Below, piece after piece: positions 1 through 64,000 of a stretch of DNA of 64,000 nt (positions are counted from its first letter, which is position 1; every line of letters starts with the position of its first letter). The position numbers were made by a program, and so were the translations under genes. Origin of the DNA: Zeaxanthinibacter enoshimensis. GTDB taxonomy: Bacteria; Bacteroidota; Bacteroidia; Flavobacteriales; Flavobacteriaceae. The notes below the pieces were generated by a model, which searched no databases, had not been told where the DNA came from, and was given only the letters and a program-made list of their open reading frames with translations. The stretch is from NCBI RefSeq assembly GCF_004362865.1, contig NZ_SNYI01000002.1, positions 372,001 to 436,000 of the forward strand, read 5' to 3'.

Positions 1-57
1 TTTTTTTAAGATGATAACAGATCAATTAAAGCAAAGAAAAACAAAGAAACTCACCCC

Positions 58-726
58 ATGAAAAGATTCTCCATAGTATTTACCCTGTTTCTAATCCTCT
101 TCAGTTCCGGATGCTCATCCACCAGTCTGGTGAGCAGCTGGAAGAACCCGGACATCGTATTGTTTGATGCCTACAAAGTTCTTGTGGTCGGAATGACCCA
201 GAATGAACGGGCACGGCTCCTGTTCGAGACGAATATGAGGGATGAGTTTACCAAAAGAAATGTTGAAGCGATGAGGAGTCTTGATGTGTTCGATGTCGCC
301 TTTACCAACTCGGCCCGCTCGGAAGAGGAATTGGATGAAGTGGAGGAGCAATTGCTCGATAAGGATTTTGATGCCATTTTGTTCACCAAGGTTGTGGGAT
401 ACGAGAATAAAAGAAGTTTCAGGGAACAGGTCCTGGACTGGGAAACTTACATGGAAGGATTTAAAGAGGATTATAACTCTAACCAGGGCATCTATTTCAA
501 GAAGGATTATTACCAGGATTACGATGTTTACTATGCAGAGACCTCGCTTTATTGTATCTGTGTGGGGAAAGACAGAAAACTTATCTGGAGAGGTACCATA
601 GAGATCACTGATCCAAAAAATGTTGAGAAGGTTGTGGATGACTATATTCAACTGGTCGTATATGCCTTACAGGAGCAAGATCTTATAATCAGGAAAAAAA
701 CCGAAAATGAAACTACTAGTCTTTAG
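58..726 (+). CDS. Lipoprotein of unknown function
   Basis: An exported lipoprotein that I cannot assign to a named family. The N-terminus has basic residues (MKR), a hydrophobic stretch and a lipobox ending at Cys19 (FSSGC), so the mature protein should be lipid-anchored in the envelope. The mature part starts Ser-rich, contains the segment SSWKNPDI and an acidic patch near residues 88-102 (EEELDEVEEQ), and has no further membrane segment. Its last 20 bases overlap the D-lactate dehydrogenase gene, so the two are probably co-translated. The ATG at 58 follows an A-rich leader typical of Bacteroidota; the upstream promoter is not visible because the window begins there. Confidence 0.8.
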   Translation: MKRFSIVFTLFLILFSSGCSSTSLVSSWKNPDIVLFDAYKVLVVGMTQNERARLLFETNMRDEFTKRNVEAMRSLDVFDVAFTNSARSEEELDEVEEQLLDKDFDAILFTKVVGYENKRSFREQVLDWETYMEGFKEDYNSNQGIYFKKDYYQDYDVYYAETSLYCICVGKDRKLIWRGTIEITDPKNVEKVVDDYIQLVVYALQEQDLIIRKKTENETTSL

Positions 727-1714
727 CGCCAAGGAATTTGAGAAACCCTTTCTGTACAAGGCCAATCAAGAGCGGTTCACCATGCATTTTACAGAGGACG
801 CCCTCGACACCCATACGGCGCAGAAAGCGGTAGGTTACGATGCGATCTCTATCTTCTCTGGTGATGATGCTTCCTTACTGGTCCTTGAAAAATTACATGA
901 CCTCGGAGTAAAATATATTGCTATCAGGGCCGCCGGTTATAACAACATCCACATTAAGGCAGCTAAACGAATTGGTCTGAAAGTTGCCAACGTCCCGGAG
1001 TATTCTCCCCATGCCATTGCAGAGCACGCTACAGCCTTGTTACTCGCACTGGCCCGGAAGATCGTCCAGGCTGACCGGCAGGTGCAGAAAGACAACTTTT
1101 TACTGGATGAGCTGATGGGTTTTAACCTTCACGGCAAGACCATTGGCATCGTGGGAACGGGACGGATAGGTACGGTAATGGCAAAGATCATGAACGGATT
1201 TGGATGCCGGATACTTGCCCATGACCCGGTCCCGAATAAAAGCCTTTCAGAGCTTGATCTTGTCAAATATGTTTCAATAGAGGAACTATGTAAGGAGTCT
1301 GATGTGATCAGTCTCCACATCCCGCTGACCTATGAAAATTTCTATTTCTTTGATAAGGAAAAGCTTGGATGGATGAAACCATCTGCCATCTTGGTGAATA
1401 CTGCCAGGGGCGCGGTCGTACAGACCAATGTCCTGATAGAGGCTCTGGAACGCGGACAGATTGCAGGCTATGCTGCAGATGTATATGAAAAGGAAAGAGG
1501 CCTCTTTTTCCGGGATCATTCCGGTAAAGGAATCAGTGATGAACGATTCAAAAAGCTGCGGGAACTACCCAATGTTCTGATTACCCCGCACCAGGCATTT
1601 GTTACAGAAGAAGCGTTGAAGAATATTGCGGAAATGACCATGGAAAACCTCTCAGCCTGGGACAAGAATCTGCCATGTAAAAATGAATTAGGTAAAGAGA
1701 CCATGATGTCATAG
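707..1714 (+). CDS. ldhA: D-lactate dehydrogenase (LdhA-type 2-hydroxyacid dehydrogenase)
   Basis: Reduces pyruvate to D-lactate with NADH in the cytoplasm, the fermentative route for recycling NADH when respiration is limited. The NAD-binding Rossmann motif GTGRIG lies near residues 148-153. The catalytic set of the D-2-hydroxyacid dehydrogenase family is present: Arg234 (NTARGA), a Glu near 263 (DVYEKERG) and His295 (TPHQAF). Stretches such as DVYEKERGLFF and SDVISLHIPLT resemble E. coli LdhA rather than the glycerate dehydrogenases, and the length (335 aa) is normal. It overlaps the upstream lipoprotein gene by 20 bases and runs tail-to-tail into the cardiolipin synthase gene with a 6-base overlap. 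Confidence 0.9.
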   Translation: MKLLVFSAKEFEKPFLYKANQERFTMHFTEDALDTHTAQKAVGYDAISIFSGDDASLLVLEKLHDLGVKYIAIRAAGYNNIHIKAAKRIGLKVANVPEYSPHAIAEHATALLLALARKIVQADRQVQKDNFLLDELMGFNLHGKTIGIVGTGRIGTVMAKIMNGFGCRILAHDPVPNKSLSELDLVKYVSIEELCKESDVISLHIPLTYENFYFFDKEKLGWMKPSAILVNTARGAVVQTNVLIEALERGQIAGYAADVYEKERGLFFRDHSGKGISDERFKKLRELPNVLITPHQAFVTEEALKNIAEMTMENLSAWDKNLPCKNELGKETMMS

Positions 1715-3115
1715 GACAGGGGCAAAGACCCTTGCCATTCCTTCTTTTAATCGCTCTGACACAGGTCTATGTATAAATTTCTGATAGGACAATTCCCTTG
1801 AGCCCTCGCAATCTTCCTCAAAATCCTTCCTGAGGTCTCTGCTGAATGCGTTGTCGTAAACCAGCGCATTAACTTCATAGTTATGCTCAAAGCTCCGGGC
1901 ATCTATATTGGTGGTTCCGATAGTCGCAATGTCATCATCACTGACAATGATCTTACTGTGCAGGAACCCCTGGGGAAACATAAATATCCTGATCCCCGCC
2001 CTCAGCATGGATTCCAGGTAAGAATGTACGCTCCAGTAAACCACTTTGCTATCACTCTTCTCAGACATAAGCAGCCTGACGTCAACCCCACTGAGCGAAG
2101 CAACCTGCAATGCCTTAAGAATTTCCGGGGTAGGGATGATATAGGGATTGGTAATGTAGATATACTTCCTGGCCGAATTAATCAGGGACAAGAAAACCTG
2201 TTCTATATTGGGGTAAATGTCATCCGGCCCGCTGTATACGGTTTGCACCACTACAGAGTTTTTATTTTCCCTGGTTTGCCATTTGGGAGCCTCTATCCCT
2301 GGCTTTTTTCCTGTTACCATGATCCAATCCATCTCGAAGACCATGGCGAGCTGCCAAGCCGAGGGACCGGTAATCTGCAGGTGCATATCATGCCATAGTC
2401 CAAGCGGTTCTGTTCCCTTCAGGTATTTATCAGAAATATTGATCCCCCCAGTAAATGCAATGATCCCGTCCACTACAATGATCTTCCGATGGTTACGGTA
2501 ATTGATCGAAGAAAGGAAACGTGAAAATTTAAAGGGCAGGAAAGGATACACCTCTACGCCTATAGCCCTGAGTTTTTTTCGGTAAGATGAACTCAGGGAG
2601 TAGCTGCCTACCCCATCATAGATCAGTCTTACCTGTACACCTGCGGTGACCTTTTTTTCAAAAAGCTGGAGCAATCTATCTGTCAGTAACCCCTCTTCAA
2701 AGATGTAATATTGGAGGTGAATATACTTTTCAGCTGCCTGCATCGCTTTAAAAATGGCATTAAAAGTAAGCTCCCCGTTCTTTAGATACTTTACTTCGTT
2801 CCCGCGGGAAGGGGGGAATGCACAAGTATTGTTGATCAGTTGCATCAGTTTCCGGTACTTGTCAGATTCACCGGGTAAAGTTGGATCTATGTAGGAATGA
2901 GGTAAGGTGAGCGACCTTTTTTTAAGTTTAGCTAGTACATTTTTACGATGATTCCGCCCCAGCATCCAGTAGAATAATACGCCGCCTACAGGGATGGTGA
3001 AAATAGCCAACAGCCAACCGAGGGTTTTGGCAGGTCTCACCCCATTGATCAGCAGGCTGAAGACCAGGAATAAGGCTACCAGGCTGTACAGGATAATAAC
3101 AGAGACTATTAACAT
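1709..3115 (-). CDS. cls: Cardiolipin synthase (phospholipase D family)
   Basis: Joins two phosphatidylglycerol molecules to form cardiolipin and glycerol at the inner membrane. The N-terminus carries two hydrophobic segments (about residues 2-24 and 32-52), followed by a cytoplasmic part with the two HxK(x)4D half-sites of the phospholipase D superfamily: NHRKIIVVDG near residue 210 and LHSKIIVSDD near residue 390, each followed by the usual GGIN / GTTN element. The length (468 aa) matches bacterial Cls. It is transcribed towards ldhA. Membrane cardiolipin rises under stress in many bacteria, which fits the neighbouring fermentation and stress genes, but that link is inference. Confidence 0.92.
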   Translation of the reverse strand: MLIVSVIILYSLVALFLVFSLLINGVRPAKTLGWLLAIFTIPVGGVLFYWMLGRNHRKNVLAKLKKRSLTLPHSYIDPTLPGESDKYRKLMQLINNTCAFPPSRGNEVKYLKNGELTFNAIFKAMQAAEKYIHLQYYIFEEGLLTDRLLQLFEKKVTAGVQVRLIYDGVGSYSLSSSYRKKLRAIGVEVYPFLPFKFSRFLSSINYRNHRKIIVVDGIIAFTGGINISDKYLKGTEPLGLWHDMHLQITGPSAWQLAMVFEMDWIMVTGKKPGIEAPKWQTRENKNSVVVQTVYSGPDDIYPNIEQVFLSLINSARKYIYITNPYIIPTPEILKALQVASLSGVDVRLLMSEKSDSKVVYWSVHSYLESMLRAGIRIFMFPQGFLHSKIIVSDDDIATIGTTNIDARSFEHNYEVNALVYDNAFSRDLRKDFEEDCEGSRELSYQKFIHRPVSERLKEGMARVFAPVL

Positions 3116-3194
3116 CTGAACTCGTTTAGAATTTAAAGGTAATTCTTAGAATATTTTATGAGGATGATTACTGTCAGCTCTATTATTTTCTACG

Positions 3195-3893
3195 TCAGGT
3201 AATATTTAATGCCATTTCGGCCATTTGGGTGTAAGATCGTTCCCGCTCTTCCTGGGGTGCAGCCACCCCGCTTACCAGGGAATCTGAAATAGTAAGGATA
3301 GCCAGGGCCCTAACCCCGTATTTGGCGGCAAGCGTATAAAGCCCGGCCGCTTCCATTTCTACGCAGAGGACACCAAAGTCTGCCCATAGCTTGTAGTCAT
3401 CCGGGTCATCCGGGTAAAATTCGTCGGCGGTAAGTACATTTCCCGCTTTTATGGGAATGTCTTTTTCCTTTGCATAAAGGGCAGCTTTCATCAGTAGTTC
3501 AAAATTGGCTGTAGGGGAGTAATCTGCATTGATGAACCTGGAGTTATTGATCCCTGAAGTGGTGGATGCTGCCATTGCCAGTACCAGGTCCCTCAGATTC
3601 ACATCTTTTTGGTATGACCCGGCGGTCCCTATCCTGATGATGGTGTTCACCCCGTACTCATTGATAAGCTCATGGTAATAGATCATGGCCGAGGGAATAC
3701 CCATCCCACTGCCCTGGACGGAAACCGGTTTCCCCCTATAGGTCCCGGTATATCCCAGCATTCCCCGGACCCTGTTGTAACAGACCGCGTTTTCGAGAAA
3801 AGTTTTGGCGATCCATTCAGCTCTTAATGGATCCCCCGGCATTAGTACCGTAGGGGCTATATCCCCTTTGACAGCAGCGATATGTACACTCAT
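3195..3893 (-). CDS. deoD: Purine-nucleoside phosphorylase, DeoD type
   Basis: Splits purine (deoxy)nucleosides with phosphate into free base and (deoxy)ribose-1-phosphate. Family signatures are clear: the phosphate-binding MPGDPLRAEWIA near the N-terminus, GSGMGIPS, the RIGTAGS segment, and the ribose/base-binding CVEMEAAGLYTLA; ILTISDSL precedes the C-terminal helix. I chose the start at 3893 (MSVHIAA), which gives 232 residues and the standard DeoD N-terminus; an in-frame start at 3917 would add eight residues that the family does not usually have. It stands divergently from the ATP-cone/nuclease pair and shares the theme of nucleotide turnover with upp at 6369. Confidence 0.92.
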   Translation of the reverse strand: MSVHIAAVKGDIAPTVLMPGDPLRAEWIAKTFLENAVCYNRVRGMLGYTGTYRGKPVSVQGSGMGIPSAMIYYHELINEYGVNTIIRIGTAGSYQKDVNLRDLVLAMAASTTSGINNSRFINADYSPTANFELLMKAALYAKEKDIPIKAGNVLTADEFYPDDPDDYKLWADFGVLCVEMEAAGLYTLAAKYGVRALAILTISDSLVSGVAAPQEERERSYTQMAEMALNIT

Positions 3894-4118
3894 TATACGT
3901 ATATTTAATTGGGCCAATGGATGATCCTAGCCGGAATTGCGAAGGATAAGTCCTGGTTGTGTAAAGTCTCAAGGTATTGTTTCTGTCCCGATCTCTTTAT
4001 GATTTTTCTCAGCCATTTACCGCAGTTCCCAGGGCTGATACAAATCATGGTTTAGTTCTTATTATAATTTGATTTTTACAGGACCACCGATGCTGTTTAA
4101 TGCGAAAAAGGTGTATAT

Positions 4119-4970
4119 ATGAAGCATACAGAACCTTTAGAGATTGTAAAATCTACCGGTGACAGGAATACCTTTTCCCTGGAAAAATTAAAGCGGTCCC
4201 TGGAGAAGTCGGGCGCCGGTCCCGCGATCGTCAGCGAAATTCTACACAAAGTTCAATTAGAATTGTACCCGGGTATCACTACTGCAGAGATCCACAAAAA
4301 AGTACACAACCTCCTGAAAAAAGAAAAGTCGGCTTATGCTTCAAAATATAAACTTAAGAAAGCCTTGTACGAACTGGGACCTACAGGTTTTCCTTTTGAA
4401 CAATTCATAGCTGAGGTCCTTACATATTCGGGCTACAGTACAAGTATCAATAAAATTGTTGAAGGACGATGTGTGTCTCATGAGGTTGATATTGTTGCAA
4501 ACAATGAGGGCAGTACCATAATGGTTGAGTGTAAATTTCACGGAGACCGGAAGAAGTACTGTAATGTAAAAATACCCTTATATATTGATGCGAGGTATCG
4601 CGATATAAGGGCCGTTTGGGAGCAGACCCCGGGAAGAAAGCCACTCCGGGAAGCATGGGTGGTGACCAATACGAGGTTTACTACCGATGCCATAACTTAC
4701 GGAACATGTACCGGGCTCTACCTTCTCAGCTGGGATCATCCCTATGATCATGCTTTAAAGGACAGGATCGATGCGCTGGGTCTTTACCCCATTACCGTTT
4801 CCGACCTGCTAAGTAACCGGGAAAAACAGTTTTTATTAAGCAGGGAGGTTGTATTGCTGCGTCAATTGAAGAAAGATACCTTCTACCTGGACCACCTGGA
4901 GGTTTCCCCCGAACGAAAAGAAAGGATCATGGAGGAAATAGAAACGTTATGCCCCCAGGAGCAAGAGTCA
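4119..4970 (+). CDS. ATP-cone domain fused to a restriction-endonuclease-fold (Mrr-like) domain
   Basis: Two domains are visible. Residues about 7-92 form an ATP-cone, the nucleotide-sensing module best known from ribonucleotide reductases and NrdR (VKSTGDRNTFSLEKLKRSL, then a helical part with TTAEIHKKV). Residues about 93-215 look like an Mrr/PD-(D/E)xK nuclease: FEQFIAEVL, then HEVDIVA with Asp124, and VECKFH with Glu137 and Lys139, which form the D-ExK metal site. The rest is helical and unassigned. I infer a nuclease or nucleic-acid-binding protein whose activity follows the ATP/dATP level. The stop codon shares an ATGA overlap with the beta-CASP nuclease, implying coupled translation. 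Function is unproven. Confidence 0.8.
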
Positions 4971-6340
4971 TGACCACAGTAAAGATACATTTCCTGGGAG
5001 CGTCGGGAACCGTTACCGGGTCCAAATACTTGCTTCAGACACCGGAATTATCAGTAATGGTTGATTGTGGGCTTTTCCAGGGGAAAAAAGCTCTGAGAGA
5101 GATGAACCGGAAAGAATTACCGGTCAGAGCCGGGGAAATAGACCTGGTATTGCTGACACATGGACATTTAGATCATACCGGTTACCTGCCGCGACTGGTA
5201 GCACAAGGATTTCGGGGCAAGATCATTGGAACAGGCCCGTCACTGGCTATTGCGGAGATCATACTTAGAGATACGGCAAAGATCCAGGAAGAGGAAGCGG
5301 AACAGGCCAATAAGGAGGGATACTCCAGGCACCAGCCTGCATTACCCCTTTACGACCTCCGGGATGTGGAGCTCACCCTGGAATTGTTTCAACCGAAACA
5401 ATTTAAAGAGTGGTATCCCCTGGCGGATGGTACACGTGCCCGGTTCATGCCTGTCGGACATATCCTTGGGGCGGCATTCATAGAGCTGGAAATTAAAGGA
5501 AAGCTGTTTGTGTTTTCCGGTGATATCGGACGCGACTCGGACTTACTCCTGGATCCGCCCGAAAAACCTCGATGGGCAGATTACCTCTTCGTGGAAAGTA
5601 CTTATGGGGATAGGCTGCACCCCGTGGAAGATATAGATGAAATCCTTATCAGTAATGCAAAAAAAACCATTGAGAACAGGGGGACCCTAATCATTCCATC
5701 TTTCGCCGTTGAGCGTTTCCAGTCACTTATGTACAGGTTATGGAAGCTTTACGACTCCGGCAGGTTACCAAATATTCCCATATTTATTGACAGCCCGATG
5801 GGCGTTAATGTACTGTCGGTTTTTGAAAGATTTCCCGGGTGGCATAACTTATCAGCAGGAATAATTCGGGCCATGCGCGACAGGATGAAGTTCATTGGCT
5901 CTTTCAGGGAAACCTGGGAGACCATAGATGATCCAAGACCTAAGATCGTAATAGCAGGAAGCGGGATGCTGACCGGCGGGAGGGTGCTGACCTACCTAAA
6001 ACAACTGATGGGCCTCCCGTCGACAACACTTCTGCTGGTCGGTTTTATGGCCGAAGGGACCAGGGGCCGGAGGTTGTTGGAAGGGGAGAAGGAGCTGAAG
6101 ATCTTTGGTAAGTTTTATGAGCTGAAAGCCGAAGTTGTGCATGTTGAAAGCTTATCGGCCCATGCCGATCAACAGGAGCTGTTACAGTGGCTGGAAGGGG
6201 TTAAGAATATCCCGGAAAAAGTCTTCCTGGTCCATGGGGAAGAAGAGGGACTGGAGGGACTGAGCACAGCGATCAGGAATGAATTCGGATGGCAGGTGCA
6301 CATCCCTGTTCTCAACGAAGTGCGCGAACTTTATTGGTAA
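4970..6340 (+). CDS. MBL-fold beta-CASP nuclease (RNA-processing exonuclease family)
   Basis: A metallo-beta-lactamase/beta-CASP protein, the family of CPSF73-like and YSH1-like RNA nucleases. The zinc motif HGHLDH gives His64, His66, Asp68 and His69; further metal ligands appear in MPVGHILGAA and FSGDIGRD. Beta-CASP motifs follow: IIPSFAVER, AGSGMLTGGRVLTYL and ESLSAHADQQELL, and the C-terminal FLVHGEEEG carries motif C. The length (456 aa from this start) is usual. I chose the ATG at 4970 because it overlaps the preceding stop (ATGA) and has AGGAG about eight bases upstream; an in-frame ATG at 4949 would add seven residues. It probably works with the ATP-cone/nuclease protein. Confidence 0.88.
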   Translation: MTTVKIHFLGASGTVTGSKYLLQTPELSVMVDCGLFQGKKALREMNRKELPVRAGEIDLVLLTHGHLDHTGYLPRLVAQGFRGKIIGTGPSLAIAEIILRDTAKIQEEEAEQANKEGYSRHQPALPLYDLRDVELTLELFQPKQFKEWYPLADGTRARFMPVGHILGAAFIELEIKGKLFVFSGDIGRDSDLLLDPPEKPRWADYLFVESTYGDRLHPVEDIDEILISNAKKTIENRGTLIIPSFAVERFQSLMYRLWKLYDSGRLPNIPIFIDSPMGVNVLSVFERFPGWHNLSAGIIRAMRDRMKFIGSFRETWETIDDPRPKIVIAGSGMLTGGRVLTYLKQLMGLPSTTLLLVGFMAEGTRGRRLLEGEKELKIFGKFYELKAEVVHVESLSAHADQQELLQWLEGVKNIPEKVFLVHGEEEGLEGLSTAIRNEFGWQVHIPVLNEVRELYW

Positions 6341-6368
6341 CGTATCATTATCTGTACCGGGAAACGAG

Positions 6369-7022
6369 CTATAATTTCTCCCCGAATGAAAGGTCCCCGG
6401 CATCACCAAGACCAGGTACTATATAGCCTTTACTGGTGAGTACCGGGTCTATGTCTGCGATCCACAAGTGGGTATCTTCAGGAAAGCGTTTAGAAACATA
6501 AGACACCCCTTTTTCTGAGCCGATGACGGAGAGTAAATGAATTTTCTTAGGCTGACCATGACTTTTAAGGGCCCGGTATACATTCTCCAGCGTCTTACCG
6601 GTTGCCAACATAGGGTCTGCTAACAATAAAATTTTGTCTTGCAGGTTAGGAGCGGCAAAATATTTTACGATAACCTCAAATTCATCTGTATCATCAGGAT
6701 GGTGACGATAGGCAGATATAAAAGCATTTTCGGCCTTATCCAGGTAATTCAAAAGACCGTGATGCAAGGGTAGTCCGGCCCTGAGTACGGAACAAAGTAC
6801 CAATGGATCGGAATTCAGCCGGACTTCTTTCTCACCAAAAGGTGTCTGGATGAGCTGTTCCTGGTAGGAAAGGCTTTTGCTGAATTCATAGGAGAGGATC
6901 TCACCGATCCTTTCCATATTACGTCTGAATCGCATGGAATCTTTCTGGACCTCCTGGTCTCGTAATTCTGCCATGAAACGGTTGAGGAGCGAGTTCTTCT
7001 TATTGAGGTGATGTACGATCAT
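6369..7022 (-). CDS. upp: Uracil phosphoribosyltransferase
   Basis: Makes UMP from uracil and PRPP, recycling pyrimidine bases in the cytoplasm. Diagnostic segments are the PRPP-binding loop LLADPMLATGKT, the VLRAGLPLHHGLL segment after the N-terminal helices, and the uracil-binding C-terminus WIADIDPVLTSKGYIVPGLGDAGD. The length (217 aa) fits the family. It converges on the beta-CASP nuclease gene with 28 bases between the stops. With deoD at 3195 it brackets the nuclease pair with salvage enzymes, so bases released by nucleic-acid breakdown could be recovered. A TAAAGATA at 7041-7048 (TATCTTTA on the coding strand) may be a weak -7 element. Confidence 0.93.
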   Translation of the reverse strand: MIVHHLNKKNSLLNRFMAELRDQEVQKDSMRFRRNMERIGEILSYEFSKSLSYQEQLIQTPFGEKEVRLNSDPLVLCSVLRAGLPLHHGLLNYLDKAENAFISAYRHHPDDTDEFEVIVKYFAAPNLQDKILLLADPMLATGKTLENVYRALKSHGQPKKIHLLSVIGSEKGVSYVSKRFPEDTHLWIADIDPVLTSKGYIVPGLGDAGDLSFGEKL

Positions 7023-7218
7023 GAGGTAGATGATTTAAACTAAAGATACATACTTTAGACAAAGGCAGTAGTCGATTTTCTGATGCATTACAGAGGATCG
7101 GCTGTTTCCGGACAACAGGGGAAAAGGTAAAAGGATAACGGATTAACAGATCCATAAATTAAAAATGTTTCTGTTTTTATGAGGTATTGAGAGACCTCAA
7201 TGAGTAACTTTGAGTAAC

Positions 7219-8184
7219 ATGAACAAGGTAATAACATTCACAGTAAATCCTGCCCTGGATAAAAGCACCTCCGTAAAAGGAATGAAACCACACAGTAAAC
7301 TGCGCTGTGCGGAGCCTGTGGTGGAACCCGGTGGCGGTGGCGTAAACATCTCTAAAGTTATCAAGGAACTTGGGAGTGACTCGCTCTGTACCTACCTGGC
7401 AGGAGGGCCCACGGGCTTACAGCTGAAAAACCTGTTGTCTTCTGCCAATATTCTGCAGCAGATTGTTGGCATAGAAGGATGGACCCGTGAAAATATTGCC
7501 ATAACCGATAATGCAACCGGTTTGCAATACCGTTTTGGAATGCCGGGGCCCAAGGTTATTGAGCAGGAGTGGCGGCAGTCCCTGGTGCACCTGGAAGGTA
7601 TCCTGATGGAAGGTGATTACCTGGTGGCCAGTGGCAGCCTCCCTCCGGGGGTTCCCGACGATTTTTACCGGAATCTTGCTTATCTGGCCAAAGCAAAAGG
7701 GGTGCGATTTATTCTGGACACCCACGGGGAACCATTGCGACTGGGTGTAGAAGCCGGAGTTTTTATGCTTAAACCTAACCTTGCAGAACTCAGTACGCTC
7801 TGTGGGGTTGAGCGATTAGATTTCCCGGAACTGGAAGTAAATGCCCGGAAGTTCATGGAAGATGCCCAATGTGAGATCATGGTGGTTTCCCTCGGGCCCC
7901 AGGGAGCCCTCCTGGTGACTGCAGAACAGAGCGAACGTATAATCGCGCCAACGGTTAAAACTAAAAGTACAATAGGAGCAGGGGATAGCATGATGGCAGG
8001 GATGGTGCAATATCTTTCCCTGGGCAAAAGCTACCGGGAAATGGCCCGGTACGGGGTAGCCTGCGGAACTGCCGCTACCATGACCCCCGGAACCCAGCTT
8101 TGCAGGAAAGAAGATGTAGAAACCCTGTACCGCTGGATCAATGCACATCCCGGGAATAAAAAAGCCATCCGAACCGATTCCTAG
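7219..8184 (+). CDS. pfkB: 6-phosphofructokinase II (PfkB family)
   Basis: PfkB-type sugar kinase, likely phosphorylating fructose-6-phosphate in glycolysis. The ribokinase-fold signatures are present: VEPGGGGVNISKVIKELG near the N-terminus and GAGDSMMAGMV with the catalytic Asp near the C-terminus. Segments such as KLRCAEPVVEPGGGG, QYRFGMPGP and VSLGPQGALLV resemble E. coli Pfk-2 more than 1-phosphofructokinase FruK or tagatose-6-phosphate kinase, though those remain possible. I chose the ATG at 7219 (MNKVITFTVNPALD); an in-frame TTG at 7210 would add three residues. The length is 321 aa. Its place beside ldhA and nucleoside phosphorylase suggests glycolytic ATP supply when respiration is limited. 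Confidence 0.87.
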   Translation: MNKVITFTVNPALDKSTSVKGMKPHSKLRCAEPVVEPGGGGVNISKVIKELGSDSLCTYLAGGPTGLQLKNLLSSANILQQIVGIEGWTRENIAITDNATGLQYRFGMPGPKVIEQEWRQSLVHLEGILMEGDYLVASGSLPPGVPDDFYRNLAYLAKAKGVRFILDTHGEPLRLGVEAGVFMLKPNLAELSTLCGVERLDFPELEVNARKFMEDAQCEIMVVSLGPQGALLVTAEQSERIIAPTVKTKSTIGAGDSMMAGMVQYLSLGKSYREMARYGVACGTAATMTPGTQLCRKEDVETLYRWINAHPGNKKAIRTDS

Positions 8185-8261
8185 TTCCTGTAAGTTTACC
8201 GGAATTGCCCTATACATTATCCGTTTGCTTCACCAGCATCCTGTTGGTTAGATGAATGTGT

Positions 8262-8403
8262 CAATATTTGACTTCTTTCCATTCAACAAAAAAACTTTTT
8301 TTTATCAACTTGAAGCTGCTTCCCGGATTACCCGGGCTACGCTATTAGTTTTTCAGGGTAGCCCCATGTGGGAAGAATATTATTAACCTTAAAACAATTA
8401 CCT
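8262..8403 (+). promoter_or_regulatory. Possible structured leader of the copper-storage gene
   Basis: An AATATTTG at 8262-8269 resembles the TAnnTTTG -7 element and would give a leader of about 130 bases. The leader contains a T-rich tract and a 7-bp stem, GGGCTAC (8334-8340) with GTAGCCC (8358-8364), around a 17-base loop. It ends with TATTATTAACCTTAAA (8378-8393), which recurs before csbD. The role is unknown. Confidence 0.35.
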
Positions 8404-8718
8404 ATGAATTCTACCTACGAATCATGTATAGAAGCCTGCCGGCGCTGCCTGGAAGAATGCCAGAATTGTTTCAGCAAAATGGTAGGAAAAGAAAGTGCGA
8501 ACGACTGTCCTGAATGCTGCGTGCAATGCATAGATGCCTGTCTAATTTGTATAAAATTACTCATCTCAGACAGTAAGTTCGCTGCTAAATACTGTGAACT
8601 TTGTGCGGAAATGTGCGAATGGTGCGCCGAACAATGTGGGGAACACGATCATGAACACTGCCAGAAATGTAAAGAAGCATGCCTGGAGTGTGCAGTGGCC
8701 TGCAGGAGAGTGGCGTAA
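8404..8718 (+). CDS. Cys-rich four-helix-bundle copper-storage protein (Csp/DUF326-like)
   Basis: A 104-residue cytosolic protein with 21 cysteines spaced mostly as CxxC and CxxxC along four predicted helices (for example CIEACRRCLEECQNC, CELCAEMCEWCAEQC). This is the pattern of the Csp3-type copper-storage proteins, where Cys lining the core of a four-helix bundle bind many Cu(I) ions. There is no signal peptide, so it should act in the cytoplasm. I chose the ATG at 8404; an in-frame GTG at 8368 would add twelve residues not expected for the family. The next genes encode a ferritin-like protein and CsbD, suggesting a metal/oxidative-stress group. Confidence 0.85.
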   Translation: MNSTYESCIEACRRCLEECQNCFSKMVGKESANDCPECCVQCIDACLICIKLLISDSKFAAKYCELCAEMCEWCAEQCGEHDHEHCQKCKEACLECAVACRRVA

Positions 8719-8860
8719 CGAGTATTTTCTGTCTGGTGAGAAAAAGAATGTTAAATCTTTTTCCGCGTCAATGTTCAAATTCTTCAAGGTCAATTCTGGT
8801 TCTCAGAACAGGTAACTTAGATATAGTTCTCAAATTAATTATGAACTTAAATCAGAACCT

Positions 8861-9352
8861 ATGAAAACACTAGAAGATTTATTTGAACACCAGTTAAAAG
8901 ACTTATATAGCGCAGAAAACCAGTTGATATCTGCTTTACCTAAAGTAATTGGCCGCGTAAGCGACTCAAAACTTAAAAAAGCAATAGAGGATCACCTGGA
9001 GGAAACCAAGGAACAGAAAAAACGCTTACAGGAGGTATGTGAAGATCTCGATATTTCACCCAGTGGTGAGAAATGTAAAGCGATGGAAGGCCTGATTAAG
9101 GAGGCTGATGAGTTTTTGGAAGAAGCAACCGATTCAGATGTGGTAGATGCCGGTATTATCGCCAATGCCCAGCGCATTGAACATTATGAGATCTCCGGTT
9201 ACGGAACGGCAGTCCGGTATGCCAAAGAACTTGGGCATATAGAAATTGCACGTGTATTACAGACCACCCTGGACGAGGAATATGCTGCGGATAATAAGCT
9301 GGATGACCTGGCGGAAAACAGGCTGAATCAAAAGGCCATGGATCACTCTTAG
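8861..9352 (+). CDS. Ferritin-like YciE/YciF family protein (DUF892)
   Basis: Belongs to the YciE/YciF ferritin-like family of stress-induced four-helix proteins. Typical features are the N-terminus TLEDLFEHQLKDLYSAENQL, then EDHLEETKEQKKRLQEV and the later helix IANAQRIEHYEISGYGTAVRYA; the repeated Glu and His residues on helices are the likely di-iron ligands. The length (163 aa) is usual. The biochemical role of the family is poorly known; in enterobacteria it responds to osmotic and general stress. It lies 142 bases after the copper-storage gene and is followed by a strong terminator at 9374. Its leader ends with a weaker version of the CTTAAA motif seen before its neighbours. Confidence 0.88.
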   Translation: MKTLEDLFEHQLKDLYSAENQLISALPKVIGRVSDSKLKKAIEDHLEETKEQKKRLQEVCEDLDISPSGEKCKAMEGLIKEADEFLEEATDSDVVDAGIIANAQRIEHYEISGYGTAVRYAKELGHIEIARVLQTTLDEEYAADNKLDDLAENRLNQKAMDHS

Positions 9353-9373
9353 GAGTGAAATAAAGGAGAAAAG

Positions 9374-9428
9374 ACCTTAAACCTGTTGTAGGATAGCGTA
9401 CTGTTATCCCGGGTTTAAGGTTTTTTTT
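9374..9428 (+). terminator. Intrinsic terminator after the ferritin-like gene
   Basis: ACCTTAAACC (9374-9383) pairs perfectly with GGTTTAAGGT (9412-9421) and a run of eight T follows. The intervening 28 bases are long for a terminator loop and may fold further. Confidence 0.8.
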
Positions 9429-9545
9429 AGCTATAACGCATTAATACTTAAGACAATGTTAATCTTCTAAATGAGCTAAAAATGCAGAGGTAATGGATTA
9501 CTTTCTGCGTAGATTAAATCCTACTTTAGAATTGATTATCATATG

Positions 9546-9561
9546 TATTATTAACCTTAAA
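9546..9561 (+). promoter_or_regulatory. Leader motif shared with the copper-storage gene
   Basis: TATTATTAACCTTAAA occurs here, 9 bases before the csbD ATG, and identically at 8378-8393, 10 bases before the copper-storage ATG. A shorter relative (AACTTAAA, 8844-8851) precedes the ferritin-like gene. It could be a promoter element for a stress sigma factor or a translation-control site. Confidence 0.45.
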
Positions 9562-9570
9562 TCTACAGCT

Positions 9571-9756
9571 ATGAATGATGAGCAATTAAAAGGGAAATGG
9601 AACCAGCTGAAAGGAAAGCTAAAACAGAAATATGGCAACCTTACAGATGATGACCTTACCTATTCCGAAGGGCGATTCGACGAGATGTTCGGCCGGATCC
9701 AGGAAAAAACCGGGAAAAGGAAGGATGAACTGAAAAGGGAACTTGAAAGCTATTAG
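9571..9756 (+). CDS. CsbD family stress protein
   Basis: A small (61 aa), highly charged cytoplasmic protein of the CsbD family, whose members are among the most abundant general-stress proteins but have no defined activity. The N-terminus NDEQLKGKWNQLKGKLKQKYG and the following LTDDDL...EGRFDEMFGRIQEKTGKRKDE pattern are diagnostic. I chose the ATG at 9571 because the in-frame upstream sequence from 9493 codes for a hydrophobic, non-conserved extension and contains the leader motif. The gene is followed by a strong GC-rich terminator. Expression is likely stress-induced together with the copper-storage and ferritin-like genes, by inference from the shared leader. Confidence 0.88.
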   Translation: MNDEQLKGKWNQLKGKLKQKYGNLTDDDLTYSEGRFDEMFGRIQEKTGKRKDELKRELESY

Positions 9757-9785
9757 AACCCAAATTCCTGAATTCAGTTGATAGG

Positions 9786-9823
9786 GACCGCCCTCCATGT
9801 GAATGGGGGGCGGTCTTTTTTTT
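9786..9823 (+). terminator. Intrinsic terminator after csbD
   Basis: GACCGCCC (9786-9793) pairs with GGGCGGTC (9808-9815), followed by nine T (9815-9823). Confidence 0.88.
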
Positions 9824-9865
9824 GCGGTGCGGAGGACCAATATACAGGAGATGGAGTCTATAATA

Positions 9866-12526
9866 TTAGTTATATTGCTCTTCTTCTTCCTGCTTCCTTC
9901 CTTTTAACGGGGCACCATTGGTCGATGTGGTAAACGGAAGGTAAATTTGGAAACTGGAGCCTTCTCCCTCTTTTCCAAACGCCTGTATGTATCCCCTGTG
10001 ATTCTCAACGATCTTCTTACAAATGGCCAGCCCGATACCTGTTCCTTTATATTCCGGCTGGTAGTGCAGTCGCTGGAAAATTTCAAAGATTCGGTCTGCA
10101 TTCTCCTGTTTAAACCCTATCCCGTTATCCTCTACTGTAATCAGGTAATATTTACGTGCAAGTTTCGTGAAGGCGGCATTAATGGACTCTCGCCTTACAA
10201 GTTCTGATCGTACAACCACCTGCGGTTTCCTATCCGGAGAACGGTATTTGATAGCATTGGAGATCAGGTTATTGAATAATTGCTCCATCTGGAAAGGTAC
10301 CGCCTGTACGGAAGGAAGAGAGTCGTCGACTTCCAGTTGCATGCCCGACTCTTTGATCTGTACACTCAGGTTATCCTGGATATTCTCCATCACCTTATTC
10401 AGATCAACCTCTTCAATTTTTTCAATTGCACTGTCTATCCTGGAGTACGTAAGCAGGTTCTTTATAAGGGTTTGCATCCTATCTGCTGCCTGGGTGATCT
10501 TCTCAAAATAGTTCTGGCTTCTCTTGGACACACCGTCCAGGTCGTTGATCCGGGAGATGAACATCTGGATCTTCCGTAGGGGTTCCTGCAGGTCATGGCT
10601 GGCCACCCTGTTGAATGATTCCAGTTCAGCATTACTTCTCTTCAGTTCCCGGTTACGGTTTATGAGGTTCCTCTCTGATTTAATTTGTTTGGTAACATCC
10701 TGGGCGACCCCGATCATTACCGGGTCTTTTTTGGAATGCATGAACTGGCCAAAAATCTTGAGATATTTAATATTTCCCTGGTTCGTCACTACCCGGAAAG
10801 TGTGTTCAAGGGATTGTAAAGAGCTGATGGCTTTTTCTGCCTTAGCTTTAAAGATCGCTTTATCTTCCGAATGGACGATATTCATAAAACTATCTATCGT
10901 AGGGTCTACCGAACCCACTTCCCGGTCAAGTAGATGATAAAAGTTATCCGATATTCTCAGGGTATCCTGGGACACATCCCAGATATAACTTCCAATTTTT
11001 GCCATTCCTTCAGCATTGGAAAGGATGGAATTCTGGATCTGCAGTTCCTCATTGAGGTGGAGGAGATGTTTTTCGGCCTCCTTTATATGGGTAATGTTAC
11101 TGGCAGTTGCTGTCAGCCTGTTATTGATTGGTTGCAAGGTTGTTCGAAACCACAGGTCTTTGTTTTGATAAACATATTTACGTTCTATTACCTCCTTCTG
11201 CTGCGTATTTATACAATTGAGCATTACTTCAAATGATCCACTCTCAATAGTCATGGGATAGACTTCAGAAACCAATTTACCAATAACCTCCTGGGCTGTA
11301 AAATCGATATAGTTAGAGATGTTTTCTGTGACGTATAATATCCTGAAGTCGATAACCTTCCCCTGCTCGTCGTAGACCGCTTCATAGTGATTGATGGTGT
11401 TGTCTGTACTTTCCAGGATAACTTTCAGCAACTTCCGGGTATCGTCCAGGTCCTTATTCCTTTCTTTCAGTTCCTGGTTTAGCCGGATAAGTTTTTCTTC
11501 CGAATTTTTTTCTTCCGTACTGTTCCTTGCAATGATCAATAACCCGTTGGATAGGGGACGAACCACACTGGCAAACCACATTTTTTTACCGTTAGCGGCT
11601 ATTTGCCGGTCAAATGCAATTCTCTTCTGTTCTTTAAAACTATTGATCAGTTCATCCAATTCGCCATTGAGCAGTAAAAAAGGAAATATTTTAGAAACTT
11701 CTTTCCCTATCATACTTTCAGGAGCCATCCCCATGTGTGTCTTGTTACTGTCGTTGGCAAAGACCACACGGAAATCATGAATCCGGCCATCCCTGTCATA
11801 GATAGGCTCATAATAATTTATGATGTTATCGGTATTCTTTAAAATGCTTTGCAGGAATGTTTCTGCCCGGATAATACTTTTTCGGTCTTCATCGATGATC
11901 TTAAAGAAAATAATAAAGACGATCAGGGAAAAAATTGCCAGTAAGAGCGAGGTGAGATGGGTGATAAAACTTTGGGATTGATAAGCAGAAAGACGCTCCT
12001 GTAAAAGAGATTCTTTTTTTAAAACCAACTTGATTTTAAGTTGTCGAAGTTTATGAAGGAGGCTGTCTGCTGTCCTGACCTCTTGCAAAATTTCCCTGTC
12101 CTGGGAATTGAATGCAGGCAACTGGCTGTTGATCTTGGTCAGGGAAGCATGTAATTTATCTTTTATAACTGTCACAGAGTCCAGAGTTCTTTGATTTTCC
12201 GGTACTGTTTCTGTCAACTGGTATAGCTTCTTCAGGGAAGATTCACTCTGTTGCCTGTAGTCCTCATAAGATAATTGGAATGATGAGTCTCTGACGATCA
12301 CGGAACGGAATTGTGCGGATTCCATGATGTTATACATTGAGAAGAGATTATTGATCTCTTTATCTACCTGGAATGAGAGGGAGACCAAATCTGCCGATCG
12401 TTGTAAATTCTTGATCTGCCGAAAAGTTATGCCTGCTATAAGTAACAAGAGCACTACGGCAATTGCGACGCCTAACCGGAATGGTGCGCGCCTGGTTCTT
12501 GTATTTTCAGAATTACTGAGGTTCAT
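9866..12526 (-). CDS. Membrane-bound PAS sensor histidine kinase
   Basis: A sensor kinase with two membrane segments (about residues 19-39 and 190-213) enclosing a roughly 150-residue periplasmic helical domain like CHASE3-type sensors. Cytoplasmic PAS domains follow: two similar units starting near 225 and 355, each containing 'INYYE' or 'INHYE', and a third near 510-620. The HisKA dimerisation domain has the phosphorylation site His644 in ASHDLQEPLRK, the phytochrome-like H-box common in Bacteroidota. The ATPase domain shows N box NLISNAIKYRS, G1 EDNGIGF and G2 GTGIGLAI. There is no receiver domain and no response-regulator gene nearby, so it is an orphan kinase. The signal is unknown. Confidence 0.9.
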   Translation of the reverse strand: MNLSNSENTRTRRAPFRLGVAIAVVLLLLIAGITFRQIKNLQRSADLVSLSFQVDKEINNLFSMYNIMESAQFRSVIVRDSSFQLSYEDYRQQSESSLKKLYQLTETVPENQRTLDSVTVIKDKLHASLTKINSQLPAFNSQDREILQEVRTADSLLHKLRQLKIKLVLKKESLLQERLSAYQSQSFITHLTSLLLAIFSLIVFIIFFKIIDEDRKSIIRAETFLQSILKNTDNIINYYEPIYDRDGRIHDFRVVFANDSNKTHMGMAPESMIGKEVSKIFPFLLLNGELDELINSFKEQKRIAFDRQIAANGKKMWFASVVRPLSNGLLIIARNSTEEKNSEEKLIRLNQELKERNKDLDDTRKLLKVILESTDNTINHYEAVYDEQGKVIDFRILYVTENISNYIDFTAQEVIGKLVSEVYPMTIESGSFEVMLNCINTQQKEVIERKYVYQNKDLWFRTTLQPINNRLTATASNITHIKEAEKHLLHLNEELQIQNSILSNAEGMAKIGSYIWDVSQDTLRISDNFYHLLDREVGSVDPTIDSFMNIVHSEDKAIFKAKAEKAISSLQSLEHTFRVVTNQGNIKYLKIFGQFMHSKKDPVMIGVAQDVTKQIKSERNLINRNRELKRSNAELESFNRVASHDLQEPLRKIQMFISRINDLDGVSKRSQNYFEKITQAADRMQTLIKNLLTYSRIDSAIEKIEEVDLNKVMENIQDNLSVQIKESGMQLEVDDSLPSVQAVPFQMEQLFNNLISNAIKYRSPDRKPQVVVRSELVRRESINAAFTKLARKYYLITVEDNGIGFKQENADRIFEIFQRLHYQPEYKGTGIGLAICKKIVENHRGYIQAFGKEGEGSSFQIYLPFTTSTNGAPLKGRKQEEEEQYN

Positions 12527-13125
12527 CTGTTTTTATAGGTAGACCATATTAGCACAGTTTTGATTTTCCGGCATAAAGTGGTGGTATACATCTAAATTTG
12601 CTAAGTTGGATTTTAATTTTTCAAGCTATTCTTCATTGCGGATAGGATTTCAATAATTAAACCCTTGGCATATTACTTGAGCTATTCCTGTGAAACCACA
12701 GATCCTCCTGTTTATTATGTAGAAATATACTATTTTTTGTCAGTTTAATCTTACGTTAGCCGCATATTGATAATTAATGTACTCCAGTGTCCTGATTAAC
12801 AAATTCCATCATCGGTTATATTCATCTTATTCATTACTTCCCTGTGCCAGCACCCATTGATCAGGCTTTTAAAATGCTTATCTGCTGAAGATTATTTTGA
12901 CTATCCGGCTTTAACGCTACTATAATAGGAACAATCCCCGGTATTGATTAGCCCAATTCGATCAATTGTTAATTCTTTACTGAAGGCGAAAAAAGCCTTT
13001 AAAGGAATGGCCAACATTATTCTTCTGTTCAATTGAGCACTGCTTGGAAACAGGAAGCTTATATATTTAATATGAAAAATACCGGCCTTTCCCTACCCGG
13101 GATACTGGAATAAATATTATGTTTT
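12527..13125. other. AT-rich intergenic region between the kinase and mgtC-like genes
   Basis: About 600 bases with no credible reading frame or RNA gene. Both neighbours point away from it, so it should hold two promoters. The only element I can name is TATATTTA at 13062-13069, one base off the TAnnTTTG -7 consensus, 56 bases before the MgtC start. Confidence 0.4.
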
Positions 13126-13584
13126 ATGAACGAATTAATTAATGCGGAGAACGGACTGGATCTTTTAGATTTTGGTTTACGAATTGCTGCAGCCATGGCG
13201 GCGGGAATAATCATGGGAGTAGAACGAGAGTTCAAAGGGAAGAGTGCAGGTTTAAAGACCCAGACCCTGGTAGCCATTGGGGCTGCGGTATTTGTATTTA
13301 TCTCGCTTGTATTTGCAGACGCACCTAATGTAGACATTACGAGGGTACTGAGCCAGGTCATCATCGGGATAGGCTTTCTGGGAGGCGGAGTCATTCTTCA
13401 GAAGGGAGACAGGGTAGAAGGACTGACCACTGCGGCAACAGTTTGGTGTAGTGCGGCAGCAGGCTGTCTTTCCGCAGTTGGCATGTTCGCCGAGCTGGCG
13501 TTACTAACTGTAGTTGTTCTGGTTATCAATGTCATTTTCGATATTGTAGATCGGCGGATCGAAGAGAAGACCGATGAAGATTAG
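13126..13584 (+). CDS. MgtC/SapB family membrane protein
   Basis: An integral membrane protein with about four hydrophobic segments. The MgtC signature is clear: LRIAAAMAAGIIMGVEREFKGKSAGLKTQTLVAIGAA, followed by QVIIGIGFLGGGVILQ and GLTTAATVWCSAAAGCLSAVG. Family members help cells survive low magnesium or other stress and in some cases modulate the F1Fo ATPase; which applies here is unknown. At 152 aa it corresponds to the short form that has only the membrane domain, without the C-terminal ACT-like domain of Salmonella MgtC. It lies just upstream of the array of three small RNAs. Confidence 0.88.
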   Translation: MNELINAENGLDLLDFGLRIAAAMAAGIIMGVEREFKGKSAGLKTQTLVAIGAAVFVFISLVFADAPNVDITRVLSQVIIGIGFLGGGVILQKGDRVEGLTTAATVWCSAAAGCLSAVGMFAELALLTVVVLVINVIFDIVDRRIEEKTDED

Positions 13585-13690
13585 AAGAAAAGTGGACGAA
13601 AAATAATAAGTTAGTTATATCGTAACCTATCCTTATGTCATATGATCAATTTATTGTTTTTTAAAACACTTCCGGAGGGCTGAATAAGCA

Positions 13691-13698
13691 TACATTTG
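13691..13698 (+). promoter_or_regulatory. -7 promoter element of small RNA copy 1
   Basis: TACATTTG matches the Bacteroidota TAnnTTTG element exactly and lies five bases before the conserved start of the RNA unit. No clear -33 TTTG is visible. Confidence 0.65.
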
Positions 13699-13702
13699 TG
13701 GT

Positions 13703-13783
13703 ATCATAAGTAAGTAAAACAGTTCAGACTTTGAATTGTTAGTATATAAAAAAGAGAGCGTGGGGACGCTCTCTTTTTCTTTT
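13703..13783 (+). ncRNA. Small structured RNA, copy 1 of 3
   Basis: Unit of about 81 bases: conserved leader ATCATAAGTAAGTAAA; stem 1 AACAGTTC (13718-13725) with GAATTGTT (13733-13740), eight pairs including one G-U, around a 7-base loop; linker AGTATATAAAAA; then a terminator with stem AAGAGAGCGT / ACGCTCTCTT (13752-13775) on a GGGG loop, and a T-rich tail. It has its own -7 element and no usable reading frame. The same architecture recurs at 13923 and 14098. The RNA ends are estimates. It may belong to a flavobacterial RNA family already in Rfam (for example the one named Flavo-1), which I cannot check. Confidence 0.7.
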
Positions 13784-13910
13784 CAGGGTGGCTGTATAGT
13801 ATTTTAGAATCCGCCCAATCGGAAATTGAAATATTTTGAATACTGTACCTTCCCTTTTCATCTCGTCAATTTTCTATTTTATTACACACATCGGCCGGCA
13901 TTAACAGCCC

Positions 13911-13918
13911 TATATTTG
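13911..13918 (+). promoter_or_regulatory. -7 promoter element of small RNA copy 2
   Basis: TATATTTG, a perfect TAnnTTTG, at the same distance from the conserved RNA start as in copy 1 (exactly 220 bases downstream of the copy 1 element). Confidence 0.7.
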
Positions 13919-13922
13919 TGCC

Positions 13923-14003
13923 ATCATAAGTAAGTAAAACAATTCAATTCTGGATTGTTAGTATATAAAAAAGAGAGCGTGGGGACGCTCTCTTTTTCTT
14001 TTT
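13923..14003 (+). ncRNA. Small structured RNA, copy 2 of 3
   Basis: Same layout and length as copy 1. The leader ATCATAAGTAAGTAAA, the linker AGTATATAAAAAAG and the terminator hairpin are identical to copy 1, whereas stem 1 has changed with pairing kept: AACAATTC (13938-13945) with GGATTGTT (13952-13959) around a 6-base loop. An A-U pair stands where copy 1 has G-U, and a U-G pair where copy 1 has U-A. The sequence between the two units is unrelated, so selection appears to act on the RNA unit rather than on the whole segment. Confidence 0.72.
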
Positions 14004-14097
14004 GGGATAATTACCCATTTATTGTGTAATTATTTTATTGTGTTATTTTTTTTCTCTAAAAGAGCACATCTTCGGATTATTTGTCATATTTTTACTA

Positions 14098-14188
14098 CTC
14101 ATAAGTAAGTGAAAAACAAACCGGGTTCATGCCCGAGTTTGTAAGTACATAAAAAAAGAGAGCGTGGGGACGCTCTCTTTTTCTTTTT
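14098..14188 (+). ncRNA. Small structured RNA, copy 3 of 3 (diverged, longer stem 1)
   Basis: Leader CTCATAAGTAAGTGAAA matches the other copies. Stem 1 is replaced by a longer helix: ACAAAC-CGGG (14116-14125) with CCCG-A-GTTTGT (14132-14142), ten pairs with one bulged A, around loop TTCATG. The linker is AAGTACATAAAAA and the terminator (14153-14182) keeps the same stem and GGGG loop. The -7 element is weaker (TATTTTTA, 14087-14094). Because the hairpin is flanked by A and T runs on both sides, it can also end tesB transcription arriving on the minus strand. Confidence 0.68.
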
Positions 14189-14202
14189 AGCAGGATCTGC
14201 TC

Positions 14203-15066
14203 TTAGGCTGTTCCAATACGCATGAGTCCTTCCTGGGCCACCGACGCAACAAGTTCACCTTCTTTTGTAAAAATGCTACCGCGTGCAAACCCTCTCGCAT
14301 TAGATGCGCTGGGACTATCCATGGAGTACAGCAGCCATTCATCTATTTTAAAATCCCTGTGAAACCAGATAGAATGATCCAGGCTGGCAAAGAACGATCT
14401 TTTATTTCTGAGCTCTTCCCGATGAGGTAGGGAAGCCGTGAATAATAAATTATAGTCCGAGACGTAAGCCAGGATCTGTTGTTGCATTGGCAGATCAAGG
14501 TCAATCTTCTCTTTAGTGCACATCCACAGATTACTATACGGATCACTGTTGCTCATCAGTTTAGTAGTCAGTTTTTCCACGGACCTGAACTCGAATATTT
14601 CGGGCAAGGTAAGCTTCAGTCTTTTATAATATTCAGGATTAGATTCACGTACATCTTCCAACTGCTCGGTATTCGAGGCCAGCATGGAAGGTAATAATAC
14701 ATTTGGCATTGTGATCTGGTGGTCTGCCCCTGCTTCCCTGACCTGGAAAGAAGCGGCCATGTTGAATATCGCTTTTCCCTTTTGTTTAGCCACCACTCGC
14801 CTCGTAGTAAAACTACCCCCGTTGCGAATGGTATCTACCTCGTAAACAATGGGGATATCCAGATCACCTCCGAGGATAAAATAGGCATGCAGGGAATGGG
14901 CATAACGATCTGGAGGAACTGTCTGGTAAGCAGCATGCAGTGCCTGCGCAAGCACCTGCCCTCCGAATACCCTTCCCCAGGGGGCCTGGTAATTTTCACC
15001 TTTAAAGACGAATTCGTCCAATCGCTCCAGGGTCAGTAACGAGATTAAGGAATCAATGGTTTGCAT
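14203..15066 (-). CDS. tesB: Acyl-CoA thioesterase II
   Basis: Hydrolyses acyl-CoA to free fatty acid and CoA; double hot-dog fold. Family segments visible are ENYQAPWGRVFGGQVLAQAL near the N-terminus, HSLHAYFILGGD, the RNGGSFTTRRVVAKQKGKAIF block of the first hot-dog, and the second domain ending in DHSIWFHRDFKIDEWLLY, SARGFARGSIF-like NARGFARGSIFTKEGELVAS. The length (287 aa) equals E. coli TesB. It stands alone, converging on the small RNA array, and its stop lies 15 bases beyond the terminator of RNA copy 3, which it likely shares. Confidence 0.92.
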   Translation of the reverse strand: MQTIDSLISLLTLERLDEFVFKGENYQAPWGRVFGGQVLAQALHAAYQTVPPDRYAHSLHAYFILGGDLDIPIVYEVDTIRNGGSFTTRRVVAKQKGKAIFNMAASFQVREAGADHQITMPNVLLPSMLASNTEQLEDVRESNPEYYKRLKLTLPEIFEFRSVEKLTTKLMSNSDPYSNLWMCTKEKIDLDLPMQQQILAYVSDYNLLFTASLPHREELRNKRSFFASLDHSIWFHRDFKIDEWLLYSMDSPSASNARGFARGSIFTKEGELVASVAQEGLMRIGTA

Positions 15067-15136
15067 GCCACAATGATAGACAAATTTTTGAAGTCGTTAA
15101 AAACTTGTCTTTTCCCTTTAATGATACGAAGCAAAA

Positions 15137-15565
15137 TCAGTTGATCACTTTTCCTTCTTTGGTTATCATAATGTCCTTATTCTTTCCCTTACGTTTAAAT
15201 TCAATATCGTAGAATAAACCTTTTTCCGGGTGTTCCACTTCTTCAATCTCGGTTATATCCGAACGATCGTATTCGCTTTCGATCTTCTCTTTTACAGGCT
15301 TGGGTAGGTCATCAAAATCTACGGAACGTTCGGTTTCTATCCAATTTCCATCCTTGTCAAAGTCGGCCCGGTAATGTTTCCCGTCTATTTTAAAACTGGA
15401 TTCATAATATCCATTCGCATCGGTTTCCCAGTCAGGATCGTTCTCCCCGGGATATTTTGCCTGGAAAGCCTCCTTTACAGCATCGGGCACCTGCCCTTCA
15501 GCCCGGTTTGCGCAGGCGATCATTAAAAGGGAAATGGTACAGAGTATAGAAATTTGTGTTTTCAT
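15137..15565 (-). CDS. Exported PepSY-like protein
   Basis: A small exported protein with a signal peptide or lipobox-like N-terminus (MKTQISILCTISLLMIACANRA) and two copies of the PepSY-like fold found in Bacteroidota beta-lactamase-inhibitor-like proteins. The first unit has VKEAFQAKYPGENDPDWETD, then the YYESSFKIDGKHYRADFD strand pair; the second has VKEKIESEYDRSDITEIEEVE, then GLFYDIEFKRKGK. If the Cys at LMIAC is lipidated the protein is envelope-anchored. The function is unknown. The start could be the ATG at 15571, two codons upstream. Confidence 0.75.
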   Translation of the reverse strand: MKTQISILCTISLLMIACANRAEGQVPDAVKEAFQAKYPGENDPDWETDANGYYESSFKIDGKHYRADFDKDGNWIETERSVDFDDLPKPVKEKIESEYDRSDITEIEEVEHPEKGLFYDIEFKRKGKNKDIMITKEGKVIN

Positions 15566-15777
15566 ATTCATAATGGGTTAGGTTCATAAAGATGACCTAA
15601 AGGTATACGGCGTTTTAAAATGAGGGGGAGTGTATGCTTCGGATTTTTAACGCATTAAGTTCAATTTAGATGATCTTCATGTCATAGTTTAACAGCAGTG
15701 TTAAGCTGTCAAAAATTTTCGCTATGCGACTATTGTTATTGGCATTGGAAGAGTACTTTAACATAAAATCCAAAATT

Positions 15778-16290
15778 ATGAGTCAAGAGAATCTATATAA
15801 CGAGAAAGCGAGAAAGAAATTAAAAGAGATGGTGGACGATATTGACTTCGCCATGATGGAAACCGGTCTCGGGAAGAGACCCACACATATTATTCCGATG
15901 AGTACCAAGAAGATCGACGAGGATGGTCAATTGTGGTTCCTTAGTAATGATAGTAGTGAGCACAATGCCAATATTCGCGGTGATGGGTATTTACAACTGA
16001 TCTATAGCGATCCTAACGAAATGGAATTCCTGACTATCTACGGAACTGCTGAGATCAGTAAAGATAAGAAGGTACTCGAGGAATTATACGGTAAAGCAGA
16101 CGATACCTGGTTTGATGGGGTAGATGATCCTAATCTGTCTGCCATCCGGGTTCAACCGAAAGAAGCACATTACTGGGATACCCAGTCCGGTAAGTTTATC
16201 ACCCTGTTCAAAATTGGGCTCGGTGCTATATCCGGGAAGAAACAGGATATAGGAAAGGAAGGAGATCTTCACCTGAACAGTGAGGTCTGA
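15778..16290 (+). CDS. Pyridoxamine 5'-phosphate oxidase-like general stress protein
   Basis: Split-barrel flavin-binding protein of the general-stress-protein-26 group of the pyridoxamine phosphate oxidase superfamily, without the residues that would make it a true PdxH. Visible landmarks are DIDFAMMETGLGKRPTHIIPM, the strand QLWFLSNDSSEHNANI, and LIYSDPNEMEFLTIYGTAEI. The protein binds FMN or FAD in characterised relatives; its substrate is not known. I chose the ATG at 15778 (MSQENLY), giving 170 residues; an in-frame ATG at 15724 would add 18 atypical residues. A terminator follows at 16295. Confidence 0.85.
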   Translation: MSQENLYNEKARKKLKEMVDDIDFAMMETGLGKRPTHIIPMSTKKIDEDGQLWFLSNDSSEHNANIRGDGYLQLIYSDPNEMEFLTIYGTAEISKDKKVLEELYGKADDTWFDGVDDPNLSAIRVQPKEAHYWDTQSGKFITLFKIGLGAISGKKQDIGKEGDLHLNSEV

Positions 16291-16294
16291 TATT

Positions 16295-16325
16295 AAAAAT
16301 CCTGCCAGAAGGCAGGATTTTTTAT
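16295..16325 (+). terminator. Terminator between the stress flavoprotein and galK
   Basis: AATCCTGCC and GGCAGGATT pair around an AGAA loop and are flanked by A and T runs, so the hairpin can serve both converging genes. Confidence 0.85.
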
Positions 16326-16381
16326 TCTCGGACGGAATGTCCCTCCGCCGAGGTGCAAGGGTGACCATTTCAGGTTCAGTG

Positions 16382-17557
16382 TCATGTTCTATCCTTTAAA
16401 GCAGCGCATCTTATTCCAGGGCTTATACTAACTGCTATAGGGGTAAGGGGGCGATCAAAGGTTTCCTGGTAAGATTGGGAAATCTTCCGGATAAATTCAT
16501 CCATATGGTCCTGGTGTACCAGGTTTATAGTACAACCGCCGAATCCACCACCCATCATGCGCGCACCTAATACCTTAGGATCTTTTTGTGCATGCGCTAC
16601 CAGGAGGTCGAGCTCAGCACAACTCACATTATACCGATCTCGCAACCCGTTGTGGGAGGCGTACATCAGATCTCCCAATGTTATCAAATCACCTTCTTTT
16701 AAGGCCATGACGGCCTGCAGCACACGCTGGTTTTCTTCAATGACGTAGCGAGCTCTTTCCTGTAATTCCGGGGGTATGATAGATTTTAAATTTAGCAAAG
16801 TGTCAAGAGGGACATCCGAAAGATAACTGAAATTATTACCGGCCGAATTTATGATCTTTAGTGCTTCCTCGCATTCCTGTCTCCTTTTGTTGTATTCGCT
16901 GTCCGATAATTTGTGGGTCACGTTGGTATTAAGTAAGAGTAAACGGTAGGGCTTAAACTGAGCCTTGATAATTTCATATTCCAATGTTTTGCAATCCAGG
17001 TTTATCAGTGCGTCAGTTTCACCTTTTACTACTGCAAACTGGTCCATGACCCCACACTGTGTACCGGCATATTCCTGCTCTGCCTTTTGGGCCATCAAAA
17101 TAATCGACTTGTCGCTGATACCGAGATTAAACAAGAAATTGATCCCTTTCGCCAGCCCGCACAGAAGGGCCGCGGATGAACTCAGTCCCGCACCGACCGG
17201 GAGTGCTCCACGAATAAGACAGTCAAATCCCCGGAGTTCCACAGAAACTTCCTTTTTTACCTGGGCCAGAATACCGATTATATAATTTTCCCATCCCGTA
17301 TTAACCGGTGAGAGATCATCCAGGGAGATTTCGGTATAATTGTCGAAACTCTCGGAATACACGCGACAAATGGAGGTATTATTCCGCCTGAAAATGAGTT
17401 CCAGCTGGTGATCGATGGCGGCCGGCAATACATGCCCCCCGTTATAGTCGAGATGCTCCCCTATAAGGTTGATACGACCGGGTGCATGTACGACGAGATC
17501 CCCGGGGTCAGGGGAGAAGAAATTATCAGGCACTTCCTTATTTATCCTTTGGCTCAT
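16382..17557 (-). CDS. galK: Galactokinase
   Basis: Phosphorylates galactose to galactose-1-phosphate, the first committed step of the Leloir pathway. GHMP-kinase signatures are clear: the galactose-binding HAPGRINLIGEHLDYNGGHVLP, the ATP-binding PVGAGLSSSAAL, the catalytic region CGVMDQFAVV, and ARMMGGGFGGCTINLV near the C-terminus. The length (391 aa) is normal. It is divergent from the Nudix regulator and two genes from an endo-galactanase, which fits use of galactose from galactan. Its promoter (TATATTTG on the minus strand, 17580-17587) abuts a perfect inverted repeat, so repression by the neighbouring regulator is likely. No galT or galM lies in the window. Confidence 0.95.
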   Translation of the reverse strand: MSQRINKEVPDNFFSPDPGDLVVHAPGRINLIGEHLDYNGGHVLPAAIDHQLELIFRRNNTSICRVYSESFDNYTEISLDDLSPVNTGWENYIIGILAQVKKEVSVELRGFDCLIRGALPVGAGLSSSAALLCGLAKGINFLFNLGISDKSIILMAQKAEQEYAGTQCGVMDQFAVVKGETDALINLDCKTLEYEIIKAQFKPYRLLLLNTNVTHKLSDSEYNKRRQECEEALKIINSAGNNFSYLSDVPLDTLLNLKSIIPPELQERARYVIEENQRVLQAVMALKEGDLITLGDLMYASHNGLRDRYNVSCAELDLLVAHAQKDPKVLGARMMGGGFGGCTINLVHQDHMDEFIRKISQSYQETFDRPLTPIAVSISPGIRCAALKDRT

Positions 17558-17579
17558 TTTGTATATAAGATAATGATAA

Positions 17580-17609
17580 CAAATATATTAAATGTAAACC
17601 GTACATTTA
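17580..17609 (-). promoter_or_regulatory. galK promoter with inverted-repeat operator
   Basis: On the minus strand 17587-17580 reads TATATTTG, a perfect -7 element 23 bases before the galK ATG. Directly upstream of it is a 21-base inverted repeat, TAAATGTA (17589-17596), five-base centre, TACATTTA (17602-17609), placed where a repressor would block the promoter. The likely binder is the adjacent Nudix-type regulator (inference). Confidence 0.7.
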
Positions 17610-17665
17610 TATAGCTTACTTAATGGGCAATATAACCTGGAATTAATATCTAAATAACATTTATA

Positions 17666-18361
17666 ATGCAGCGCAAGGATTACTATGCAGGTAATGATAA
17701 AATGTACGTGGCTACCGACTGTATTGTCTTTGGTTATTCGACGGATTGCCTGCAATTACTGATCTTTCCCAGGAAGGTTGAACCCCATAAAGGAGAATGG
17801 TCTCTAATCGGGAGTTTTGTAAAGGAGGATGAACATGTTCGTGATGCAGCAGAACGTGTATTAAAGGAGATCACGGGCTTGGATAAGGTATTTTTCGAGC
17901 AGCTTAAAACGTATGGTGATGTTGACAGGGATCCGGGTGCACGGTGCATCTCTGTTGCCCAGTATGCCTTGATCCGGCTGGGGGAAACCGACCGCAAGCT
18001 TGTTGAAGGGCATGGAGCTTACTGGTATAAACTGGAGGATTTGCCTTCCCTTGTATTGGATCATGACGAATTGGTTCGCGATGCTTTAAACGAATTAAGG
18101 CGGAAGGCCCGTTACCAGCCCATCGGGTTTGAGCTGCTTCCGGAAAAATTTACCCTGCCCCAGTTGATCAATCTGTATGAAGTTATCTACCAGAAAAAAT
18201 TGGACCCCCGAAATTTCCGCAAAAAGATCCTTTCACTCAAAGTTCTGACCAAGTTGGATGAAAAGGATAAATCCACTTCCAAAAAAGGCGCATACCTGTA
18301 TAAATTCAACCGGGAAAAGTACCATCAGCTTTTGGAATCGGGCTACCATTTTGAACTGTAA
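17666..18361 (+). CDS. Nudix-type transcriptional regulator (NrtR/AraR-like) of galactose use
   Basis: Residues about 12-150 form a Nudix domain and 155-231 a winged-helix domain (FTLPQLINLYEVIYQKKLDPRNFRKKIL), the architecture of NrtR and of the sugar-responsive AraR-type repressors of Bacteroidota. The Nudix box (GSFVKEDEHVRDAAERVLKEITGL in positions) has lost catalytic Glu residues: the REUxEE core reads RVLKEI. This argues for a ligand-sensing, non-hydrolytic domain. It sits between galK and a galactanase gene, and TACATTTA sites occur upstream of both, so I infer that it controls this locus in response to galactose or a derivative. Confidence 0.8.
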   Translation: MQRKDYYAGNDKMYVATDCIVFGYSTDCLQLLIFPRKVEPHKGEWSLIGSFVKEDEHVRDAAERVLKEITGLDKVFFEQLKTYGDVDRDPGARCISVAQYALIRLGETDRKLVEGHGAYWYKLEDLPSLVLDHDELVRDALNELRRKARYQPIGFELLPEKFTLPQLINLYEVIYQKKLDPRNFRKKILSLKVLTKLDEKDKSTSKKGAYLYKFNREKYHQLLESGYHFEL

Positions 18362-18413
18362 AGACCTATCCGGATAATTAAGCGTAAAAAATACAATTAA
18401 TTTATTTTATGTT

Positions 18414-18423
18414 GTACATTTAA
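18414..18423 (+). promoter_or_regulatory. Second GTACATTTA site upstream of the galactanase gene
   Basis: GTACATTTA, identical to the right half of the galK operator (17601-17609), lies 40 bases before the GH53 start. The left half is not conserved. TACATTTA also resembles a -7 element, so it may be promoter, half-operator or both. Confidence 0.4.
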
Positions 18424-18462
18424 GCTTTCAGCTATAATTCCAAACCCTTTTAAATAGCAGCT

Positions 18463-19620
18463 ATGATTAAAGCTATCTGGTCCCTACCGCTTGGCCTGTT
18501 ACTGATCTCCTGTTCATCCGGAACGGAGAAAAACTCCGGAACGTCGGTAGATCCTTCGGAACCTAGATCAGAAGGGGAGGAGGAAGTTTTCTTTTACGGG
18601 GCCGACCTTTCCTATGTGAATGAAATGGAAGATTGCGGAGCTGTTTATTACAACGAAGAAGATGAACAGCTGGATGCATTCAGGATATTTGCCGATGCAG
18701 GGGCCAACCTGGTTCGGTTACGATTATGGCATGATCCTTCCTGGGGTTCGTATTCCAATTTTTCCGATGTCCGCAAAGCGATCAGCAGGGCCAGGGCAAC
18801 AGACCAAAAAGTGTTACTGGATTTCCATTATTCCGATACATGGGCCGACCCGGAACGACAGTTGATCCCAAAAGCCTGGCGGACCCATGTGGATGATGTG
18901 GAGGTATTGGGGGATTCGGTTTACCAATACACCTTTAAAACCTTGGAAAAGCTGGGTGAGAAGGGGCTGTTACCTGCAATGGTACAAGTCGGGAACGAAA
19001 CCAATGCAATGATTCTGCAGGATGAAATGGAGGAAGGACCGATAGATTGGTCCCGTAACGCTTACCTCTTCAATAAAGGGATCAAAGCTGTGAGAGATAT
19101 TTCGGCAGCATATGAACAGGAAATAGGAATAATGCTGCACATCGCCCAGCCGGAGAACGCCTTATGGTGGTTCAGAGATGCGGTTGAGAATGGAATTACA
19201 GATTTTGACTGGTTAGGGATCTCGTATTACCCATTATGGTCGGAATACCCTTTGGAAGACCTGGATACTGCTATAAAGGCTTTAAAAGCCAGCTATAATA
19301 AGAAGATCATGGTTGTGGAAACTGCGTATCCCTTTACCTTGGAAAACTTTGACAATGCGAATAATATTTTGGACGAGGAAGCTTTGCTTCCCGGTTACCC
19401 GGCAACTCCTAAGGGACAGTACGATTACCTGGTAGGATTAGCCGAGATTATTAAAGCGTCAGGGGGCAGTGGACTGGTATACTGGGAACCCGCCTGGGTG
19501 TCGACAACCTGTAACACTCAATGGGGACAGGGCTCACACTGGGACAATGCCACTATGTTTGACCAAGACGGGAAAGCTCATGAGGGAATCCGGTTTTTTT
19601 CAGGAGCAAAAAAAGAGTAG
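18463..19620 (+). CDS. Arabinogalactan endo-beta-1,4-galactanase (GH53) lipoprotein
   Basis: Cleaves beta-1,4-galactan side chains, releasing galacto-oligosaccharides. The N-terminus has a signal peptide and lipobox ending at Cys17 (LLISC), so it is probably anchored on the outer membrane. After a Ser/Glu-rich linker the GH53 barrel begins at FYGADLSYVNEMEDCG; LVRLRLWHDPSW and LLDFHYSDTWADPE are typical. The acid/base is Glu179 (VGNETNAM) and the nucleophile Glu286 (VVETAYPF). The length is usual for a single-domain GH53. It follows the Nudix regulator by 101 bases and with galK makes a compact galactan-to-galactose locus; no SusCD pair or transporter is present here. Confidence 0.93.
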   Translation: MIKAIWSLPLGLLLISCSSGTEKNSGTSVDPSEPRSEGEEEVFFYGADLSYVNEMEDCGAVYYNEEDEQLDAFRIFADAGANLVRLRLWHDPSWGSYSNFSDVRKAISRARATDQKVLLDFHYSDTWADPERQLIPKAWRTHVDDVEVLGDSVYQYTFKTLEKLGEKGLLPAMVQVGNETNAMILQDEMEEGPIDWSRNAYLFNKGIKAVRDISAAYEQEIGIMLHIAQPENALWWFRDAVENGITDFDWLGISYYPLWSEYPLEDLDTAIKALKASYNKKIMVVETAYPFTLENFDNANNILDEEALLPGYPATPKGQYDYLVGLAEIIKASGGSGLVYWEPAWVSTTCNTQWGQGSHWDNATMFDQDGKAHEGIRFFSGAKKE

Positions 19621-19674
19621 TACGGTAATATTCCAGGGCAGATCACCTGGGATATATTTTCGGGGACACAATGT

Positions 19675-20279
19675 CCCACCCCGGTTTCAAGTTAATTTTC
19701 CTCCCTGCAAAATCCTTGCACTTAAGGTAAAAAATCAGGCCTCCGGGGTTCTCTGAACCCCGCCCCGGTTTAAAGTTAACTAAGTTCACTGCAGTAACTA
19801 AGTATTAGGAAAAATTAGAGGATAGAGAGGAGGCTTCCAAACTCCGCCCCGGTTTCAAGTTAACGAGGTTCACTGCAGTTTTCAAGCATTGGAAAAACAA
19901 GAGAGTAGTGAGGGGGCTACCAAACCCCGCCCCGGTTGAAAATTAACTAAGTTCACTGCAGTAACTAAGCATTGGGAAAAATTAGAGGATAGCGAAGGGG
20001 GGGCTCCAAACCCCACCCCGGTTTCAAGTTAATCCTCGTCTCTGCAAGAAGCTTGCACTTAATGTAAAAATTCTGAGCACAGGGGGTTCTCCGAACCCCG
20101 CCCCGGTTCCAAGTTAACGGGGTTCACTGCAGTTTTCTAGCACTTGAAAAACAAGAGAGTAGTGAGGGGGCTTCCAAACCCCACCCCGGTTTCAAGTTAA
20201 CTCCCTGCAAAATCCTTGCACTTAAAGTAAAAAATCAGGCCCCCGGGGTTCTCTAAACCCCACCCCATTTAAAGTTAAC
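19675..20279. repeat. Array of eight imperfect palindromic repeats
   Basis: A core related to CCCCGCCCCGGTTTCAAGTTAA recurs eight times (near 19675, 19757, 19840, 19922, 20008, 20093, 20175 and 20255), at about 83-base steps. Spacers are themselves conserved in two alternating types: one with CTGCAAAATCCTTGCACTTAA and GGGGTTCTCTGAACCCC (hairpin-forming), the other with GTTCACTGCAGT and GAGGATAG or GAGAGTAG. No reading frame spans the region. It looks like a locally amplified REP- or MITE-like element; a CRISPR is excluded because the spacers are not unique. Confidence 0.75.
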
Positions 20280-20566
20280 TAGGTTCAATGCATAAATCAT
20301 GCATTGAATTGGTAAAGAATAAGACAAAGGAGCTCCAACCATTTCTCGTTATTTAGGAGGCGCTGTAGGGAATCACGACAGAAAAATAAGTGAGGTAAGG
20401 TGGGGGATTACAAGTCCCTCCCAAAGGGTACACCTCATATGGTCCATGTTTTATTTCTTTTCAGTAGCACGCCCCCTGATTATGTCTGCCGTAGCCGGTA
20501 TGATGCTGTTCCCCGCTGTAACTTTCCGGACTTCTTAGCTATTCTGGGTATGGAAATATGTCTCTC
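20280..20566. other. Intergenic stretch after the repeat array
   Basis: About 290 bases between the last repeat and the end of the potassium channel gene. GTTCAATGCATAAATCATGCATTGAATT (20283 onward) forms an inverted repeat closing the array; after 20320 I see no gene, RNA or repeat. Confidence 0.4.
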
Positions 20567-21112
20567 TCAGTCCTTAATATTGATCTTGTTAATATGTGCC
20601 GTTCCGAAAAGGATGACAAAGAAATACAGGCCAATCTCCAGCATTACAAGAATTTTGCCATAGAAAGTAGCGGGTGTCATATCGCCCAGGCCTACAGTAG
20701 AATAAGAGATCAGGCTGAAATAAAAGCTTTGGAAATAGATATGGAAACGGGAATTGGGCTCAAAATTCTTAATATCGAAATGCGCCGGGTCAAGAAGGTA
20801 GAGCCCAAAATAATCTGCTGTAAACGTAAAGACATTGAGGGCGATCACCAGCCCGAAAAGTCCCAGTATATGTAGCATATAATGGCTTTCCCCCAAGACA
20901 TCACCTAATCGGTTATATACAAAATGAACGATGATAGCTATTTTAAACAGCGCGATGCCCATCAGGAGTAGTAGTAGCCATTCGTGGGCGGGTTGCTGCG
21001 GCAAAAACCAATAATAGAGAATACTACATAGGAAAACTGCGGTTATTGAAGGAAGTGCCCGGGAAAACAATTTTTTGAAGAAACGGAGGTGTTCTCTTTT
21101 TTTATCACTCAT
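20567..21112 (-). CDS. Potassium channel family protein
   Basis: A small ion channel with about four membrane helices: near residues 20-38, 45-66, 80-103 and 155-176. The pore loop lies between the last two with the filter TVGLGD (in SLISYSTVGLGDMTP), which differs from the standard TVGYGD by a Leu for Tyr. This is found in some bacterial K+ channels and may alter selectivity. There is no C-terminal RCK or cyclic-nucleotide domain, so gating is unknown; the protein ends shortly after the last helix. It is divergent from hsp20, with about 340 bases between them. The gene end abuts the region of palindromic repeats. Confidence 0.85.
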   Translation of the reverse strand: MSDKKREHLRFFKKLFSRALPSITAVFLCSILYYWFLPQQPAHEWLLLLLMGIALFKIAIIVHFVYNRLGDVLGESHYMLHILGLFGLVIALNVFTFTADYFGLYLLDPAHFDIKNFEPNSRFHIYFQSFYFSLISYSTVGLGDMTPATFYGKILVMLEIGLYFFVILFGTAHINKINIKD

Positions 21113-21451
21113 GGGTTTCTGTTTTATACCCTAAAATTACGGGCTATGCTATGGGAATCGTGAGCCTATCGCAAGAGTTTTTAATGGTACAAGGTTGCTA
21201 GTGTGCATGTTGTGACATTATAGCGGCCCAAGACTGGGACCGGATTGTAAGAACGAATAAATGACATCTGGTCGCTGATGCTATGTCATTTTGACATTAT
21301 TTTCTATATGATTTTCAGCTCTATTAAACATTTTTATTAATAATATTTTAAAAATGCACCTACTAATGGGGGTTATAAATAATTTGGCATTTTATTTGTC
21401 TGCTGTAAGATGATTTTTTGAATTTATGTCTAACTAAAACTTTTTGTAGTT
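21113..21451. promoter_or_regulatory. Divergent regulatory region between the K+ channel and hsp20
   Basis: TGACATTAT occurs at 21213-21221 and 21292-21300, TGACAT again at 21262-21267, and ATGTCA-TTT-TGACAT (21283-21297) is a perfect inverted repeat. These look like binding sites for one regulator. TTTATTTG at 21391-21398 is a near-match to the -7 element, 54 bases before hsp20. No CIRCE element is visible. Confidence 0.5.
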
Positions 21452-21928
21452 ATGAGTAATCTGGTAACAACAAGAAATGGAAGTAAGGCAACAAATAATC
21501 CTAATGCTCTTACTTTCCCGGCCTGGTCTTCCTGGATCGATGAGGTATTCAACAGGGACCTACCTGCGGTTTTCACCTCTAATTTTAACAGGGGGATGAC
21601 ACTTCCAAAAGTAAATATCCGCGAAACCAAGGATGCCTACTTCGTGGATATGGCAGTGCCGGGAATGAAAAAATCTGATTTCCAGATCGAACTGGATAAC
21701 CAGGTACTGTCTATTTCTTCTGAAATACAAGAAGAACAGGAACAACAGGAAGAGAATTACACCCGTAGAGAATTTGGTTACTCTTCTTTTAAGCGATCTT
21801 TTACCCTGCCTGAGACCATAGAAGAAGAGCAAATCAGGGCCGAGTACACTCATGGCGTCCTGAGCATCCACCTTCCAAAGAAAGAAGAGGCTAAACAAAA
21901 GCCAGCCAGGAGCATTAAAATTTCATAA
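21452..21928 (+). CDS. Small heat-shock protein (Hsp20/alpha-crystallin)
   Basis: An ATP-independent holdase that binds unfolding proteins. The alpha-crystallin domain spans about residues 48-145: LPKVNIRETKDAYFVDMAVPGMKKSDFQIELDNQVLSISSE, then the R-containing EFGYSSFKRSFTLPE and the domain end GVLSIHLPKKEE. Short, non-conserved N- and C-terminal arms flank it; the C-terminal arm has no clear IxI motif beyond RSIKIS, whose IKI could serve. The length (158 aa) is usual. A terminator follows at 21943. The upstream region carries repeated TGACATTAT sites. Confidence 0.93.
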   Translation: MSNLVTTRNGSKATNNPNALTFPAWSSWIDEVFNRDLPAVFTSNFNRGMTLPKVNIRETKDAYFVDMAVPGMKKSDFQIELDNQVLSISSEIQEEQEQQEENYTRREFGYSSFKRSFTLPETIEEEQIRAEYTHGVLSIHLPKKEEAKQKPARSIKIS

Positions 21929-21942
21929 CGGGTCGTTATCTC

Positions 21943-21970
21943 GAAGACCGGCGACGCCGGTCTTCTTTCT
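21943..21970 (+). terminator. Terminator after hsp20
   Basis: GAAGACCGGC (21943-21952) and GCCGGTCTTC (21956-21965) form a perfect ten-pair stem with loop GAC, followed by TTTCT. Confidence 0.8.
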
Positions 21971-22034
21971 AATAAACAGGCCTGAACTTATATTACATGA
22001 ATAATTCTGAGGTTGAATTTTACAGCTTTTAATT

Positions 22035-22490
22035 ATGAAAAGGTTAATTATATTACTGTTCATCATGCTTCTAAGCTCGAGTTGCAATGGCCAGGAGGCC
22101 CGGGAAAAACATGACTCTGCCAAAGCGCCGGAAGGAAGCTGGAAAGTGAATAAAGAATATGATGAAGCCGGTAATCTTATCCGGTATGATTCCATTTACT
22201 CCTGGTCTTCGATGTCAGGGTTCAGGAACGATAAAATGATGGATCCCGATAGTTTGATGGCATCTATCAAGTCGCGCTTTGCGGAGAATTTCCCCGGGCT
22301 GGGAGATATGTATTCAGGGTTTGATCATTTTTCCCCGGGAGATTCTATATGGACTCCCTTCCCAGGAAATGATTTTTTCCAGGGACCTATGGGAAAGCAA
22401 TTTATGGATATGGAGCAAATCCGGGAGCGGATGCAAATGATGCAACGACAGCTTTTAGAACGATACCAGCAGGAAGTAGATTCGCTTTAA
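22035..22490 (+). CDS. Lipoprotein of unknown function
   Basis: A 151-residue exported protein with a lipobox ending at Cys17 (LLSSSC followed by NGQE). The mature part contains EYDEAGNLIRYDSIYSWSS, a tyrosine-rich segment like those of wound-up extracellular strand repeats, a Pro/Gly/Phe-rich middle (FSPGDSIWTPFPGNDFFQG) and a helical, Met- and Gln-rich C-terminus (residues about 128-149). I recognise no family. It lies 106 bases after hsp20, beyond a terminator, so it probably has its own promoter. Conservation outside the genus cannot be judged here. Confidence 0.7.
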   Translation: MKRLIILLFIMLLSSSCNGQEAREKHDSAKAPEGSWKVNKEYDEAGNLIRYDSIYSWSSMSGFRNDKMMDPDSLMASIKSRFAENFPGLGDMYSGFDHFSPGDSIWTPFPGNDFFQGPMGKQFMDMEQIRERMQMMQRQLLERYQQEVDSL

Positions 22491-22513
22491 ATATAACAGG
22501 AGAGCGCAATCAG

Positions 22514-22542
22514 GGAACCGGGTTGGCAGCTCCCGGGTTTTT
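22514..22542 (+). terminator. Probable terminator after the 22-kb lipoprotein
   Basis: AACCGGG (22516-22522) pairs with CCCGGGTT (22532-22539) with one bulged G, followed by five T. Confidence 0.55.
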
Positions 22543-22550
22543 CCATGGCC

Positions 22551-22593
22551 ACCCCGGGGTTCACAAACCCGCCCGGATATAAGTTTGGCTATC
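22551..22593. repeat. Solo relative of the 19.7-20.3 kb palindromic repeat
   Basis: CCCCGGGGTTCACAAACCC then GCCCGGATATAAGTTTGG follows the pattern of the array unit (CCCCGGGGTTCTCTGAACCCC then GCCCCGGTTTAAAGTTAAC), though diverged. It lies alone in a gene-free stretch, which points to a dispersed repeat family. Confidence 0.45.
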
Positions 22594-22744
22594 CAAGCAT
22601 GCGGCATGGATAATTTGCAGCAGCTACCCTTTAAACCGATCGTTCGGCAGGATACTTGCCAGAAATACGCTGGCCGATGTTTCAAGACCATAAGCTTACT
22701 GTTTTCTGGTCTGATGACCTGACGTAGGCTTTTCAAATAATAAC

Positions 22745-23218
22745 TTATTCTTCTTTTGAAACCGGTACGGCATCAAAGGGATCTACCATGGCCACGAAAA
22801 GTACACAGGGTCCGTTGTCCAGGCATTTGGCCCTGTGGGGTTTCCCTGCCGGACCATAGGCATAACTGCCTTCTGTTAATACCACGGGATCTTCTCCTTC
22901 GTACTGCACTTCCAGTTCCCCGGAGATCAATATCATCCGTTCCGGAGAATTGTGAGTGTGATTAATGACTTCGGTATTGGGCTCAATTTTAAAGAAAAAA
23001 TCCAGGTTGGGTTTGGCAGGATCTCCATGAAGAATAGTAAAAGTGCATCCAGGGAAGAAATCGGGCGCCGGCATCCAATTAAGGGTTTTATCATCCGCTG
23101 TTGTGGTATGAGATTTCTCAACATTCGTAGCAGTATTGCCCTGGGCGATTGAGGAATTAGCGAATAACAGAAGAGCGCATAATGCTATATGCGATCCAAT
23201 ATTTTTAATTGTTTTCAT
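22745..23218 (-). CDS. Exported cupin-domain protein
   Basis: A small protein with a signal peptide (MKTIKNIGSHIALCALLLFANSSIAQG in positions 1-27) and one cupin_2-like beta-barrel. The first cupin motif resembles PNTEVINHTHNSPERMILISGELEV, with two His and a Glu as candidate metal ligands, and the second is YAYGPAGKPHRAKCLDNG. Such single-domain cupins are often annotated as ChrR-like or as DUF4437; here the export signal suggests a periplasmic role. The metal and substrate are unknown. It is isolated, with short tandem-repeat DNA upstream on its 5' side. Confidence 0.8.
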   Translation of the reverse strand: MKTIKNIGSHIALCALLLFANSSIAQGNTATNVEKSHTTTADDKTLNWMPAPDFFPGCTFTILHGDPAKPNLDFFFKIEPNTEVINHTHNSPERMILISGELEVQYEGEDPVVLTEGSYAYGPAGKPHRAKCLDNGPCVLFVAMVDPFDAVPVSKEE

Positions 23219-23317
23219 GATACTGGTTTTTGTGGATTAATAACAAGTGAAGTTAGGTCAAAAACCTGATAAACAATTAAATAGGGAGGAGTATAGTTGT
23301 GTTAAATAATGAAAACG

Positions 23318-23421
23318 GTGATACAGTGATACAGTGATACAGTGATACAGTGATGCGGTGATGCGGCCCGCCCGTACCGAACGGCACGTTCGGGCGGGTG
23401 ATACGGTGATACGGTAATCGA
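23318..23421. repeat. Tandem octamer GTGATACR interrupted by a GC-rich palindrome
   Basis: Six head-to-tail octamers (GTGATACA four times, GTGATGCG twice; 23318-23365) are followed by a GC-rich dyad (CCCGCCCG ... CGGGCGGG with inner AACG-GCA-CGTT, about 23367-23398), then GTGATACG twice. The arrangement suggests a palindromic insertion within an octamer tract. Confidence 0.75.
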
Positions 23422-23427
23422 ACTGCG

Positions 23428-23476
23428 AACCTCAAACTTCAAACCTCAAACCTCAAACCTCAAACTTCAAACCTTC
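23428..23476. repeat. Tandem heptamer AACCTCA / AACTTCA, seven copies
   Basis: Seven contiguous 7-base units, 23428-23476, of which four read AACCTCA, two AACTTCA and the last AACCTTC. It is a candidate variable-number tandem repeat. Confidence 0.8.
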
Positions 23477-23529
23477 CTTGGGTTAACTAGCGGCGCTCGA
23501 GCTAGCTCGGAATGTGCGGAAAACAAAAA

Positions 23530-23550
23530 ACCCGCTCCTTTTGGGCGGGT
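23530..23550 (-). terminator. Terminator of tRNA-Lys
   Basis: On the minus strand ACCCGC and GCGGGT (23545-23550 and 23530-23535) enclose a short loop and are followed by a T run. It lies 15 bases beyond the 3' end of the tRNA. Confidence 0.8.
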
Positions 23551-23564
23551 TTTGCGTTTGATCG

Positions 23565-23637
23565 TGACTTGGCTGGGGCTCGAACCCAGGACCCTCTCCT
23601 TAAAAGGGAGATGCTCTACCAACTGAGCTACCAAGTC
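23565..23637 (-). tRNA. tRNA-Lys (UUU)
   Basis: A 73-base cloverleaf on the minus strand. Acceptor stem GACTTGG / CCAAGTC with discriminator A; D arm GCTC-AGTTGGTA-GAGC; anticodon arm TCTCC-CTTTTAA-GGAGA with anticodon TTT; T arm CTGGG-TTCGAGC-CCCAG. The 3' CCA is not encoded and must be added after transcription. Confidence 0.97.
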
Positions 23638-23778
23638 ATTATTTCAGTGCATGTCTCTGTGTCAATGCGGCTGCAAATATACTATCTATTCTTAATTTTT
23701 CAAGGGCAAATACTGATATTTTTGACATTTCTTTGAAATCCCCTGATTTTGAGGGAAGTTTGTGCAAAAATATTTTTT

Positions 23779-24291
23779 ATGAAGATTGTTCTCCTGGGAT
23801 ATATGGGTAGTGGTAAGTCTACGGTTGGGAAAAAACTTGCTGCTCAGCTGGGGATTCCGTTTACGGACCTGGATGATTATATAGAGGAAAGCCTTGGGAA
23901 CAGCATCCCGGAGATATTTCTTAATAAAGGTGAGATCTTCTTCAGGAAGCAAGAGCACCTGTACTTGCGAAAGATACTGGAAAGTGAGGGGGACAAAGTT
24001 ATTGCCCTGGGAGGAGGGACTCCCTGCTATTCCAATAATATGAACCTCATCCTTGAGAAAACCCCTCATGTCTTTTACCTGAGTGTCCCCATTCCCGAAC
24101 TGAACGCCCGGCTCTTAACAGGTAAGGCGGACCGGCCGCTTATCCGTGATCTTAAGGATGAAGAATTACCGGAATTTATCGGGAAGCATTTGTTTGAAAG
24201 GAGAAATTATTATTCCCTGGCTACTCATACCATCCAGGCGGGAGGGAAAGAAGTGCACGAACTGGTTTCAGAGATCGTAACCTTACTCTAA
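23779..24291 (+). CDS. aroK: Shikimate kinase
   Basis: Phosphorylates shikimate with ATP on the route to chorismate and the aromatic amino acids. The P-loop GYMGSGKST lies at residues 7-15, the shikimate-binding DLDDYIEE near 32-39, the second Asp-containing region at FRKQEHLYLR with its Arg, the glycine-rich GGGTP near 78-82, and the lid Arg in KADRPLI. I chose the ATG at 23779 (MKIVLLGYMG), giving 170 residues as usual; a TTG at 23749 would add ten. GAAGTTTG ending at 23762 with TTG at 23733-23735 may be the promoter. Its end overlaps the converging phosphoribosyltransferase gene by 9 bases. Confidence 0.92.
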   Translation: MKIVLLGYMGSGKSTVGKKLAAQLGIPFTDLDDYIEESLGNSIPEIFLNKGEIFFRKQEHLYLRKILESEGDKVIALGGGTPCYSNNMNLILEKTPHVFYLSVPIPELNARLLTGKADRPLIRDLKDEELPEFIGKHLFERRNYYSLATHTIQAGGKEVHELVSEIVTLL

Positions 24292-24780
24292 ATATACCGC
24301 GTCGTTCTTCGCCTGGAAATCCACCTTTACGTGCTCCTGCAGGGAGGTAGATAATGATATTCCCTTGTAATCTGCTTTTACGGGATACTTCTTATGGTTC
24401 CGGTTAACCAGCACCGCGGTCTTCAATTGTTTCAATGGCGTTTGCAAAAAATGATGTACCCCGTAGATCAGGGTCGTTCCGGAATTAAGGACATCATCCA
24501 CGATAACCACGGACCGGTTGGCATACTCACTACTTTCCAGCGAAGTTTTTACACCGCTGCTCAAAGGATCCTTCTTGTTCATCTCTACCTTGCACAAAAC
24601 AATATCGGCATCCGTGATCTTTTGTAATACCCTTTGCAGTTTCCTGGCAAACTTGAGTCCGCCCCCTTCTATTCCCGCAAGGATAAGGGATTCTTCTTCC
24701 ACGTTGGCTTCATATATCTGGTACGCGATCCTTTCAATCTTATATTGTATCTCCTTGTGAGAGAGAATCCTGTGCTGCAT
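24283..24780 (-). CDS. PyrR-like phosphoribosyltransferase family protein
   Basis: Type I phosphoribosyltransferase fold with the PRPP-binding loop VVIVDDVLNSGTTL near residues 91-104 and GIEGGGLKFA as the N-terminal substrate-side loop. Length (165 aa) and N-terminus LSHKEIQYKIERIAYQIYE resemble the PyrR group (uracil phosphoribosyltransferase and pyrimidine attenuator), but I cannot tell whether it is an enzyme for uracil, a regulator, or a hypoxanthine/other base enzyme. It is the last gene of a minus-strand operon with the S4 protein (25360) and methyltransferase (24792), starting 11 bases after the methyltransferase stop. Confidence 0.8.
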   Translation of the reverse strand: MQHRILSHKEIQYKIERIAYQIYEANVEEESLILAGIEGGGLKFARKLQRVLQKITDADIVLCKVEMNKKDPLSSGVKTSLESSEYANRSVVIVDDVLNSGTTLIYGVHHFLQTPLKQLKTAVLVNRNHKKYPVKADYKGISLSTSLQEHVKVDFQAKNDAVYLE

Positions 24781-24791
24781 GCTCTGCGGGT

Positions 24792-25373
24792 TTATTTCGT
24801 AAAGATAAAAAAGAGTTCGTTACCCTGTCTCGGGGGAATAGAATTATAAGCTCGTTCCAGGATCCTGATCCGGAAAGGGGGCTGGAACAATTCTCTGTAC
24901 AGCTCCAGGTCTCCTCCGAAAGGAGGGCCCTGCTCTGTCAGGGGGAAATCAAAGAAAACACCACTGAGTGTTCCGCCAGTCTTTAAAAGGTCAAATGTTT
25001 TCTGAACATATTTTGATCTTAGATCCGGGGGAAGAGAACAAAAGAAGGTCTGTTCCAGGATGAGGTCAAAACCTGATTCCTCCAACTCGAAAAAATCGCC
25101 TTCTATCAGCTGATCTTCCGGAAAATCCGGGTTTTCCTTCAGGATTCGCTGCAGGGGTGCAGCCGCATAATCCACTGCGTAGACCGAGGTGAAACCCTGC
25201 TGATGCAGGTAACTGACTTCGTATCCATGCCCGGCCCCGGGAATTAAGATCTTCAATTCCTTGTTCTGCAGACCATCAATATAAGTTTTCAATGGGGTAG
25301 AGACGTGTCCGATATCCCATCCCAGCCTGTTTTCCGCGTAGCGTTGTTCCCAGTACTTCTTATTCAGTTTCAT
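24792..25373 (-). CDS. SAM-dependent methyltransferase, TPMT family
   Basis: Class I methyltransferase of the thiopurine-S-methyltransferase-like group, probably acting on a thiol or thiol-like small molecule. The N-terminus YWEQRYAENRLGWDIGHVSTPL is the family hallmark, motif I is ILIPGAGHGYEVSYL, and EGDFFELEESGFDLILEQTFFCSLPPDLR matches the region where thiopurine and thiol methyltransferases bind the substrate. Length (193 aa) is usual. The start overlaps the end of the S4-domain gene by 14 bases, so the two are likely co-translated. The natural substrate is unknown. Confidence 0.87.
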   Translation of the reverse strand: MKLNKKYWEQRYAENRLGWDIGHVSTPLKTYIDGLQNKELKILIPGAGHGYEVSYLHQQGFTSVYAVDYAAAPLQRILKENPDFPEDQLIEGDFFELEESGFDLILEQTFFCSLPPDLRSKYVQKTFDLLKTGGTLSGVFFDFPLTEQGPPFGGDLELYRELFQPPFRIRILERAYNSIPPRQGNELFFIFTK

Positions 25374-25731
25374 CCAGGTAATCGTCTATGTCCCTGCGGT
25401 CCTTCTTGGTCGGGCGGCCGGTTCCTTTTTTCCGGTAATAATCTTTGGCGTATTTCAGCATTTCATCCTGCTTAAAAGCTTCTGCCGGGGTAGTGTCTTT
25501 CCGGTAAATATCGACCAATTTTGCGCCTACCCGGCTTTTGGGCAGATCAAGAACCGCGAGTTCGTAATTGATCTGGTTTTTGCGGACTATAACTTCATCC
25601 CCGGGATAAACATCCCTGGAAGGTTTCACGACCTGTCCGTTCACTTTGACCTGACCCTTCTTACAGGCTTCGGAAGCCTGGCTTCGTGACTTGTAATATC
25701 GGGTACTCCAAAGGTAACTGTCTATACGCAT
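25360..25731 (-). CDS. S4-domain RNA-binding protein (Hsp15-like)
   Basis: A 123-residue RNA-binding protein whose N-terminal S4 domain (MRIDSYLWSTRYYKSRSQASEACKKGQVKVNG region, residues 1-60) is followed by a basic C-terminal tail (KGTGRPTKKDRRD). This is the layout of E. coli Hsp15 (HslR), which binds stalled 50S subunits carrying a nascent chain. It is the first gene of an operon with the methyltransferase and phosphoribosyltransferase. A -7 element (TATTTTTG on the minus strand, 25763-25770) lies about 32 bases before the start. It is divergent from the FKBP gene. Confidence 0.87.
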   Translation of the reverse strand: MRIDSYLWSTRYYKSRSQASEACKKGQVKVNGQVVKPSRDVYPGDEVIVRKNQINYELAVLDLPKSRVGAKLVDIYRKDTTPAEAFKQDEMLKYAKDYYRKKGTGRPTKKDRRDIDDYLDETE

Positions 25732-25762
25732 AAGCCGATTAATTCTTTGTTAATCACTTCCA

Positions 25763-25770
25763 CAAAAATA
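25763..25770 (-). promoter_or_regulatory. -7 element of the S4/methyltransferase operon
   Basis: CAAAAATA on the plus strand reads TATTTTTG on the minus strand, matching TAnnTTTG, 32 bases before the S4 gene start. A plus-strand near-match TATCTTGC (25782-25789) may serve the divergent FKBP gene. Confidence 0.55.
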
Positions 25771-25808
25771 GGGGAAAATTGTATCTTGCGGCCTTCAAAC
25801 CAGAATCC

Positions 25809-26801
25809 ATGCAGTTAAATAAAATCGTCTTTTTGGCGCTAGTGTCCTTTTCGTTCATTGCTTGTAACAGGGATGACGGTCTCGGGGGAATAAGTATCGC
25901 TCCTCGTGATCTGAGCGAAGTTGTCGCTGAAGATGAAGCGGCTATTAAAGAGTATCTACAGACGCATTTTTATAATTACGAAGAATTTAATGCACCCCCG
26001 GCAGATTTCGATTTTCGTATCAAGATAGATACCATCGCCGGAGAGAACGCTGATAAGATTCCTTTGATAGAACAGGTAGGCTCCAAGACCGTCTCAGTCA
26101 GGGCAACCGAATTTAACCTTAATTCTGACGAAGTAGTAGACCACACCCTGTACTACCTGGTGGCACGGGAAGGAGATAATGGGAATGGTCTGCACCCAAC
26201 TATTGCAGACTCTACTTTTGTTCGCTATAAAGGTTCTCTGTTAGACGGGACCGTATTTGATGCTTCGACCAGTACGGCCATTTGGTTTGACCTGGCCCAG
26301 ATACAGGCTCCTTCACAAGGTGCCCGGGGATTCACGGAAGGAATGCCATTCCTGCAGACAGGCGGTGCTCCTGTAGTAAACGATGACGGAACCTTTACTG
26401 TTGAAGGATACGGTGTTGGACTGATCATTATGCCTTCAGGGCTGGGTTTCTATAACGTTGCCCAGGGGCAGATCCCGGCCTACAGCCCACTTATGTTTGA
26501 AGTAGACCTTTTTTCTTTGAACAGGACCGATCACGATGGAGATGGAATTCCGTCAATTGATGAAGACCTGGACGGGAACGGATTTCTCTATGATGACAAT
26601 ACAGACCAGGAAGCAGAAGACGCTACAGGTACTTTCGCCAGGCGTGTTAATTTCCTGGATGATGATGATGACCAGGATGGAACCCTGACCAGGGATGAGA
26701 TCATTATTGATGAAGAAGGGAATATTACCTTCCCCGATACTGATGGGGACGGTATTCCCAATTACCTGGATCCTGATGACAGTGATCCTGTCAATGAATA
26801 A
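25809..26801 (+). CDS. FKBP-type peptidyl-prolyl isomerase lipoprotein with acidic Ca-binding-type repeats
   Basis: An envelope lipoprotein: signal peptide and lipobox ending in FSFIAC. The middle (about residues 95-245) carries an FKBP domain (TFVRYKGSLLDGTVFDAS, then GFTEGMPFLQTGG and MPSGLGFYNVAQGQIPAYSPLMFEVDL), which catalyses Xaa-Pro isomerisation. The C-terminal 80 residues hold three Asp-rich DxDxDG repeats (DHDGDGIPS, DDDDQDGTL, DTDGDGIPN) resembling calcium-binding thrombospondin-3-type loops. Length is 330 aa from the ATG at 25809; a start at 25779 would place ten residues before the signal peptide. Flavobacterial gliding protein GldI also has an FKBP domain; this is a relative, not necessarily GldI. 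Two terminators follow. Confidence 0.85.
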   Translation: MQLNKIVFLALVSFSFIACNRDDGLGGISIAPRDLSEVVAEDEAAIKEYLQTHFYNYEEFNAPPADFDFRIKIDTIAGENADKIPLIEQVGSKTVSVRATEFNLNSDEVVDHTLYYLVAREGDNGNGLHPTIADSTFVRYKGSLLDGTVFDASTSTAIWFDLAQIQAPSQGARGFTEGMPFLQTGGAPVVNDDGTFTVEGYGVGLIIMPSGLGFYNVAQGQIPAYSPLMFEVDLFSLNRTDHDGDGIPSIDEDLDGNGFLYDDNTDQEAEDATGTFARRVNFLDDDDDQDGTLTRDEIIIDEEGNITFPDTDGDGIPNYLDPDDSDPVNE

Positions 26802-26828
26802 ACGATATTCCAATCGAATTATAAGATC

Positions 26829-26858
26829 AAAAAAACCGGCAATTGAGCCGGTTTTTTT
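26829..26858 (+). terminator. Terminator after the FKBP lipoprotein
   Basis: AAAAAACCGGC (26830-26840) pairs with GCCGGTTTTTT (26847-26857), followed by more T. Confidence 0.88.
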
Positions 26859-26882
26859 TAGGCCTGCACCTGACATTTTGTG

Positions 26883-26896
26883 CTGTCAGCTGACAG
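26883..26896. repeat. Perfect 14-base palindrome between two terminators
   Basis: CTGTCAGCTGACAG, followed by TTGTCAG and preceded by CTGACA 13 bases upstream. It lies between the FKBP and OMP terminators; role unknown. Confidence 0.4.
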
Positions 26897-26920
26897 TTGT
26901 CAGAATCTAGACTATAAAAA

Positions 26921-26943
26921 AACCCGGTGATTTACACCGGGTT
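26921..26943 (-). terminator. Terminator after the outer-membrane barrel gene
   Basis: AACCCGGTG and CACCGGGTT pair around ATTTA; on the minus strand a seven-T run follows. Confidence 0.85.
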
Positions 26944-26965
26944 TCCTTACAGCTTTTTCAATTAC

Positions 26966-27550
26966 TTAAAGCGTTAGCGCCAGACTTAGAATTAACTGGT
27001 CCGGACGAGTGTCTACCCTTTGCTCTATATTAGTGACATTGGTATTAATAAAAGTAGCTTCGTTCTCACTGAATCCTCTTTCGTATCTTAAGTCTACCCC
27101 AAGTTTACCAAAATTCAGTCCTGCACCAATATTAAGTCCTATGGTGAAATCATTCTCCACATCATTAATGGTGATACCATCAAATTCAGTATCCAGCAAA
27201 TACTGGAAGGATGGACCGGCAAAGACATTCAAAGGGCCAATAACTTTAGCACCTAGCAAAACCGGAAGATCTAATTTGGTCATTTTGAATTTGTCCCCGT
27301 CGTAGTCGGAGGAGATGCTGGTGTAAACCAGTTCAGGTCTCAGGTAAACACGGTTACCGATTTTACCGAAAACACCGAAATGATAACCGATGTTACGATC
27401 AGGATCCTGGGCCGCCGCTTCGGTAGATTCAAAATAGTTACCGTTACCATTATAATTTAAACCGCCTTTAATTCCGAAACCGGAACCAGATTGCGCAAAT
27501 GTGGCCACACCGCAAAGGGCAAGAGCCATCGTGATAAGTGTTTTTTTCAT
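26966..27550 (-). CDS. Small outer-membrane beta-barrel (porin family) protein
   Basis: An exported 194-residue protein with a signal peptide ending in ATFAQ, then eight or so amphipathic strands typical of Bacteroidota outer_membrane_protein_beta-barrel family (GSGFGIKGGLNYNGN; VYLRPELVYTSISSDY; NVFAGPSFQYLLD; IGLNIGAGLNFGKLGVDLRYERG). The C-terminus ends in aromatic/hydrophobic strand residues (LILSLALTL), used for barrel assembly. No ligand can be inferred. It is isolated, between a convergent FKBP gene and the transketolase pair. Confidence 0.85.
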   Translation of the reverse strand: MKKTLITMALALCGVATFAQSGSGFGIKGGLNYNGNGNYFESTEAAAQDPDRNIGYHFGVFGKIGNRVYLRPELVYTSISSDYDGDKFKMTKLDLPVLLGAKVIGPLNVFAGPSFQYLLDTEFDGITINDVENDFTIGLNIGAGLNFGKLGVDLRYERGFSENEATFINTNVTNIEQRVDTRPDQLILSLALTL

Positions 27551-27605
27551 AATATGATTCGTTTTATTTAGACACCTTGACAGGTATCAAAAACGATACC
27601 ACATC

Positions 27606-28562
27606 TTAGGCCTTCTTTTTAATCACCTCCTTAACGGCTTGTTCTATAGCTTTATTGTTTAAGCCGTATTTCTCCATAAGTTGCTCCGGGGTACCACTTT
27701 CACCAAAAGTATCTTTTGTGGCGACAAAAGCCTGGGGAGCGGGATATTCCGTGGTTAAGGTACGAGCCACACTTTCACCGAGTCCGCCTAAATAATTGTG
27801 TTCTTCCGCAGTCACCACACATCCTGTTTTCTTAACCGATTTAAGAATGGCTTCTGTATCCAGCGGTTTTATAGTGTGTATGTTAATGACTTCGGCTAAT
27901 ATTCCTTCTTTTTCAAGGTTCTCAGCAGCCAAAAGCGCCTGCCAAACCAGGTGGCCTGTGGCAACAATGGTCACATCAGATCCCTCCGTCAGGTGCACAG
28001 CTTTTCCTATTGTGAACTCCTGGTCTTCCGGGGTGAAATTAGGGACTACCGGTCTTCCAAACCTGAGGTAAACCGGGCCTTCATGCTCCGCGATGGCGAT
28101 CGTTGCCGCTTTCGTCTGGTTAAAGTCGCACGGGTTGATCACTGTCATCCCGGGCAGCATCTTCATCAGCCCCAGGTCTTCGAGGATCTGGTGTGTAGCT
28201 CCGTCTTCTCCCAGGGTCAACCCGGCGTGGGATGCACAGATCTTCACGTTTTTATCGGAATAGGCAATAGATTGCCTGATCTGGTCATAAACCCTCCCCG
28301 TAGAGAAGTTGGCAAATGTTGTGGTGTAGGGGATGTATCCTCCGATAGTAAGACCCGCCGCAATACCCATCATATTTGCCTCGGCGATCCCAACCTGGAA
28401 AAAGCGTTCGGGGTTTTCTTTGATAAAGGTATCTATCTTCAGCGACCCGACGAGGTCTGCACATAGCGCAACCACTTTAGGGTTGGTCCGGCCCAGTTCG
28501 GTCATACCGGCTCCAAAGCCGCTTCGGGTGTCTTTACTTCCTTGGTTTGTATATTTTTTCAT
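27606..28562 (-). CDS. Transketolase, C-terminal subunit
   Basis: Carries the pyrimidine-binding and C-terminal domains of transketolase. SGFGAGMTELGRTNPKVVALCADLVGS is the family start; ICASHAGLTLGEDGATHQILEDLGLM includes the conserved catalytic-site His region, and TAEEHNYLGGLGESVA is in the C-terminal domain. Together with the 28582 gene it makes the two-chain transketolase found in many Bacteroidota and archaea, moving two-carbon units in the pentose phosphate pathway. I chose the ATG at 28562 (MKKYTNQ), 20 bases after the N-subunit stop; a longer frame to 28640 would overlap the other gene. This split is not a frameshift: each part has its own start. Confidence 0.92.
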   Translation of the reverse strand: MKKYTNQGSKDTRSGFGAGMTELGRTNPKVVALCADLVGSLKIDTFIKENPERFFQVGIAEANMMGIAAGLTIGGYIPYTTTFANFSTGRVYDQIRQSIAYSDKNVKICASHAGLTLGEDGATHQILEDLGLMKMLPGMTVINPCDFNQTKAATIAIAEHEGPVYLRFGRPVVPNFTPEDQEFTIGKAVHLTEGSDVTIVATGHLVWQALLAAENLEKEGILAEVINIHTIKPLDTEAILKSVKKTGCVVTAEEHNYLGGLGESVARTLTTEYPAPQAFVATKDTFGESGTPEQLMEKYGLNNKAIEQAVKEVIKKKA

Positions 28563-28581
28563 CGAGTATTTTTTGGATCGT

Positions 28582-29427
28582 TTAATAATCTCCCAGGGTT
28601 TCAGGATTCTGTGCCAGTGCTGTGGCCAACTGTTCATCATTAGGGGCTTTTCCGTGCCATGCGTGGGTACCCATCATAAAGTCGACCCCGTGACCCATTT
28701 CGGTATGCATGATAATACAAACCGGTTTGCCTTTCCCTGTTCTGTTCTTTGCTTCATGCAGGGTATCGATCACGGCCTGCAGATCATTCCCATCTTCCAG
28801 TTCCAGTACATCCCAGCCGAAAGCGAGGAATTTAGCCTTGAGATCTCCCATAGGCATTACCTCTTCTGTGGGCCCATCAATCTGTTGTCCATTCCGGTCT
28901 ATGGTGGCAATAAGGTTATCTACTTTTTTGCCGGCTGCATACATGATTGCTTCCCAGTTTTGGCCTTCCTGCAGTTCCCCGTCCCCGTGGAGACTGAAAA
29001 CCAGGTGAGGGTCTTTGTTAAGTTTCTTCGCCTGTGCAGCTCCGACGGCTACAGACATCCCCTGTCCAAGGGAACCTGATGCAATCCTCACCCCTGGTAA
29101 TCCCTCGTGGGTGGTCGGGTGTCCCTGTAACCTGGAATCGATCAGGCGAAAGGTATTTAGTTCTTCTATAGGGAAATAACCTCTCCTGGCCAGTACGCTG
29201 TAATATACCGGGGAGATATGCCCGTTGGAAAGGAAGAACAGGTCTTCGCCAATCCCGTCCATATCAAAACCGTCTTTCAGCTCCATCACCTCGTTATACA
29301 AGGCGACCAGAAATTCGGTGCAGCCGAGAGAGCCTCCCGGGTGGCCTGAGTTGACATTATGTACCATGCGAACGATATCGCGTCTTACCTGTACGATAAG
29401 ATCCTGTAAGTCTTGTGATTTCGGCAT
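28582..29427 (-). CDS. Transketolase, N-terminal subunit
   Basis: Carries the thiamine-diphosphate-binding domain: HNVNSGHPGGSLGCTEFLVALY at the start, then GSLGQGMSVAVGAA, and the TPP motif beginning with GDGELQEGQNWEAIM and ending in NLIATIDRNGQQIDG. The C-terminal GHGVDFMMGTHAWHGKAPND is the last part of the domain. I chose the ATG at 29427 (MPKSQD), giving 281 residues; it is preceded by a perfect -7 element TACATTTG (minus strand, 29449-29456). It heads a two-gene operon with the C-terminal subunit. Confidence 0.93.
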   Translation of the reverse strand: MPKSQDLQDLIVQVRRDIVRMVHNVNSGHPGGSLGCTEFLVALYNEVMELKDGFDMDGIGEDLFFLSNGHISPVYYSVLARRGYFPIEELNTFRLIDSRLQGHPTTHEGLPGVRIASGSLGQGMSVAVGAAQAKKLNKDPHLVFSLHGDGELQEGQNWEAIMYAAGKKVDNLIATIDRNGQQIDGPTEEVMPMGDLKAKFLAFGWDVLELEDGNDLQAVIDTLHEAKNRTGKGKPVCIIMHTEMGHGVDFMMGTHAWHGKAPNDEQLATALAQNPETLGDY

Positions 29428-29448
29428 TGTTGACGTGTTAGTGACCCT

Positions 29449-29456
29449 CAAATGTA
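29449..29456 (-). promoter_or_regulatory. -7 element of the transketolase operon
   Basis: CAAATGTA reads TACATTTG on the minus strand, an exact TAnnTTTG, 22 bases before the ATG at 29427. Confidence 0.65.
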
Positions 29457-29561
29457 AGGGCTATCTTTTGGTTCTACAACAGTAGCTATATTATTTTATC
29501 CAAACAAGGGCATAGTCGCTAAACTTTATATAAAGGCCAGTCTTTTATGGAGGGGGATGCC

Positions 29562-29569
29562 TATATTTG
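29562..29569 (+). promoter_or_regulatory. -7 element of tgt
   Basis: TATATTTG, exact consensus, lies after an in-frame ATG at 29557 and 18 bases before the TTG at 29587. Transcripts starting here cannot include the ATG, which decides the start codon of tgt. Confidence 0.7.
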
Positions 29570-29586
29570 CCACTGAAATTTACGAT

Positions 29587-30717
29587 TTGAAATTTACGCT
29601 ACAACATACGGATCCCCAATCCAAAGCAAGGGCGGCAAGCCTGCAGACCGATCACGGTACAATCGAAACTCCTATCTTCATGCCGGTGGGTACGGTGGCC
29701 TCCGTGAAAGGAGTGCATCAACGCGAACTACGGGAGGAAGTTAACCCGGATATAATCCTGGCGAACACCTACCATCTTTACCTGCGACCTAAGACCGATA
29801 TTCTTGAGAAGGCCGGCGGACTCCATAAATTCATGGGGTGGGACCGGAACATCCTTACAGACAGTGGCGGCTACCAGGTGTATTCGCTATCGGCAAACCG
29901 GAAGATAAAGGAAGAAGGTGTTAAGTTTAAATCGCACATAGACGGTTCTTACCATGTCTTCACCCCGGAGAACGTCATGGAGATCCAGAGGACTATCGGG
30001 GCTGACATTATCATGGCCTTTGACGAGTGTACCCCCTATCCGTGTGATTATAAATATGCCAAGCGATCCATGCATATGACCCACAGGTGGTTAGACCGCT
30101 GTATTGCTCACCTGGAAAAAGTGCCCCCGAAATACGGCTTTGACCAAACCTTCTTTCCCATTGTCCAGGGTTCTACTTATAAGGATCTCAGGTTGCAGTC
30201 TGCAGAATATATAGCCAATTCCGGGTGCGAGGGGAATGCTATTGGCGGACTTTCTGTTGGGGAACCTGCAGAGGAGATGTATGCCATGACCGAGGTAGTG
30301 TGCGGGGTGTTACCGGAAGATAAACCCAGGTACCTCATGGGGGTGGGTACCCCAATAAATATCCTGGAAAATATCGCACTTGGGATCGATATGTTCGATT
30401 GTGTCATGCCCACACGGAATGCAAGGAACGGGATGTTGTTTACCGCCGAAGGAACTATCAATATTAAGAACAAGAAGTGGGAAGATGATTTTTCCCCCCT
30501 GGATCCTGCCGGGACGACCTTTGTTGATCACGAATACTCCAAAGCTTACCTCCGACATCTTTTTGCCGCTAACGAATACCTGGGCAAGCAGATCGCTACC
30601 ATACATAACCTCGGTTTTTACATGTGGTTGGTGAGGGAAGCGAGAAAGCATATTTTAGCAGGAGATTTTGCCAGCTGGAAGAACCAGATGGTGCGTAATA
30701 TGGATAAGCGACTCTAG
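29587..30717 (+). CDS. tgt: Queuine tRNA-ribosyltransferase
   Basis: Exchanges guanine-34 of tRNAs for Asp, Asn, His and Tyr for the queuine precursor PreQ1. The start of the family (MKFxL...) maps onto a TTG codon at 29587, giving 376 residues, the normal length. Motifs: ETPIFMPVGTVASVKGV, the active-site Asp in LTDSGGYQV, MAFDECTPYPCDY, FPIVQGSTYKDLR, GGLSVGEP, YLMGVGTP and the second catalytic Asp in GIDMFDCVMPTRNARNG. The zinc ligands expected near the C-terminus are replaced in part: the usual three Cys and one His cluster is not obvious. The stop overlaps the GTG of the permease gene by one base. Confidence 0.92.
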   Translation: MKFTLQHTDPQSKARAASLQTDHGTIETPIFMPVGTVASVKGVHQRELREEVNPDIILANTYHLYLRPKTDILEKAGGLHKFMGWDRNILTDSGGYQVYSLSANRKIKEEGVKFKSHIDGSYHVFTPENVMEIQRTIGADIIMAFDECTPYPCDYKYAKRSMHMTHRWLDRCIAHLEKVPPKYGFDQTFFPIVQGSTYKDLRLQSAEYIANSGCEGNAIGGLSVGEPAEEMYAMTEVVCGVLPEDKPRYLMGVGTPINILENIALGIDMFDCVMPTRNARNGMLFTAEGTINIKNKKWEDDFSPLDPAGTTFVDHEYSKAYLRHLFAANEYLGKQIATIHNLGFYMWLVREARKHILAGDFASWKNQMVRNMDKRL

Positions 30718-31796
30718 TGGGAATTATAGATTGGTACATATTAAAACGCTACCTGGCCACGTTTGGCCTGATGCTGATGTTGTTTGTACCAATCGGGATC
30801 ATGCTGAACCTGGCGGAGCAGATCGGTAAAATGATCGATAACGAGGCTCCCCTCAACGAGATCCTGATCTATTATATGAACTTTACCATATATATAGGTA
30901 GCCTGCTGTTCCCGATTTTTCTTTTCCTTTCCATAATCTTCTTCACCTCTAAATTGGCGAATAATACGGAGATCGTCGCCATCCTGAGTTCCGGGGTTTC
31001 CTTCGGGCGATTCCTGAGGCCCTATTTCATCGGGGCCAGTATAATTGCTGTGCTGATGTTCTTCCTGGGGATGTTTATTGTCCCAAACGCCAGTGTCGGC
31101 TATAACGAGTTCAAATATAAATATCTTAAAAAAGGGAAACAGGACCGGGTGACCAGCAATATATTCACACAGCTGAACGAAGATGACTATATCTACGTGA
31201 GCAGCTTTGACCCGGCCCGGCAGATTGGCTACAATTTCACCTTTGAACATTTTAACGAGGAGGATAAACTGGATTATAAGATCACCGCTGCTAATATCAG
31301 GTGGATTCCCAATGACAGTATTTACCGTCTGACATCATACAAAAAGCGTAAAGTAGGCGAGGAGACAGAGCTGGTGGAAACAAAACGTCGCCTGGATACA
31401 GTCTTCAATTTTAAGATAGATGATCTTACACCTGTCTCCTACGTGGCCGAGACTAAGAACCTTTTTGAATTGAACGAATTTATAGAAGTGCAACGCCGCA
31501 AAGGAGCTTCTAACATTAATGCGTACGTTCTCGTAAAATATAAACGATGGGCTTTGCCGGTATCGGCCTTTATCCTCACCATAATAGGGGTGGCAGTTTC
31601 TTCGATCAAAAGACGGGGCGGAATGGGGGTTAACCTGGCATTCGGAATGGGCGTTGCTTTTATATATATCTTTTTTGATAAAGTTTTCGGGACCCTGGCA
31701 GAACAATCCGGTTTCTCTCCGTTGCTTGCTGTACTGATTCCTAACATTGTTTTCGGGTTACTGGGTATCTATCTCTTACAGAAGGCCAAGCGCTAA
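30717..31796 (+). CDS. LptF/LptG family permease
   Basis: Inner-membrane permease of the YjgP/YjgQ family, part of the ABC machine that extracts lipopolysaccharide and passes it to the Lpt bridge. About six membrane helices: near residues 10-32, 55-80, 98-120, and three near the C-terminus (about 276-295, 305-325, 332-352). Between them lies a periplasmic beta-jellyroll domain (residues about 125-265). The N-terminus IIDWYILKRYLATF is typical. Translation starts at a GTG overlapping the tgt stop (TAGTG), so expression is coupled with tgt, a pairing common in Bacteroidota. Whether it is LptF or LptG is undecided. Confidence 0.9.
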   Translation: MGIIDWYILKRYLATFGLMLMLFVPIGIMLNLAEQIGKMIDNEAPLNEILIYYMNFTIYIGSLLFPIFLFLSIIFFTSKLANNTEIVAILSSGVSFGRFLRPYFIGASIIAVLMFFLGMFIVPNASVGYNEFKYKYLKKGKQDRVTSNIFTQLNEDDYIYVSSFDPARQIGYNFTFEHFNEEDKLDYKITAANIRWIPNDSIYRLTSYKKRKVGEETELVETKRRLDTVFNFKIDDLTPVSYVAETKNLFELNEFIEVQRRKGASNINAYVLVKYKRWALPVSAFILTIIGVAVSSIKRRGGMGVNLAFGMGVAFIYIFFDKVFGTLAEQSGFSPLLAVLIPNIVFGLLGIYLLQKAKR

Positions 31797-31870
31797 GGAT
31801 TTGTGAGTCAGCCTCTTATGTTTTAAATAGGCTTTCCTTGATTTTTCTATTCAAAGCGGGTATAAAATTT

Positions 31871-31878
31871 TATATTTG
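31871..31878 (+). promoter_or_regulatory. -7 element of accA
   Basis: TATATTTG, exact consensus, 31 bases before the accA ATG at 31909. It argues against starting accA at the in-frame TTG at 31876, which lies inside this element. Confidence 0.65.
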
Positions 31879-31908
31879 TCTGCTGATAAAACTAAACTCA
31901 AGTCATTC

Positions 31909-32862
31909 ATGGAGTATTTGGAATTTGAACTTCCCATCAAGGAGTTGGAAGAACAGTTGGAAAAATGTCAACTCATCGGAGAAGAAAGCGATGTTGACGT
32001 TACAGAGACCTGTAAGCAGATCGAAAAGAAACTGGAACAGACCAGGAAGGATATCTATAAGAACCTTACTGCCTGGCAGCGGGTTCAGCTTTCGCGTCAT
32101 CCCAACAGGCCATATACCCTTGATTACATAAAAGCCATCTGCGGAGATACTTTCCTTGAACTGCACGGGGACAGGAATGTAAAGGACGATAAAGCCATGA
32201 TCGGTGGTTTAGGTAAGATCGGTGACCAGAGTTATATGTTTATCGGTCAGCAGAAAGGGTACAATACCAAGACCCGGCAGTACCGTAATTTTGGTATGGC
32301 AAACCCCGAAGGATACCGCAAGGCTCTTCGCCTGATGAAATCTGCTGAGAAATTCGGAATTCCCGTAGTTTGCTTTATCGATACCCCCGGGGCCTATCCT
32401 GGGATCGAAGCTGAAGAGCGTGGCCAGGGAGAAGCTATCGCCAGGAATATTTTGGAAATGACCCGTTTAAAAGTGCCTATCATCTGTGTGATCATAGGGG
32501 AAGGTGCATCGGGAGGTGCATTGGGTATCGGAGTAGGAGACAAGGTGCTGATGCTGGAGAACACCTGGTATTCCGTAATATCCCCGGAATCCTGTTCTTC
32601 TATCCTTTGGAGAAGCTGGGAATATAAAGAACAGGCGGCAGAAGCTTTAAAGCTGACAGCCTCTGATATGAAAAAACTGAAACTGATCGATGAGATCGTT
32701 CGCGAACCCGCCGGAGGGGCTCATGCTCAGCGTGAAAAGACCTTCGAGATCGTAAAGAATAAGATTTCCAAGAATTACGAGCAACTTAAAAAGTTATCAC
32801 CAAAAGATCTGGTCACAGCACGCATGGATAAATATGCGCAGATGGGTGTCTATAACGGTTAG
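31909..32862 (+). CDS. accA: Acetyl-CoA carboxylase carboxyltransferase, alpha subunit
   Basis: With AccD transfers the carboxyl group from carboxybiotin to acetyl-CoA to give malonyl-CoA, the first step of fatty-acid synthesis. Length is 317 residues, as in other bacteria. Landmarks are the coiled N-terminus [82 protein letters not shown] and [15 protein letters not shown] chose the ATG at 31909 because the -7 element occupies the upstream in-frame region. It is monocistronic on present evidence; dnaB follows after 168 bases. Confidence 0.95.
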
Positions 32863-32907
32863 TAAGTGATTTTGTCAAGCTGACGAAAATATTTTCACCT
32901 CACCTCG

Positions 32908-33025
32908 GTTAATTTTTTAGTTATCAACACTATATTGTTGTTTATTAACATGTTAATTGTTAATGAGCGGTTGATATCGTTAACTTAACTTTTAAAGTTA
33001 ACTTAAAGTTAATTAGCTAATTTTA
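32908..33025. promoter_or_regulatory. dnaB upstream region rich in GTTAA/TTAAC inverted repeats
   Basis: At least eight GTTAA/TTAAC units in about 110 AT-rich bases. They include the perfect palindromes TTAACATGTTAA (32945-32956) and TTAACTTTTAAAGTTAA (32985-33001) and a GTTAAC at 32979-32984 and 32997-33002. TTATCAACA (32921-32929) differs from the DnaA box TTATCCACA at one base. TAATTTTA (33018-33025) is a -7-like element five bases before the dnaB ATG. Confidence 0.5.
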
Positions 33026-33030
33026 CATCC

Positions 33031-34584
33031 ATGGAGAACACCAACCCCATCCTTGGCCGCAAAGTCGGCAAGCCCAATGTTATTAGTTTAGAAAAGGGAA
33101 AAATACCACCTCAAGCCGTTGATTTAGAGGAGGTTGTGCTTGGCGCTATGCTAATTGATAAAAAAGGGGTTGATGAAGTTATCGATATTCTTCACCCTGA
33201 TGTTTTCTATAAAGACGCTCACAGGCATATCTACGAGGCGATCTTTAAATTGTTCGAATCATCGGAACCAGTGGATTTATTAACGGTTTCGGCCCAATTG
33301 AAGAAAGATGGCAATCTTGAAATCGCGGGTGGTGATTTTTACCTCATTAAACTTACGCAGAAAGTAGCCTCATCGGCTCATATTGAATTTCACGCCAGGA
33401 TCATCCTGCAGAAATTTATCCAGCGCAGCCTGATAAAGATCTCGAACGAGATCATTGAAGAGGCCTACGATGATGCTACGGATGTATTTGACCTCCTGGA
33501 CAACGCGGAGGCCAAATTATACGATGTAACCCAGGGTAACCTTAAAAGATCTGCTGAGACGGCACAGAACCTGGTGATCCAGGCCAAGAAGAAGATCGAA
33601 GAGATTTCTAATAAGGACGGACTCAGTGGTATCCCATCAGGATTTGACAAACTGGATAAGCTGACCTCCGGTTGGCAGCCCAGTGACCTGATCATCGTTG
33701 CAGCAAGACCGGGTATGGGTAAAACAGCCCTAACGCTGTCCATGGCAAGAAACATTGCCGTTAACGCGAATACCCCTGTAGCATTCTTCTCACTGGAGAT
33801 GTCCTCTGTGCAGCTGATCACCAGGCTTATATCTTCAGAAACAGGACTCTCTTCTGAAAAACTGAGAACAGGCCGGCTGGAAAAACACGAATGGGAACAA
33901 CTGAACGTCAAAGTAAAGGCGCTCGAAAAAGCACCACTGTTTATAGATGATACACCATCGCTCTCGATTTTTGACCTCAGGGCCAAGGCAAGGCGACTGG
34001 CTTCCCAACATAAGATCCGTCTTATCATAATTGACTACCTGCAATTAATGACCGCTGGGGGTACCCAGAAAGGTGGGAACAGGGAACAGGAGATCTCAAC
34101 TATTTCCCGTAACCTGAAGGCACTGGCAAAGGAATTGAACGTTCCTGTTATAGCCCTGTCCCAGTTATCCCGTGCCGTGGAAACCCGGGGAGGCAGTAAG
34201 CGTCCTATCCTTTCAGATCTTAGGGAATCCGGGGCGATCGAGCAGGATGCGGATATTGTGTCCTTCATATATCGTCCTGAATATTACAAGATCGATGAAT
34301 GGGATGATGAAGAACGCACTCCTACCCAGGGCCAGGCAGAGTTCATCGTGGCAAAACACAGGAATGGTGGGTTAGAGAATATTAGGTTAAAGTTCATTGG
34401 ACAATTAGGTAAATTTGATAACTTGGATGACTTTGATACGCCATTCGAGTTTCAATCGAAGATGAATGCTGATGGCGATAATCCGTTCGCTACGCGTAAA
34501 CTGCCCAATGCCGACGAGGCTTTTGGCAGTTCTATGAACCAGCCGCCTGATCTTGATCCAGATGATAATGATGTTCCTTTCTGA
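33031..34584 (+). CDS. dnaB: Replicative DNA helicase
   Basis: Unwinds DNA at the replication fork as a hexamer. The N-terminal helical domain (residues about 25-125, PPQAVDLEEVVLGAMLIDKKG) is followed by a linker and the RecA-like domain with Walker A RPGMGKT near 228-234, IDDTPSLSIFDLRAKAR, Walker B IIIDYLQLM and the GGSKRPILSDLRESGAIEQDADIV block that contains the arginine finger and motif H4. The C-terminal 50 residues are acidic and low-complexity, ending in DPDDNDVPF. The length is 517 aa. No intein is present. The next gene begins within its last codons. Confidence 0.95.
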   Translation: MENTNPILGRKVGKPNVISLEKGKIPPQAVDLEEVVLGAMLIDKKGVDEVIDILHPDVFYKDAHRHIYEAIFKLFESSEPVDLLTVSAQLKKDGNLEIAGGDFYLIKLTQKVASSAHIEFHARIILQKFIQRSLIKISNEIIEEAYDDATDVFDLLDNAEAKLYDVTQGNLKRSAETAQNLVIQAKKKIEEISNKDGLSGIPSGFDKLDKLTSGWQPSDLIIVAARPGMGKTALTLSMARNIAVNANTPVAFFSLEMSSVQLITRLISSETGLSSEKLRTGRLEKHEWEQLNVKVKALEKAPLFIDDTPSLSIFDLRAKARRLASQHKIRLIIIDYLQLMTAGGTQKGGNREQEISTISRNLKALAKELNVPVIALSQLSRAVETRGGSKRPILSDLRESGAIEQDADIVSFIYRPEYYKIDEWDDEERTPTQGQAEFIVAKHRNGGLENIRLKFIGQLGKFDNLDDFDTPFEFQSKMNADGDNPFATRKLPNADEAFGSSMNQPPDLDPDDNDVPF

Positions 34585-35926
34585 TATACGGAGAACCACT
34601 AATACTGCAGTTACACTGCATAAACTGCCCAGTAAATTCATTTCTAAGTTTTCTTTAAAGCGTTTTGCGCCGGTACTGTTTATGCTGCTATTCCTGCTGA
34701 CAGCGATCAAAGTGTCTGCAAGTGTGATCCTGATCCCTATGGATGCAGAGAGCCAGAAAGATCACCTGAAGGCTTACGGGATCACCTATTGGGTACTGAC
34801 CAAACAACAAAAAGTACAATGGTTGCTCAATTACCGGGGTGGGTCTTTCCTGCTCCCAGACGGGGAACGGATCCGGAAAGAATGCCAGATCCGGGGGGTA
34901 TCATTCGAAGTACTTTCCGATGAAATGGCCCAGGGAATCCTGGATGGGATCAGTAGCCCCGCAGTGAACCAGGAAGCCGTTATCCTGGAAAAAGCTCCTA
35001 AAATTGCGGTGTATTCCCCTAAAGACAACCAACCATGGGATGATGCGGTTACCATGGCGCTCACTTATGCCGAGATCCCTTACGTCACCATTTACGATGA
35101 AGAAGTGTTGGGGGATAAGCTGGTATTATATGACTGGCTTCACCTGCACCATGAAGATTTTACCGGGCAATATGGTAAATTCTACGGGGCATACCGGGCC
35201 ACCCCCTGGTACATAGAAGGCAAGCGGCAGGCAGAAGACCTTGCTTCCAGGCTAGGTTTTTCTAAGGTTTCACAGGAAAAACTCGCCGTGGCTCTAAAGA
35301 TCAGGAATTATGTTATCGGCGGAGGATTTATGTTTGCTATGTGCTCGGCAACGGACAGCTTTGATATTGCCCTTGCTGCTGAAGGCGTGGATATCTGCGA
35401 ACCAATGTTCGACGGTGATCCTTCGGATCCCAATTACCAAAAGAGAATAGATTACACCAAGACCTTTGCCTTTAAAGACTTTATCCTGGAACGGAATCCG
35501 CTGAGGTACGAGTTCTCCTCGATTGATATGACCTCCCAGAGACAACAGGTACCTAAAGAGTCGGATTATTTTTCACTGATGGACTTTTCGGCTAAATGGG
35601 ACCCGGTCCCCACAATGCTTTGCCAGAACCATACCTCCCTGGTAAAAGGATTTATGGGGCAGACCACCGCCTTTGCCCGGGAACAAATAAAACCTACGGT
35701 CCTGGTGCTGGGTGAAAACAGGATCAACGGGGAGGCCAGGTATATTCACGGCATCAAGGGGAAGGGATTCTTTACATTTTACGGCGGACACGATCCTGAA
35801 GATTACCAGCACAGGGTAGGGGATCCGAAAACTGCGCTGGAGTTGCACCCGAACTCTCCCGGGTACAGACTAATCCTTAATAATGTTTTATTTCCCGCCG
35901 CGAGGAAAAAGAAGCAAAAGACCTAA
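34568..35926 (+). CDS. Exported protein with amidotransferase-like core, often named asparagine synthetase B
   Basis: I cannot support the asparagine-synthetase name sometimes given to homologues: there is no N-terminal Cys2 glutaminase nor an SGGxDS ATP-pyrophosphatase loop. The N-terminus has a basic region and hydrophobic stretch (FAPVLFMLLFLLTAIKVSAS), so it is exported or membrane-anchored. The core looks like the ThuA / class I amidotransferase superfamily: KIAVYSPKDNQ as first strand, HLHHEDFTG, then GGGFMFAMCSATDSFDIALAAEG with Cys259 at a nucleophile-elbow-like position, and GKGFFTFYGGHDPEDYQH near the C-terminus. The ATG at 34568 overlaps the dnaB end by 17 bases; the exact start is uncertain. 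Confidence 0.72.
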   Translation: MMFLSDIRRTTNTAVTLHKLPSKFISKFSLKRFAPVLFMLLFLLTAIKVSASVILIPMDAESQKDHLKAYGITYWVLTKQQKVQWLLNYRGGSFLLPDGERIRKECQIRGVSFEVLSDEMAQGILDGISSPAVNQEAVILEKAPKIAVYSPKDNQPWDDAVTMALTYAEIPYVTIYDEEVLGDKLVLYDWLHLHHEDFTGQYGKFYGAYRATPWYIEGKRQAEDLASRLGFSKVSQEKLAVALKIRNYVIGGGFMFAMCSATDSFDIALAAEGVDICEPMFDGDPSDPNYQKRIDYTKTFAFKDFILERNPLRYEFSSIDMTSQRQQVPKESDYFSLMDFSAKWDPVPTMLCQNHTSLVKGFMGQTTAFAREQIKPTVLVLGENRINGEARYIHGIKGKGFFTFYGGHDPEDYQHRVGDPKTALELHPNSPGYRLILNNVLFPAARKKKQKT

Positions 35927-36723
35927 AAATTTTCAAGCATTTTTTGCAGGATGTGTTCCACCCCACCTTCATCATTGGTCAGGGTCTGGTAATTGGCTGC
36001 ACTCAGTACATTGGGATGGGCATTGGCCATGGCTACACTGTAGGTAGCCAGTGACATCATTTCCAGGTCGTTATTATAATCCCCGAATACCAGGGTCTCC
36101 TCCGGGCTTATGCCGTAGTTTTCCTGTATTTTCTTGAGGGCGTATCCCTTATGGGCATCGGGATGCGAGAGATCCACCCAATGTTCCCCGGATACCTTGA
36201 CCTGCAGGTCGGACTCAAAGGACCGGACAGCCGGGTAGATATATTGTTCAGAACTGATATCGTGGTATACTGCAATCTTGACGATCTCCTGGTCAAATTC
36301 GTAAAGATCGGGTATCACCTCGTAAGTGGTGTAATATTCCTGGAGTTTGGACTGGAACTCCCTTGAGCTTTCACTGAGGTAGGCACTGCCTTTACCGCAA
36401 AGAATAGGATGCGCGTCGGAAACTGAAGACAATTTCTCCAAAACCTCGTTTTTCTTTCCGCCCGGCAACGGGGTAGAGACCAGCTCTTTTCCCTGTTGAA
36501 CTGCAAAAGCACCATTCTCCGCAATTATAATGATCTCGTCACGGATAGGGGCCAGTTTTTCGGCTATACTGCCAAACTGCCTGCCGCTTGCGGCTACGAA
36601 TAGAATATTGTTCTTACGAAGTTGCTTATAGAGGTCAAAGAACAAAGGGCTGACCTGGTGCTTGGAGTTCAGGAGGGTGCCATCCATATCGGTGACCACT
36701 AATTTTATTCGTGATAAGTCCAT
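35923..36723 (-). CDS. HAD-superfamily phosphatase, Cof type
   Basis: A Cof/YidA-type phosphatase, probably dephosphorylating sugar phosphates or other small metabolites. Motif I is VTDMDGTLL with Asp11 and Asp13 near the N-terminus, the C2-type cap domain lies in the middle, and motif IV is VFGDYNNDLEMM, with AMANAHPNV following. The length (266 aa) is typical. The substrate cannot be predicted. A -7 element TACCTTTG on the minus strand (36743-36750) lies 20 bases before the ATG. It converges on the exported protein gene with a 4-base overlap. Confidence 0.9.
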   Translation of the reverse strand: MDLSRIKLVVTDMDGTLLNSKHQVSPLFFDLYKQLRKNNILFVAASGRQFGSIAEKLAPIRDEIIIIAENGAFAVQQGKELVSTPLPGGKKNEVLEKLSSVSDAHPILCGKGSAYLSESSREFQSKLQEYYTTYEVIPDLYEFDQEIVKIAVYHDISSEQYIYPAVRSFESDLQVKVSGEHWVDLSHPDAHKGYALKKIQENYGISPEETLVFGDYNNDLEMMSLATYSVAMANAHPNVLSAANYQTLTNDEGGVEHILQKMLENF

Positions 36724-36742
36724 GTTTTGTATCTTCAGCTTA

Positions 36743-36750
36743 CAAAGGTA
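36743..36750 (-). promoter_or_regulatory. -7 element of the HAD phosphatase gene
   Basis: CAAAGGTA reads TACCTTTG on the minus strand, an exact TAnnTTTG, 20 bases before the start codon. Confidence 0.6.
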
Positions 36751-36816
36751 TTTTTTAAGAATTTAAATAAGGACTGTAAAGTGAAAGTTTTACCCTCAGA
36801 TACTCCGGCAACGGAG

Positions 36817-37239
36817 ATGAAGATATACCAGAAATCCATAACTCTGCCTCCATTTCCCAGGGGATTCCACCTGGTGACCGACAGGATCGTCTCCCAGTTT
36901 CCTGAACTTAGCGAAATTAAGACCGGCCTTCTGAACGTTTTTATACAGCATACCTCTGCAAGCCTGACGATCAATGAGAATGCAGATCCTACAGTAAGGA
37001 CAGACTTTGAGAGTCATATGAACCAGATGGTTCCTGAAAATGCACCCTATTATGAACATACCATAGAGGGGCCTGATGATATGCCTGCACACATTAAAGC
37101 TTCCCTTATGGGGGCGTCTGTCCAGGTTCCTGTGACCAATGGCAGGCTGAACCTTGGCACCTGGCAGGGAATATACCTTTGTGAACACAGGGATCATGTC
37201 AGCGGGAGGCGACTGGTGCTTACCGTATACGGGTCCTGA
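36817..37239 (+). CDS. YjbQ family protein (UPF0047, secondary thiamine-phosphate synthase)
   Basis: Small cytoplasmic protein of the YjbQ/UPF0047 family, annotated as secondary thiamine-phosphate synthase because some members rescue thiamine mutants; the main role is unsettled. Family motifs: GLLNVFIQHTSASLTINENADPTVRTDFE, then HTIEGPDDMPAHIKASLMGASVQVPV and LGTWQGIYLCEHRD. Conserved His and Glu residues form the presumed active site. I chose the ATG at 36817 (MKIYQKS), giving 140 residues as in the family; an in-frame TTG at 36727 would add 30 lysine-rich residues in an AT-rich promoter-like stretch. Confidence 0.88.
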   Translation: MKIYQKSITLPPFPRGFHLVTDRIVSQFPELSEIKTGLLNVFIQHTSASLTINENADPTVRTDFESHMNQMVPENAPYYEHTIEGPDDMPAHIKASLMGASVQVPVTNGRLNLGTWQGIYLCEHRDHVSGRRLVLTVYGS

Positions 37240-37259
37240 GAAGCAATATTAAAAATAAA

Positions 37260-37538
37260 ATGATAATGGCTACAAAAGAAGACATCCTGAATAAGATACA
37301 GATCCTGATCACTCATCATTTTAAAACCCCGGAGGAGGCCTACAGGTTCTTTGATAAAGACTCCGATGGTAAGCTTAAAAAAGATGAAATAATCGAATTG
37401 CTGAAGCGGGCAGAGATTAATGGTTTTATCAGGGGGATCGTCGCCAGCAAATTGATCGAAGGGTATGATAAGTCCGGGGATGAATATGTGGATTGGGATG
37501 AATTCAAGGCTGCGATTTCTAAGATTCAGAAAACCTGA
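37260..37538 (+). CDS. EF-hand domain protein
   Basis: A 92-residue (or 90 from the ATG at 37266) cytoplasmic helical protein with two EF-hand-like motifs. The first loop is DKDSDGKLKKDE (residues about 29-40), with good calcium ligands; the second, DKSGDEYVDWDEF (about 69-81), is one residue off the canonical spacing in part and may bind weakly. The pattern suggests calcium-dependent binding to another protein, but no partner is indicated. It follows the YjbQ gene by 21 bases and is probably co-transcribed. A terminator follows at 37551. Confidence 0.78.
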   Translation: MIMATKEDILNKIQILITHHFKTPEEAYRFFDKDSDGKLKKDEIIELLKRAEINGFIRGIVASKLIEGYDKSGDEYVDWDEFKAAISKIQKT

Positions 37539-37550
37539 GACATAAAAAAA

Positions 37551-37575
37551 ACCCGGCGGTAAGCCAGGGTTTTTA
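37551..37575. terminator. Bidirectional terminator between the EF-hand gene and rplT
   Basis: AACCCGGC (37551-37558) pairs with GCCAGGGTT (37564-37572) with one bulged A; A and T runs lie on both sides. Confidence 0.75.
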
Positions 37576-37593
37576 AGCGAGATAAGATTCGTT

Positions 37594-37938
37594 TTATTTT
37601 ACCTTTTCTACAATTGCTTTGAAAGCATCGGGGTGGTTCATGGCCAGGTCGGCAAGTACCTTACGGTTCAGGTCGATATTGTTGGCTTTCAATTTCCCCA
37701 TAAACTGAGAATAGGACAGTCCGTGCATCCTGGCACCTGCATTGATACGGGTGATCCACAGGGCGCGGAAATTTCTTTTCTTATTCCTACGGTCCCTGTA
37801 TGCATACTGCATTGCCTTTTCTACTGCATTCTTGGCAACAGTCCAGACATTTTTACGACGACCAAAGTATCCTTTGGCCTGTTTCATTATTTTTTTTCTA
37901 CGTGCTCTTGAAGCAACTGAATTTACTGATCTTGGCAT
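37594..37938 (-). CDS. rplT: 50S ribosomal protein L20
   Basis: Early-assembling protein of the large subunit that binds 23S rRNA. The sequence begins [41 protein letters not shown] (motif positions 2-43) and is rich in Arg/Lys, with the globular part ending [18 protein letters not shown]. The length (114 aa) is normal. It is the last gene of thrS-infC-rpmI-rplT, 91 bases downstream of rpmI, and the operon ends at the 37551 terminator. In other bacteria L20 represses this operon through mRNA structures; I saw no clear copy of that site, but did not fold the RNA. Confidence 0.97.
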
Positions 37939-38029
37939 TTCTTTTTGTTTTTTGTAGCAGGCGATCCGGTTTTATTTGCGGATACTTTATGGCCCAACTC
38001 CACGGTTAATACAATTCCCTTAGTGACAA

Positions 38030-38227
38030 TTACTTTAAACGTAATTGTTCCATGATACTGTTCTCATCGGCTTTGTGTACCAATGTATCATGGGTCAGCT
38101 TAAGCTTACGCTTTTTAGACTTCTTAGTAAGAATGTGGCTCTTGTAAGCGTGCTTCCTCTTTATTTTACCGGTACCGGTCAGCTTAAAACGCTTCTTGGC
38201 ACTGGATTTAGTTTTCATTTTAGGCAT
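38030..38227 (-). CDS. rpmI: 50S ribosomal protein L35
   Basis: A 65-residue basic protein of the large ribosomal subunit. The N-terminus [40 protein letters not shown] is the L35 family pattern. It is separated by 61 bases from infC and 91 bases from rplT. Its stop is in the usual place and no frameshift is seen. Confidence 0.97.
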
Positions 38228-38288
38228 TAGCTTCCTATTTGTTATTAATTATCTCGCTTATTATTATCTGTTGCGACGCTGCGCAATT

Positions 38289-38843
38289 TTACTTCTTTGT
38301 CTTGGGGGCCAGGAACATAGTCATCCGCTTACCTTCCAGTTTTGGCATTTGCTCTACTTTACCGTAGTCTTCAAGCTCAGATGCCAATCTCAGAAGCAGG
38401 ATTTCTCCCTGGTCCTTGTACACGATAGATCGTCCTTTGAAGAATACATAAGCTTTAAGCTTAGCACCTTCTTTAAGGAATTTTTCCGCGTGCTTCTTTT
38501 TAAATTCGTAATCGTGGTCATCCGTCTGGGGTCCAAACCGGATTTCCTTCACCACCACTTTGGTGGCTTTGGCTTTCATAGCCTTCTCCCTCTTCTTCTG
38601 TTCGTAGAGGTATTTTTTATAGTCGATGATTTTACAAACCGGCGGATCCGCATTCGGCGATATTTCCACCAGATCAAGACCTTGTTCCGCGGCCATGGAA
38701 AGTGCTTCCCTGATAGGGTATACACCCATTTCCACGTTGTCTCCCACCAATCTTACCTTGGGTGACGATATCTTCTCATTGATCTTATGGGGATTCTTAT
38801 TTTCCCTCCTAGGTTGGGGCTTAAATCTTCTTCTAATTGCTAT
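38289..38843 (-). CDS. infC: Translation initiation factor IF-3, with a non-AUG start (AUA or AUU)
   Basis: IF-3 keeps 30S subunits free and checks start-codon pairing. Most of the protein is evident ([66 protein letters not shown]). The conserved N-terminus continues 31 codons upstream of the first conventional start (TTG at 38748-38750), with [20 protein letters not shown] intact, up to [14 protein letters not shown]. Four codons further upstream is a stop (TAA, 38858-38856). No ATG, GTG or TTG lies between them, so translation must begin at ATA (38843-38841, giving MAIRRRF) or ATT (38837-38835). E. coli infC begins with AUU and IF-3 represses it. The length is 184 aa. Confidence 0.9.
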
Positions 38844-38877
38844 GGCTACTACTTTTTAATTCGACTTATTTTAACTT

Positions 38878-40827
38878 TTATTTGAACGACTTTAAGGTAC
38901 TACTTATTTCTTTTTCGACCAAGTCTACAAACTGTTTCACAGAGATCTTGCCCAGATCTTCACCACCGTGACGACGTACAGAGATCATCGATTCTGATTC
39001 TTCCTGCTCGCCAACGATCAGCATAAACGGGATTTTATTCATCTCGGCGTCCCGGATTTTCTTCCCTACCGTCTCGTTACGATGGTCTGCAAGGGCGCGA
39101 ATTTCGTGATTTTCCAGTGAATTTAAAACTTTTTCGGCATATTTTTCGTGTTTCTCACTGACGGGCAAGATAATAGCCTGCTCCGGGATAAGCCATAATG
39201 GGAAATTACCCCCGGTATGTTCCAGTAAAAGAGCGACAAATCGCTCCATGCTTCCGAAGGGTGCACGGTGTATCATCACCGGCCGGTGTGATTCGTTATC
39301 ACTGCCTTTGTAGGTCAGGTCAAACCTTTCTGGCAGGTTATAATCAACCTGTATGGTCCCCAATTGCCATTGTCTTCCAAGCGCATCCTTCACCATGAAG
39401 TCCAGCTTAGGCCCGTAGAATGCTGCTTCACCTTCTACGATCTTGTAATTCAGTCCTTTTTCTTTCGCGGCATTGATGATAGCTCGTTCGGCTTTCTCCC
39501 AGTTTTCTATTGTTCCGATATACTTGTCCGGTTGCTCCGGATCTCTTAGGGATACCTGGGCGGTAAAATTATCAAAACCAAGAGAGTTGAGCACGTATAA
39601 AGACAAGTCTATCACTTCCTTGAATTCCTGGTCCAGCTGATCCGGGGTACAGAAAATATGAGCATCGTCCTGGGTGAATCCTCTAACCCTCGTCAGGCCG
39701 TGCAGTTCGCCACTTTGTTCATAGCGGTATACAGTACCGAATTCAGCGTAACGTTTAGGCAGTTCCCGGTAGCTGAAAGGCCGGGCATTGTATATTTCGC
39801 AGTGATGCGGACAGTTCATCGGCTTCAGCAAGAATTCCTCATCCTCTTTCGGAGTATGAATGGGTTGAAAACTGTCTTCCCCGTATTTCGCATAATGCCC
39901 CGAGGTGACATACAGTTCTTTCTGCCCGATATGAGGGGTGACCACCATCTCGTAGCCAGCCTGTTTCTGGGCTTTTTTCAGGAATTGTTCCAGACGTTCC
40001 CTCAGGGCAGCACCTTTAGGCAACCACAGGGGTAATCCCTGGCCAACCTTCTGGGAAAATGTGAACAGGTCCAGTTCTTTTCCCAGTTTCCTGTGATCTC
40101 TTTTCTTAGCTTCTTCGAGCAGGGCGAGGTACTCTGTAAGTTCTTTCTGTTTAGGGAATGATATTCCGTAGACCCTGGTCAGCTGGGGTTTGTTCTCGTC
40201 CCCCCTCCAGTATGCTCCTGCCACATTGAGGATCTTGATCGCTTTAATAAAGCCAGTATTGGGGATATGGCCTCCCCGGCACAGATCCGTAAAGGTATCA
40301 TGGTCACAGAAGGTGATGCTTCCATCCTCCAGGTTCTCAATGAGTTCAGTCTTATATTCGTTTTGCTGGTCCTCGTAATAGGACAGGGCTTCTTGTTTAC
40401 TGACGGCACGCATTTTAAATTCGTGCTTGCCTCTCGCAATCTCCAGGGCTTTCTTCTCAATTGCCGGGAAATCCTTTTCAGAGATGGTGTGTTCCCCGAA
40501 ATCGACATCATAATAAAAACCGTTTTCGATCGCCGGTCCGATGGTCAATTTAATTCCCGGGTAAAGTTCCTCCAGGGCCTGTGCGACCACGTGCGAAGAC
40601 GAATGCCAGAAGGCTTTCTTTCCTTCGTCATCGTTCCAGGTATGAAGAACCAGTTTACCATCCTCTTCCAGGGCAGAGACCGTCTCAACCTTTGTGCCGT
40701 TAAAGGTAGCCGAGATCACGTTCCTGGCCAGTCCTTCGCTGATGCTCCTGGCCACATCCATAGGGGTTGCTCCCTGTTCAAATTCTTTTACGGAATTGTC
40801 CGGTAAGGTTATTTTTATCATTCCCAT
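38878..40827 (-). CDS. thrS: Threonyl-tRNA synthetase
   Basis: Charges tRNA-Thr with threonine. Domains in order: TGS (residues 1-62), the editing domain with [17 protein letters not shown] and the second HxxxC-type element ([12 protein letters not shown]), catalytic class II core (motif 2 [25 protein letters not shown], with the zinc Cys in [10 protein letters not shown], and motif 3 [18 protein letters not shown]), and the anticodon-binding C-terminus. The length (649 aa) is normal; the ATG at 40821 (MIKITLPDN) is an equally plausible start. It is the first gene of the thrS-infC-rpmI-rplT operon; a -7 element TATCTTTG lies at 40848-40855. No T-box is visible in the short leader. Confidence 0.97.
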
Positions 40828-40847
40828 CGCTCACTTTTGTAAGGCAG

Positions 40848-40855
40848 CAAAGATA
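40848..40855 (-). promoter_or_regulatory. -7 element of the thrS operon
   Basis: CAAAGATA reads TATCTTTG on the minus strand, an exact TAnnTTTG, 21 bases before the start codon. Confidence 0.65.
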
Positions 40856-40925
40856 ACATCTTGCTTTGATGCGGGCAATTAAAGCTAAAGTATTTTAGAG
40901 GGTGCGGACTATGCCGCCAGACGGC

Positions 40926-41159
40926 CTATTTTTTATTAAAAAAGGCGTTTACAACAGTTCGTATACTGTAGAAACCCATACCTACCGCTGCGAGGGCAAA
41001 TATAAAACCCAGGATTAGCACGTAAATGTAGAGCGGGTGGCCTTCATTTTTAAAAGCCTGATAGATAATAACGGGAGCGATGAACATTAACAGGGCTGTG
41101 ATTCCCAGGTATTTGACACCTCTAATCAGTAATTCTCTGTCTGTTCTCATATTACCCAT
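40926..41159 (-). CDS. DUF6095-like small membrane protein
   Basis: A 77-residue inner-membrane protein with two hydrophobic segments, roughly residues 18-36 (YLGITALLMFIAPVIIYQA) and 42-66 (YIYVLILGFIFALAAVGMGFY), joined by a short loop with a PLY turn. The pattern and length match a small flavobacterial family I remember as DUF6095; function unknown. The -7 element TATTTTTG (minus strand, 41170-41177) is only 11 bases from the ATG at 41159, so the mRNA has a very short leader or translation starts at the ATG at 41150. It lies between thrS and the DUF4249 gene, all on the same strand. Confidence 0.75.
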   Translation of the reverse strand: MGNMRTDRELLIRGVKYLGITALLMFIAPVIIYQAFKNEGHPLYIYVLILGFIFALAAVGMGFYSIRTVVNAFFNKK

Positions 41160-41169
41160 GGCTTTGTTG

Positions 41170-41177
41170 CAAAAATA
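41170..41177 (-). promoter_or_regulatory. -7 element of the DUF6095 gene
   Basis: CAAAAATA reads TATTTTTG on the minus strand, an exact TAnnTTTG, 11 bases upstream of the first ATG. Confidence 0.55.
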
Positions 41178-41198
41178 ATGCTTTTAGTTATTTAGTCA

Positions 41199-42056
41199 TT
41201 ACTCTACGATGAGTGTTTCCCTGAATTCCTGGCAGACGGCAAAATATCCCAGGGCAAAATTATCCGGGTCCCCCACATTGTCAAAGTTCTCGATATTGTC
41301 AATGCCCGTCGCGTTAATAATGTTCCCGCGCACCGTGGCAGCAGGGGTCTGGAAGGGACCGGCGGTATCGCTGCCGCTCTGTACGATCAGCTGGTTCATG
41401 TAGTTATAGAATGGTTCATCTACACCTAGCAATCCTATTTCAATTTCTTTTCCTGCTTCAAAAGTCTGGTCGTAGAAATAGGAGAATATAAATTGTTGTC
41501 CCTGGTAGAACTCATCCTCGGTCACCAGGTATTCATCAGAACCAAGATCAAATAAATAGAAATCGTTGCGTTCAGGGGAATCCGTAAATGAAATGATCAC
41601 TTCGGTCTCATCTCCTTCAAAAAGACTGGCATCGCCTTGCTCCAGGGAATCGATCGGAACTCCCGGTATATACTGGGTCCTCGCGATATACAATTCCCCC
41701 TGGAAATCGACCTGCAGGATGAGCCTGCCCGTAAGGAAGAATTCTGTATTCTTACTGGCTTCGTATACCCCCGGTTCTGTTTGCAGCAGAACCATAGTAT
41801 TGGGATTCTCAAAAGAGCTTTCCATATCAATATTTGTTATGGTGATCTGGTCTACTTCGGTGGCCGGGGTCTTCCCGAAGAATGAATCTGTCAGGTTAAC
41901 TTTAATGACCACGTCTTGCACTGCCTCCGAAGTGTTGACCCGGATCAGGGCATCAATGATCAGGCGGGGTGGTCCAACCGGGGTGTCTACCTGGATGACG
42001 TCTTCACAACCGGAGCAGAACAAGCTTATAATGATGATGGTGATGATCCTTTTCAT
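41199..42056 (-). CDS. DUF4249 lipoprotein
   Basis: An outer-membrane lipoprotein of the DUF4249 family, found as partner of TonB-dependent receptors in Bacteroidota. The lipobox ends at Cys17 (SLFCSGC), followed by EDVIQVDTPVGPPRLIIDALI; the DUF4249 fold includes the VDQITITNIDMESS region, GRLILQVDFQGELYIARTQYIPGVPIDSL and the C-terminal VRGNIINATGIDNIENFDNVGDPDNFALGYFAVCQ. Like other such proteins it probably sits on the cell surface and helps the receptor capture a ligand. The gene follows the receptor by 4 bases, in the same operon. The ligand is unknown. Confidence 0.88.
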   Translation of the reverse strand: MKRIITIIIISLFCSGCEDVIQVDTPVGPPRLIIDALIRVNTSEAVQDVVIKVNLTDSFFGKTPATEVDQITITNIDMESSFENPNTMVLLQTEPGVYEASKNTEFFLTGRLILQVDFQGELYIARTQYIPGVPIDSLEQGDASLFEGDETEVIISFTDSPERNDFYLFDLGSDEYLVTEDEFYQGQQFIFSYFYDQTFEAGKEIEIGLLGVDEPFYNYMNQLIVQSGSDTAGPFQTPAATVRGNIINATGIDNIENFDNVGDPDNFALGYFAVCQEFRETLIVE

Positions 42057-42060
42057 GTTC

Positions 42061-44463
42061 TCAAAACTTAAAGTTGTAGGTGACAGAGGGTACTATCCCG
42101 AAGATCGAGGTCCTGACCGCTTCATTGGCCCCTGTATCCTGGTTTCTCCTGAAGTTGATAGATGCAGCATTCATACGGTTGTAAACATTGTATATGCTGA
42201 ATACCCACTCGGTCTGCAGTTTCCTGTCCCGGTTTTTACGGGGGATAAGGGTTGCAGAGATGTCCAACCGGTGGTAGTCCGGCAATCTTTCCGTATTCCG
42301 CAGTCCGTAATAGGGAACAGTAAGCCCTTGGAAGCCGAATTGCCCAACGGGATAGTTGGTTGGCTGCCCCGTCTGGTAAATGAAATTACTGTTCAGGCTC
42401 CATTTTTCACTAAGTTCATAACTGCCATACACGGCGATATCATGAGTTTTGTCATAAGGAGTATTATACCATTCCCCGAAATTGATACCGGTTTCCTGGT
42501 TAGACCTGCCATCATCGGTCACAGGGGCTCGTCCCGGGGTGCGTTGTTCCGATTTGGACAAGGTGTAGGCCATCCACCCCTGGAAACTGCCCTCGTTCTT
42601 CCGCAGCAGGATTTCCAGTCCATAAGCCCGTGCCTGCCCGTTCAATATCACCTGTTCTATTGCATTGTTGGCGATCAGGTTGGCCCCGTCAATATAATCT
42701 ATCCTGTTCTGTACCTCTTTGTAGAAAACCTCGGTTTCCAGTGCATATCGGCGGTCGGCTGTTTCCCTGAAATACCCGAATGCATATTGATCAAGTAACT
42801 GGGGTTTGACGAACGGGCCACTGGGAGTCCAGACATCCAGGGGGGTAGGGGAGCTGGTGTTGGAAAGCAGGTGCAGGTATTGCGATAGCCGGGTATAGCT
42901 GGCTTTAAAAGCATTTTGGCTGTTCGGGGTCCAGGAAAGGGCGACACGGGGTTCAAGGTTGGTGAAATCGGCCAGCGTAGTGCCTCGCCCGGGTTCAAGA
43001 ACTTCAATGGGGTCTGCTTCCTGGTAGATGAGCAGGAAGGGGTCAAAAGTGACCGGGCGATCATCCTGGTACCGGTTCAGTTCATCCTGACCCAGTCGTA
43101 TAAAATGACTCAATCTTAGTCCGTACTGCATACTGAAGGTAGAGGATAGTTTATGTTCCACATCCACGTAGACTGCAGATTCATTGGCATACTTCTGTAT
43201 CAATTGCTCCTGTACTATGCCCGAATCTTCCCGGTTGGGCTCAATCTCTCCGGGGTTAAAACGGTAATAGGTATTCTGCAGTCCGAAGTTTACCTGCAGC
43301 GCATCCGTCAGGTAGTGCTTAAAATCGTATTTGAGATTGAAATTCTGGATACCGGAATTCCAGCGGAACCCGACAAAGTCTAGTTCCAGCCCGTAATAGT
43401 AATCCGAATATATCAGGGAAAGGTTAGAGAAAAGTCGGTCAGAAAAGATATGGTTCCACCGGAAATTAAAAACGCTGTTCCCGTAAGTGTTGTTAAATAC
43501 ATTAGCGACGCTGAAAACGTCTCTCCCGAAATAACCTGAGAGGAACAGGTTGTTACGCGCGTTGAGGCGATAGTTGAGTTTAGTGTTGAGATCGTAGAAA
43601 TACGCCTTGTTCTGGATATCGAACAGCGGAAGGAACAGGTGAGCATAAGAGGCGCGGCCTCCCACCAGGAAGGCAGCTGTATCTTTTTTGATGGGTCCCT
43701 CGGCCAGCAGGCGACTGGCGACCAGGCCTATCCCACCGTTCATTTTAAATTCCTTACTGTTTCCTTCTTTCTGGAAGATCTCGAGCACAGAGGAGACCCT
43801 GCCCCCGTAGCGCGCGGGAATCCCACCTTTATACAGCTTGATATCCTTGATGGCATCCGGGTTGAAGACCGAGAAGAACCCGAATAAATGTGAGGAATTA
43901 AAGATAGTTGCCTCGTCCAGGAGAATAAGGTTCTGGTCTGCTGCACCGCCCCGGACGTTAAAGCCCGAGGAACCTTCGCCGGCATTGGTGACTCCGGGTA
44001 GTAATACGAGCGACTTCAGGACGTCAGCCTCCCCGAGCACCACGGGGATCTTTTTAATGGTCTGGGCAGACAAGGAGTTTACACTCATCTGAGGCTTGCT
44101 GATATCAGTGCGTTCAATATCCTCGGTAAGGATCACTTCCTGTAATTCTTCGGTCTGTTCATACATCCGGAAATTCCGGAGTATGTTCTGGTCAAAGCTG
44201 ATGGTTTCCCTGATCTCCTGGAATCCAAGATAGGCGATCCTGATCTCATATGTCCCTTCGGGTAGTGTAAGGGAATAAAACCCGTATTCATTGGTTACAG
44301 CACCTGTTCCCAGTTCCGGGACAATTACGCTGACCCCTATCAGGGTCTCATTGCTGTTCGCCTCGCTGATGGTGCCGCTGAGCGTATACCGCTGCTGGGC
44401 ATAAATGGAATGGAAAACCCATAGCAGGCCGAACAACAATATGAATGTCTTACGCATTCGCAA
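42061..44463 (-). CDS. TonB-dependent receptor with N-terminal carboxypeptidase-like domain
   Basis: Outer-membrane transporter driven by TonB. Order: signal peptide (about 1-22), CarboxypepD_reg-like domain (about 24-105, ISEANSNETLIGVSVIVPELGTGAVTNEYGFYSL), plug domain (about 110-240, ending GGIPARYGGRVSSVLE), and a 22-strand-type beta-barrel to the C-terminal FKF. It lacks the SusC-type signature and the partner is DUF4249 rather than SusD, so glycan import is not implied. At 800 residues it is of the shorter class. It precedes the DUF4249 gene by 4 bases, so these two form the transport unit. No riboswitch or Fur-box was recognised upstream, so metal, siderophore or peptide ligands all remain possible. 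Confidence 0.92.
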   Translation of the reverse strand: MRMRKTFILLFGLLWVFHSIYAQQRYTLSGTISEANSNETLIGVSVIVPELGTGAVTNEYGFYSLTLPEGTYEIRIAYLGFQEIRETISFDQNILRNFRMYEQTEELQEVILTEDIERTDISKPQMSVNSLSAQTIKKIPVVLGEADVLKSLVLLPGVTNAGEGSSGFNVRGGAADQNLILLDEATIFNSSHLFGFFSVFNPDAIKDIKLYKGGIPARYGGRVSSVLEIFQKEGNSKEFKMNGGIGLVASRLLAEGPIKKDTAAFLVGGRASYAHLFLPLFDIQNKAYFYDLNTKLNYRLNARNNLFLSGYFGRDVFSVANVFNNTYGNSVFNFRWNHIFSDRLFSNLSLIYSDYYYGLELDFVGFRWNSGIQNFNLKYDFKHYLTDALQVNFGLQNTYYRFNPGEIEPNREDSGIVQEQLIQKYANESAVYVDVEHKLSSTFSMQYGLRLSHFIRLGQDELNRYQDDRPVTFDPFLLIYQEADPIEVLEPGRGTTLADFTNLEPRVALSWTPNSQNAFKASYTRLSQYLHLLSNTSSPTPLDVWTPSGPFVKPQLLDQYAFGYFRETADRRYALETEVFYKEVQNRIDYIDGANLIANNAIEQVILNGQARAYGLEILLRKNEGSFQGWMAYTLSKSEQRTPGRAPVTDDGRSNQETGINFGEWYNTPYDKTHDIAVYGSYELSEKWSLNSNFIYQTGQPTNYPVGQFGFQGLTVPYYGLRNTERLPDYHRLDISATLIPRKNRDRKLQTEWVFSIYNVYNRMNAASINFRRNQDTGANEAVRTSIFGIVPSVTYNFKF

Positions 44464-44518
44464 TTTTTATTTAAAAATAGGGAGAATAACCGGATATCGA
44501 AATCAATAAAAACAAACA

Positions 44519-44539
44519 ACCCCGCCGGGAGGCAGGGTC
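44519..44539 (-). terminator. Terminator after the isocitrate dehydrogenase gene
   Basis: On the minus strand CCCTGCC and GGCGGGG enclose TCCC (one U-G pair), followed by a T-rich tail. Confidence 0.65.
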
Positions 44540-44561
44540 GTATATCAATTAAGCAGAAAAA

Positions 44562-46799
<2,238 letters not shown>

Positions 46800-46813
46800 T
46801 CATTTAAGCGTCG

Positions 46814-46821
46814 CAAATATA
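46814..46821 (-). promoter_or_regulatory. -7 element of the isocitrate dehydrogenase gene
   Basis: CAAATATA reads TATATTTG on the minus strand, the exact consensus, 30 bases before the ATG. Confidence 0.65.
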
Positions 46822-47487
46822 CAATTTTAAATGGCTCTGTTCATGGAGGAAAGGGGGGAGGCCGGCATATTGTGATCTTTATGGAAACCAGCCGGGCATT
46901 TCAGCTGTGAAGTAAACCGGAAAAACAAAAGCCATATCATTGTAACAAGTACATTGATATGGCTTTTTAGAATCGATCCGCAAACGTCTAGTCCTGTAAT
47001 CTTGTTACAGTCCGCAACCATTGATTGCATTTGCATGATCTCATCCACGTTTGAAACATCGTTTTTTCTTAATCGAAATTAAGATTGACTAAATGTTTCT
47101 TTTCATTGTATTAGTTCTTTTATTTTAAATATAAAATCGCAATTCTATACTTAATATACAAGTCCTCACATTAGACGACAAGCGACAGCCTCCCGTTAAA
47201 TGCTCATCCTATACCGCTGCCATGTAATTGCTTACCTGGTTTTGGTTAACGGATTATACAACAATACAAAGAACGTTGACTTCGTAATGATTTTTGAAAT
47301 TCCATGGACTGGATATTCCCGAAAACCATAAATTAAAAATACAACATTTTTTCACCTTGCGCAAGTTTTATAAGCAATTTAAAATCAACACTTTATGAAC
47401 GGAGTTTATCAACAATTGTTCATAATCCCGAAACCTGCAGTTTTTTCTAGTGTCCTGGTAATCAGTGGAGTTTTGATCTTTGGAATA
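46822..47487. other. Gene-free AT-rich region with an orphan hairpin and an inverted repeat
   Basis: About 670 bases between the icd2 promoter and the next gene's stop. A strong hairpin with flanking A and T runs (46929-46967) is not adjacent to any gene end. Near the right end TTATGAAC (47393-47400) and GTTCATAA (47418-47425) form an inverted repeat around TTATCAACA, a one-mismatch DnaA-box. No convincing protein-coding frame is present. Confidence 0.5.
46929..46967. terminator. Orphan terminator-like hairpin
   Basis: AAAGCCATATCA pairs with TGATATGGCTTT around a 15-base loop, with an A run before and five T after, so it could end transcripts on either strand. No annotated gene ends here. 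Confidence 0.55.
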
Positions 47488-48777
47488 TTAACGGGTATCC
47501 GGTCCGCCGGAGGGTTCGCGTTTTAATTGCCGTTGTATCTTACGGATGGCGGATTCGATCGATTTTTCCGGTTCAATGATGTTGTATTCTCCCCAGAAGT
47601 CGGGATCGGAAAAGCCGCTGGCCTCGTCGGCAAGGATGACGGATGGGCGCAACCTTTGTTTGCCCTTGGGTAAATCTCCTTCTGTGTTCACCACCCAGTC
47701 TGTTACGGCCATTTCACAAGTTAAGCTGTAAACCGAATTAAATAATTTCCGGTCCCAGTCTATTTTGAACTCGAGGAACACATTGCTGTAACCATAATAC
47801 CACTTCCCCCCTTTATTCATATAGTCTACCCGGTAGGCGACCTGGGTGGGAAAGACATCGGCATTCTGGGGTTTTTTCCGGACAAACATCCTGCTGGCCT
47901 GTTCCCGGTTGGTGATGTTCAGGGAAAAGATAGCACTGGTCAGTACCTTCTGCTCTGCCTCTATATATAGTTTTCCTTCGTACATGGGTTCTGCGATTTC
48001 CGGGCGTTGTTTAAAGTTGACCACGTATACCAGCTGATCATTGATCCTCGTGGAACGGTCAAAGCTAAAGTCGTACGCATCGATAGAATCGTCAGTGAAC
48101 AGGTAATCAGGGTATTTCATAATATCCACGAAGAGGGTATTATAGGGGCCTCCCTGCAATTTAAGGACCAGGGTATCAAGTTTGCTGTAATCCGTACTCT
48201 TCCGGGCTTTGTAGAGCTCTACCACGTCGTTCCTGCTCGCCGTATAAGGTGTTTTATAAATGTTTACCACGGCTTCGGATAAGGAGACGTTCCTTCTCCG
48301 CCGTTTAATGGTTTCCCGGTAGAAGGCGGTCATCAGCGTCGGGTCTGATACATAATTAGCCCCCTTGTTCCTTAAAGTTTCCTTCACGAGTACTACGGCG
48401 TTCCTGGGAGCGCTGATGTTCACTTCGGGCAGTTCCGTAATCGCAATTTCCAGGGCGATCGTATTCTCCTCCTGCCTTAAGCTTGCCAGGGGAATCACTT
48501 TTGAAGTATAGCCGAGGAAGGATACCTGCACCCTCGGATCCTGGAGATCGTTAGGTACCTTTAACGAGAATTCCCCATCGGTATTGGTCACCGTGCTGAT
48601 ATTATTATTTTCGAGGCTGACACTCGCAAATACAAGCGGTTTCCCGTTTTCAGCATCTACCACTTCGCCCTTGTACTGGGTATACGCCTGTGGTTGGGAT
48701 TCCTGCGCGGTCAGCATAAACGGGACCAGTAACAGTATTAAACAAAACTGCATTGCGAAGGTCCAGGCCTTATTCAT
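47488..48777 (-). CDS. Exported protein with N-terminal carboxypeptidase-like domain
   Basis: Envelope protein: signal peptide ending near PFMLTAQ, then a CarboxypepD_reg-like beta-sandwich (about residues 36-110: YKGEVVDAENGKPLVFASVSLENNNISTVTNTDGEFSL), then about 300 residues of beta-rich sequence with no enzyme motif that I recognise (for example LMTAFYRETIKRRRRNVSLSEAVVNIYKT and KWYYGYSNVFLEFKIDWDRKLF). Similar proteins occur widely in Flavobacteriaceae and are annotated only by the N-terminal domain. I chose the ATG at 48777 (MNKAWTF) because it starts directly at a good signal peptide; ATG codons at 48816 and 48879 are in frame. The C-terminus is basic (RKIQRQLKREPSGG). Confidence 0.82.
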   Translation of the reverse strand: MNKAWTFAMQFCLILLLVPFMLTAQESQPQAYTQYKGEVVDAENGKPLVFASVSLENNNISTVTNTDGEFSLKVPNDLQDPRVQVSFLGYTSKVIPLASLRQEENTIALEIAITELPEVNISAPRNAVVLVKETLRNKGANYVSDPTLMTAFYRETIKRRRRNVSLSEAVVNIYKTPYTASRNDVVELYKARKSTDYSKLDTLVLKLQGGPYNTLFVDIMKYPDYLFTDDSIDAYDFSFDRSTRINDQLVYVVNFKQRPEIAEPMYEGKLYIEAEQKVLTSAIFSLNITNREQASRMFVRKKPQNADVFPTQVAYRVDYMNKGGKWYYGYSNVFLEFKIDWDRKLFNSVYSLTCEMAVTDWVVNTEGDLPKGKQRLRPSVILADEASGFSDPDFWGEYNIIEPEKSIESAIRKIQRQLKREPSGGPDTR

Positions 48778-48913
48778 TCTTTTTGCCCGAGTGAGCACTG
48801 GAGGATTAAAATGCATGATCTTTGGTGTTTGCCTTTCTAAGTTAAGCAATAATGAGCTATAACAGAAGCTAATTAACACTTGTACGCCTGGTTTTCAGCA
48901 GTATGGGTATAAA

Positions 48914-48941
48914 AAAAAGCACATCGCTACGATGTGCTTTT
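48914..48941 (-). terminator. Terminator after the first DinB-family gene
   Basis: AAAGCACATCG and CGATGTGCTTT pair around CTA, with A and T runs either side. Confidence 0.88.
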
Positions 48942-48958
48942 ATATTTACCAGCTTTGA

Positions 48959-49564
48959 CTACTCTTCGGGAAAATCAGGGCTTTCCATGATCTCGGCTAT
49001 CTGGGCGTTATGCCTGGCGGTGTGGCCGGACATAAAAAGGACCGCCTGGTAAGCGTCTATTGTGCCGAAAGGCATCTGAGCGTAATGATTCCTGAGGTCA
49101 TCCTCGGTTTCCTTCATATAATCAATATGGCTCTTCCGGGCGCTCTTAAAAGCTTCAAGGGATTGTTCAAAGTCACCGAACTGCCCACTGGGTTCAAAAG
49201 CCTCCGCGGTTTTTATCTTCTGGTCCCGGTTGGTGATCATCGCCAGGATATCGGCGTCAGACATCTTCACTTCAGATCGCATATCGGCATTGGCCGGGGA
49301 TTGTAGTGTTCCTTTTAACATTTCCCCTATCATCTTCTCCGATATGGCCAGGTGCTCCACGCACTCTGCCACGGACCAGGATTCCGGACTATTCTTAAAA
49401 TTCAGTTGTTCGTCTGACAGGCCATCAACTGAGGCCATCAGGTTATCTCGTGTCTGTTTCAGATGGTCCACTGCCATCGCTCTCTCCTCATCGGTCAGTT
49501 TAAGATCACTGAGGTTAAACCCTACCAGCAGCAGGGCAAATAGAATAATACTGATTTTTTTCAT
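48959..49564 (-). CDS. Exported DinB-family protein (DinB_2)
   Basis: A four-helix DinB-like protein with a hydrophobic N-terminus (KKISIILFALLLVGF) that looks like a signal peptide or anchor. The DinB helices include HLKQTRDNLMASVDGLSDEQLNFKNSPESWSVAECVEHLAISEKMI, where the SWSVAECVEHL element carries the first metal-binding His, and near the C-terminus SGHTARHNAQIAEI with the other two. Metal-binding DinB proteins include thiol S-transferases such as bacillithiol transferases, which are cytosolic; the export signal here is unusual. It is followed by a terminator and preceded by a second DinB-family gene 116 bases away on the same strand. Confidence 0.82.
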   Translation of the reverse strand: MKKISIILFALLLVGFNLSDLKLTDEERAMAVDHLKQTRDNLMASVDGLSDEQLNFKNSPESWSVAECVEHLAISEKMIGEMLKGTLQSPANADMRSEVKMSDADILAMITNRDQKIKTAEAFEPSGQFGDFEQSLEAFKSARKSHIDYMKETEDDLRNHYAQMPFGTIDAYQAVLFMSGHTARHNAQIAEIMESPDFPEE

Positions 49565-49680
49565 AAGGCTTTACATTTAAATAGAGAATAAGGCTATGCC
49601 GCTCATAATCAACCCGGTGCTCTCGGGAAAGCGACTGTTTAAGATACTCCAAAATCTCTAAATATCAGCCAAATAGCCCC

Positions 49681-50280
49681 TTAATTTGAGTAGGTACCAA
49701 GAAAAACATTGACCCCCGGCGGAATTGGATTACCAGCGGCCCGTCTCAACATAACAATCTGCCCGGTGTGCCAGATGGCATCTGAAACAGGACCATTAAT
49801 AAGATGCAGGAAACTGAATTCCGAATAAGAGTTTTTGCCCTGGAAGCGTAACGGGTAATCGGAGAAATTATCTATCCCCGCCAGGAGATCGGAAGCTTCT
49901 CTGAGTCGTTCAAGAGTGATGCTGCGCATTTCAGGAGGGCTGATAGCTAAAGCAGGCTTACCGCTCCTATCTACGACCTCTTTCCGGGCTGTTGCAATGA
50001 TCACCTCGGAGAGATCATATATATGCCGCATTAATTCCTGAATGGAACGCAGATCCTCCCCGGCACGGTACTCATATTCCTTATTCCCGAGCCCCTCTGT
50101 CGCCCAGTAGTAACGAAAGGCAAGGCCGTCAACCATTCTCGCCATGGTAGTACCTGCTGTATATTGTTTACTGCGCTCCGGGAGCTTGTCATAGTTTTCT
50201 TCCGTGACCTCTTTCACTTGTCCTGAACTTTGATTGATGGTAAAGATTATTGCGAATAGTGCGATTGGTTTTATAGTCAT
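49681..50280 (-). CDS. Second exported DinB-family protein
   Basis: Similar layout to the neighbour at 48959: signal-peptide-like N-terminus (IKPIALFAIIFTINQSSGQ) then a four-helix DinB-type domain. A metal-ligand pattern is visible in IQELMRHIYDLSEVII (first His) and DAIWHTGQIVMLRRAAGNP (second). The two proteins are not close copies, so this is an old duplication or two separate members. Function unknown. The 50281-50477 stretch upstream has no gene. Confidence 0.75.
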   Translation of the reverse strand: MTIKPIALFAIIFTINQSSGQVKEVTEENYDKLPERSKQYTAGTTMARMVDGLAFRYYWATEGLGNKEYEYRAGEDLRSIQELMRHIYDLSEVIIATARKEVVDRSGKPALAISPPEMRSITLERLREASDLLAGIDNFSDYPLRFQGKNSYSEFSFLHLINGPVSDAIWHTGQIVMLRRAAGNPIPPGVNVFLGTYSN

Positions 50281-50477
50281 CCCATGGGTGGTGTTGAAAT
50301 GATTTACAGATGATCACAACCTTGGCCGCAGAACTAAATTCTTCCCGCCCTGATAGTTGTAAATATCGGTGTAATGTACATAAAATTTCCTGTAGTTCCG
50401 GCAGCATAAGGGTAGTCCCACCCCCGCCTAACAGTGTAAACGAAGTTCGCTGGCTTATTTAATTGCAGGACTACTTC

Positions 50478-51434
50478 TCAGGGAATGGTAAATGTGATCA
50501 GCATGTTTTTCTCCCGGGTATTCGGCACTTCAGATATCAGGGCATATTTTCCCGAATCGAGGTCTGCCTTGAAATATCCCGTCTTCCCAGCCGGCAGGTC
50601 ATTTATCCCGCCAAGAAAAATTATACCTTCAGGAGCCGGAGAGATAAGACCTTCGGGGTCGGCCCAGTTCATCCACTTTTCTAATTCGTCCAGGTTTGCG
50701 TTTTCTGACAATCGCACCAGGTTTACATCATGTCCTACAAAGTTTTCATGGGTCATCTGATCCTCAAATTTCACCTCGAAAACCTGGGGACCGGCATGGA
50801 TGGAATCCAGCACACTGATTCCTTCAGCACCCGATAAAGCGATCTTTACTGTCGATTCAGGAGCGGTATTTGCAGTACTGTCCGCAATAACGACCATTTC
50901 TTTGGCCATTCCCATCACCCCGTGGAAAACCCCGTTGGGCATTTTAACATAGCATTCCAGGACATAATAACCAGGTTCCAGGTACACGGTACTCTCTGCT
51001 ACCTTGCCCGGAGATACCAAACCGACTCCCCCGGAAAAAACAATCTCCGAAAACCAGGGGGGTAATTTTCCAAAGGCTTCCATGGCCGCATCCATTTCTC
51101 CTTTATTGATCAGGTCCATTCCTTCCTGGAAAATAGGCATGACATCCTTCTCCCCATCCTTGATGTTCTTGCCTTCGGGATATTTATCCAGTAAAATGAA
51201 ATGCGCTTCAGAAGATGCGTTCTTATAGCGAAAGGTTTGCCAGCCGGATTGTACAGTATCCTGTACCTGGAAATCCATGACCTCTGTGAGTACCTGGATT
51301 ACATTTTCTTTTTTCTCGACAGTTTCCTCCATTTCTTTTTCCTTCTTGTCCTCTTTGCAGGATTGGAAGATCACTAGAAGTATGCAGCAGGACAGAATTA
51401 CCCCAGCCACAGTTTTTAAACCTGGATTTCTCAT
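50478..51434 (-). CDS. Lipoprotein with a cupredoxin-like domain
   Basis: Envelope lipoprotein with the lipobox ending in LVIFQSC, then a Lys/Glu-rich linker (residues about 27-45). Two similar beta-sandwich parts follow. The first (about 50-190) has AHFILLDKYPEGKNI and ends LEPGYYVLECYVKMPNGVFHGVMGMAKEMVV, reminiscent of a cupredoxin with Cys, His and Met at the type-1 copper site positions. The second (about 195-318) has the repeated pattern FEVKFEDQMTHENFVGHDVNLVRL. I infer a periplasmic copper or electron-transfer protein, not proven. The region 51435-51564 upstream is empty. Confidence 0.68.
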   Translation of the reverse strand: MRNPGLKTVAGVILSCCILLVIFQSCKEDKKEKEMEETVEKKENVIQVLTEVMDFQVQDTVQSGWQTFRYKNASSEAHFILLDKYPEGKNIKDGEKDVMPIFQEGMDLINKGEMDAAMEAFGKLPPWFSEIVFSGGVGLVSPGKVAESTVYLEPGYYVLECYVKMPNGVFHGVMGMAKEMVVIADSTANTAPESTVKIALSGAEGISVLDSIHAGPQVFEVKFEDQMTHENFVGHDVNLVRLSENANLDELEKWMNWADPEGLISPAPEGIIFLGGINDLPAGKTGYFKADLDSGKYALISEVPNTREKNMLITFTIP

Positions 51435-51564
51435 GTTTATACTATTTAGAGTTAAGGGCGCTAATCAAAGCCGTCGGAGGAGGGAACACGGTCACAGGGC
51501 CGTTTAGTTGGTCAATATAATGAAAATTTACTATGGAATAACTAGTATAAACTGATAATTTCAG

Positions 51565-52446
51565 CTATAAGTCTCTTATTTTCTGCAGGATGGGATTAAA
51601 CGCTTTTGAGGCGACTATCACCTGGTCGCCTATACTAAGCCCCTGTATTTCTTTTTCTGTGACCACCACCTTTACCAGGTTAGCGCCAATGAGCAGGGTA
51701 ACGATCCATACCACTTCCTGTTGCTCTATACCTAATATCTTGCCGCTGAACTGGAATTTCCCGCTGATCTTGTGTTGCATAAACACCTGTGCCGGGCTTC
51801 CTTCCCTGCTGATCACCCCGTTTCCCAAAACCGCAACCCGGTCAGAAAGTTTAATAATTTCACCCAGGTCATGGCTTACCAGGATTACGGTAAATCCGTA
51901 ACGCTGCCGGGCTTCCAGGATAAAATCCTGCAAATGGCTCCGGGTGAGGTGATCCAGGGCAGACATGGGCTCATCCAATAGCAACAGCTTTGGCTGGCGT
52001 ACCAGCGCCCTGGCCAGGGCAACCCGCTGCTGTTGTCCTCCTGAGAGCTGCCCGGGCTTCTTATGTTGGAGCTCTCCCAGGCTTGTGATCGTTATCAGCT
52101 CTTCCAGCAGGGCTGAGGATTCTCCTTTTCGGAGCCCGAAAGCAATATTCTCCCTGGCGGTGAGGTTGGGAAATAAAGCATAATCCTGGAATACGTAGCC
52201 AATATTTCTCTTCTGGGGAGGCAGGTTAATATTTTTACCGGAATCATACCAGGTTTCTCCCCCCACCTCGATCCGGCCGGAGTCCGGTTGTAACAACCCG
52301 GACAATATGCGGAGCGCAGAGGTTTTCCCCGCTCCTGAATCGCCGTACAGGGTAAGGCATTCACCCTGTTGCAACTCCATTTGGATATCCAGCTGCATCC
52401 CTCCCTGGGCAGACCATAATTTTTTATTGAACTGCGCAGTGATCAT
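51565..52446 (-). CDS. modC: Molybdate ABC transporter, ATP-binding protein
   Basis: ATPase of the molybdate importer. Walker A is GDSGAGKTSA near residues 35-44, the Q-loop lies in YVFQDYALFPNLTARENI, the signature motif is LSGGQQQRVALARAL, Walker B is LLLLDEPMSALD and the switch His is in VSHDLGEI. A C-terminal TOBE-like segment (about 225-290) probably binds molybdate and reports on supply. It overlaps modB by 4 bases (ATGA type). Order in the operon is modA, mop, modB, modC, all minus strand. Confidence 0.92.
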   Translation of the reverse strand: MITAQFNKKLWSAQGGMQLDIQMELQQGECLTLYGDSGAGKTSALRILSGLLQPDSGRIEVGGETWYDSGKNINLPPQKRNIGYVFQDYALFPNLTARENIAFGLRKGESSALLEELITITSLGELQHKKPGQLSGGQQQRVALARALVRQPKLLLLDEPMSALDHLTRSHLQDFILEARQRYGFTVILVSHDLGEIIKLSDRVAVLGNGVISREGSPAQVFMQHKISGKFQFSGKILGIEQQEVVWIVTLLIGANLVKVVVTEKEIQGLSIGDQVIVASKAFNPILQKIRDL

Positions 52447-53117
52447 TTCCAGAATTTTTTTAGATACCCGCCATTGACCAGGTATACCAACAAGAGTATG
52501 CTGAAGGTGATGGCAAACAAGACCATGGAATAATAATTTGCAGCTCCATAATTAAGCGCCTCCACCTGGTCGTAAATAGCAATAGAGGCCACCCTGGTTT
52601 CCCCGGGGATATTACCCCCTATCATAAGTACCACCCCGAATTCCCCAACGGTATGTGCAAACGAAAGGACTATCCCGGTGAGCAGGGAAGATTTAATATT
52701 GGGGAGCAGTATCTTCAGCAGGGTGGTGGTGCGCGATTTTCCAAGAAGGTAAGAGGCTTCCTTGAGTGATGGTGGGAGGGAAGCCAGGCCCGATTGTATA
52801 GGATGGACCATAAAAGGCAGACTGTAGATCATAGAAGCGACCACCAGGCCTGGGAAGGAGAAAATAAGTTGGATACCCAACCACTCGTCTAACCACTGCC
52901 CGAAGGAATTCGAAGGACTGAAGGCAAGCAAGAAATAGAATCCGAGCACTGTTGGTGGCAACACCAGGGGCATACTCACCAGGGTCTCTATTACGGGTTT
53001 TATCCGGGAGCGACTGGAGGACAGCCAGAACGCCAGGGGAACCGATACAAAGAACAACAGCACTGTTGTAACGGCAGCCAACTCGAACGTGATCTTTAAT
53101 GGGGTTCCCTCTAACAT
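52443..53117 (-). CDS. modB: Molybdate ABC transporter, permease
   Basis: Inner-membrane permease of the molybdate importer with about five to six hydrophobic segments. The binding-protein-dependent transport EAA-type loop is SLPPSLKEASYLLGKSRTTTLLKILLPNIKSSLLTG, which contacts ModC. The N-terminus (LEGTPLKITFELAAVTTVLLFFVSVPLAFWLSSSRSR) and length (224 aa) fit ModB. It overlaps mop by 7 bases and modC by 4, so translation is coupled. Confidence 0.93.
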   Translation of the reverse strand: MLEGTPLKITFELAAVTTVLLFFVSVPLAFWLSSSRSRIKPVIETLVSMPLVLPPTVLGFYFLLAFSPSNSFGQWLDEWLGIQLIFSFPGLVVASMIYSLPFMVHPIQSGLASLPPSLKEASYLLGKSRTTTLLKILLPNIKSSLLTGIVLSFAHTVGEFGVVLMIGGNIPGETRVASIAIYDQVEALNYGAANYYSMVLFAITFSILLLVYLVNGGYLKKFWK

Positions 53118-53512
53118 GGTGACAACATTATTTCATTTAATTTAATCATCGCCAGTACTTCTATACCTGGTTGCAGGGAAAGATCTGCTACCGCATTAGT
53201 ACTGATGATGGCCTCCAAAGTTCCTAAGTCGGATTCCAGGATAACACTGCATAACAGGTCACCCTGCTTAATGGCGCTGATCACCGCTAGAATCCTGTTC
53301 TGCAGACTGATCTCCCTGACCCCGGGTTTAGCGATAACTATTTCGGTTTCCTTGAAGAGTAGCTGTACTTTCGTTCCTGTCGCCAGGTAATCCGAGGTAT
53401 CCGGGGTGTCTATTATGATCGATTTAAGCAATATGCCTTTACAATCTACACTGACCAGTGATAAACTACCGCTGACCTGTATGCCCGATATCTGCCCTTC
53501 AATTCTATTCAT
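53111..53512 (-). CDS. TOBE/Mop-domain molybdate-binding protein
   Basis: A 133-residue protein made of two TOBE/Mop-like units (ISGIQVSGSLSLVSVDCKGILLKSI, then RILAVISAIKQGDLLCSVILESDLGTLEAIIS with the typical TNAVADLSLQPGIEVLAMIKLNEIML). Mop proteins bind molybdate or tungstate as oligomers and act in storage or homeostasis. There is no DNA-binding domain, so it is not ModE. It lies inside the mod operon, overlapping modA by 8 bases and modB by 7. Confidence 0.85.
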   Translation of the reverse strand: MNRIEGQISGIQVSGSLSLVSVDCKGILLKSIIIDTPDTSDYLATGTKVQLLFKETEIVIAKPGVREISLQNRILAVISAIKQGDLLCSVILESDLGTLEAIISTNAVADLSLQPGIEVLAMIKLNEIMLSPC

Positions 53513-54263
53513 CTACCGAATATCCAAATTTTTTCAATATTCGCCGGGCTTCAGGGGAAAAAAGGAATTCTGAGAATTGATTGGCTGCATCGGGCATGGC
53601 GGAATTCCTGATCCGGACCACACCCTGTTCTATGGGGGAATGCATCCGCGGATCAAGGTCTGTCCATTGCCCTTTGCCGGCAACATTAGCCGACAAGACC
53701 ACAGCTTTAGCCGTAATTCCTATCTCCGAAGCACCGGAGCGGATAAACTGGCTGGCCTGGGCCACACTTTCGCCATAGACCAGTTTGTGAGCGACCCGGT
53801 CGTACAACCCTGTTCCCCTCAGTACTTCTACCGCTGCTCTCCCGTAGGGGGCGGTCTGTGGAGTCGGGATGGCGATATGTTTTACAGCCTCATCCGTCAG
53901 ATCTTGAAGTTCAGGGCGGATCCCTTCACGATTGGTCCATAAGACAATGTTTCCATAGGCGTATATCCTTGGTTCCCCGGATATGAGCCCCAGTTCTTCC
54001 AGCTCCCGGGGGTACATCATATCGGCGGAAACCAGGATGTCATAAGGGGCGCCCTCCCTGATCTGTGCCGTTAATTTTCCGGAGGATCCTGTGATCATTT
54101 CGCATGCTGTACCGGTCTGCTCAGAAAAAGCAACCACCAGCTCTTCCATGGCATACTGCATATTGGCCGCGGTGGCGATCCTCAGCTTCTGTTCCGGTTG
54201 GCCACAGGCAGGAAATAGCAATAGTAATAAAAAGAAAATCGGGATTAATGGCCGGTGATGCAT
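53505..54263 (-). CDS. modA: Molybdate ABC transporter, substrate-binding protein
   Basis: Periplasmic molybdate- or tungstate-binding protein. The N-terminus is a signal peptide with a Cys (LLLLFPAC) that may be lipidated, as in other Bacteroidota. The core shows the ModA pattern LRIATAANMQYAMEELVVAFSEQTG, GSSGKLTAQIREGAPYDILVSADMMYPRELEE, TPQTAPYGRAAVEVL and GESVAQASQFIRSGASEIGITA, with Ser/Thr oxyanion ligands. It heads the mod operon, 47 bases after alkB, and may share its transcript. Confidence 0.93.
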   Translation of the reverse strand: MHHRPLIPIFFLLLLLFPACGQPEQKLRIATAANMQYAMEELVVAFSEQTGTACEMITGSSGKLTAQIREGAPYDILVSADMMYPRELEELGLISGEPRIYAYGNIVLWTNREGIRPELQDLTDEAVKHIAIPTPQTAPYGRAAVEVLRGTGLYDRVAHKLVYGESVAQASQFIRSGASEIGITAKAVVLSANVAGKGQWTDLDPRMHSPIEQGVVRIRNSAMPDAANQFSEFLFSPEARRILKKFGYSVDE

Positions 54264-54310
54264 AGTGCTAATTTATGGAAATCCGGCTAGTAATGGGAGA
54301 GTTTTGAAGA

Positions 54311-54910
54311 TCAGGCAATCGTTCGGAAGGTGAGGTTGATCCGGGGTTGTGATATCCGCTTACTGGGGGGTAAGCGGTGGACCCAGTGTTCCTGGGTTAC
54401 TCCCTTCATTATTAATAAGCTCCCCGGATCCAGGTAGAGAGATACGGTTTCTTTGGTATCCCTGTGTTTAAAAGCAAATTTCCGGACAGCGCCGAAACTC
54501 ATCGAGGCAATGGCTGCGCCTTTAAGCAACTCTTTTTCATTATCGCTGTGCCAGCCCATACCTTCTTCCCCATGATGGTACAAATTCAGCAGGCAGGAAT
54601 TGTAGCTTTCCCCGCTTTCAACTTCGGCAATATGCTTGAGTTCATTAAGCAGCGGGGTCCAGGGCAAGGCTTTCCTGGTCACCCGGGAATAGGTATACTC
54701 AAAAGGCCTGGTTCCGTACCATGCCACCTTTCGTTTGGTCGTGATGCGTTTTCCGAACATCAGCAATTCATCGTGTTCCCAGGCTATCTCCCCAAGCAGC
54801 CGTTCCATATAGCGCGTGGCGGTTTTCTGATCCATTACTGCTCCGTGGTAATGTACCAGCCCGTCAAACGGCAAAAGATTTTCAGAAGGGAGCAGTAGAT
54901 TTTCCATCAA
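54311..54910 (-). CDS. alkB: AlkB-family 2-oxoglutarate/Fe(II) dioxygenase
   Basis: DNA or RNA repair by oxidative removal of methyl groups from bases (1-methyladenine, 3-methylcytosine). The iron-binding facial triad begins with GWHSDNEKELLK (His and Asp); SLLIMKGVTQEHWVHRLP gives the third His, and PRINLTFRTI contains the Arg pair that binds 2-oxoglutarate. The N-terminus LLPSENLLPFDGLVHYHGAVM is of the AlkB/ALKBH2-3-like class. The length (199 aa) is usual. The start could be one codon downstream at 54907. It lies 10 bases after the ada-like gene, so the two form an alkylation-response operon. Confidence 0.93.
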   Translation of the reverse strand: MMENLLLPSENLLPFDGLVHYHGAVMDQKTATRYMERLLGEIAWEHDELLMFGKRITTKRKVAWYGTRPFEYTYSRVTRKALPWTPLLNELKHIAEVESGESYNSCLLNLYHHGEEGMGWHSDNEKELLKGAAIASMSFGAVRKFAFKHRDTKETVSLYLDPGSLLIMKGVTQEHWVHRLPPSKRISQPRINLTFRTIA

Positions 54911-54920
54911 CCAGGGTTGT

Positions 54921-55763
54921 TCAATTAGAAATTTTTGATGCTTCCCACCCCAGGATGGCCGATTTACGGTTTACTCCCCAGCGGTAGCCTCCTAAGGCTC
55001 CAGTGCTTTGTATGACCCGGTGGCAGGGGATAAGGAAACCGACCGGGTTACTGCCTATAGCAGACCCGACGGCCCTGGAAGCTTTGGGCATCTGGATTTC
55101 CGCAGCGACCTGGCTGTAAGTTCTTACTTCTCCTTCTGGGATACGAAGTAATGCCTGCCAGACCTTTAACTGGAAGGGGGTTCCTTTTAAATGTAAGGGC
55201 AGGGAGGTGGCAGTTTCCGGAGCACCCTGGAACTGGCTGATGGCCTCCTGGTGAATACTTTCTGCTTTTTGTTCCAACTGAGCTTTTGGAAATGATTTCC
55301 GCAACTGTTTCAGGGCTGACTCCTCGTATTCCGTGAATAGCACCTGGCAGATTCCTTTCCCTGTAGATGCGATTAAGACCTTCCCGAAAATTGTCTCGTA
55401 GAACTGGTAATGGATCTGTAGTGTGCTTCCCCCTTTCCGGTATTCTCCCGGGGTCATTCCCTCGATCTTTAGGAAGAGGTCGTGTAACCGCCCTGTACCT
55501 GAAAGTCCGGCCTGGTCAGCCGCGTCGAACAGGGTCATGTTCTTATCGCCCAGTAATTGTTTGGCGTATTCCAGGCTGAGAAATTGTGTGAACTTTTTCG
55601 GACTCACTCCTGCCCAGTTGGTAAATAGTCTTTGGAAATGAGCCGGGCTGAGGTTGACGACCTCTGCCACTTCATCCAGGCTTGGCTGCTTCCTGAAATT
55701 CTTCCTGATATAATCTATGGCTTTTTCAACTCGCTGGTAATCCAGCATTTCCTGTTTTTCCAT
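54921..55763 (-). CDS. ada: Ada-like regulator/methyltransferase: AraC helix-turn-helix plus O6-methylguanine transferase
   Basis: Two parts: residues about 1-110 form an AraC-type helix-turn-helix (KAIDYIRKNFRKQPSLDEVAEVVNLSPAHFQRLFTNWAGVSPKKF) and about 115-280 the O6-alkylguanine-DNA methyltransferase with the acceptor Cys in LIPCHRVI and GSAIGSNPVGF, MPKASRAVGSA before it. Unlike E. coli Ada it lacks the N-terminal zinc/phosphotriester-repair domain, so that sensing Cys is absent. It presumably activates its own operon with alkB on alkylation damage. A -7 element TATCTTTG lies at 55784-55791. Confidence 0.92.
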   Translation of the reverse strand: MEKQEMLDYQRVEKAIDYIRKNFRKQPSLDEVAEVVNLSPAHFQRLFTNWAGVSPKKFTQFLSLEYAKQLLGDKNMTLFDAADQAGLSGTGRLHDLFLKIEGMTPGEYRKGGSTLQIHYQFYETIFGKVLIASTGKGICQVLFTEYEESALKQLRKSFPKAQLEQKAESIHQEAISQFQGAPETATSLPLHLKGTPFQLKVWQALLRIPEGEVRTYSQVAAEIQMPKASRAVGSAIGSNPVGFLIPCHRVIQSTGALGGYRWGVNRKSAILGWEASKISN

Positions 55764-55783
55764 CCTGTGATCGCTTAGGCATA

Positions 55784-55791
55784 CAAAGATA
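55784..55791 (-). promoter_or_regulatory. -7 element of the ada-alkB operon
   Basis: CAAAGATA reads TATCTTTG on the minus strand, an exact TAnnTTTG, 21 bases before the ada-like start. Confidence 0.6.
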
Positions 55792-55896
55792 AAGCCCCGG
55801 CGCCATCAGAAAAAACCCGAATGATGCGGAATTTGTATGGGCGGTATCGTATTATGCCGGAATTAAGTAAAATGAAAATATGGTGTCAGGGTGGTC

Positions 55897-56415
55897 CTAG
55901 GACATACCCCCATTCAGTTCCTGGACCAATTGCCTGGCCTCGAGTTGTAGTTCAACCCGATCCATTACTATCCTGGACAGCTGGATGAGCATAGAAGATT
56001 CTTTGCCATTCAGCCTCCTGGGTTTTGCGTCTATGATCACAAAATTCCCCAGGCGGAATCTTTCCTTGGTGATCAGCGGCGCCCCGGCATAAAACTGAAG
56101 TCCGAGAGCCCCCGTTACCAGGGGATTGGTAAGGGTGCGGGGATCCTTACGCGCATTTTCAACTATATATATATCATCGGAAAGAATTGCAGAACTGCAT
56201 AAGCCCGGTGCTTTAGGAATTTCATCGATATCCAGGCCGTAAGCGGACTTAAACCAGATCCGGTCTGTGTCCACGAGTGAAATGATCGCTATAGGGACAT
56301 CAAATATCTTAACGGCAAGAGAGGTTATTTCGTCAAAACTTCCATCCTGGGGTGTGTCCAGGATTTGGTATTTCCGTAAGTTTTCAAGTCTCTTTTGTTC
56401 CAGTGTAGTTTCCAT
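55897..56415 (-). CDS. GAF-domain protein
   Basis: A 172-residue soluble protein that is almost entirely a GAF domain: RKYQILDTPQDGSFDEITSLAVKIFDVPIAIISLVDTDRIWFKSAYGLD, then LCSSAILSDDIYIVENARKDPRT and LQFYAGAPLI. No kinase, cyclase or HTH domain is attached, so it is a stand-alone sensor or small-molecule binding protein. The ligand is unknown; the Cys/Ser positions do not allow me to call a phytochrome chromophore site. I chose the ATG at 56415 (METTLEQ); an in-frame ATG at 56475 would add 20 residues. Confidence 0.82.
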   Translation of the reverse strand: METTLEQKRLENLRKYQILDTPQDGSFDEITSLAVKIFDVPIAIISLVDTDRIWFKSAYGLDIDEIPKAPGLCSSAILSDDIYIVENARKDPRTLTNPLVTGALGLQFYAGAPLITKERFRLGNFVIIDAKPRRLNGKESSMLIQLSRIVMDRVELQLEARQLVQELNGGMS

Positions 56416-56691
56416 ATTTAAATATACGTAAATAAGGAATTGTTTAGTTTTTTTCCTATCCGAAAATAAACGCAATTTCAGATCTATTTACTGAATGAAC
56501 CCATAATATGTTAAAATCAATGATTTATAGCATATGGCTAAGATGCAAGCCTTTAGCATAGTCTTGAACAAAACATGTGTTTTGTTTAATAACACCGTGC
56601 TAAAGTTTAGTTAAACCAATTTCTCAGGGAAGGTCATGGTGCAAAATTATGTGAAACCCGCCTGCCCAGGGCTGCATTGCATGCAAAAAAA

Positions 56692-56715
56692 AAGGTGGAC
56701 AAAGCTGTCCACCTT
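56692..56715 (-). terminator. Terminator after the M14 peptidase gene
   Basis: AAGGTGGACA and TGTCCACCTT form a ten-pair stem around AAGC, followed on the minus strand by a nine-T run. Confidence 0.88.
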
Positions 56716-56740
56716 AAATTTTATTTATTCTTTCCTGACC

Positions 56741-59194
56741 TTAGTTCACCATGAATAGTGCATTGGCAAAGAACAATTTCCCATTTTCCCAGAACCCCCT
56801 GAAAAGTGGGTTGTCTGCCAGGTAGATCACGTTCCCGCGTCCCTTTTCCTGTACTCCGAAGATCAGGGTATTCTCCCTGTTTTTCTGAGCCTGGCTACCG
56901 GCAAAGCCAGCGATCGGTTTAGTCTCGTCTTTCATGTAGACCACTGTGCCCCCGTCCAGGTATTCAAAGCGGTCATTACCCAGCTTCAGGGTATAGTAGG
57001 TGTCACCATAACCGTAAGCCAGGGGATGTGTTGGATCTACTTTGGTTTTGAATATGGCGCCTGTAATGGCGTTCTTAATATACTCCCTTTCACCTTCTCC
57101 ATAAGGTTTCACACTATTACCTGTACTGTCTCCTTCCATTTTTCTTGCCTTTACGGAAAATTCGGGCGTATCGCTTAGGGCACTTATCGCATTCCCCATG
57201 ACGATAAGGTTCCCGCCCTGGGATACCCAGGATGATAGTCGTTCCCTGAGTTTATCATCCAGGATTGATTTGTAGCCCCTGCCATCGGGAAGGACCAGTA
57301 CGTCGTATTCGTCAAGGTTAACCCTGTTCCAGTAGTCGGCATGGAGAACGGTCAGCGGGTATTCCAGCTGCTGCTCAAAGAAATGCCATATCTCTCCAAA
57401 GCGGAGGGTACTGGTTGGTTCCCCTCCCAATACGGCCACTTTAGGTGGAAGGATCAGCTCTACAGAAGAGGATCCGAAATCTTTTCCGGCATCTACGAAT
57501 CCTGTTGAGACAGCCACTAACTCTTTACTGAATTGCCTGGCGGTGTCCCCGAGTCGCTTTATGAAATCCGGCTGGTTAGCATTATCTGCCCTGGTGATGA
57601 TCAGGCTGCCGCGCTCATAGCTCTTTCCTTCCATTCTGAAAGGCTTCTGTGAGTATCGCACCTTGATTCCCTGTTGCAGCAAGGAAGCCAGGAAACGGGC
57701 GTCTTTCATGCTGTTCCAGTCTGATACGTAAGCATAGGTGGCTTTATCAAGAGAATTTCCGCTGGTATCCTGTTTCTTGTATGCTGCGGAAGACACTAAT
57801 CTTTCGGAGGCAACGGTCTCCAGTCCGTAGGCATAGGGCAAGGACCATGCTGTAATATCGTAAGTAAGCGAATCGCTGAGTTTTGCGTTGGGCTCAAAAA
57901 GTACTTTTACAAGGTTTCCTTTGGTCTGGTCCGTGGAGATAACCATGCTCGAAGCATCAGCCTTTGAACTGCCGTTCTTTTGCTGCCGGTAGTTGTAACC
58001 GCTGATATTGGTCCCGGTACCGGCCCCGTATTTTATCTGGTGTTGGTCCAGCAGATCGGCCAGCGCATCCAGCTGGTCACGATTCCCGGAAAGGACATAG
58101 CTGTTGTATTTATAACTCCTATCCTTGTAATATTTTACAAAAGACTCGTTCAGCAATCCTGCATTTTTCGAAGCTACTTCTACTGTAGATAATCCCGTGG
58201 TCAGGTGATGAGCGATTCGGTCCTGTAGCGTGAGCGTGTCTCCTTCCCGGGTAATTATACCGAGACCGGCCCTGCCGCTTCCTCCCTGTTCGTAGGTCAT
58301 CCCTATCGCCCCGTTGTAAGTAGGGTAGGTATCACCGTAACTGGGGTACAGGAGATCAAATACTTCCTTGGTGAAATAGAACCAGCCGTTGGCGTCAAAA
58401 TACCTGGCGTGATTCTTCCCGATGGTCTCCTGGAAATCCCGCTGAAAATCTGTGATCACCTCGTGGTAAGGTTCTGCAGCAGGGGCAAAATAATAAGGTT
58501 CGTTCACTCCTTGCTCGTGGAAATCCACATGGATATGCGGCAGCCACTGGTTGTACTTTTTCAGGCGCTGCTGGCTCTCAACCTGCGTCAGCCACGCCCA
58601 GTCACGGTTCAGGTCGAACATGTAATGGTTAGATCTGCCGCTCCACCATCCTTCGTGATGTTCCACGCTGTTGGGGTCAACCTGGTTTGGTCTGTTCCTG
58701 TATTGCTTGTACCAGTTCACATAGCGGTCCCTGCCGTCCGGATTGATTGCCGGATCCATGATCACAATGGTTTTGTCGAGGTATGAACTTTTGGAGGTCA
58801 GCAATTCGTAAATGGTCTGCATGGATGCCTCGGTACTTACACTTTCATTCCCGTGAACGTTATAACTCAGCCAGACGATCGCCTTTTCTGCATCGCTGTT
58901 TCCCTCGAGGCTCTTTAGGTGTTCCTCCCGGATCTGTTCCAGGTTCTTCATATTGGCAGCTGTAGATAAGTAGGCCAACAAAAGGGGTCTTCCTTCATAG
59001 GTGTGACCATAGGTTTGCAGTTGAACCTGTTCTGGCCTGGTGCTGGCTACATGCTGATAGTAATCCTCTACCCGGTAATGTGGTGTGAATTCTGTTCCCA
59101 GTTCATATCCTAAAAATTCTGAAGGCGATTTAAGCTCCTGTGAAAAAACCAGGATTACCCAGAAAAATGAAAAAGTAAGCAAGATCTGCTTCAT
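56741..59194 (-). CDS. M14-family zinc carboxypeptidase
   Basis: Secreted or envelope peptidase of 817 residues. A signal peptide (about 1-19, ending SFFWVILVFSQ) precedes the catalytic domain. Zinc ligands: His and Glu in LSYNVHGNESVSTEA (HxxE) and the second His in HIHVDFHEQGVNEPYYFAP; the catalytic Glu is likely in MTYEQGGSGRAG. The C-terminal half (about 400-817) contains ligand-binding-like beta/alpha domain segments and a glutamine-amidotransferase-like IAVLGG and LPDGRGYKSILD region of unassigned role. Substrate unknown; probably peptide scavenging. Its -7 element is TAGATTTG (59227-59234). Confidence 0.9.
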   Translation of the reverse strand: MKQILLTFSFFWVILVFSQELKSPSEFLGYELGTEFTPHYRVEDYYQHVASTRPEQVQLQTYGHTYEGRPLLLAYLSTAANMKNLEQIREEHLKSLEGNSDAEKAIVWLSYNVHGNESVSTEASMQTIYELLTSKSSYLDKTIVIMDPAINPDGRDRYVNWYKQYRNRPNQVDPNSVEHHEGWWSGRSNHYMFDLNRDWAWLTQVESQQRLKKYNQWLPHIHVDFHEQGVNEPYYFAPAAEPYHEVITDFQRDFQETIGKNHARYFDANGWFYFTKEVFDLLYPSYGDTYPTYNGAIGMTYEQGGSGRAGLGIITREGDTLTLQDRIAHHLTTGLSTVEVASKNAGLLNESFVKYYKDRSYKYNSYVLSGNRDQLDALADLLDQHQIKYGAGTGTNISGYNYRQQKNGSSKADASSMVISTDQTKGNLVKVLFEPNAKLSDSLTYDITAWSLPYAYGLETVASERLVSSAAYKKQDTSGNSLDKATYAYVSDWNSMKDARFLASLLQQGIKVRYSQKPFRMEGKSYERGSLIITRADNANQPDFIKRLGDTARQFSKELVAVSTGFVDAGKDFGSSSVELILPPKVAVLGGEPTSTLRFGEIWHFFEQQLEYPLTVLHADYWNRVNLDEYDVLVLPDGRGYKSILDDKLRERLSSWVSQGGNLIVMGNAISALSDTPEFSVKARKMEGDSTGNSVKPYGEGEREYIKNAITGAIFKTKVDPTHPLAYGYGDTYYTLKLGNDRFEYLDGGTVVYMKDETKPIAGFAGSQAQKNRENTLIFGVQEKGRGNVIYLADNPLFRGFWENGKLFFANALFMVN

Positions 59195-59226
59195 GTGTAT
59201 TGCTGGTTATTTGGTTAGATAAGCTC

Positions 59227-59234
59227 CAAATCTA
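59227..59234 (-). promoter_or_regulatory. -7 element of the M14 peptidase gene
   Basis: CAAATCTA reads TAGATTTG on the minus strand, an exact TAnnTTTG, 33 bases before the ATG. Confidence 0.6.
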
Positions 59235-59397
59235 AACAATATTGGTCAATTGCACCACAATATTAACTAAGCCAGTTACAGGGTAAAATGCAGTATTCAC
59301 TGGCCCCCGGTTATCTGGTGTATCTTCCTTTCTTAACGTATTTTTAGGAAATGAAAGTTTATGGTAACTTATATTTACCATCAATTAAGGCGCATTC

Positions 59398-60999
59398 ATG
59401 GAAGTAGACTGTATACCCTTCTCAAAGACCGGCTATTTTTCACAGCTTATAGTGGATTACCTGGATCAGAAGGACCATCTTAAACCTTTTTATAATTCGT
59501 TTCCTGAGCTTGCGTCTTTTGGCCCCCAGCTGGAACAGAAGAGTGAGTCTTTTACCCCGGAACAGCGCGATGTCCTGGTAAAAGCCCTGCGACAGCAGTA
59601 CGAAGGAATTAAGATAAGTCCGGCCACTGCCAGGCATATCACCATGCTGGAATCATCAAATACGTTCACTGTTGTCACAGGCCATCAATTGAACCTGTTT
59701 ACAGGACCACTTTATTTCCTCTATAAGATCATCTCAGTCATAAATCTTTGTAATGAGTTGAAAAACACCTATCCGGAACGGAATTTCGTCCCCGTGTACT
59801 GGATGGCTACCGAGGACCACGACTTTGACGAGATCAATTACTTCAATTTCAAAGGGAAGAAGATCCAATGGAACAAGGAGGCTTCAGGGGCCGTCGGCCG
59901 CCTGGATAACCAGGGGTTAGAAGCAGTATTCAATACATTCAAACAGGAACTGGGAGCAGGGGAAAATGCAGATCGGTTAAAAGAACTTTTCGATAAGGCT
60001 TATCTCGGGCACCCGGACCTCACCTCGGCAACCCGTTACCTGGTCAACGAGATTTTCGGGGATGAAGGATTGGTAATCCTGGATGGGGACGATGTGATGC
60101 TGAAAAAACAGTTTGTGCCTTACATTAAAAAAGACCTGGAACAGCAACTTGGGTTTAATGCCGTGAGCGAAACCATTCGCGGCCTGGAGGAATTCCCCGA
60201 GAGATACGGGATACAGGTAAATCCAAGGGAAGTAAATTATTTCTACCTGAAAGATGGTCTCAGGGAGCGCCTGGACCAGCAGGACCAGCAATTTTTTGTG
60301 GTCGATACTGGGATCACTTTCACGGCCGAAGCATTATGGAAGGAATTAGAAGAACATCCGGAACGATTTTCCCCAAATGTCATCACCCGGCCATTATACC
60401 AGGAAGTGGTATTGCCCAACCTCTGTTATATAGGAGGTGGGGGCGAACTGGCATACTGGTTGGAACTGAAATCATTTTTTGAACAGATGGAAGTTCCTTT
60501 TCCTATCCTGCAATTGCGGAATTCTGTGCTTCTGGTCAGTGAAAAACAGGCGGGTAAAGCGGACAGGCTTAATGTCCGGCTACCGGATCTTTTCCTGAAG
60601 CAAAGCAGCCTGATCAATAAGAAGATCCGGGAGATCTCTAATATAGATATCGACTTTGGCCCCCAGAAAGAACACCTTGTTAAACAATTTGCCGGCCTGT
60701 ACGAGCTTGCTGAAAAAACGGATAAGACCTTCCTGGGAGCCGTTAAGGCACAGGAGGTGAAACAACTTAAAGGCCTGGAAAAGCTGGAAAAGCGTTTGCT
60801 TAAGGCACAAAAACGGAAATTGAGTGACCATGTCTCGCGTTTGACCGGTTTACAAAATGAATTGTTTCCCAACCAGAGCTTACAGGAAAGACAAATGAAT
60901 TTTTCGGAATTATACCTGGAATTGGGTCCGGGCCTGATAGCGGAACTGAAAGAAAAACTTCAACCTATCCCGGGCGAATTCCTGATCTTAAGGTACTAG
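59398..60999 (+). CDS. bshC: Bacillithiol biosynthesis cysteine-adding enzyme
   Basis: Joins cysteine to glucosaminyl-malate to complete bacillithiol, the low-molecular-weight thiol that replaces glutathione in many Firmicutes and Bacteroidota. Family markers: VVTGHQLNLFTGPLYFLYKIISVI, FVPVYWMATEDHDFDEINYF, VITRPLYQEVVLPNLCYIGGGGELAYWLEL and LQLRNSVLLV, followed by a coiled-coil stretch (about residues 410-500). The length is 533 aa, as expected. TATATTTA (59370-59377) may be its -7 element. Thus the cell probably makes bacillithiol, giving the two exported DinB-family proteins a context, though bshA and bshB are not in the window. Confidence 0.94.
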   Translation: MEVDCIPFSKTGYFSQLIVDYLDQKDHLKPFYNSFPELASFGPQLEQKSESFTPEQRDVLVKALRQQYEGIKISPATARHITMLESSNTFTVVTGHQLNLFTGPLYFLYKIISVINLCNELKNTYPERNFVPVYWMATEDHDFDEINYFNFKGKKIQWNKEASGAVGRLDNQGLEAVFNTFKQELGAGENADRLKELFDKAYLGHPDLTSATRYLVNEIFGDEGLVILDGDDVMLKKQFVPYIKKDLEQQLGFNAVSETIRGLEEFPERYGIQVNPREVNYFYLKDGLRERLDQQDQQFFVVDTGITFTAEALWKELEEHPERFSPNVITRPLYQEVVLPNLCYIGGGGELAYWLELKSFFEQMEVPFPILQLRNSVLLVSEKQAGKADRLNVRLPDLFLKQSSLINKKIREISNIDIDFGPQKEHLVKQFAGLYELAEKTDKTFLGAVKAQEVKQLKGLEKLEKRLLKAQKRKLSDHVSRLTGLQNELFPNQSLQERQMNFSELYLELGPGLIAELKEKLQPIPGEFLILRY

Positions 61000-61530
61000 G
61001 AAGTCAGATACCCAATGACCTGCTTTTTTCTTCGAGAAGCGTATCCTGGTATGATGGGGGCTGCCAAGTTTCAGGTATTCAATCTTAAATGGCTCCAGGA
61101 TCACCATGCATAAAAAATTCTCAGAATCCAGGTATTCAACACTATCCTCTCCTGAGATCTCGCTTCCGGGTGCCAGGGCAGTGGTGTAATCTCTCTTGTT
61201 GTGGTCCTTCATGTTTTGCCAAAGTTCGGTGAGGGATGCTGTATCCTTTTTGATCACCGCCAGCCCCTCCACCTTAAGCTGTAATTTCTTTTCGGGATGG
61301 TACAAGAGTAAACTTACCTTAGGATTCTCTTTTATATGAATGATCTTCTTAGAACGGAAATCGGTGTAGAAGGTCATGTTCAGGTCCGGGTCAGTTTTCC
61401 TGAGCACAATTGTTCGCAAGCGGGCCATCATATCCAGCCCGACTGTACCAAATGTCCCGGTCCTGAATGGGTGCCCATCGTTCAAAGGGGCTGCTAATAA
61501 TTCTTCTTTCAGCTCTTTAAAATGATCCAT
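60988..61530 (-). CDS. Flavin-binding pyridoxamine 5'-phosphate oxidase family protein
   Basis: Split-barrel protein of the PNPOx superfamily (the Alr4036-like group), 180 residues. Landmarks are TVGLDMMARLRTIVLRKTD, NMTFYTDFRSKKIIHIKENPKVSLLLYHPEKKLQLKVEG and the C-terminal EYLKLGSPHHTRIRFSKKKAGHWVSDFLVP, where the conserved RIRF/W element closes the flavin site. It is not expected to be true PdxH because several PLP-site residues of that enzyme are not recognisable. It converges on bshC with a 12-base overlap. Confidence 0.82.
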   Translation of the reverse strand: MDHFKELKEELLAAPLNDGHPFRTGTFGTVGLDMMARLRTIVLRKTDPDLNMTFYTDFRSKKIIHIKENPKVSLLLYHPEKKLQLKVEGLAVIKKDTASLTELWQNMKDHNKRDYTTALAPGSEISGEDSVEYLDSENFLCMVILEPFKIEYLKLGSPHHTRIRFSKKKAGHWVSDFLVP

Positions 61531-62145
61531 GATGGTAGTTGTTTTATCGCTATATAAAAATAAATATAAAAAAGGAGGTAGGGTTTTTTTATTTCCAGTT
61601 GTTATATATACAAATTGCTATGAAAAAGGATTTAAAGTTTTTCCTTTTTGTGTTATAAAACTTCATGTGTTTAGGTTGGTTTTTGATTTGAAAAGCCCCG
61701 GCAGTCGCGCCGGGGCTTTTCTATTTAATACCACATGATTTTATATGAAATTTAGCCTTAAAGGTATTGAAATAGCATTTGTAGGAAAAGATTTAAATTA
61801 TTGTAATCCAGTATTTTAATATATTTTAACTGAAGTGATAATTTCATGTGGTAGATTTTGCTGGAATTTGGCTACCGGGGATGGGGAAACAAGTCAACTA
61901 GCAGCAGAAGTTATGCCTTGTCATGTGATTCTCGACGGATGATTATTAAGCGGTCCGGCCAGTGAAAAAGTGCGGCATACACTTCCTATGGAGGGACAAT
62001 ATAGGGGAATATTTTTTATCGGAATTTTCTCTTCAGATGATATTGGTCAGTCGGTGAAAGTAGTTCCGGGAGAAAAAAAAGGAGCAGGAAAAAGACATCT
62101 TTGAAATATACTCCCCGATCGGGTTTTTGAATTCACTCATTTTAC
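61531..62145. other. Intergenic region upstream of guaA with an orphan hairpin
   Basis: About 600 bases, T/A-rich on the left. It contains a strong terminator-like hairpin (61691-61720) not adjacent to any gene end. No coding frame is convincing. Confidence 0.5.
61691..61720. terminator. Orphan terminator-like hairpin
   Basis: AAAAGCCCCGGC (61691-61702) pairs perfectly with GCCGGGGCTTTT (61709-61720) around AGTCGC. Symmetric A/T flanks allow function on either strand. There is no gene end beside it: the minus-strand flavoprotein gene begins at 61530 and guaA begins at 62157. Confidence 0.7.
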
Positions 62146-62153
62146 TATTTTTG
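62146..62153 (+). promoter_or_regulatory. -7 element of guaA, four bases from the start codon
   Basis: TATTTTTG (exact TAnnTTTG) ends at 62153 and the guaA ATG is at 62157-62159. With the usual spacing of a few bases, transcription would begin at or next to the ATG. Confidence 0.6.
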
Positions 62154-62156
62154 CCC

Positions 62157-63689
62157 ATGCAAAATAACGTCCTCATTCTCGATTTCGGTTCCCAGTACAC
62201 CCAATTGATCGCAAGACGTGTCAGGGAGCTCAACATTTTCTGTGAAATAAAACCATATAACCGTCTGCCGGAAGACCTGTCAGAGTACAAGGCAGTGATC
62301 CTTTCGGGCTCACCTTTTTCCGTACGGGCAGAAGATGCTCCGCATCCGGATCTCTCCAGGATCAAAGGTAAGGTGCCTCTGCTGGCGGTATGTTACGGAG
62401 CCCAGTACCTGGCTCATTTCTTCGGCGGCGCCGTAGCACCTTCTAATACACGTGAATACGGCCGGGCCCGACTCTCTTCTATAGATACATCAGATCCTTT
62501 CTTTAAGAACATACAGGAAGAGACCCAGGTATGGATGAGTCATAGTGATACTATCCAGGAGTTACCGACAGGGGCAGTAAGACTGGCAAGGACACATGAT
62601 GTTCTCAATGCCGCATATAAAATAGAAGGAGAGCAAACCTACGCCATCCAATTTCACCCCGAGGTATACCATACCACGGACGGGAAGCAATTGCTCGAAA
62701 ATTTCCTGGTACGTATCGCGGGCCTTGAACAGACCTGGACGCCGGATGCCTTCGTGGAGGCAACGGTTGCAGAACTGAAAGAAAAGATCGGTAAGGATAA
62801 GGTGATCCTGGGATTATCCGGCGGGGTAGATTCTACCGTTGCGGCCGTGTTACTGCACAAAGCCATAGGAAAGCAGCTGCATTGTATCTTCGTAAACAAT
62901 GGCCTGCTGAGGAAAAATGAATTTACAGAAGTGCTGGATCAGTACGAGCATATGGGCCTGAACGTAAAAGGCGTCGATGCTTCGGCACGCTTTTTGAATG
63001 CCCTGGAAGGGGAGTCGGATCCTGAGAAAAAAAGAAAGATCATCGGCGGTGTATTCATCGATGTGTTTGATGACGAGGCGCACAAGGTCGAGGATGCGAA
63101 ATGGCTGGGGCAGGGAACCATTTATCCTGATGTAATTGAATCGGTTTCCGCGACAGGCGGCCCTTCTGCGACTATTAAAAGTCACCATAATGTTGGAGGC
63201 TTGCCGGATTTTATGAAGTTAAAAGTGGTAGAGCCACTGAAAATGCTGTTCAAAGATGAAGTACGCAGGGTAGGAGCCAGTATGGACCTTGAACCGGAAA
63301 GATTGGGCAGACACCCATTCCCCGGACCTGGGCTTGCTATCCGGATCCTGGGTGATATTACCCGGGAAAAGGTGGCGATCCTGCAAGAGGTGGACGCTAT
63401 TTTTATCAATGGCCTCAAGGAATGGGGGTTGTATGACCAGGTTTGGCAGGCAGGAGCCATCTTACTACCTGTACAGAGTGTTGGAGTAATGGGGGATGAG
63501 CGTACCTATGAAAAATGTGTAGCTTTACGTGCGGTGGAGAGCACGGATGGAATGACGGCAGATTGGGTAAATTTACCGTATGAATTCCTTCAGAAAACCT
63601 CCAATGATATTATCAATAAAGTCCCAGGGGTGAACCGGGTGGTATACGACATCAGTTCCAAGCCGCCGGCGACCATAGAATGGGAATAA
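62157..63689 (+). CDS. guaA: GMP synthase (glutamine-hydrolysing)
   Basis: Converts XMP to GMP with glutamine and ATP. The N-terminal class I amidotransferase has [17 protein letters not shown], the nucleophile Cys in [16 protein letters not shown] and His/Glu in [10 protein letters not shown]. The ATP-pyrophosphatase has [16 protein letters not shown], then [16 protein letters not shown] and, near the end, [14 protein letters not shown], the family C-terminus. Length is 510 residues from the ATG at 62157 ([13 protein letters not shown]); an ATG at 62127 lies upstream of the -7 element and would add ten non-conserved residues. The LysM gene follows 15 bases after. Confidence 0.97.
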
Positions 63690-63704
63690 AGAAAGAATAG
63701 GATT

Positions 63705-64000
63705 ATGTACAGGAAGTGTTTTATGCTTTTGGTTTTCCTGCTCATCTGCCTGCAGGCGGTTGCACAGCAGTATACTACCCACGCGGTAAAAGAAGGGGAG
63801 ACACTTTATGGTATTGCCAAAAAATACCGGGTGACACCTTTCAATATTCTTAAGTTTAACAAAGAACTGAAGAAAGATGCCCCGTTGCGGCCCAATACTA
63901 TCCTGGTCATTCCACTGGATTCCAAAGCAGCTGAAACGACCGTTGCTCCCTCGGATATAGTAAAGAAGAAAGAGGCTGTTCCGCCGCAGGAAGAGCCTGT
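63705..64000 (+). CDS. Exported LysM-domain protein (partial at right edge)
   Basis: Begins 15 bases after guaA, probably the same operon. A signal peptide (MYRKCFMLLVFLLICLQAVAQ, 21 residues) precedes a LysM domain (residues about 23-75: HAVKEGETLYGIAKKYRVTPFNILKFN, then LRPNTILVIPL), which binds peptidoglycan glycan chains. After it comes a Lys/Pro/Glu-rich linker that runs off the window at 64000, so any catalytic or further LysM domains are not visible. Its role is probably in cell-wall interaction. Confidence 0.85.
   Translation, partial: MYRKCFMLLVFLLICLQAVAQQYTTHAVKEGETLYGIAKKYRVTPFNILKFNKELKKDAPLRPNTILVIPLDSKAAETTVAPSDIVKKKEAVPPQEEP

Follow-up and report, generated by a model that had tools for sequence, protein, structure and literature searches.

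Tandem units between mgtC and tesB in Zeaxanthinibacter enoshimensis are candidate members of a multicopy small RNA family of the Flavobacteriaceae

The copies of the LhrC small RNAs (sRNAs) are arranged in tandem, and the Qrr sRNAs, which depend on Hfq and are mostly dispersed, exist in several copies that have separate promoters and hardly differ in their core. The Qrr sRNAs are those of Vibrio, named in the available text on FopS of Bacteroides (PMC11697453); the same text describes a single-stranded 5' seed with which FopS represses susC-like mRNAs close to their start codons, 14 FopS copies in B. thetaiotaomicron, and high conservation of FopS within the Bacteroidaceae, plus one phage. 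The five copies of LhrC1-5 in Listeria monocytogenes, of 111-114 nt, act additively through repeated pairing motifs, and their C-rich UCCC motifs pair with Shine-Dalgarno sequences (as far as described in PMC6794450). For the Flavobacteriaceae, the accessible text of PMC9723704 describes the Flavo-1 RNA as widespread, and Rfp18 of Flavobacterium psychrophilum as a conserved sRNA with a strong predicted fold whose deletion lowers two metalloprotease mRNAs. The units described here lie in a window of 64,000 nucleotides, the whole stretch of Zeaxanthinibacter enoshimensis DNA that was analysed. Their family resembles FopS and GibS in belonging to the same phylum, in its many paralogues and in its canonical phylum-type promoters (on the partial text of PMC11697453), but it has a stem 1 and a G-rich element in addition, and its copies are in tandem. 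In contrast to the C-rich motifs of LhrC, those of this family are G-rich, and no sign of homology was seen with LhrC or with Qrr, which comes from a different phylum.

In the window, an MgtC-family gene and a convergent acyl-CoA thioesterase gene flank three head-to-tail sRNA units of 81, 81 and 91 nt. The features are as follows, the stems and terminators being predicted folds.
13126..13584, plus strand: MgtC-family protein, upstream neighbour, given for context (Pfam PF02308, E 2e-32)
13691..13698, plus strand: -7 promoter box TACATTTG of unit 1 (sequence, TAnnTTTG consensus, spacing in relatives)
13703..13783, plus strand: sRNA unit 1, predicted +1 at 13703, 5' end AUCAUAAGUAAGU
13718-13726/13732-13740, plus strand: stem 1 of unit 1, then linker
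13749-13761/13766-13778, plus strand: terminator of unit 1, GGGG loop at 13762-13765
13911..13918, plus strand: -7 promoter box TATATTTG of unit 2 (sequence, spacing in relatives)
13923..14003, plus strand: sRNA unit 2, predicted +1 at 13923
13938-13946/13951-13959, plus strand: stem 1 of unit 2
13968-13980/13985-13997, plus strand: terminator of unit 2, GGGG loop at 13981-13984
14087..14094, plus strand: -7 promoter box TATTTTTA of unit 3, of the less usual TTTA form (sequence, spacing in relatives)
14098..14188, plus strand: sRNA unit 3, predicted +1 near 14099
14116-14126/14131-14142, plus strand: stem 1 of unit 3, longer and with one bulge
14153-14165/14170-14182, plus strand: terminator of unit 3, GGGG loop at 14166-14169
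14203..15066, minus strand: acyl-CoA thioesterase II, TesB-like, downstream convergent neighbour, given for context (TIGR00189, E 9e-82, under the curated cut-off; Pfam PF02551)

The first-pass annotation had placed three units here with a common leader, linker and identical GGGG-loop terminator hairpin, and all of these were confirmed. The 5' end CAUAAGUAAGU is common to the three units, each of which opens with CATAAGTAAGT[A/G]AAA and matches the pattern CAT[AG]AGTA[AG]G. Stem 1 has 9-11 pairs and is followed by a short A-rich linker; the 13-pair terminator hairpin, its GGGG loop and the T run after it are identical in units 1-3, so that the G-rich element of the window units is the GGGG of the terminator loop in 3/3. 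Two main hairpins are predicted for each unit, and the predicted folds were better than 200/200 dinucleotide shuffles per unit (z of -5.69, -6.55 and -6.33 for units 1, 2 and 3). The claim that the units lack a reading frame was also borne out, since no ORF of at least 60 aa lies over them on either strand, and a TAnnTTT[GA] box precedes each of the three, in agreement with the -7 element reported for each one. The DNA between the units, described at first as unrelated, is mostly so, but some letters just upstream of the promoters are common. When the whole genome was searched with a model built from the window units (R1), the three units were found (E 4e-16 to 3e-11), with no further copy of the window type. 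The six weaker matches (E 0.012 to 9.4) were the reverse strand of the window hairpins in three cases, an ordinary terminator (L031), the reverse strand of a second array (L034), and L035 (E 9.35), which was not inspected. Two other weak model matches in this genome, L223:19471-19553 and L221:6728-6809, both on the minus strand, are ordinary terminators behind genes.

A covariance-model search of other genomes, as the first-pass annotation had suggested, brought out relatives in other genera. They were reached with iterated models, R1 and R2, the second of which contains the window units, and the named hosts, apart from Zeaxanthinibacter, belong to Zobellia, Pricia, Euzebyella and Pareuzebyella. 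R2 gave a match in 36/397 genomes, and 22 of these were accepted after sequence inspection. Another nine were rejected or doubted, nearly all as terminator-only, including the ambiguous L045, in which ATAAGTA and a run of G are preserved; the remaining five (G068, G076, G080, G128 and G190) were not inspected. Since few candidates were scored per genome in the large searches, the genome counts are lower bounds. Two model matches outside the family were terminators. With a model from which the genus was excluded (R3, 12 relatives), the window units were the top matches in the 64 kb, with E-values of 3.9e-11, 1.5e-10 and 4.7e-9 for units 1, 2 and 3; these were followed by three matches to the opposite strand of their hairpins (E 9e-5 to 0.02), and then by E 0.3.

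We distinguished four unit layouts, named here types A to D, all with CATAAGTAGGT, or a close variant, as their 5' end. Type A, that of the window units, consists of stem 1 and then a terminator with a GGGG loop, and type B of stem 1, a single-stranded ATCAAATTTGGGG and then another terminator; ATCAAATTTGGGG is constant at the type B loci L100-L103, L108, L109, L112, L113 and L120-L122. In type C, a 5' stretch CCATA[G/A]CATAAGTAGGTTAAGTT[C/T]ATGG is followed by GATTTGGG and a terminator. Fold predictions often turn this stretch into a 28-nt hairpin whose apical loop contains GUAGG, though not in the first unit of L176 or in L273-L275. Type D (L059, L065, L075-L077 and L124) has two hairpins, each with a GUGGGG loop. 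A pattern search matched 69/397 genomes, against 17 with the reversed control, and placed type B in 31/397; 11 inspected pattern matches (L096-L099, L104-L107, L111, L119 and L123) were unlike the family and were set aside, and about as many further single matches were not inspected. The neighbours of the relatives vary, with Peptidase_M3/NT5C at the Zobellia type A locus and an asparaginase gene preceding 3/4 of the tested type B loci. L075, of type D, adjoins a BLUF photoreceptor gene. In a different genus, L074:971-1655 (G237) holds a further tandem type A-like group with UAGGGGU loops, in which two units have AAGTAAG leaders and the middle one an altered leader, between genes for a GFO/IDH/MocA-type protein and a histidine kinase. 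L273, L274 and L275 contain type C units with altered core letters (CATTACATAAG, CATAACATTAG), changes that would be useful for a covariation test of the predicted 5' hairpin.

The flavobacterial sigma-A -7 consensus is TAnnTTTG, at -12 to -5 (as given in the accessible text of PMC9723704). A TAnnTTT[GA] box was present within 26 nt upstream in 103/163 distinct units and in 4/163 in a control stretch; these units (110 of type C, 42 of type A or other, 11 of type B) form an uneven and mutually related sample, and the -7 box played no part in finding them. The box was at the usual distance for the unit type in 89 of the 103. It preceded 26/42 units of type A or other, 20 of these with 5 nt before CATAAG, 11/11 of type B, all at 5 nt, and 66/110 of type C, 58 at 11-12 nt. 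The strict box is absent in 60/163 units and is thus not universal, and a generic sigma-70 scan was uninformative for these promoters. This spacing puts the conserved 5' end no more than a few nucleotides from the predicted transcript start. The same evidence bears on whether the units are mere multiplied terminators or insulators between the convergent mgtC and tesB, with no RNA product. Identical strong terminators between convergent genes would fit that explanation, and terminators on their own are enough to satisfy the models: 14/36 matched genomes were not accepted (nine inspected, five not). Against it, the conserved 5' end coincides with the predicted +1 or lies close to it and has a promoter box at a typical spacing, an insulator would hardly need three successive promoters ahead of three terminators, and the relatives lie in different gene contexts; we regard it as very improbable. 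The window units are almost certainly genes for functional noncoding RNAs.

The first-pass annotation had taken the differences in stem 1 among the copies as compensatory changes, and such covariation as evidence of a functional RNA. Pairing is indeed kept, but copies 1 and 2 differ at two pairs of stem 1 by a change on one side each (G-U to A-U and U-A to U-G), so nothing is compensated between them, and stem 1 of copy 3 is too divergent to be aligned with theirs. The terminators of the three copies, being identical, cannot covary. The stem-1 differences in the window alone would therefore not prove selection. Evidence from covariation, weak inside the window, was found in the comparison of copy 3 with its orthologue and in the relatives. 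In G002, a genome of the same genus, the same mgtC-tesB gap holds two units, which match copies 1 and 3, and copy 3 differs from its orthologue (L022) by one true double change, CGGG/CCCG to CGGA/TCCG, that is, G-C to A-U. Two other genomes of the genus yielded no window-type unit: G003, which has one weak terminator-like match (E 0.525) and carries the other, type C array, and G001, which is 68% complete. The mgtC-tesB placement was thus seen in two genomes only, our own and one of the same genus.

Among the relatives, 17 distinct type A terminators aligned on GGGG had 99.4% of cells paired, compared with 70.1% in shuffles, and 54 double-change cells, compared with 15.9 +/- 3.6 (0/2000 shuffles as high). 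Weaker measures gave 9 double-change pairs vs 6.8 (95/2000 as high) and 20 pair types vs 18.6 (591/2000 as high). The 17 rows derive from 23/39 relatives, two window units and one of L022; seven near-identical Zobellia or Pricia copies were left out, as were nine whose loop had five bases, whose leader was unusual or whose status was doubtful (L045, L059, L065, L073, L074:1223 and L075-L078). The constancy of the loop in this alignment is by construction, since it was centred on GGGG, and that of GGGG in type A relatives is not independent, since GGGG is part of the type A search models. The other prediction, that stem 1 would stay paired in homologues, could be assessed in type B, where 23 distinct sequences were 93.0% paired, compared with 78.4% when shuffled. 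Their covariation score was 0.455 vs 0.218 (0/500 as high), and all six slid versions scored far lower. Five pairs had a double change, a count that was not unusual (307/500 as high). The structure was taken from the fold of one type B member and the shuffles ignore relatedness, so these covariation figures are to be read as indications and not as probabilities.

Five further units, of type C and with a near-identical core of ~40 nt, form a second array in the genome of the window, on the minus strand between a purF-like and a superoxide dismutase gene.
G000:C1 858583-859536, minus strand: cores of the type C array
L156 (G000:C1:857000-861500), minus strand: type C units at 2532, 2251, 2038, 1802 and 1598
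859636-861540: purF-like gene beside the array, named from G002 orthologues
857798-858466: superoxide dismutase gene beside the array, named from G002 orthologues

The G002 orthologues that provided the gene names are 81-97% identical. Outside this gene pair lie pfkB-family and RecB/AddA-like genes. Searching for the complement of the 5' end gave 3-6 clustered matches, ~155-430 bp apart, in 10/10 genomes, and the same ORF lengths and strands were observed at the type C locus in 12/12 genomes, chosen for having arrays; protein families were checked for some genes at four loci (L239, L241, L242 and L250). The layout is not universal, as G017 has two core matches 219 kb apart. On reading, each of the first, middle and last type C units has a signature of its own that recurs throughout the genera compared. 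The 20-nt core of the array, CATARCATAAGTAGGTTAAG, was found with at most two mismatches in 198/259 family genomes, representing 181/235 genera, with two or more matches in 161 of these genomes and 483 matches in total; the reversed-core control was found in 10/259. Outside the family, the core occurred in 1/96 genomes of other families of the order (G699, two mismatches; not inspected) and in 1/106 genomes elsewhere in the class (G421, two mismatches), a match that on inspection as L277 was without the unit layout. Because type C units were mostly found by the 5' core alone, the G-rich element is best judged in this type: TTTGGG followed the core in 100/100 distinct units counted, as TTTGGGG in 84.

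This distribution also bears on the idea that the units are mobile or REP-like repeats. Several copies separated by mostly unrelated DNA would be consistent with such repeats, but in our own genome the copies found are grouped into two head-to-tail arrays, and the ORF layout around the five-unit array is the same in the 12/12 chosen genomes. The type C array also had no match among plasmid records and only a weak 41-nt match among phage records (Salmonella phage Sepoy, two records), while the window array had none among phage records. We consider this origin extremely improbable.

The window units do not have the type C sequence CCATAGCATAAGTAGGTTAAGTT[CT]ATGG followed by TTTGGG; they keep only CATAAGTA and GT of the type C core, with A in place of the G between, which makes them paralogous relatives and not type C members. 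R3, a type A model, matched all five type C units weakly (E 6e-4 to 0.03), the weakest match ranking just below an ordinary terminator (E 0.025). These matches and the common 5' end support, but do not prove, a common descent of the two arrays. We consider it probable that the window array is a diverged tandem branch, present in two genomes of one genus, of a multicopy sRNA family that extends throughout the Flavobacteriaceae and acts by base pairing in trans with mRNAs. The tandem sRNA family proposed in the first-pass annotation is supported by homology, covariation, promoter spacing and synteny, but it is not tied to the mgtC-tesB gap.

An Rfam search of the window, also suggested at first, returned only a tRNA at threshold and no match to the units, and that of 26 loci (24 relatives and the chance loci L098 and L123) only a TPP riboswitch, in L059. 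Flavo-1, which had been put forward as a possible identity of the units and is likewise a structured RNA of Flavobacteriaceae, gave no match at threshold in the window or the relatives scanned, and no other Rfam family accounted for them there. Unit 3 scored 18.9 bits with GibS (E 4.3), vs a gathering cut-off of 115, and other sub-threshold matches (MicX, STnc40, His leader, trpB motif and others) were hairpin look-alikes far under the cut-off. In the open literature, no report of the family was found among the titles and abstract starts of the matches listed; supplements, most subscription journals and preprints were outside the scope. The family thus appears to be undescribed as a family, multicopy tandem sRNAs as a kind being already known.

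A member could already have been seen as an Rfp transcript of F. psychrophilum, possibly Rfp18, Rfp11, Rfp13 or Rfp15, a reading that is compatible with the others and that we consider quite possible, if somewhat short of likely. The accessible text of PMC9723704 reports 85 new independent transcripts, with Rfp11, Rfp13, Rfp15 and Rfp18 conserved in other species, and the presence of the core in 181/235 sampled genera makes its presence in Flavobacterium likely. Rfp18 is, like the family, a conserved flavobacterial sRNA with a strong predicted fold, a likeness by description only; it is described with three stem-loops, however, whereas the window units fold into two, again a comparison of descriptions that leaves its boundaries aside, and the main text of that source uses 'tandem' only for proteases and leucine-rich-repeat proteins (PMC9723704). 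If this identification were true, only the family view would be new.

Homology, conservation, covariation, promoter spacing and synteny are computed results; transcription, base pairing and any target are inferences. In the mechanism we favour, each unit would be transcribed from its own sigma-A-type promoter into a noncoding RNA of ~81-91 nt, ended by its own intrinsic terminator. The constant parts would be the 5' end of the transcript (CAUAAGUA[A/G]GU) and the G-rich element (GGG or GGGG), placed in the terminator loop in the window and in the loop of a second hairpin or a single-stranded linker in relatives; the stems would vary in sequence and yet stay paired. The exposed 5' end and the G-rich element may then pair in trans with mRNAs, probably near the translation start, and several copies could provide dose and separate promoters separate control, as in FopS, LhrC and Qrr. 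The exposed constant parts and the free stems, the promoter and terminator of each unit, the high copy number and the variety of neighbours together suggest the anatomy of trans-acting multicopy sRNAs.

Translation initiation in this phylum is not known to be led by Shine-Dalgarno sequences. Around start codons, 7-mers complementary to the type C core showed no excess beyond other 7-mers, in a sample of about a quarter of our own genome (682 genes; best z 1.8, 99th percentile of all 7-mers 3.55) and a sixth of G261 (614 genes; best z 3.1, for CCCCAAA, 99th percentile 3.61). TTAACCT, a core complement, was raised at start codons relative to letter permutations (0/40) but not relative to a second-order Markov expectation, and CCCCAAA, the complement of UUUGGGG, occurred 6 times vs 1.8 expected in G261, with none in the coding control, and 3 times vs 3.5 in our own genome; neither was retained. 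A wide start-codon regulon through perfect 7-mers is thus not supported. The result may be compatible with a small number of targets, with pairing that includes G-U, with target sites elsewhere or with a protein partner.

The last of these corresponds to a different role, in which the RNAs bind protein and not mRNA: the constant 5' end and the GGGG/GUAGG motifs, which often lie in hairpin loops, would recruit or titrate a conserved flavobacterial RNA-binding protein, and each copy would add sites. CsrB/RsmY-like logic is the model for such titration. The negative seed test is consistent with it, as are the motif kept while stems change, the two GUGGGG-loop hairpins of some relatives (the type D loci) and the apical-loop GUAGG predicted in many type C units. 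Against it, the near-constant type C stretch is ~40 nt, whereas a usual protein loop motif is shorter, the partner protein is hypothetical, and most of the units inspected carry one GGGG motif each. We judge protein binding in place of mRNA pairing to be unlikely. A broader proposal, which we put forward tentatively, is that the Flavobacteriaceae carry a family-wide master riboregulator that Rfam does not yet model, in which the near-identical sRNA array beside superoxide dismutase, with its almost invariant GUAGG/UUUGGG core, might control a conserved regulon or titrate an RNA-binding protein, and from which some genera might have bred second arrays with a shifted 5' end for new targets.

The breadth of the family is the surprising part. 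Flavobacteriaceae play an important part in degrading algal polysaccharides, and some are fish pathogens, yet their post-transcriptional control is little charted; with the core in so many genera, one deletion and one RNA-interactome experiment could open a family-shared regulon, and the changing second arrays offer a natural series for the divergence of paralogous sRNAs.

Two observations concern the surroundings of the window array. Upstream of each promoter there is an AT-rich stretch followed by a CACA-like motif (window 13640-13680, 13850-13900 and 14030-14080), partly common to L022, which could be an activator site. Further upstream (window 8861-12526) are genes for DUF892, CsbD-like and multi-PAS histidine kinase proteins, possibly a stress-response neighbourhood.
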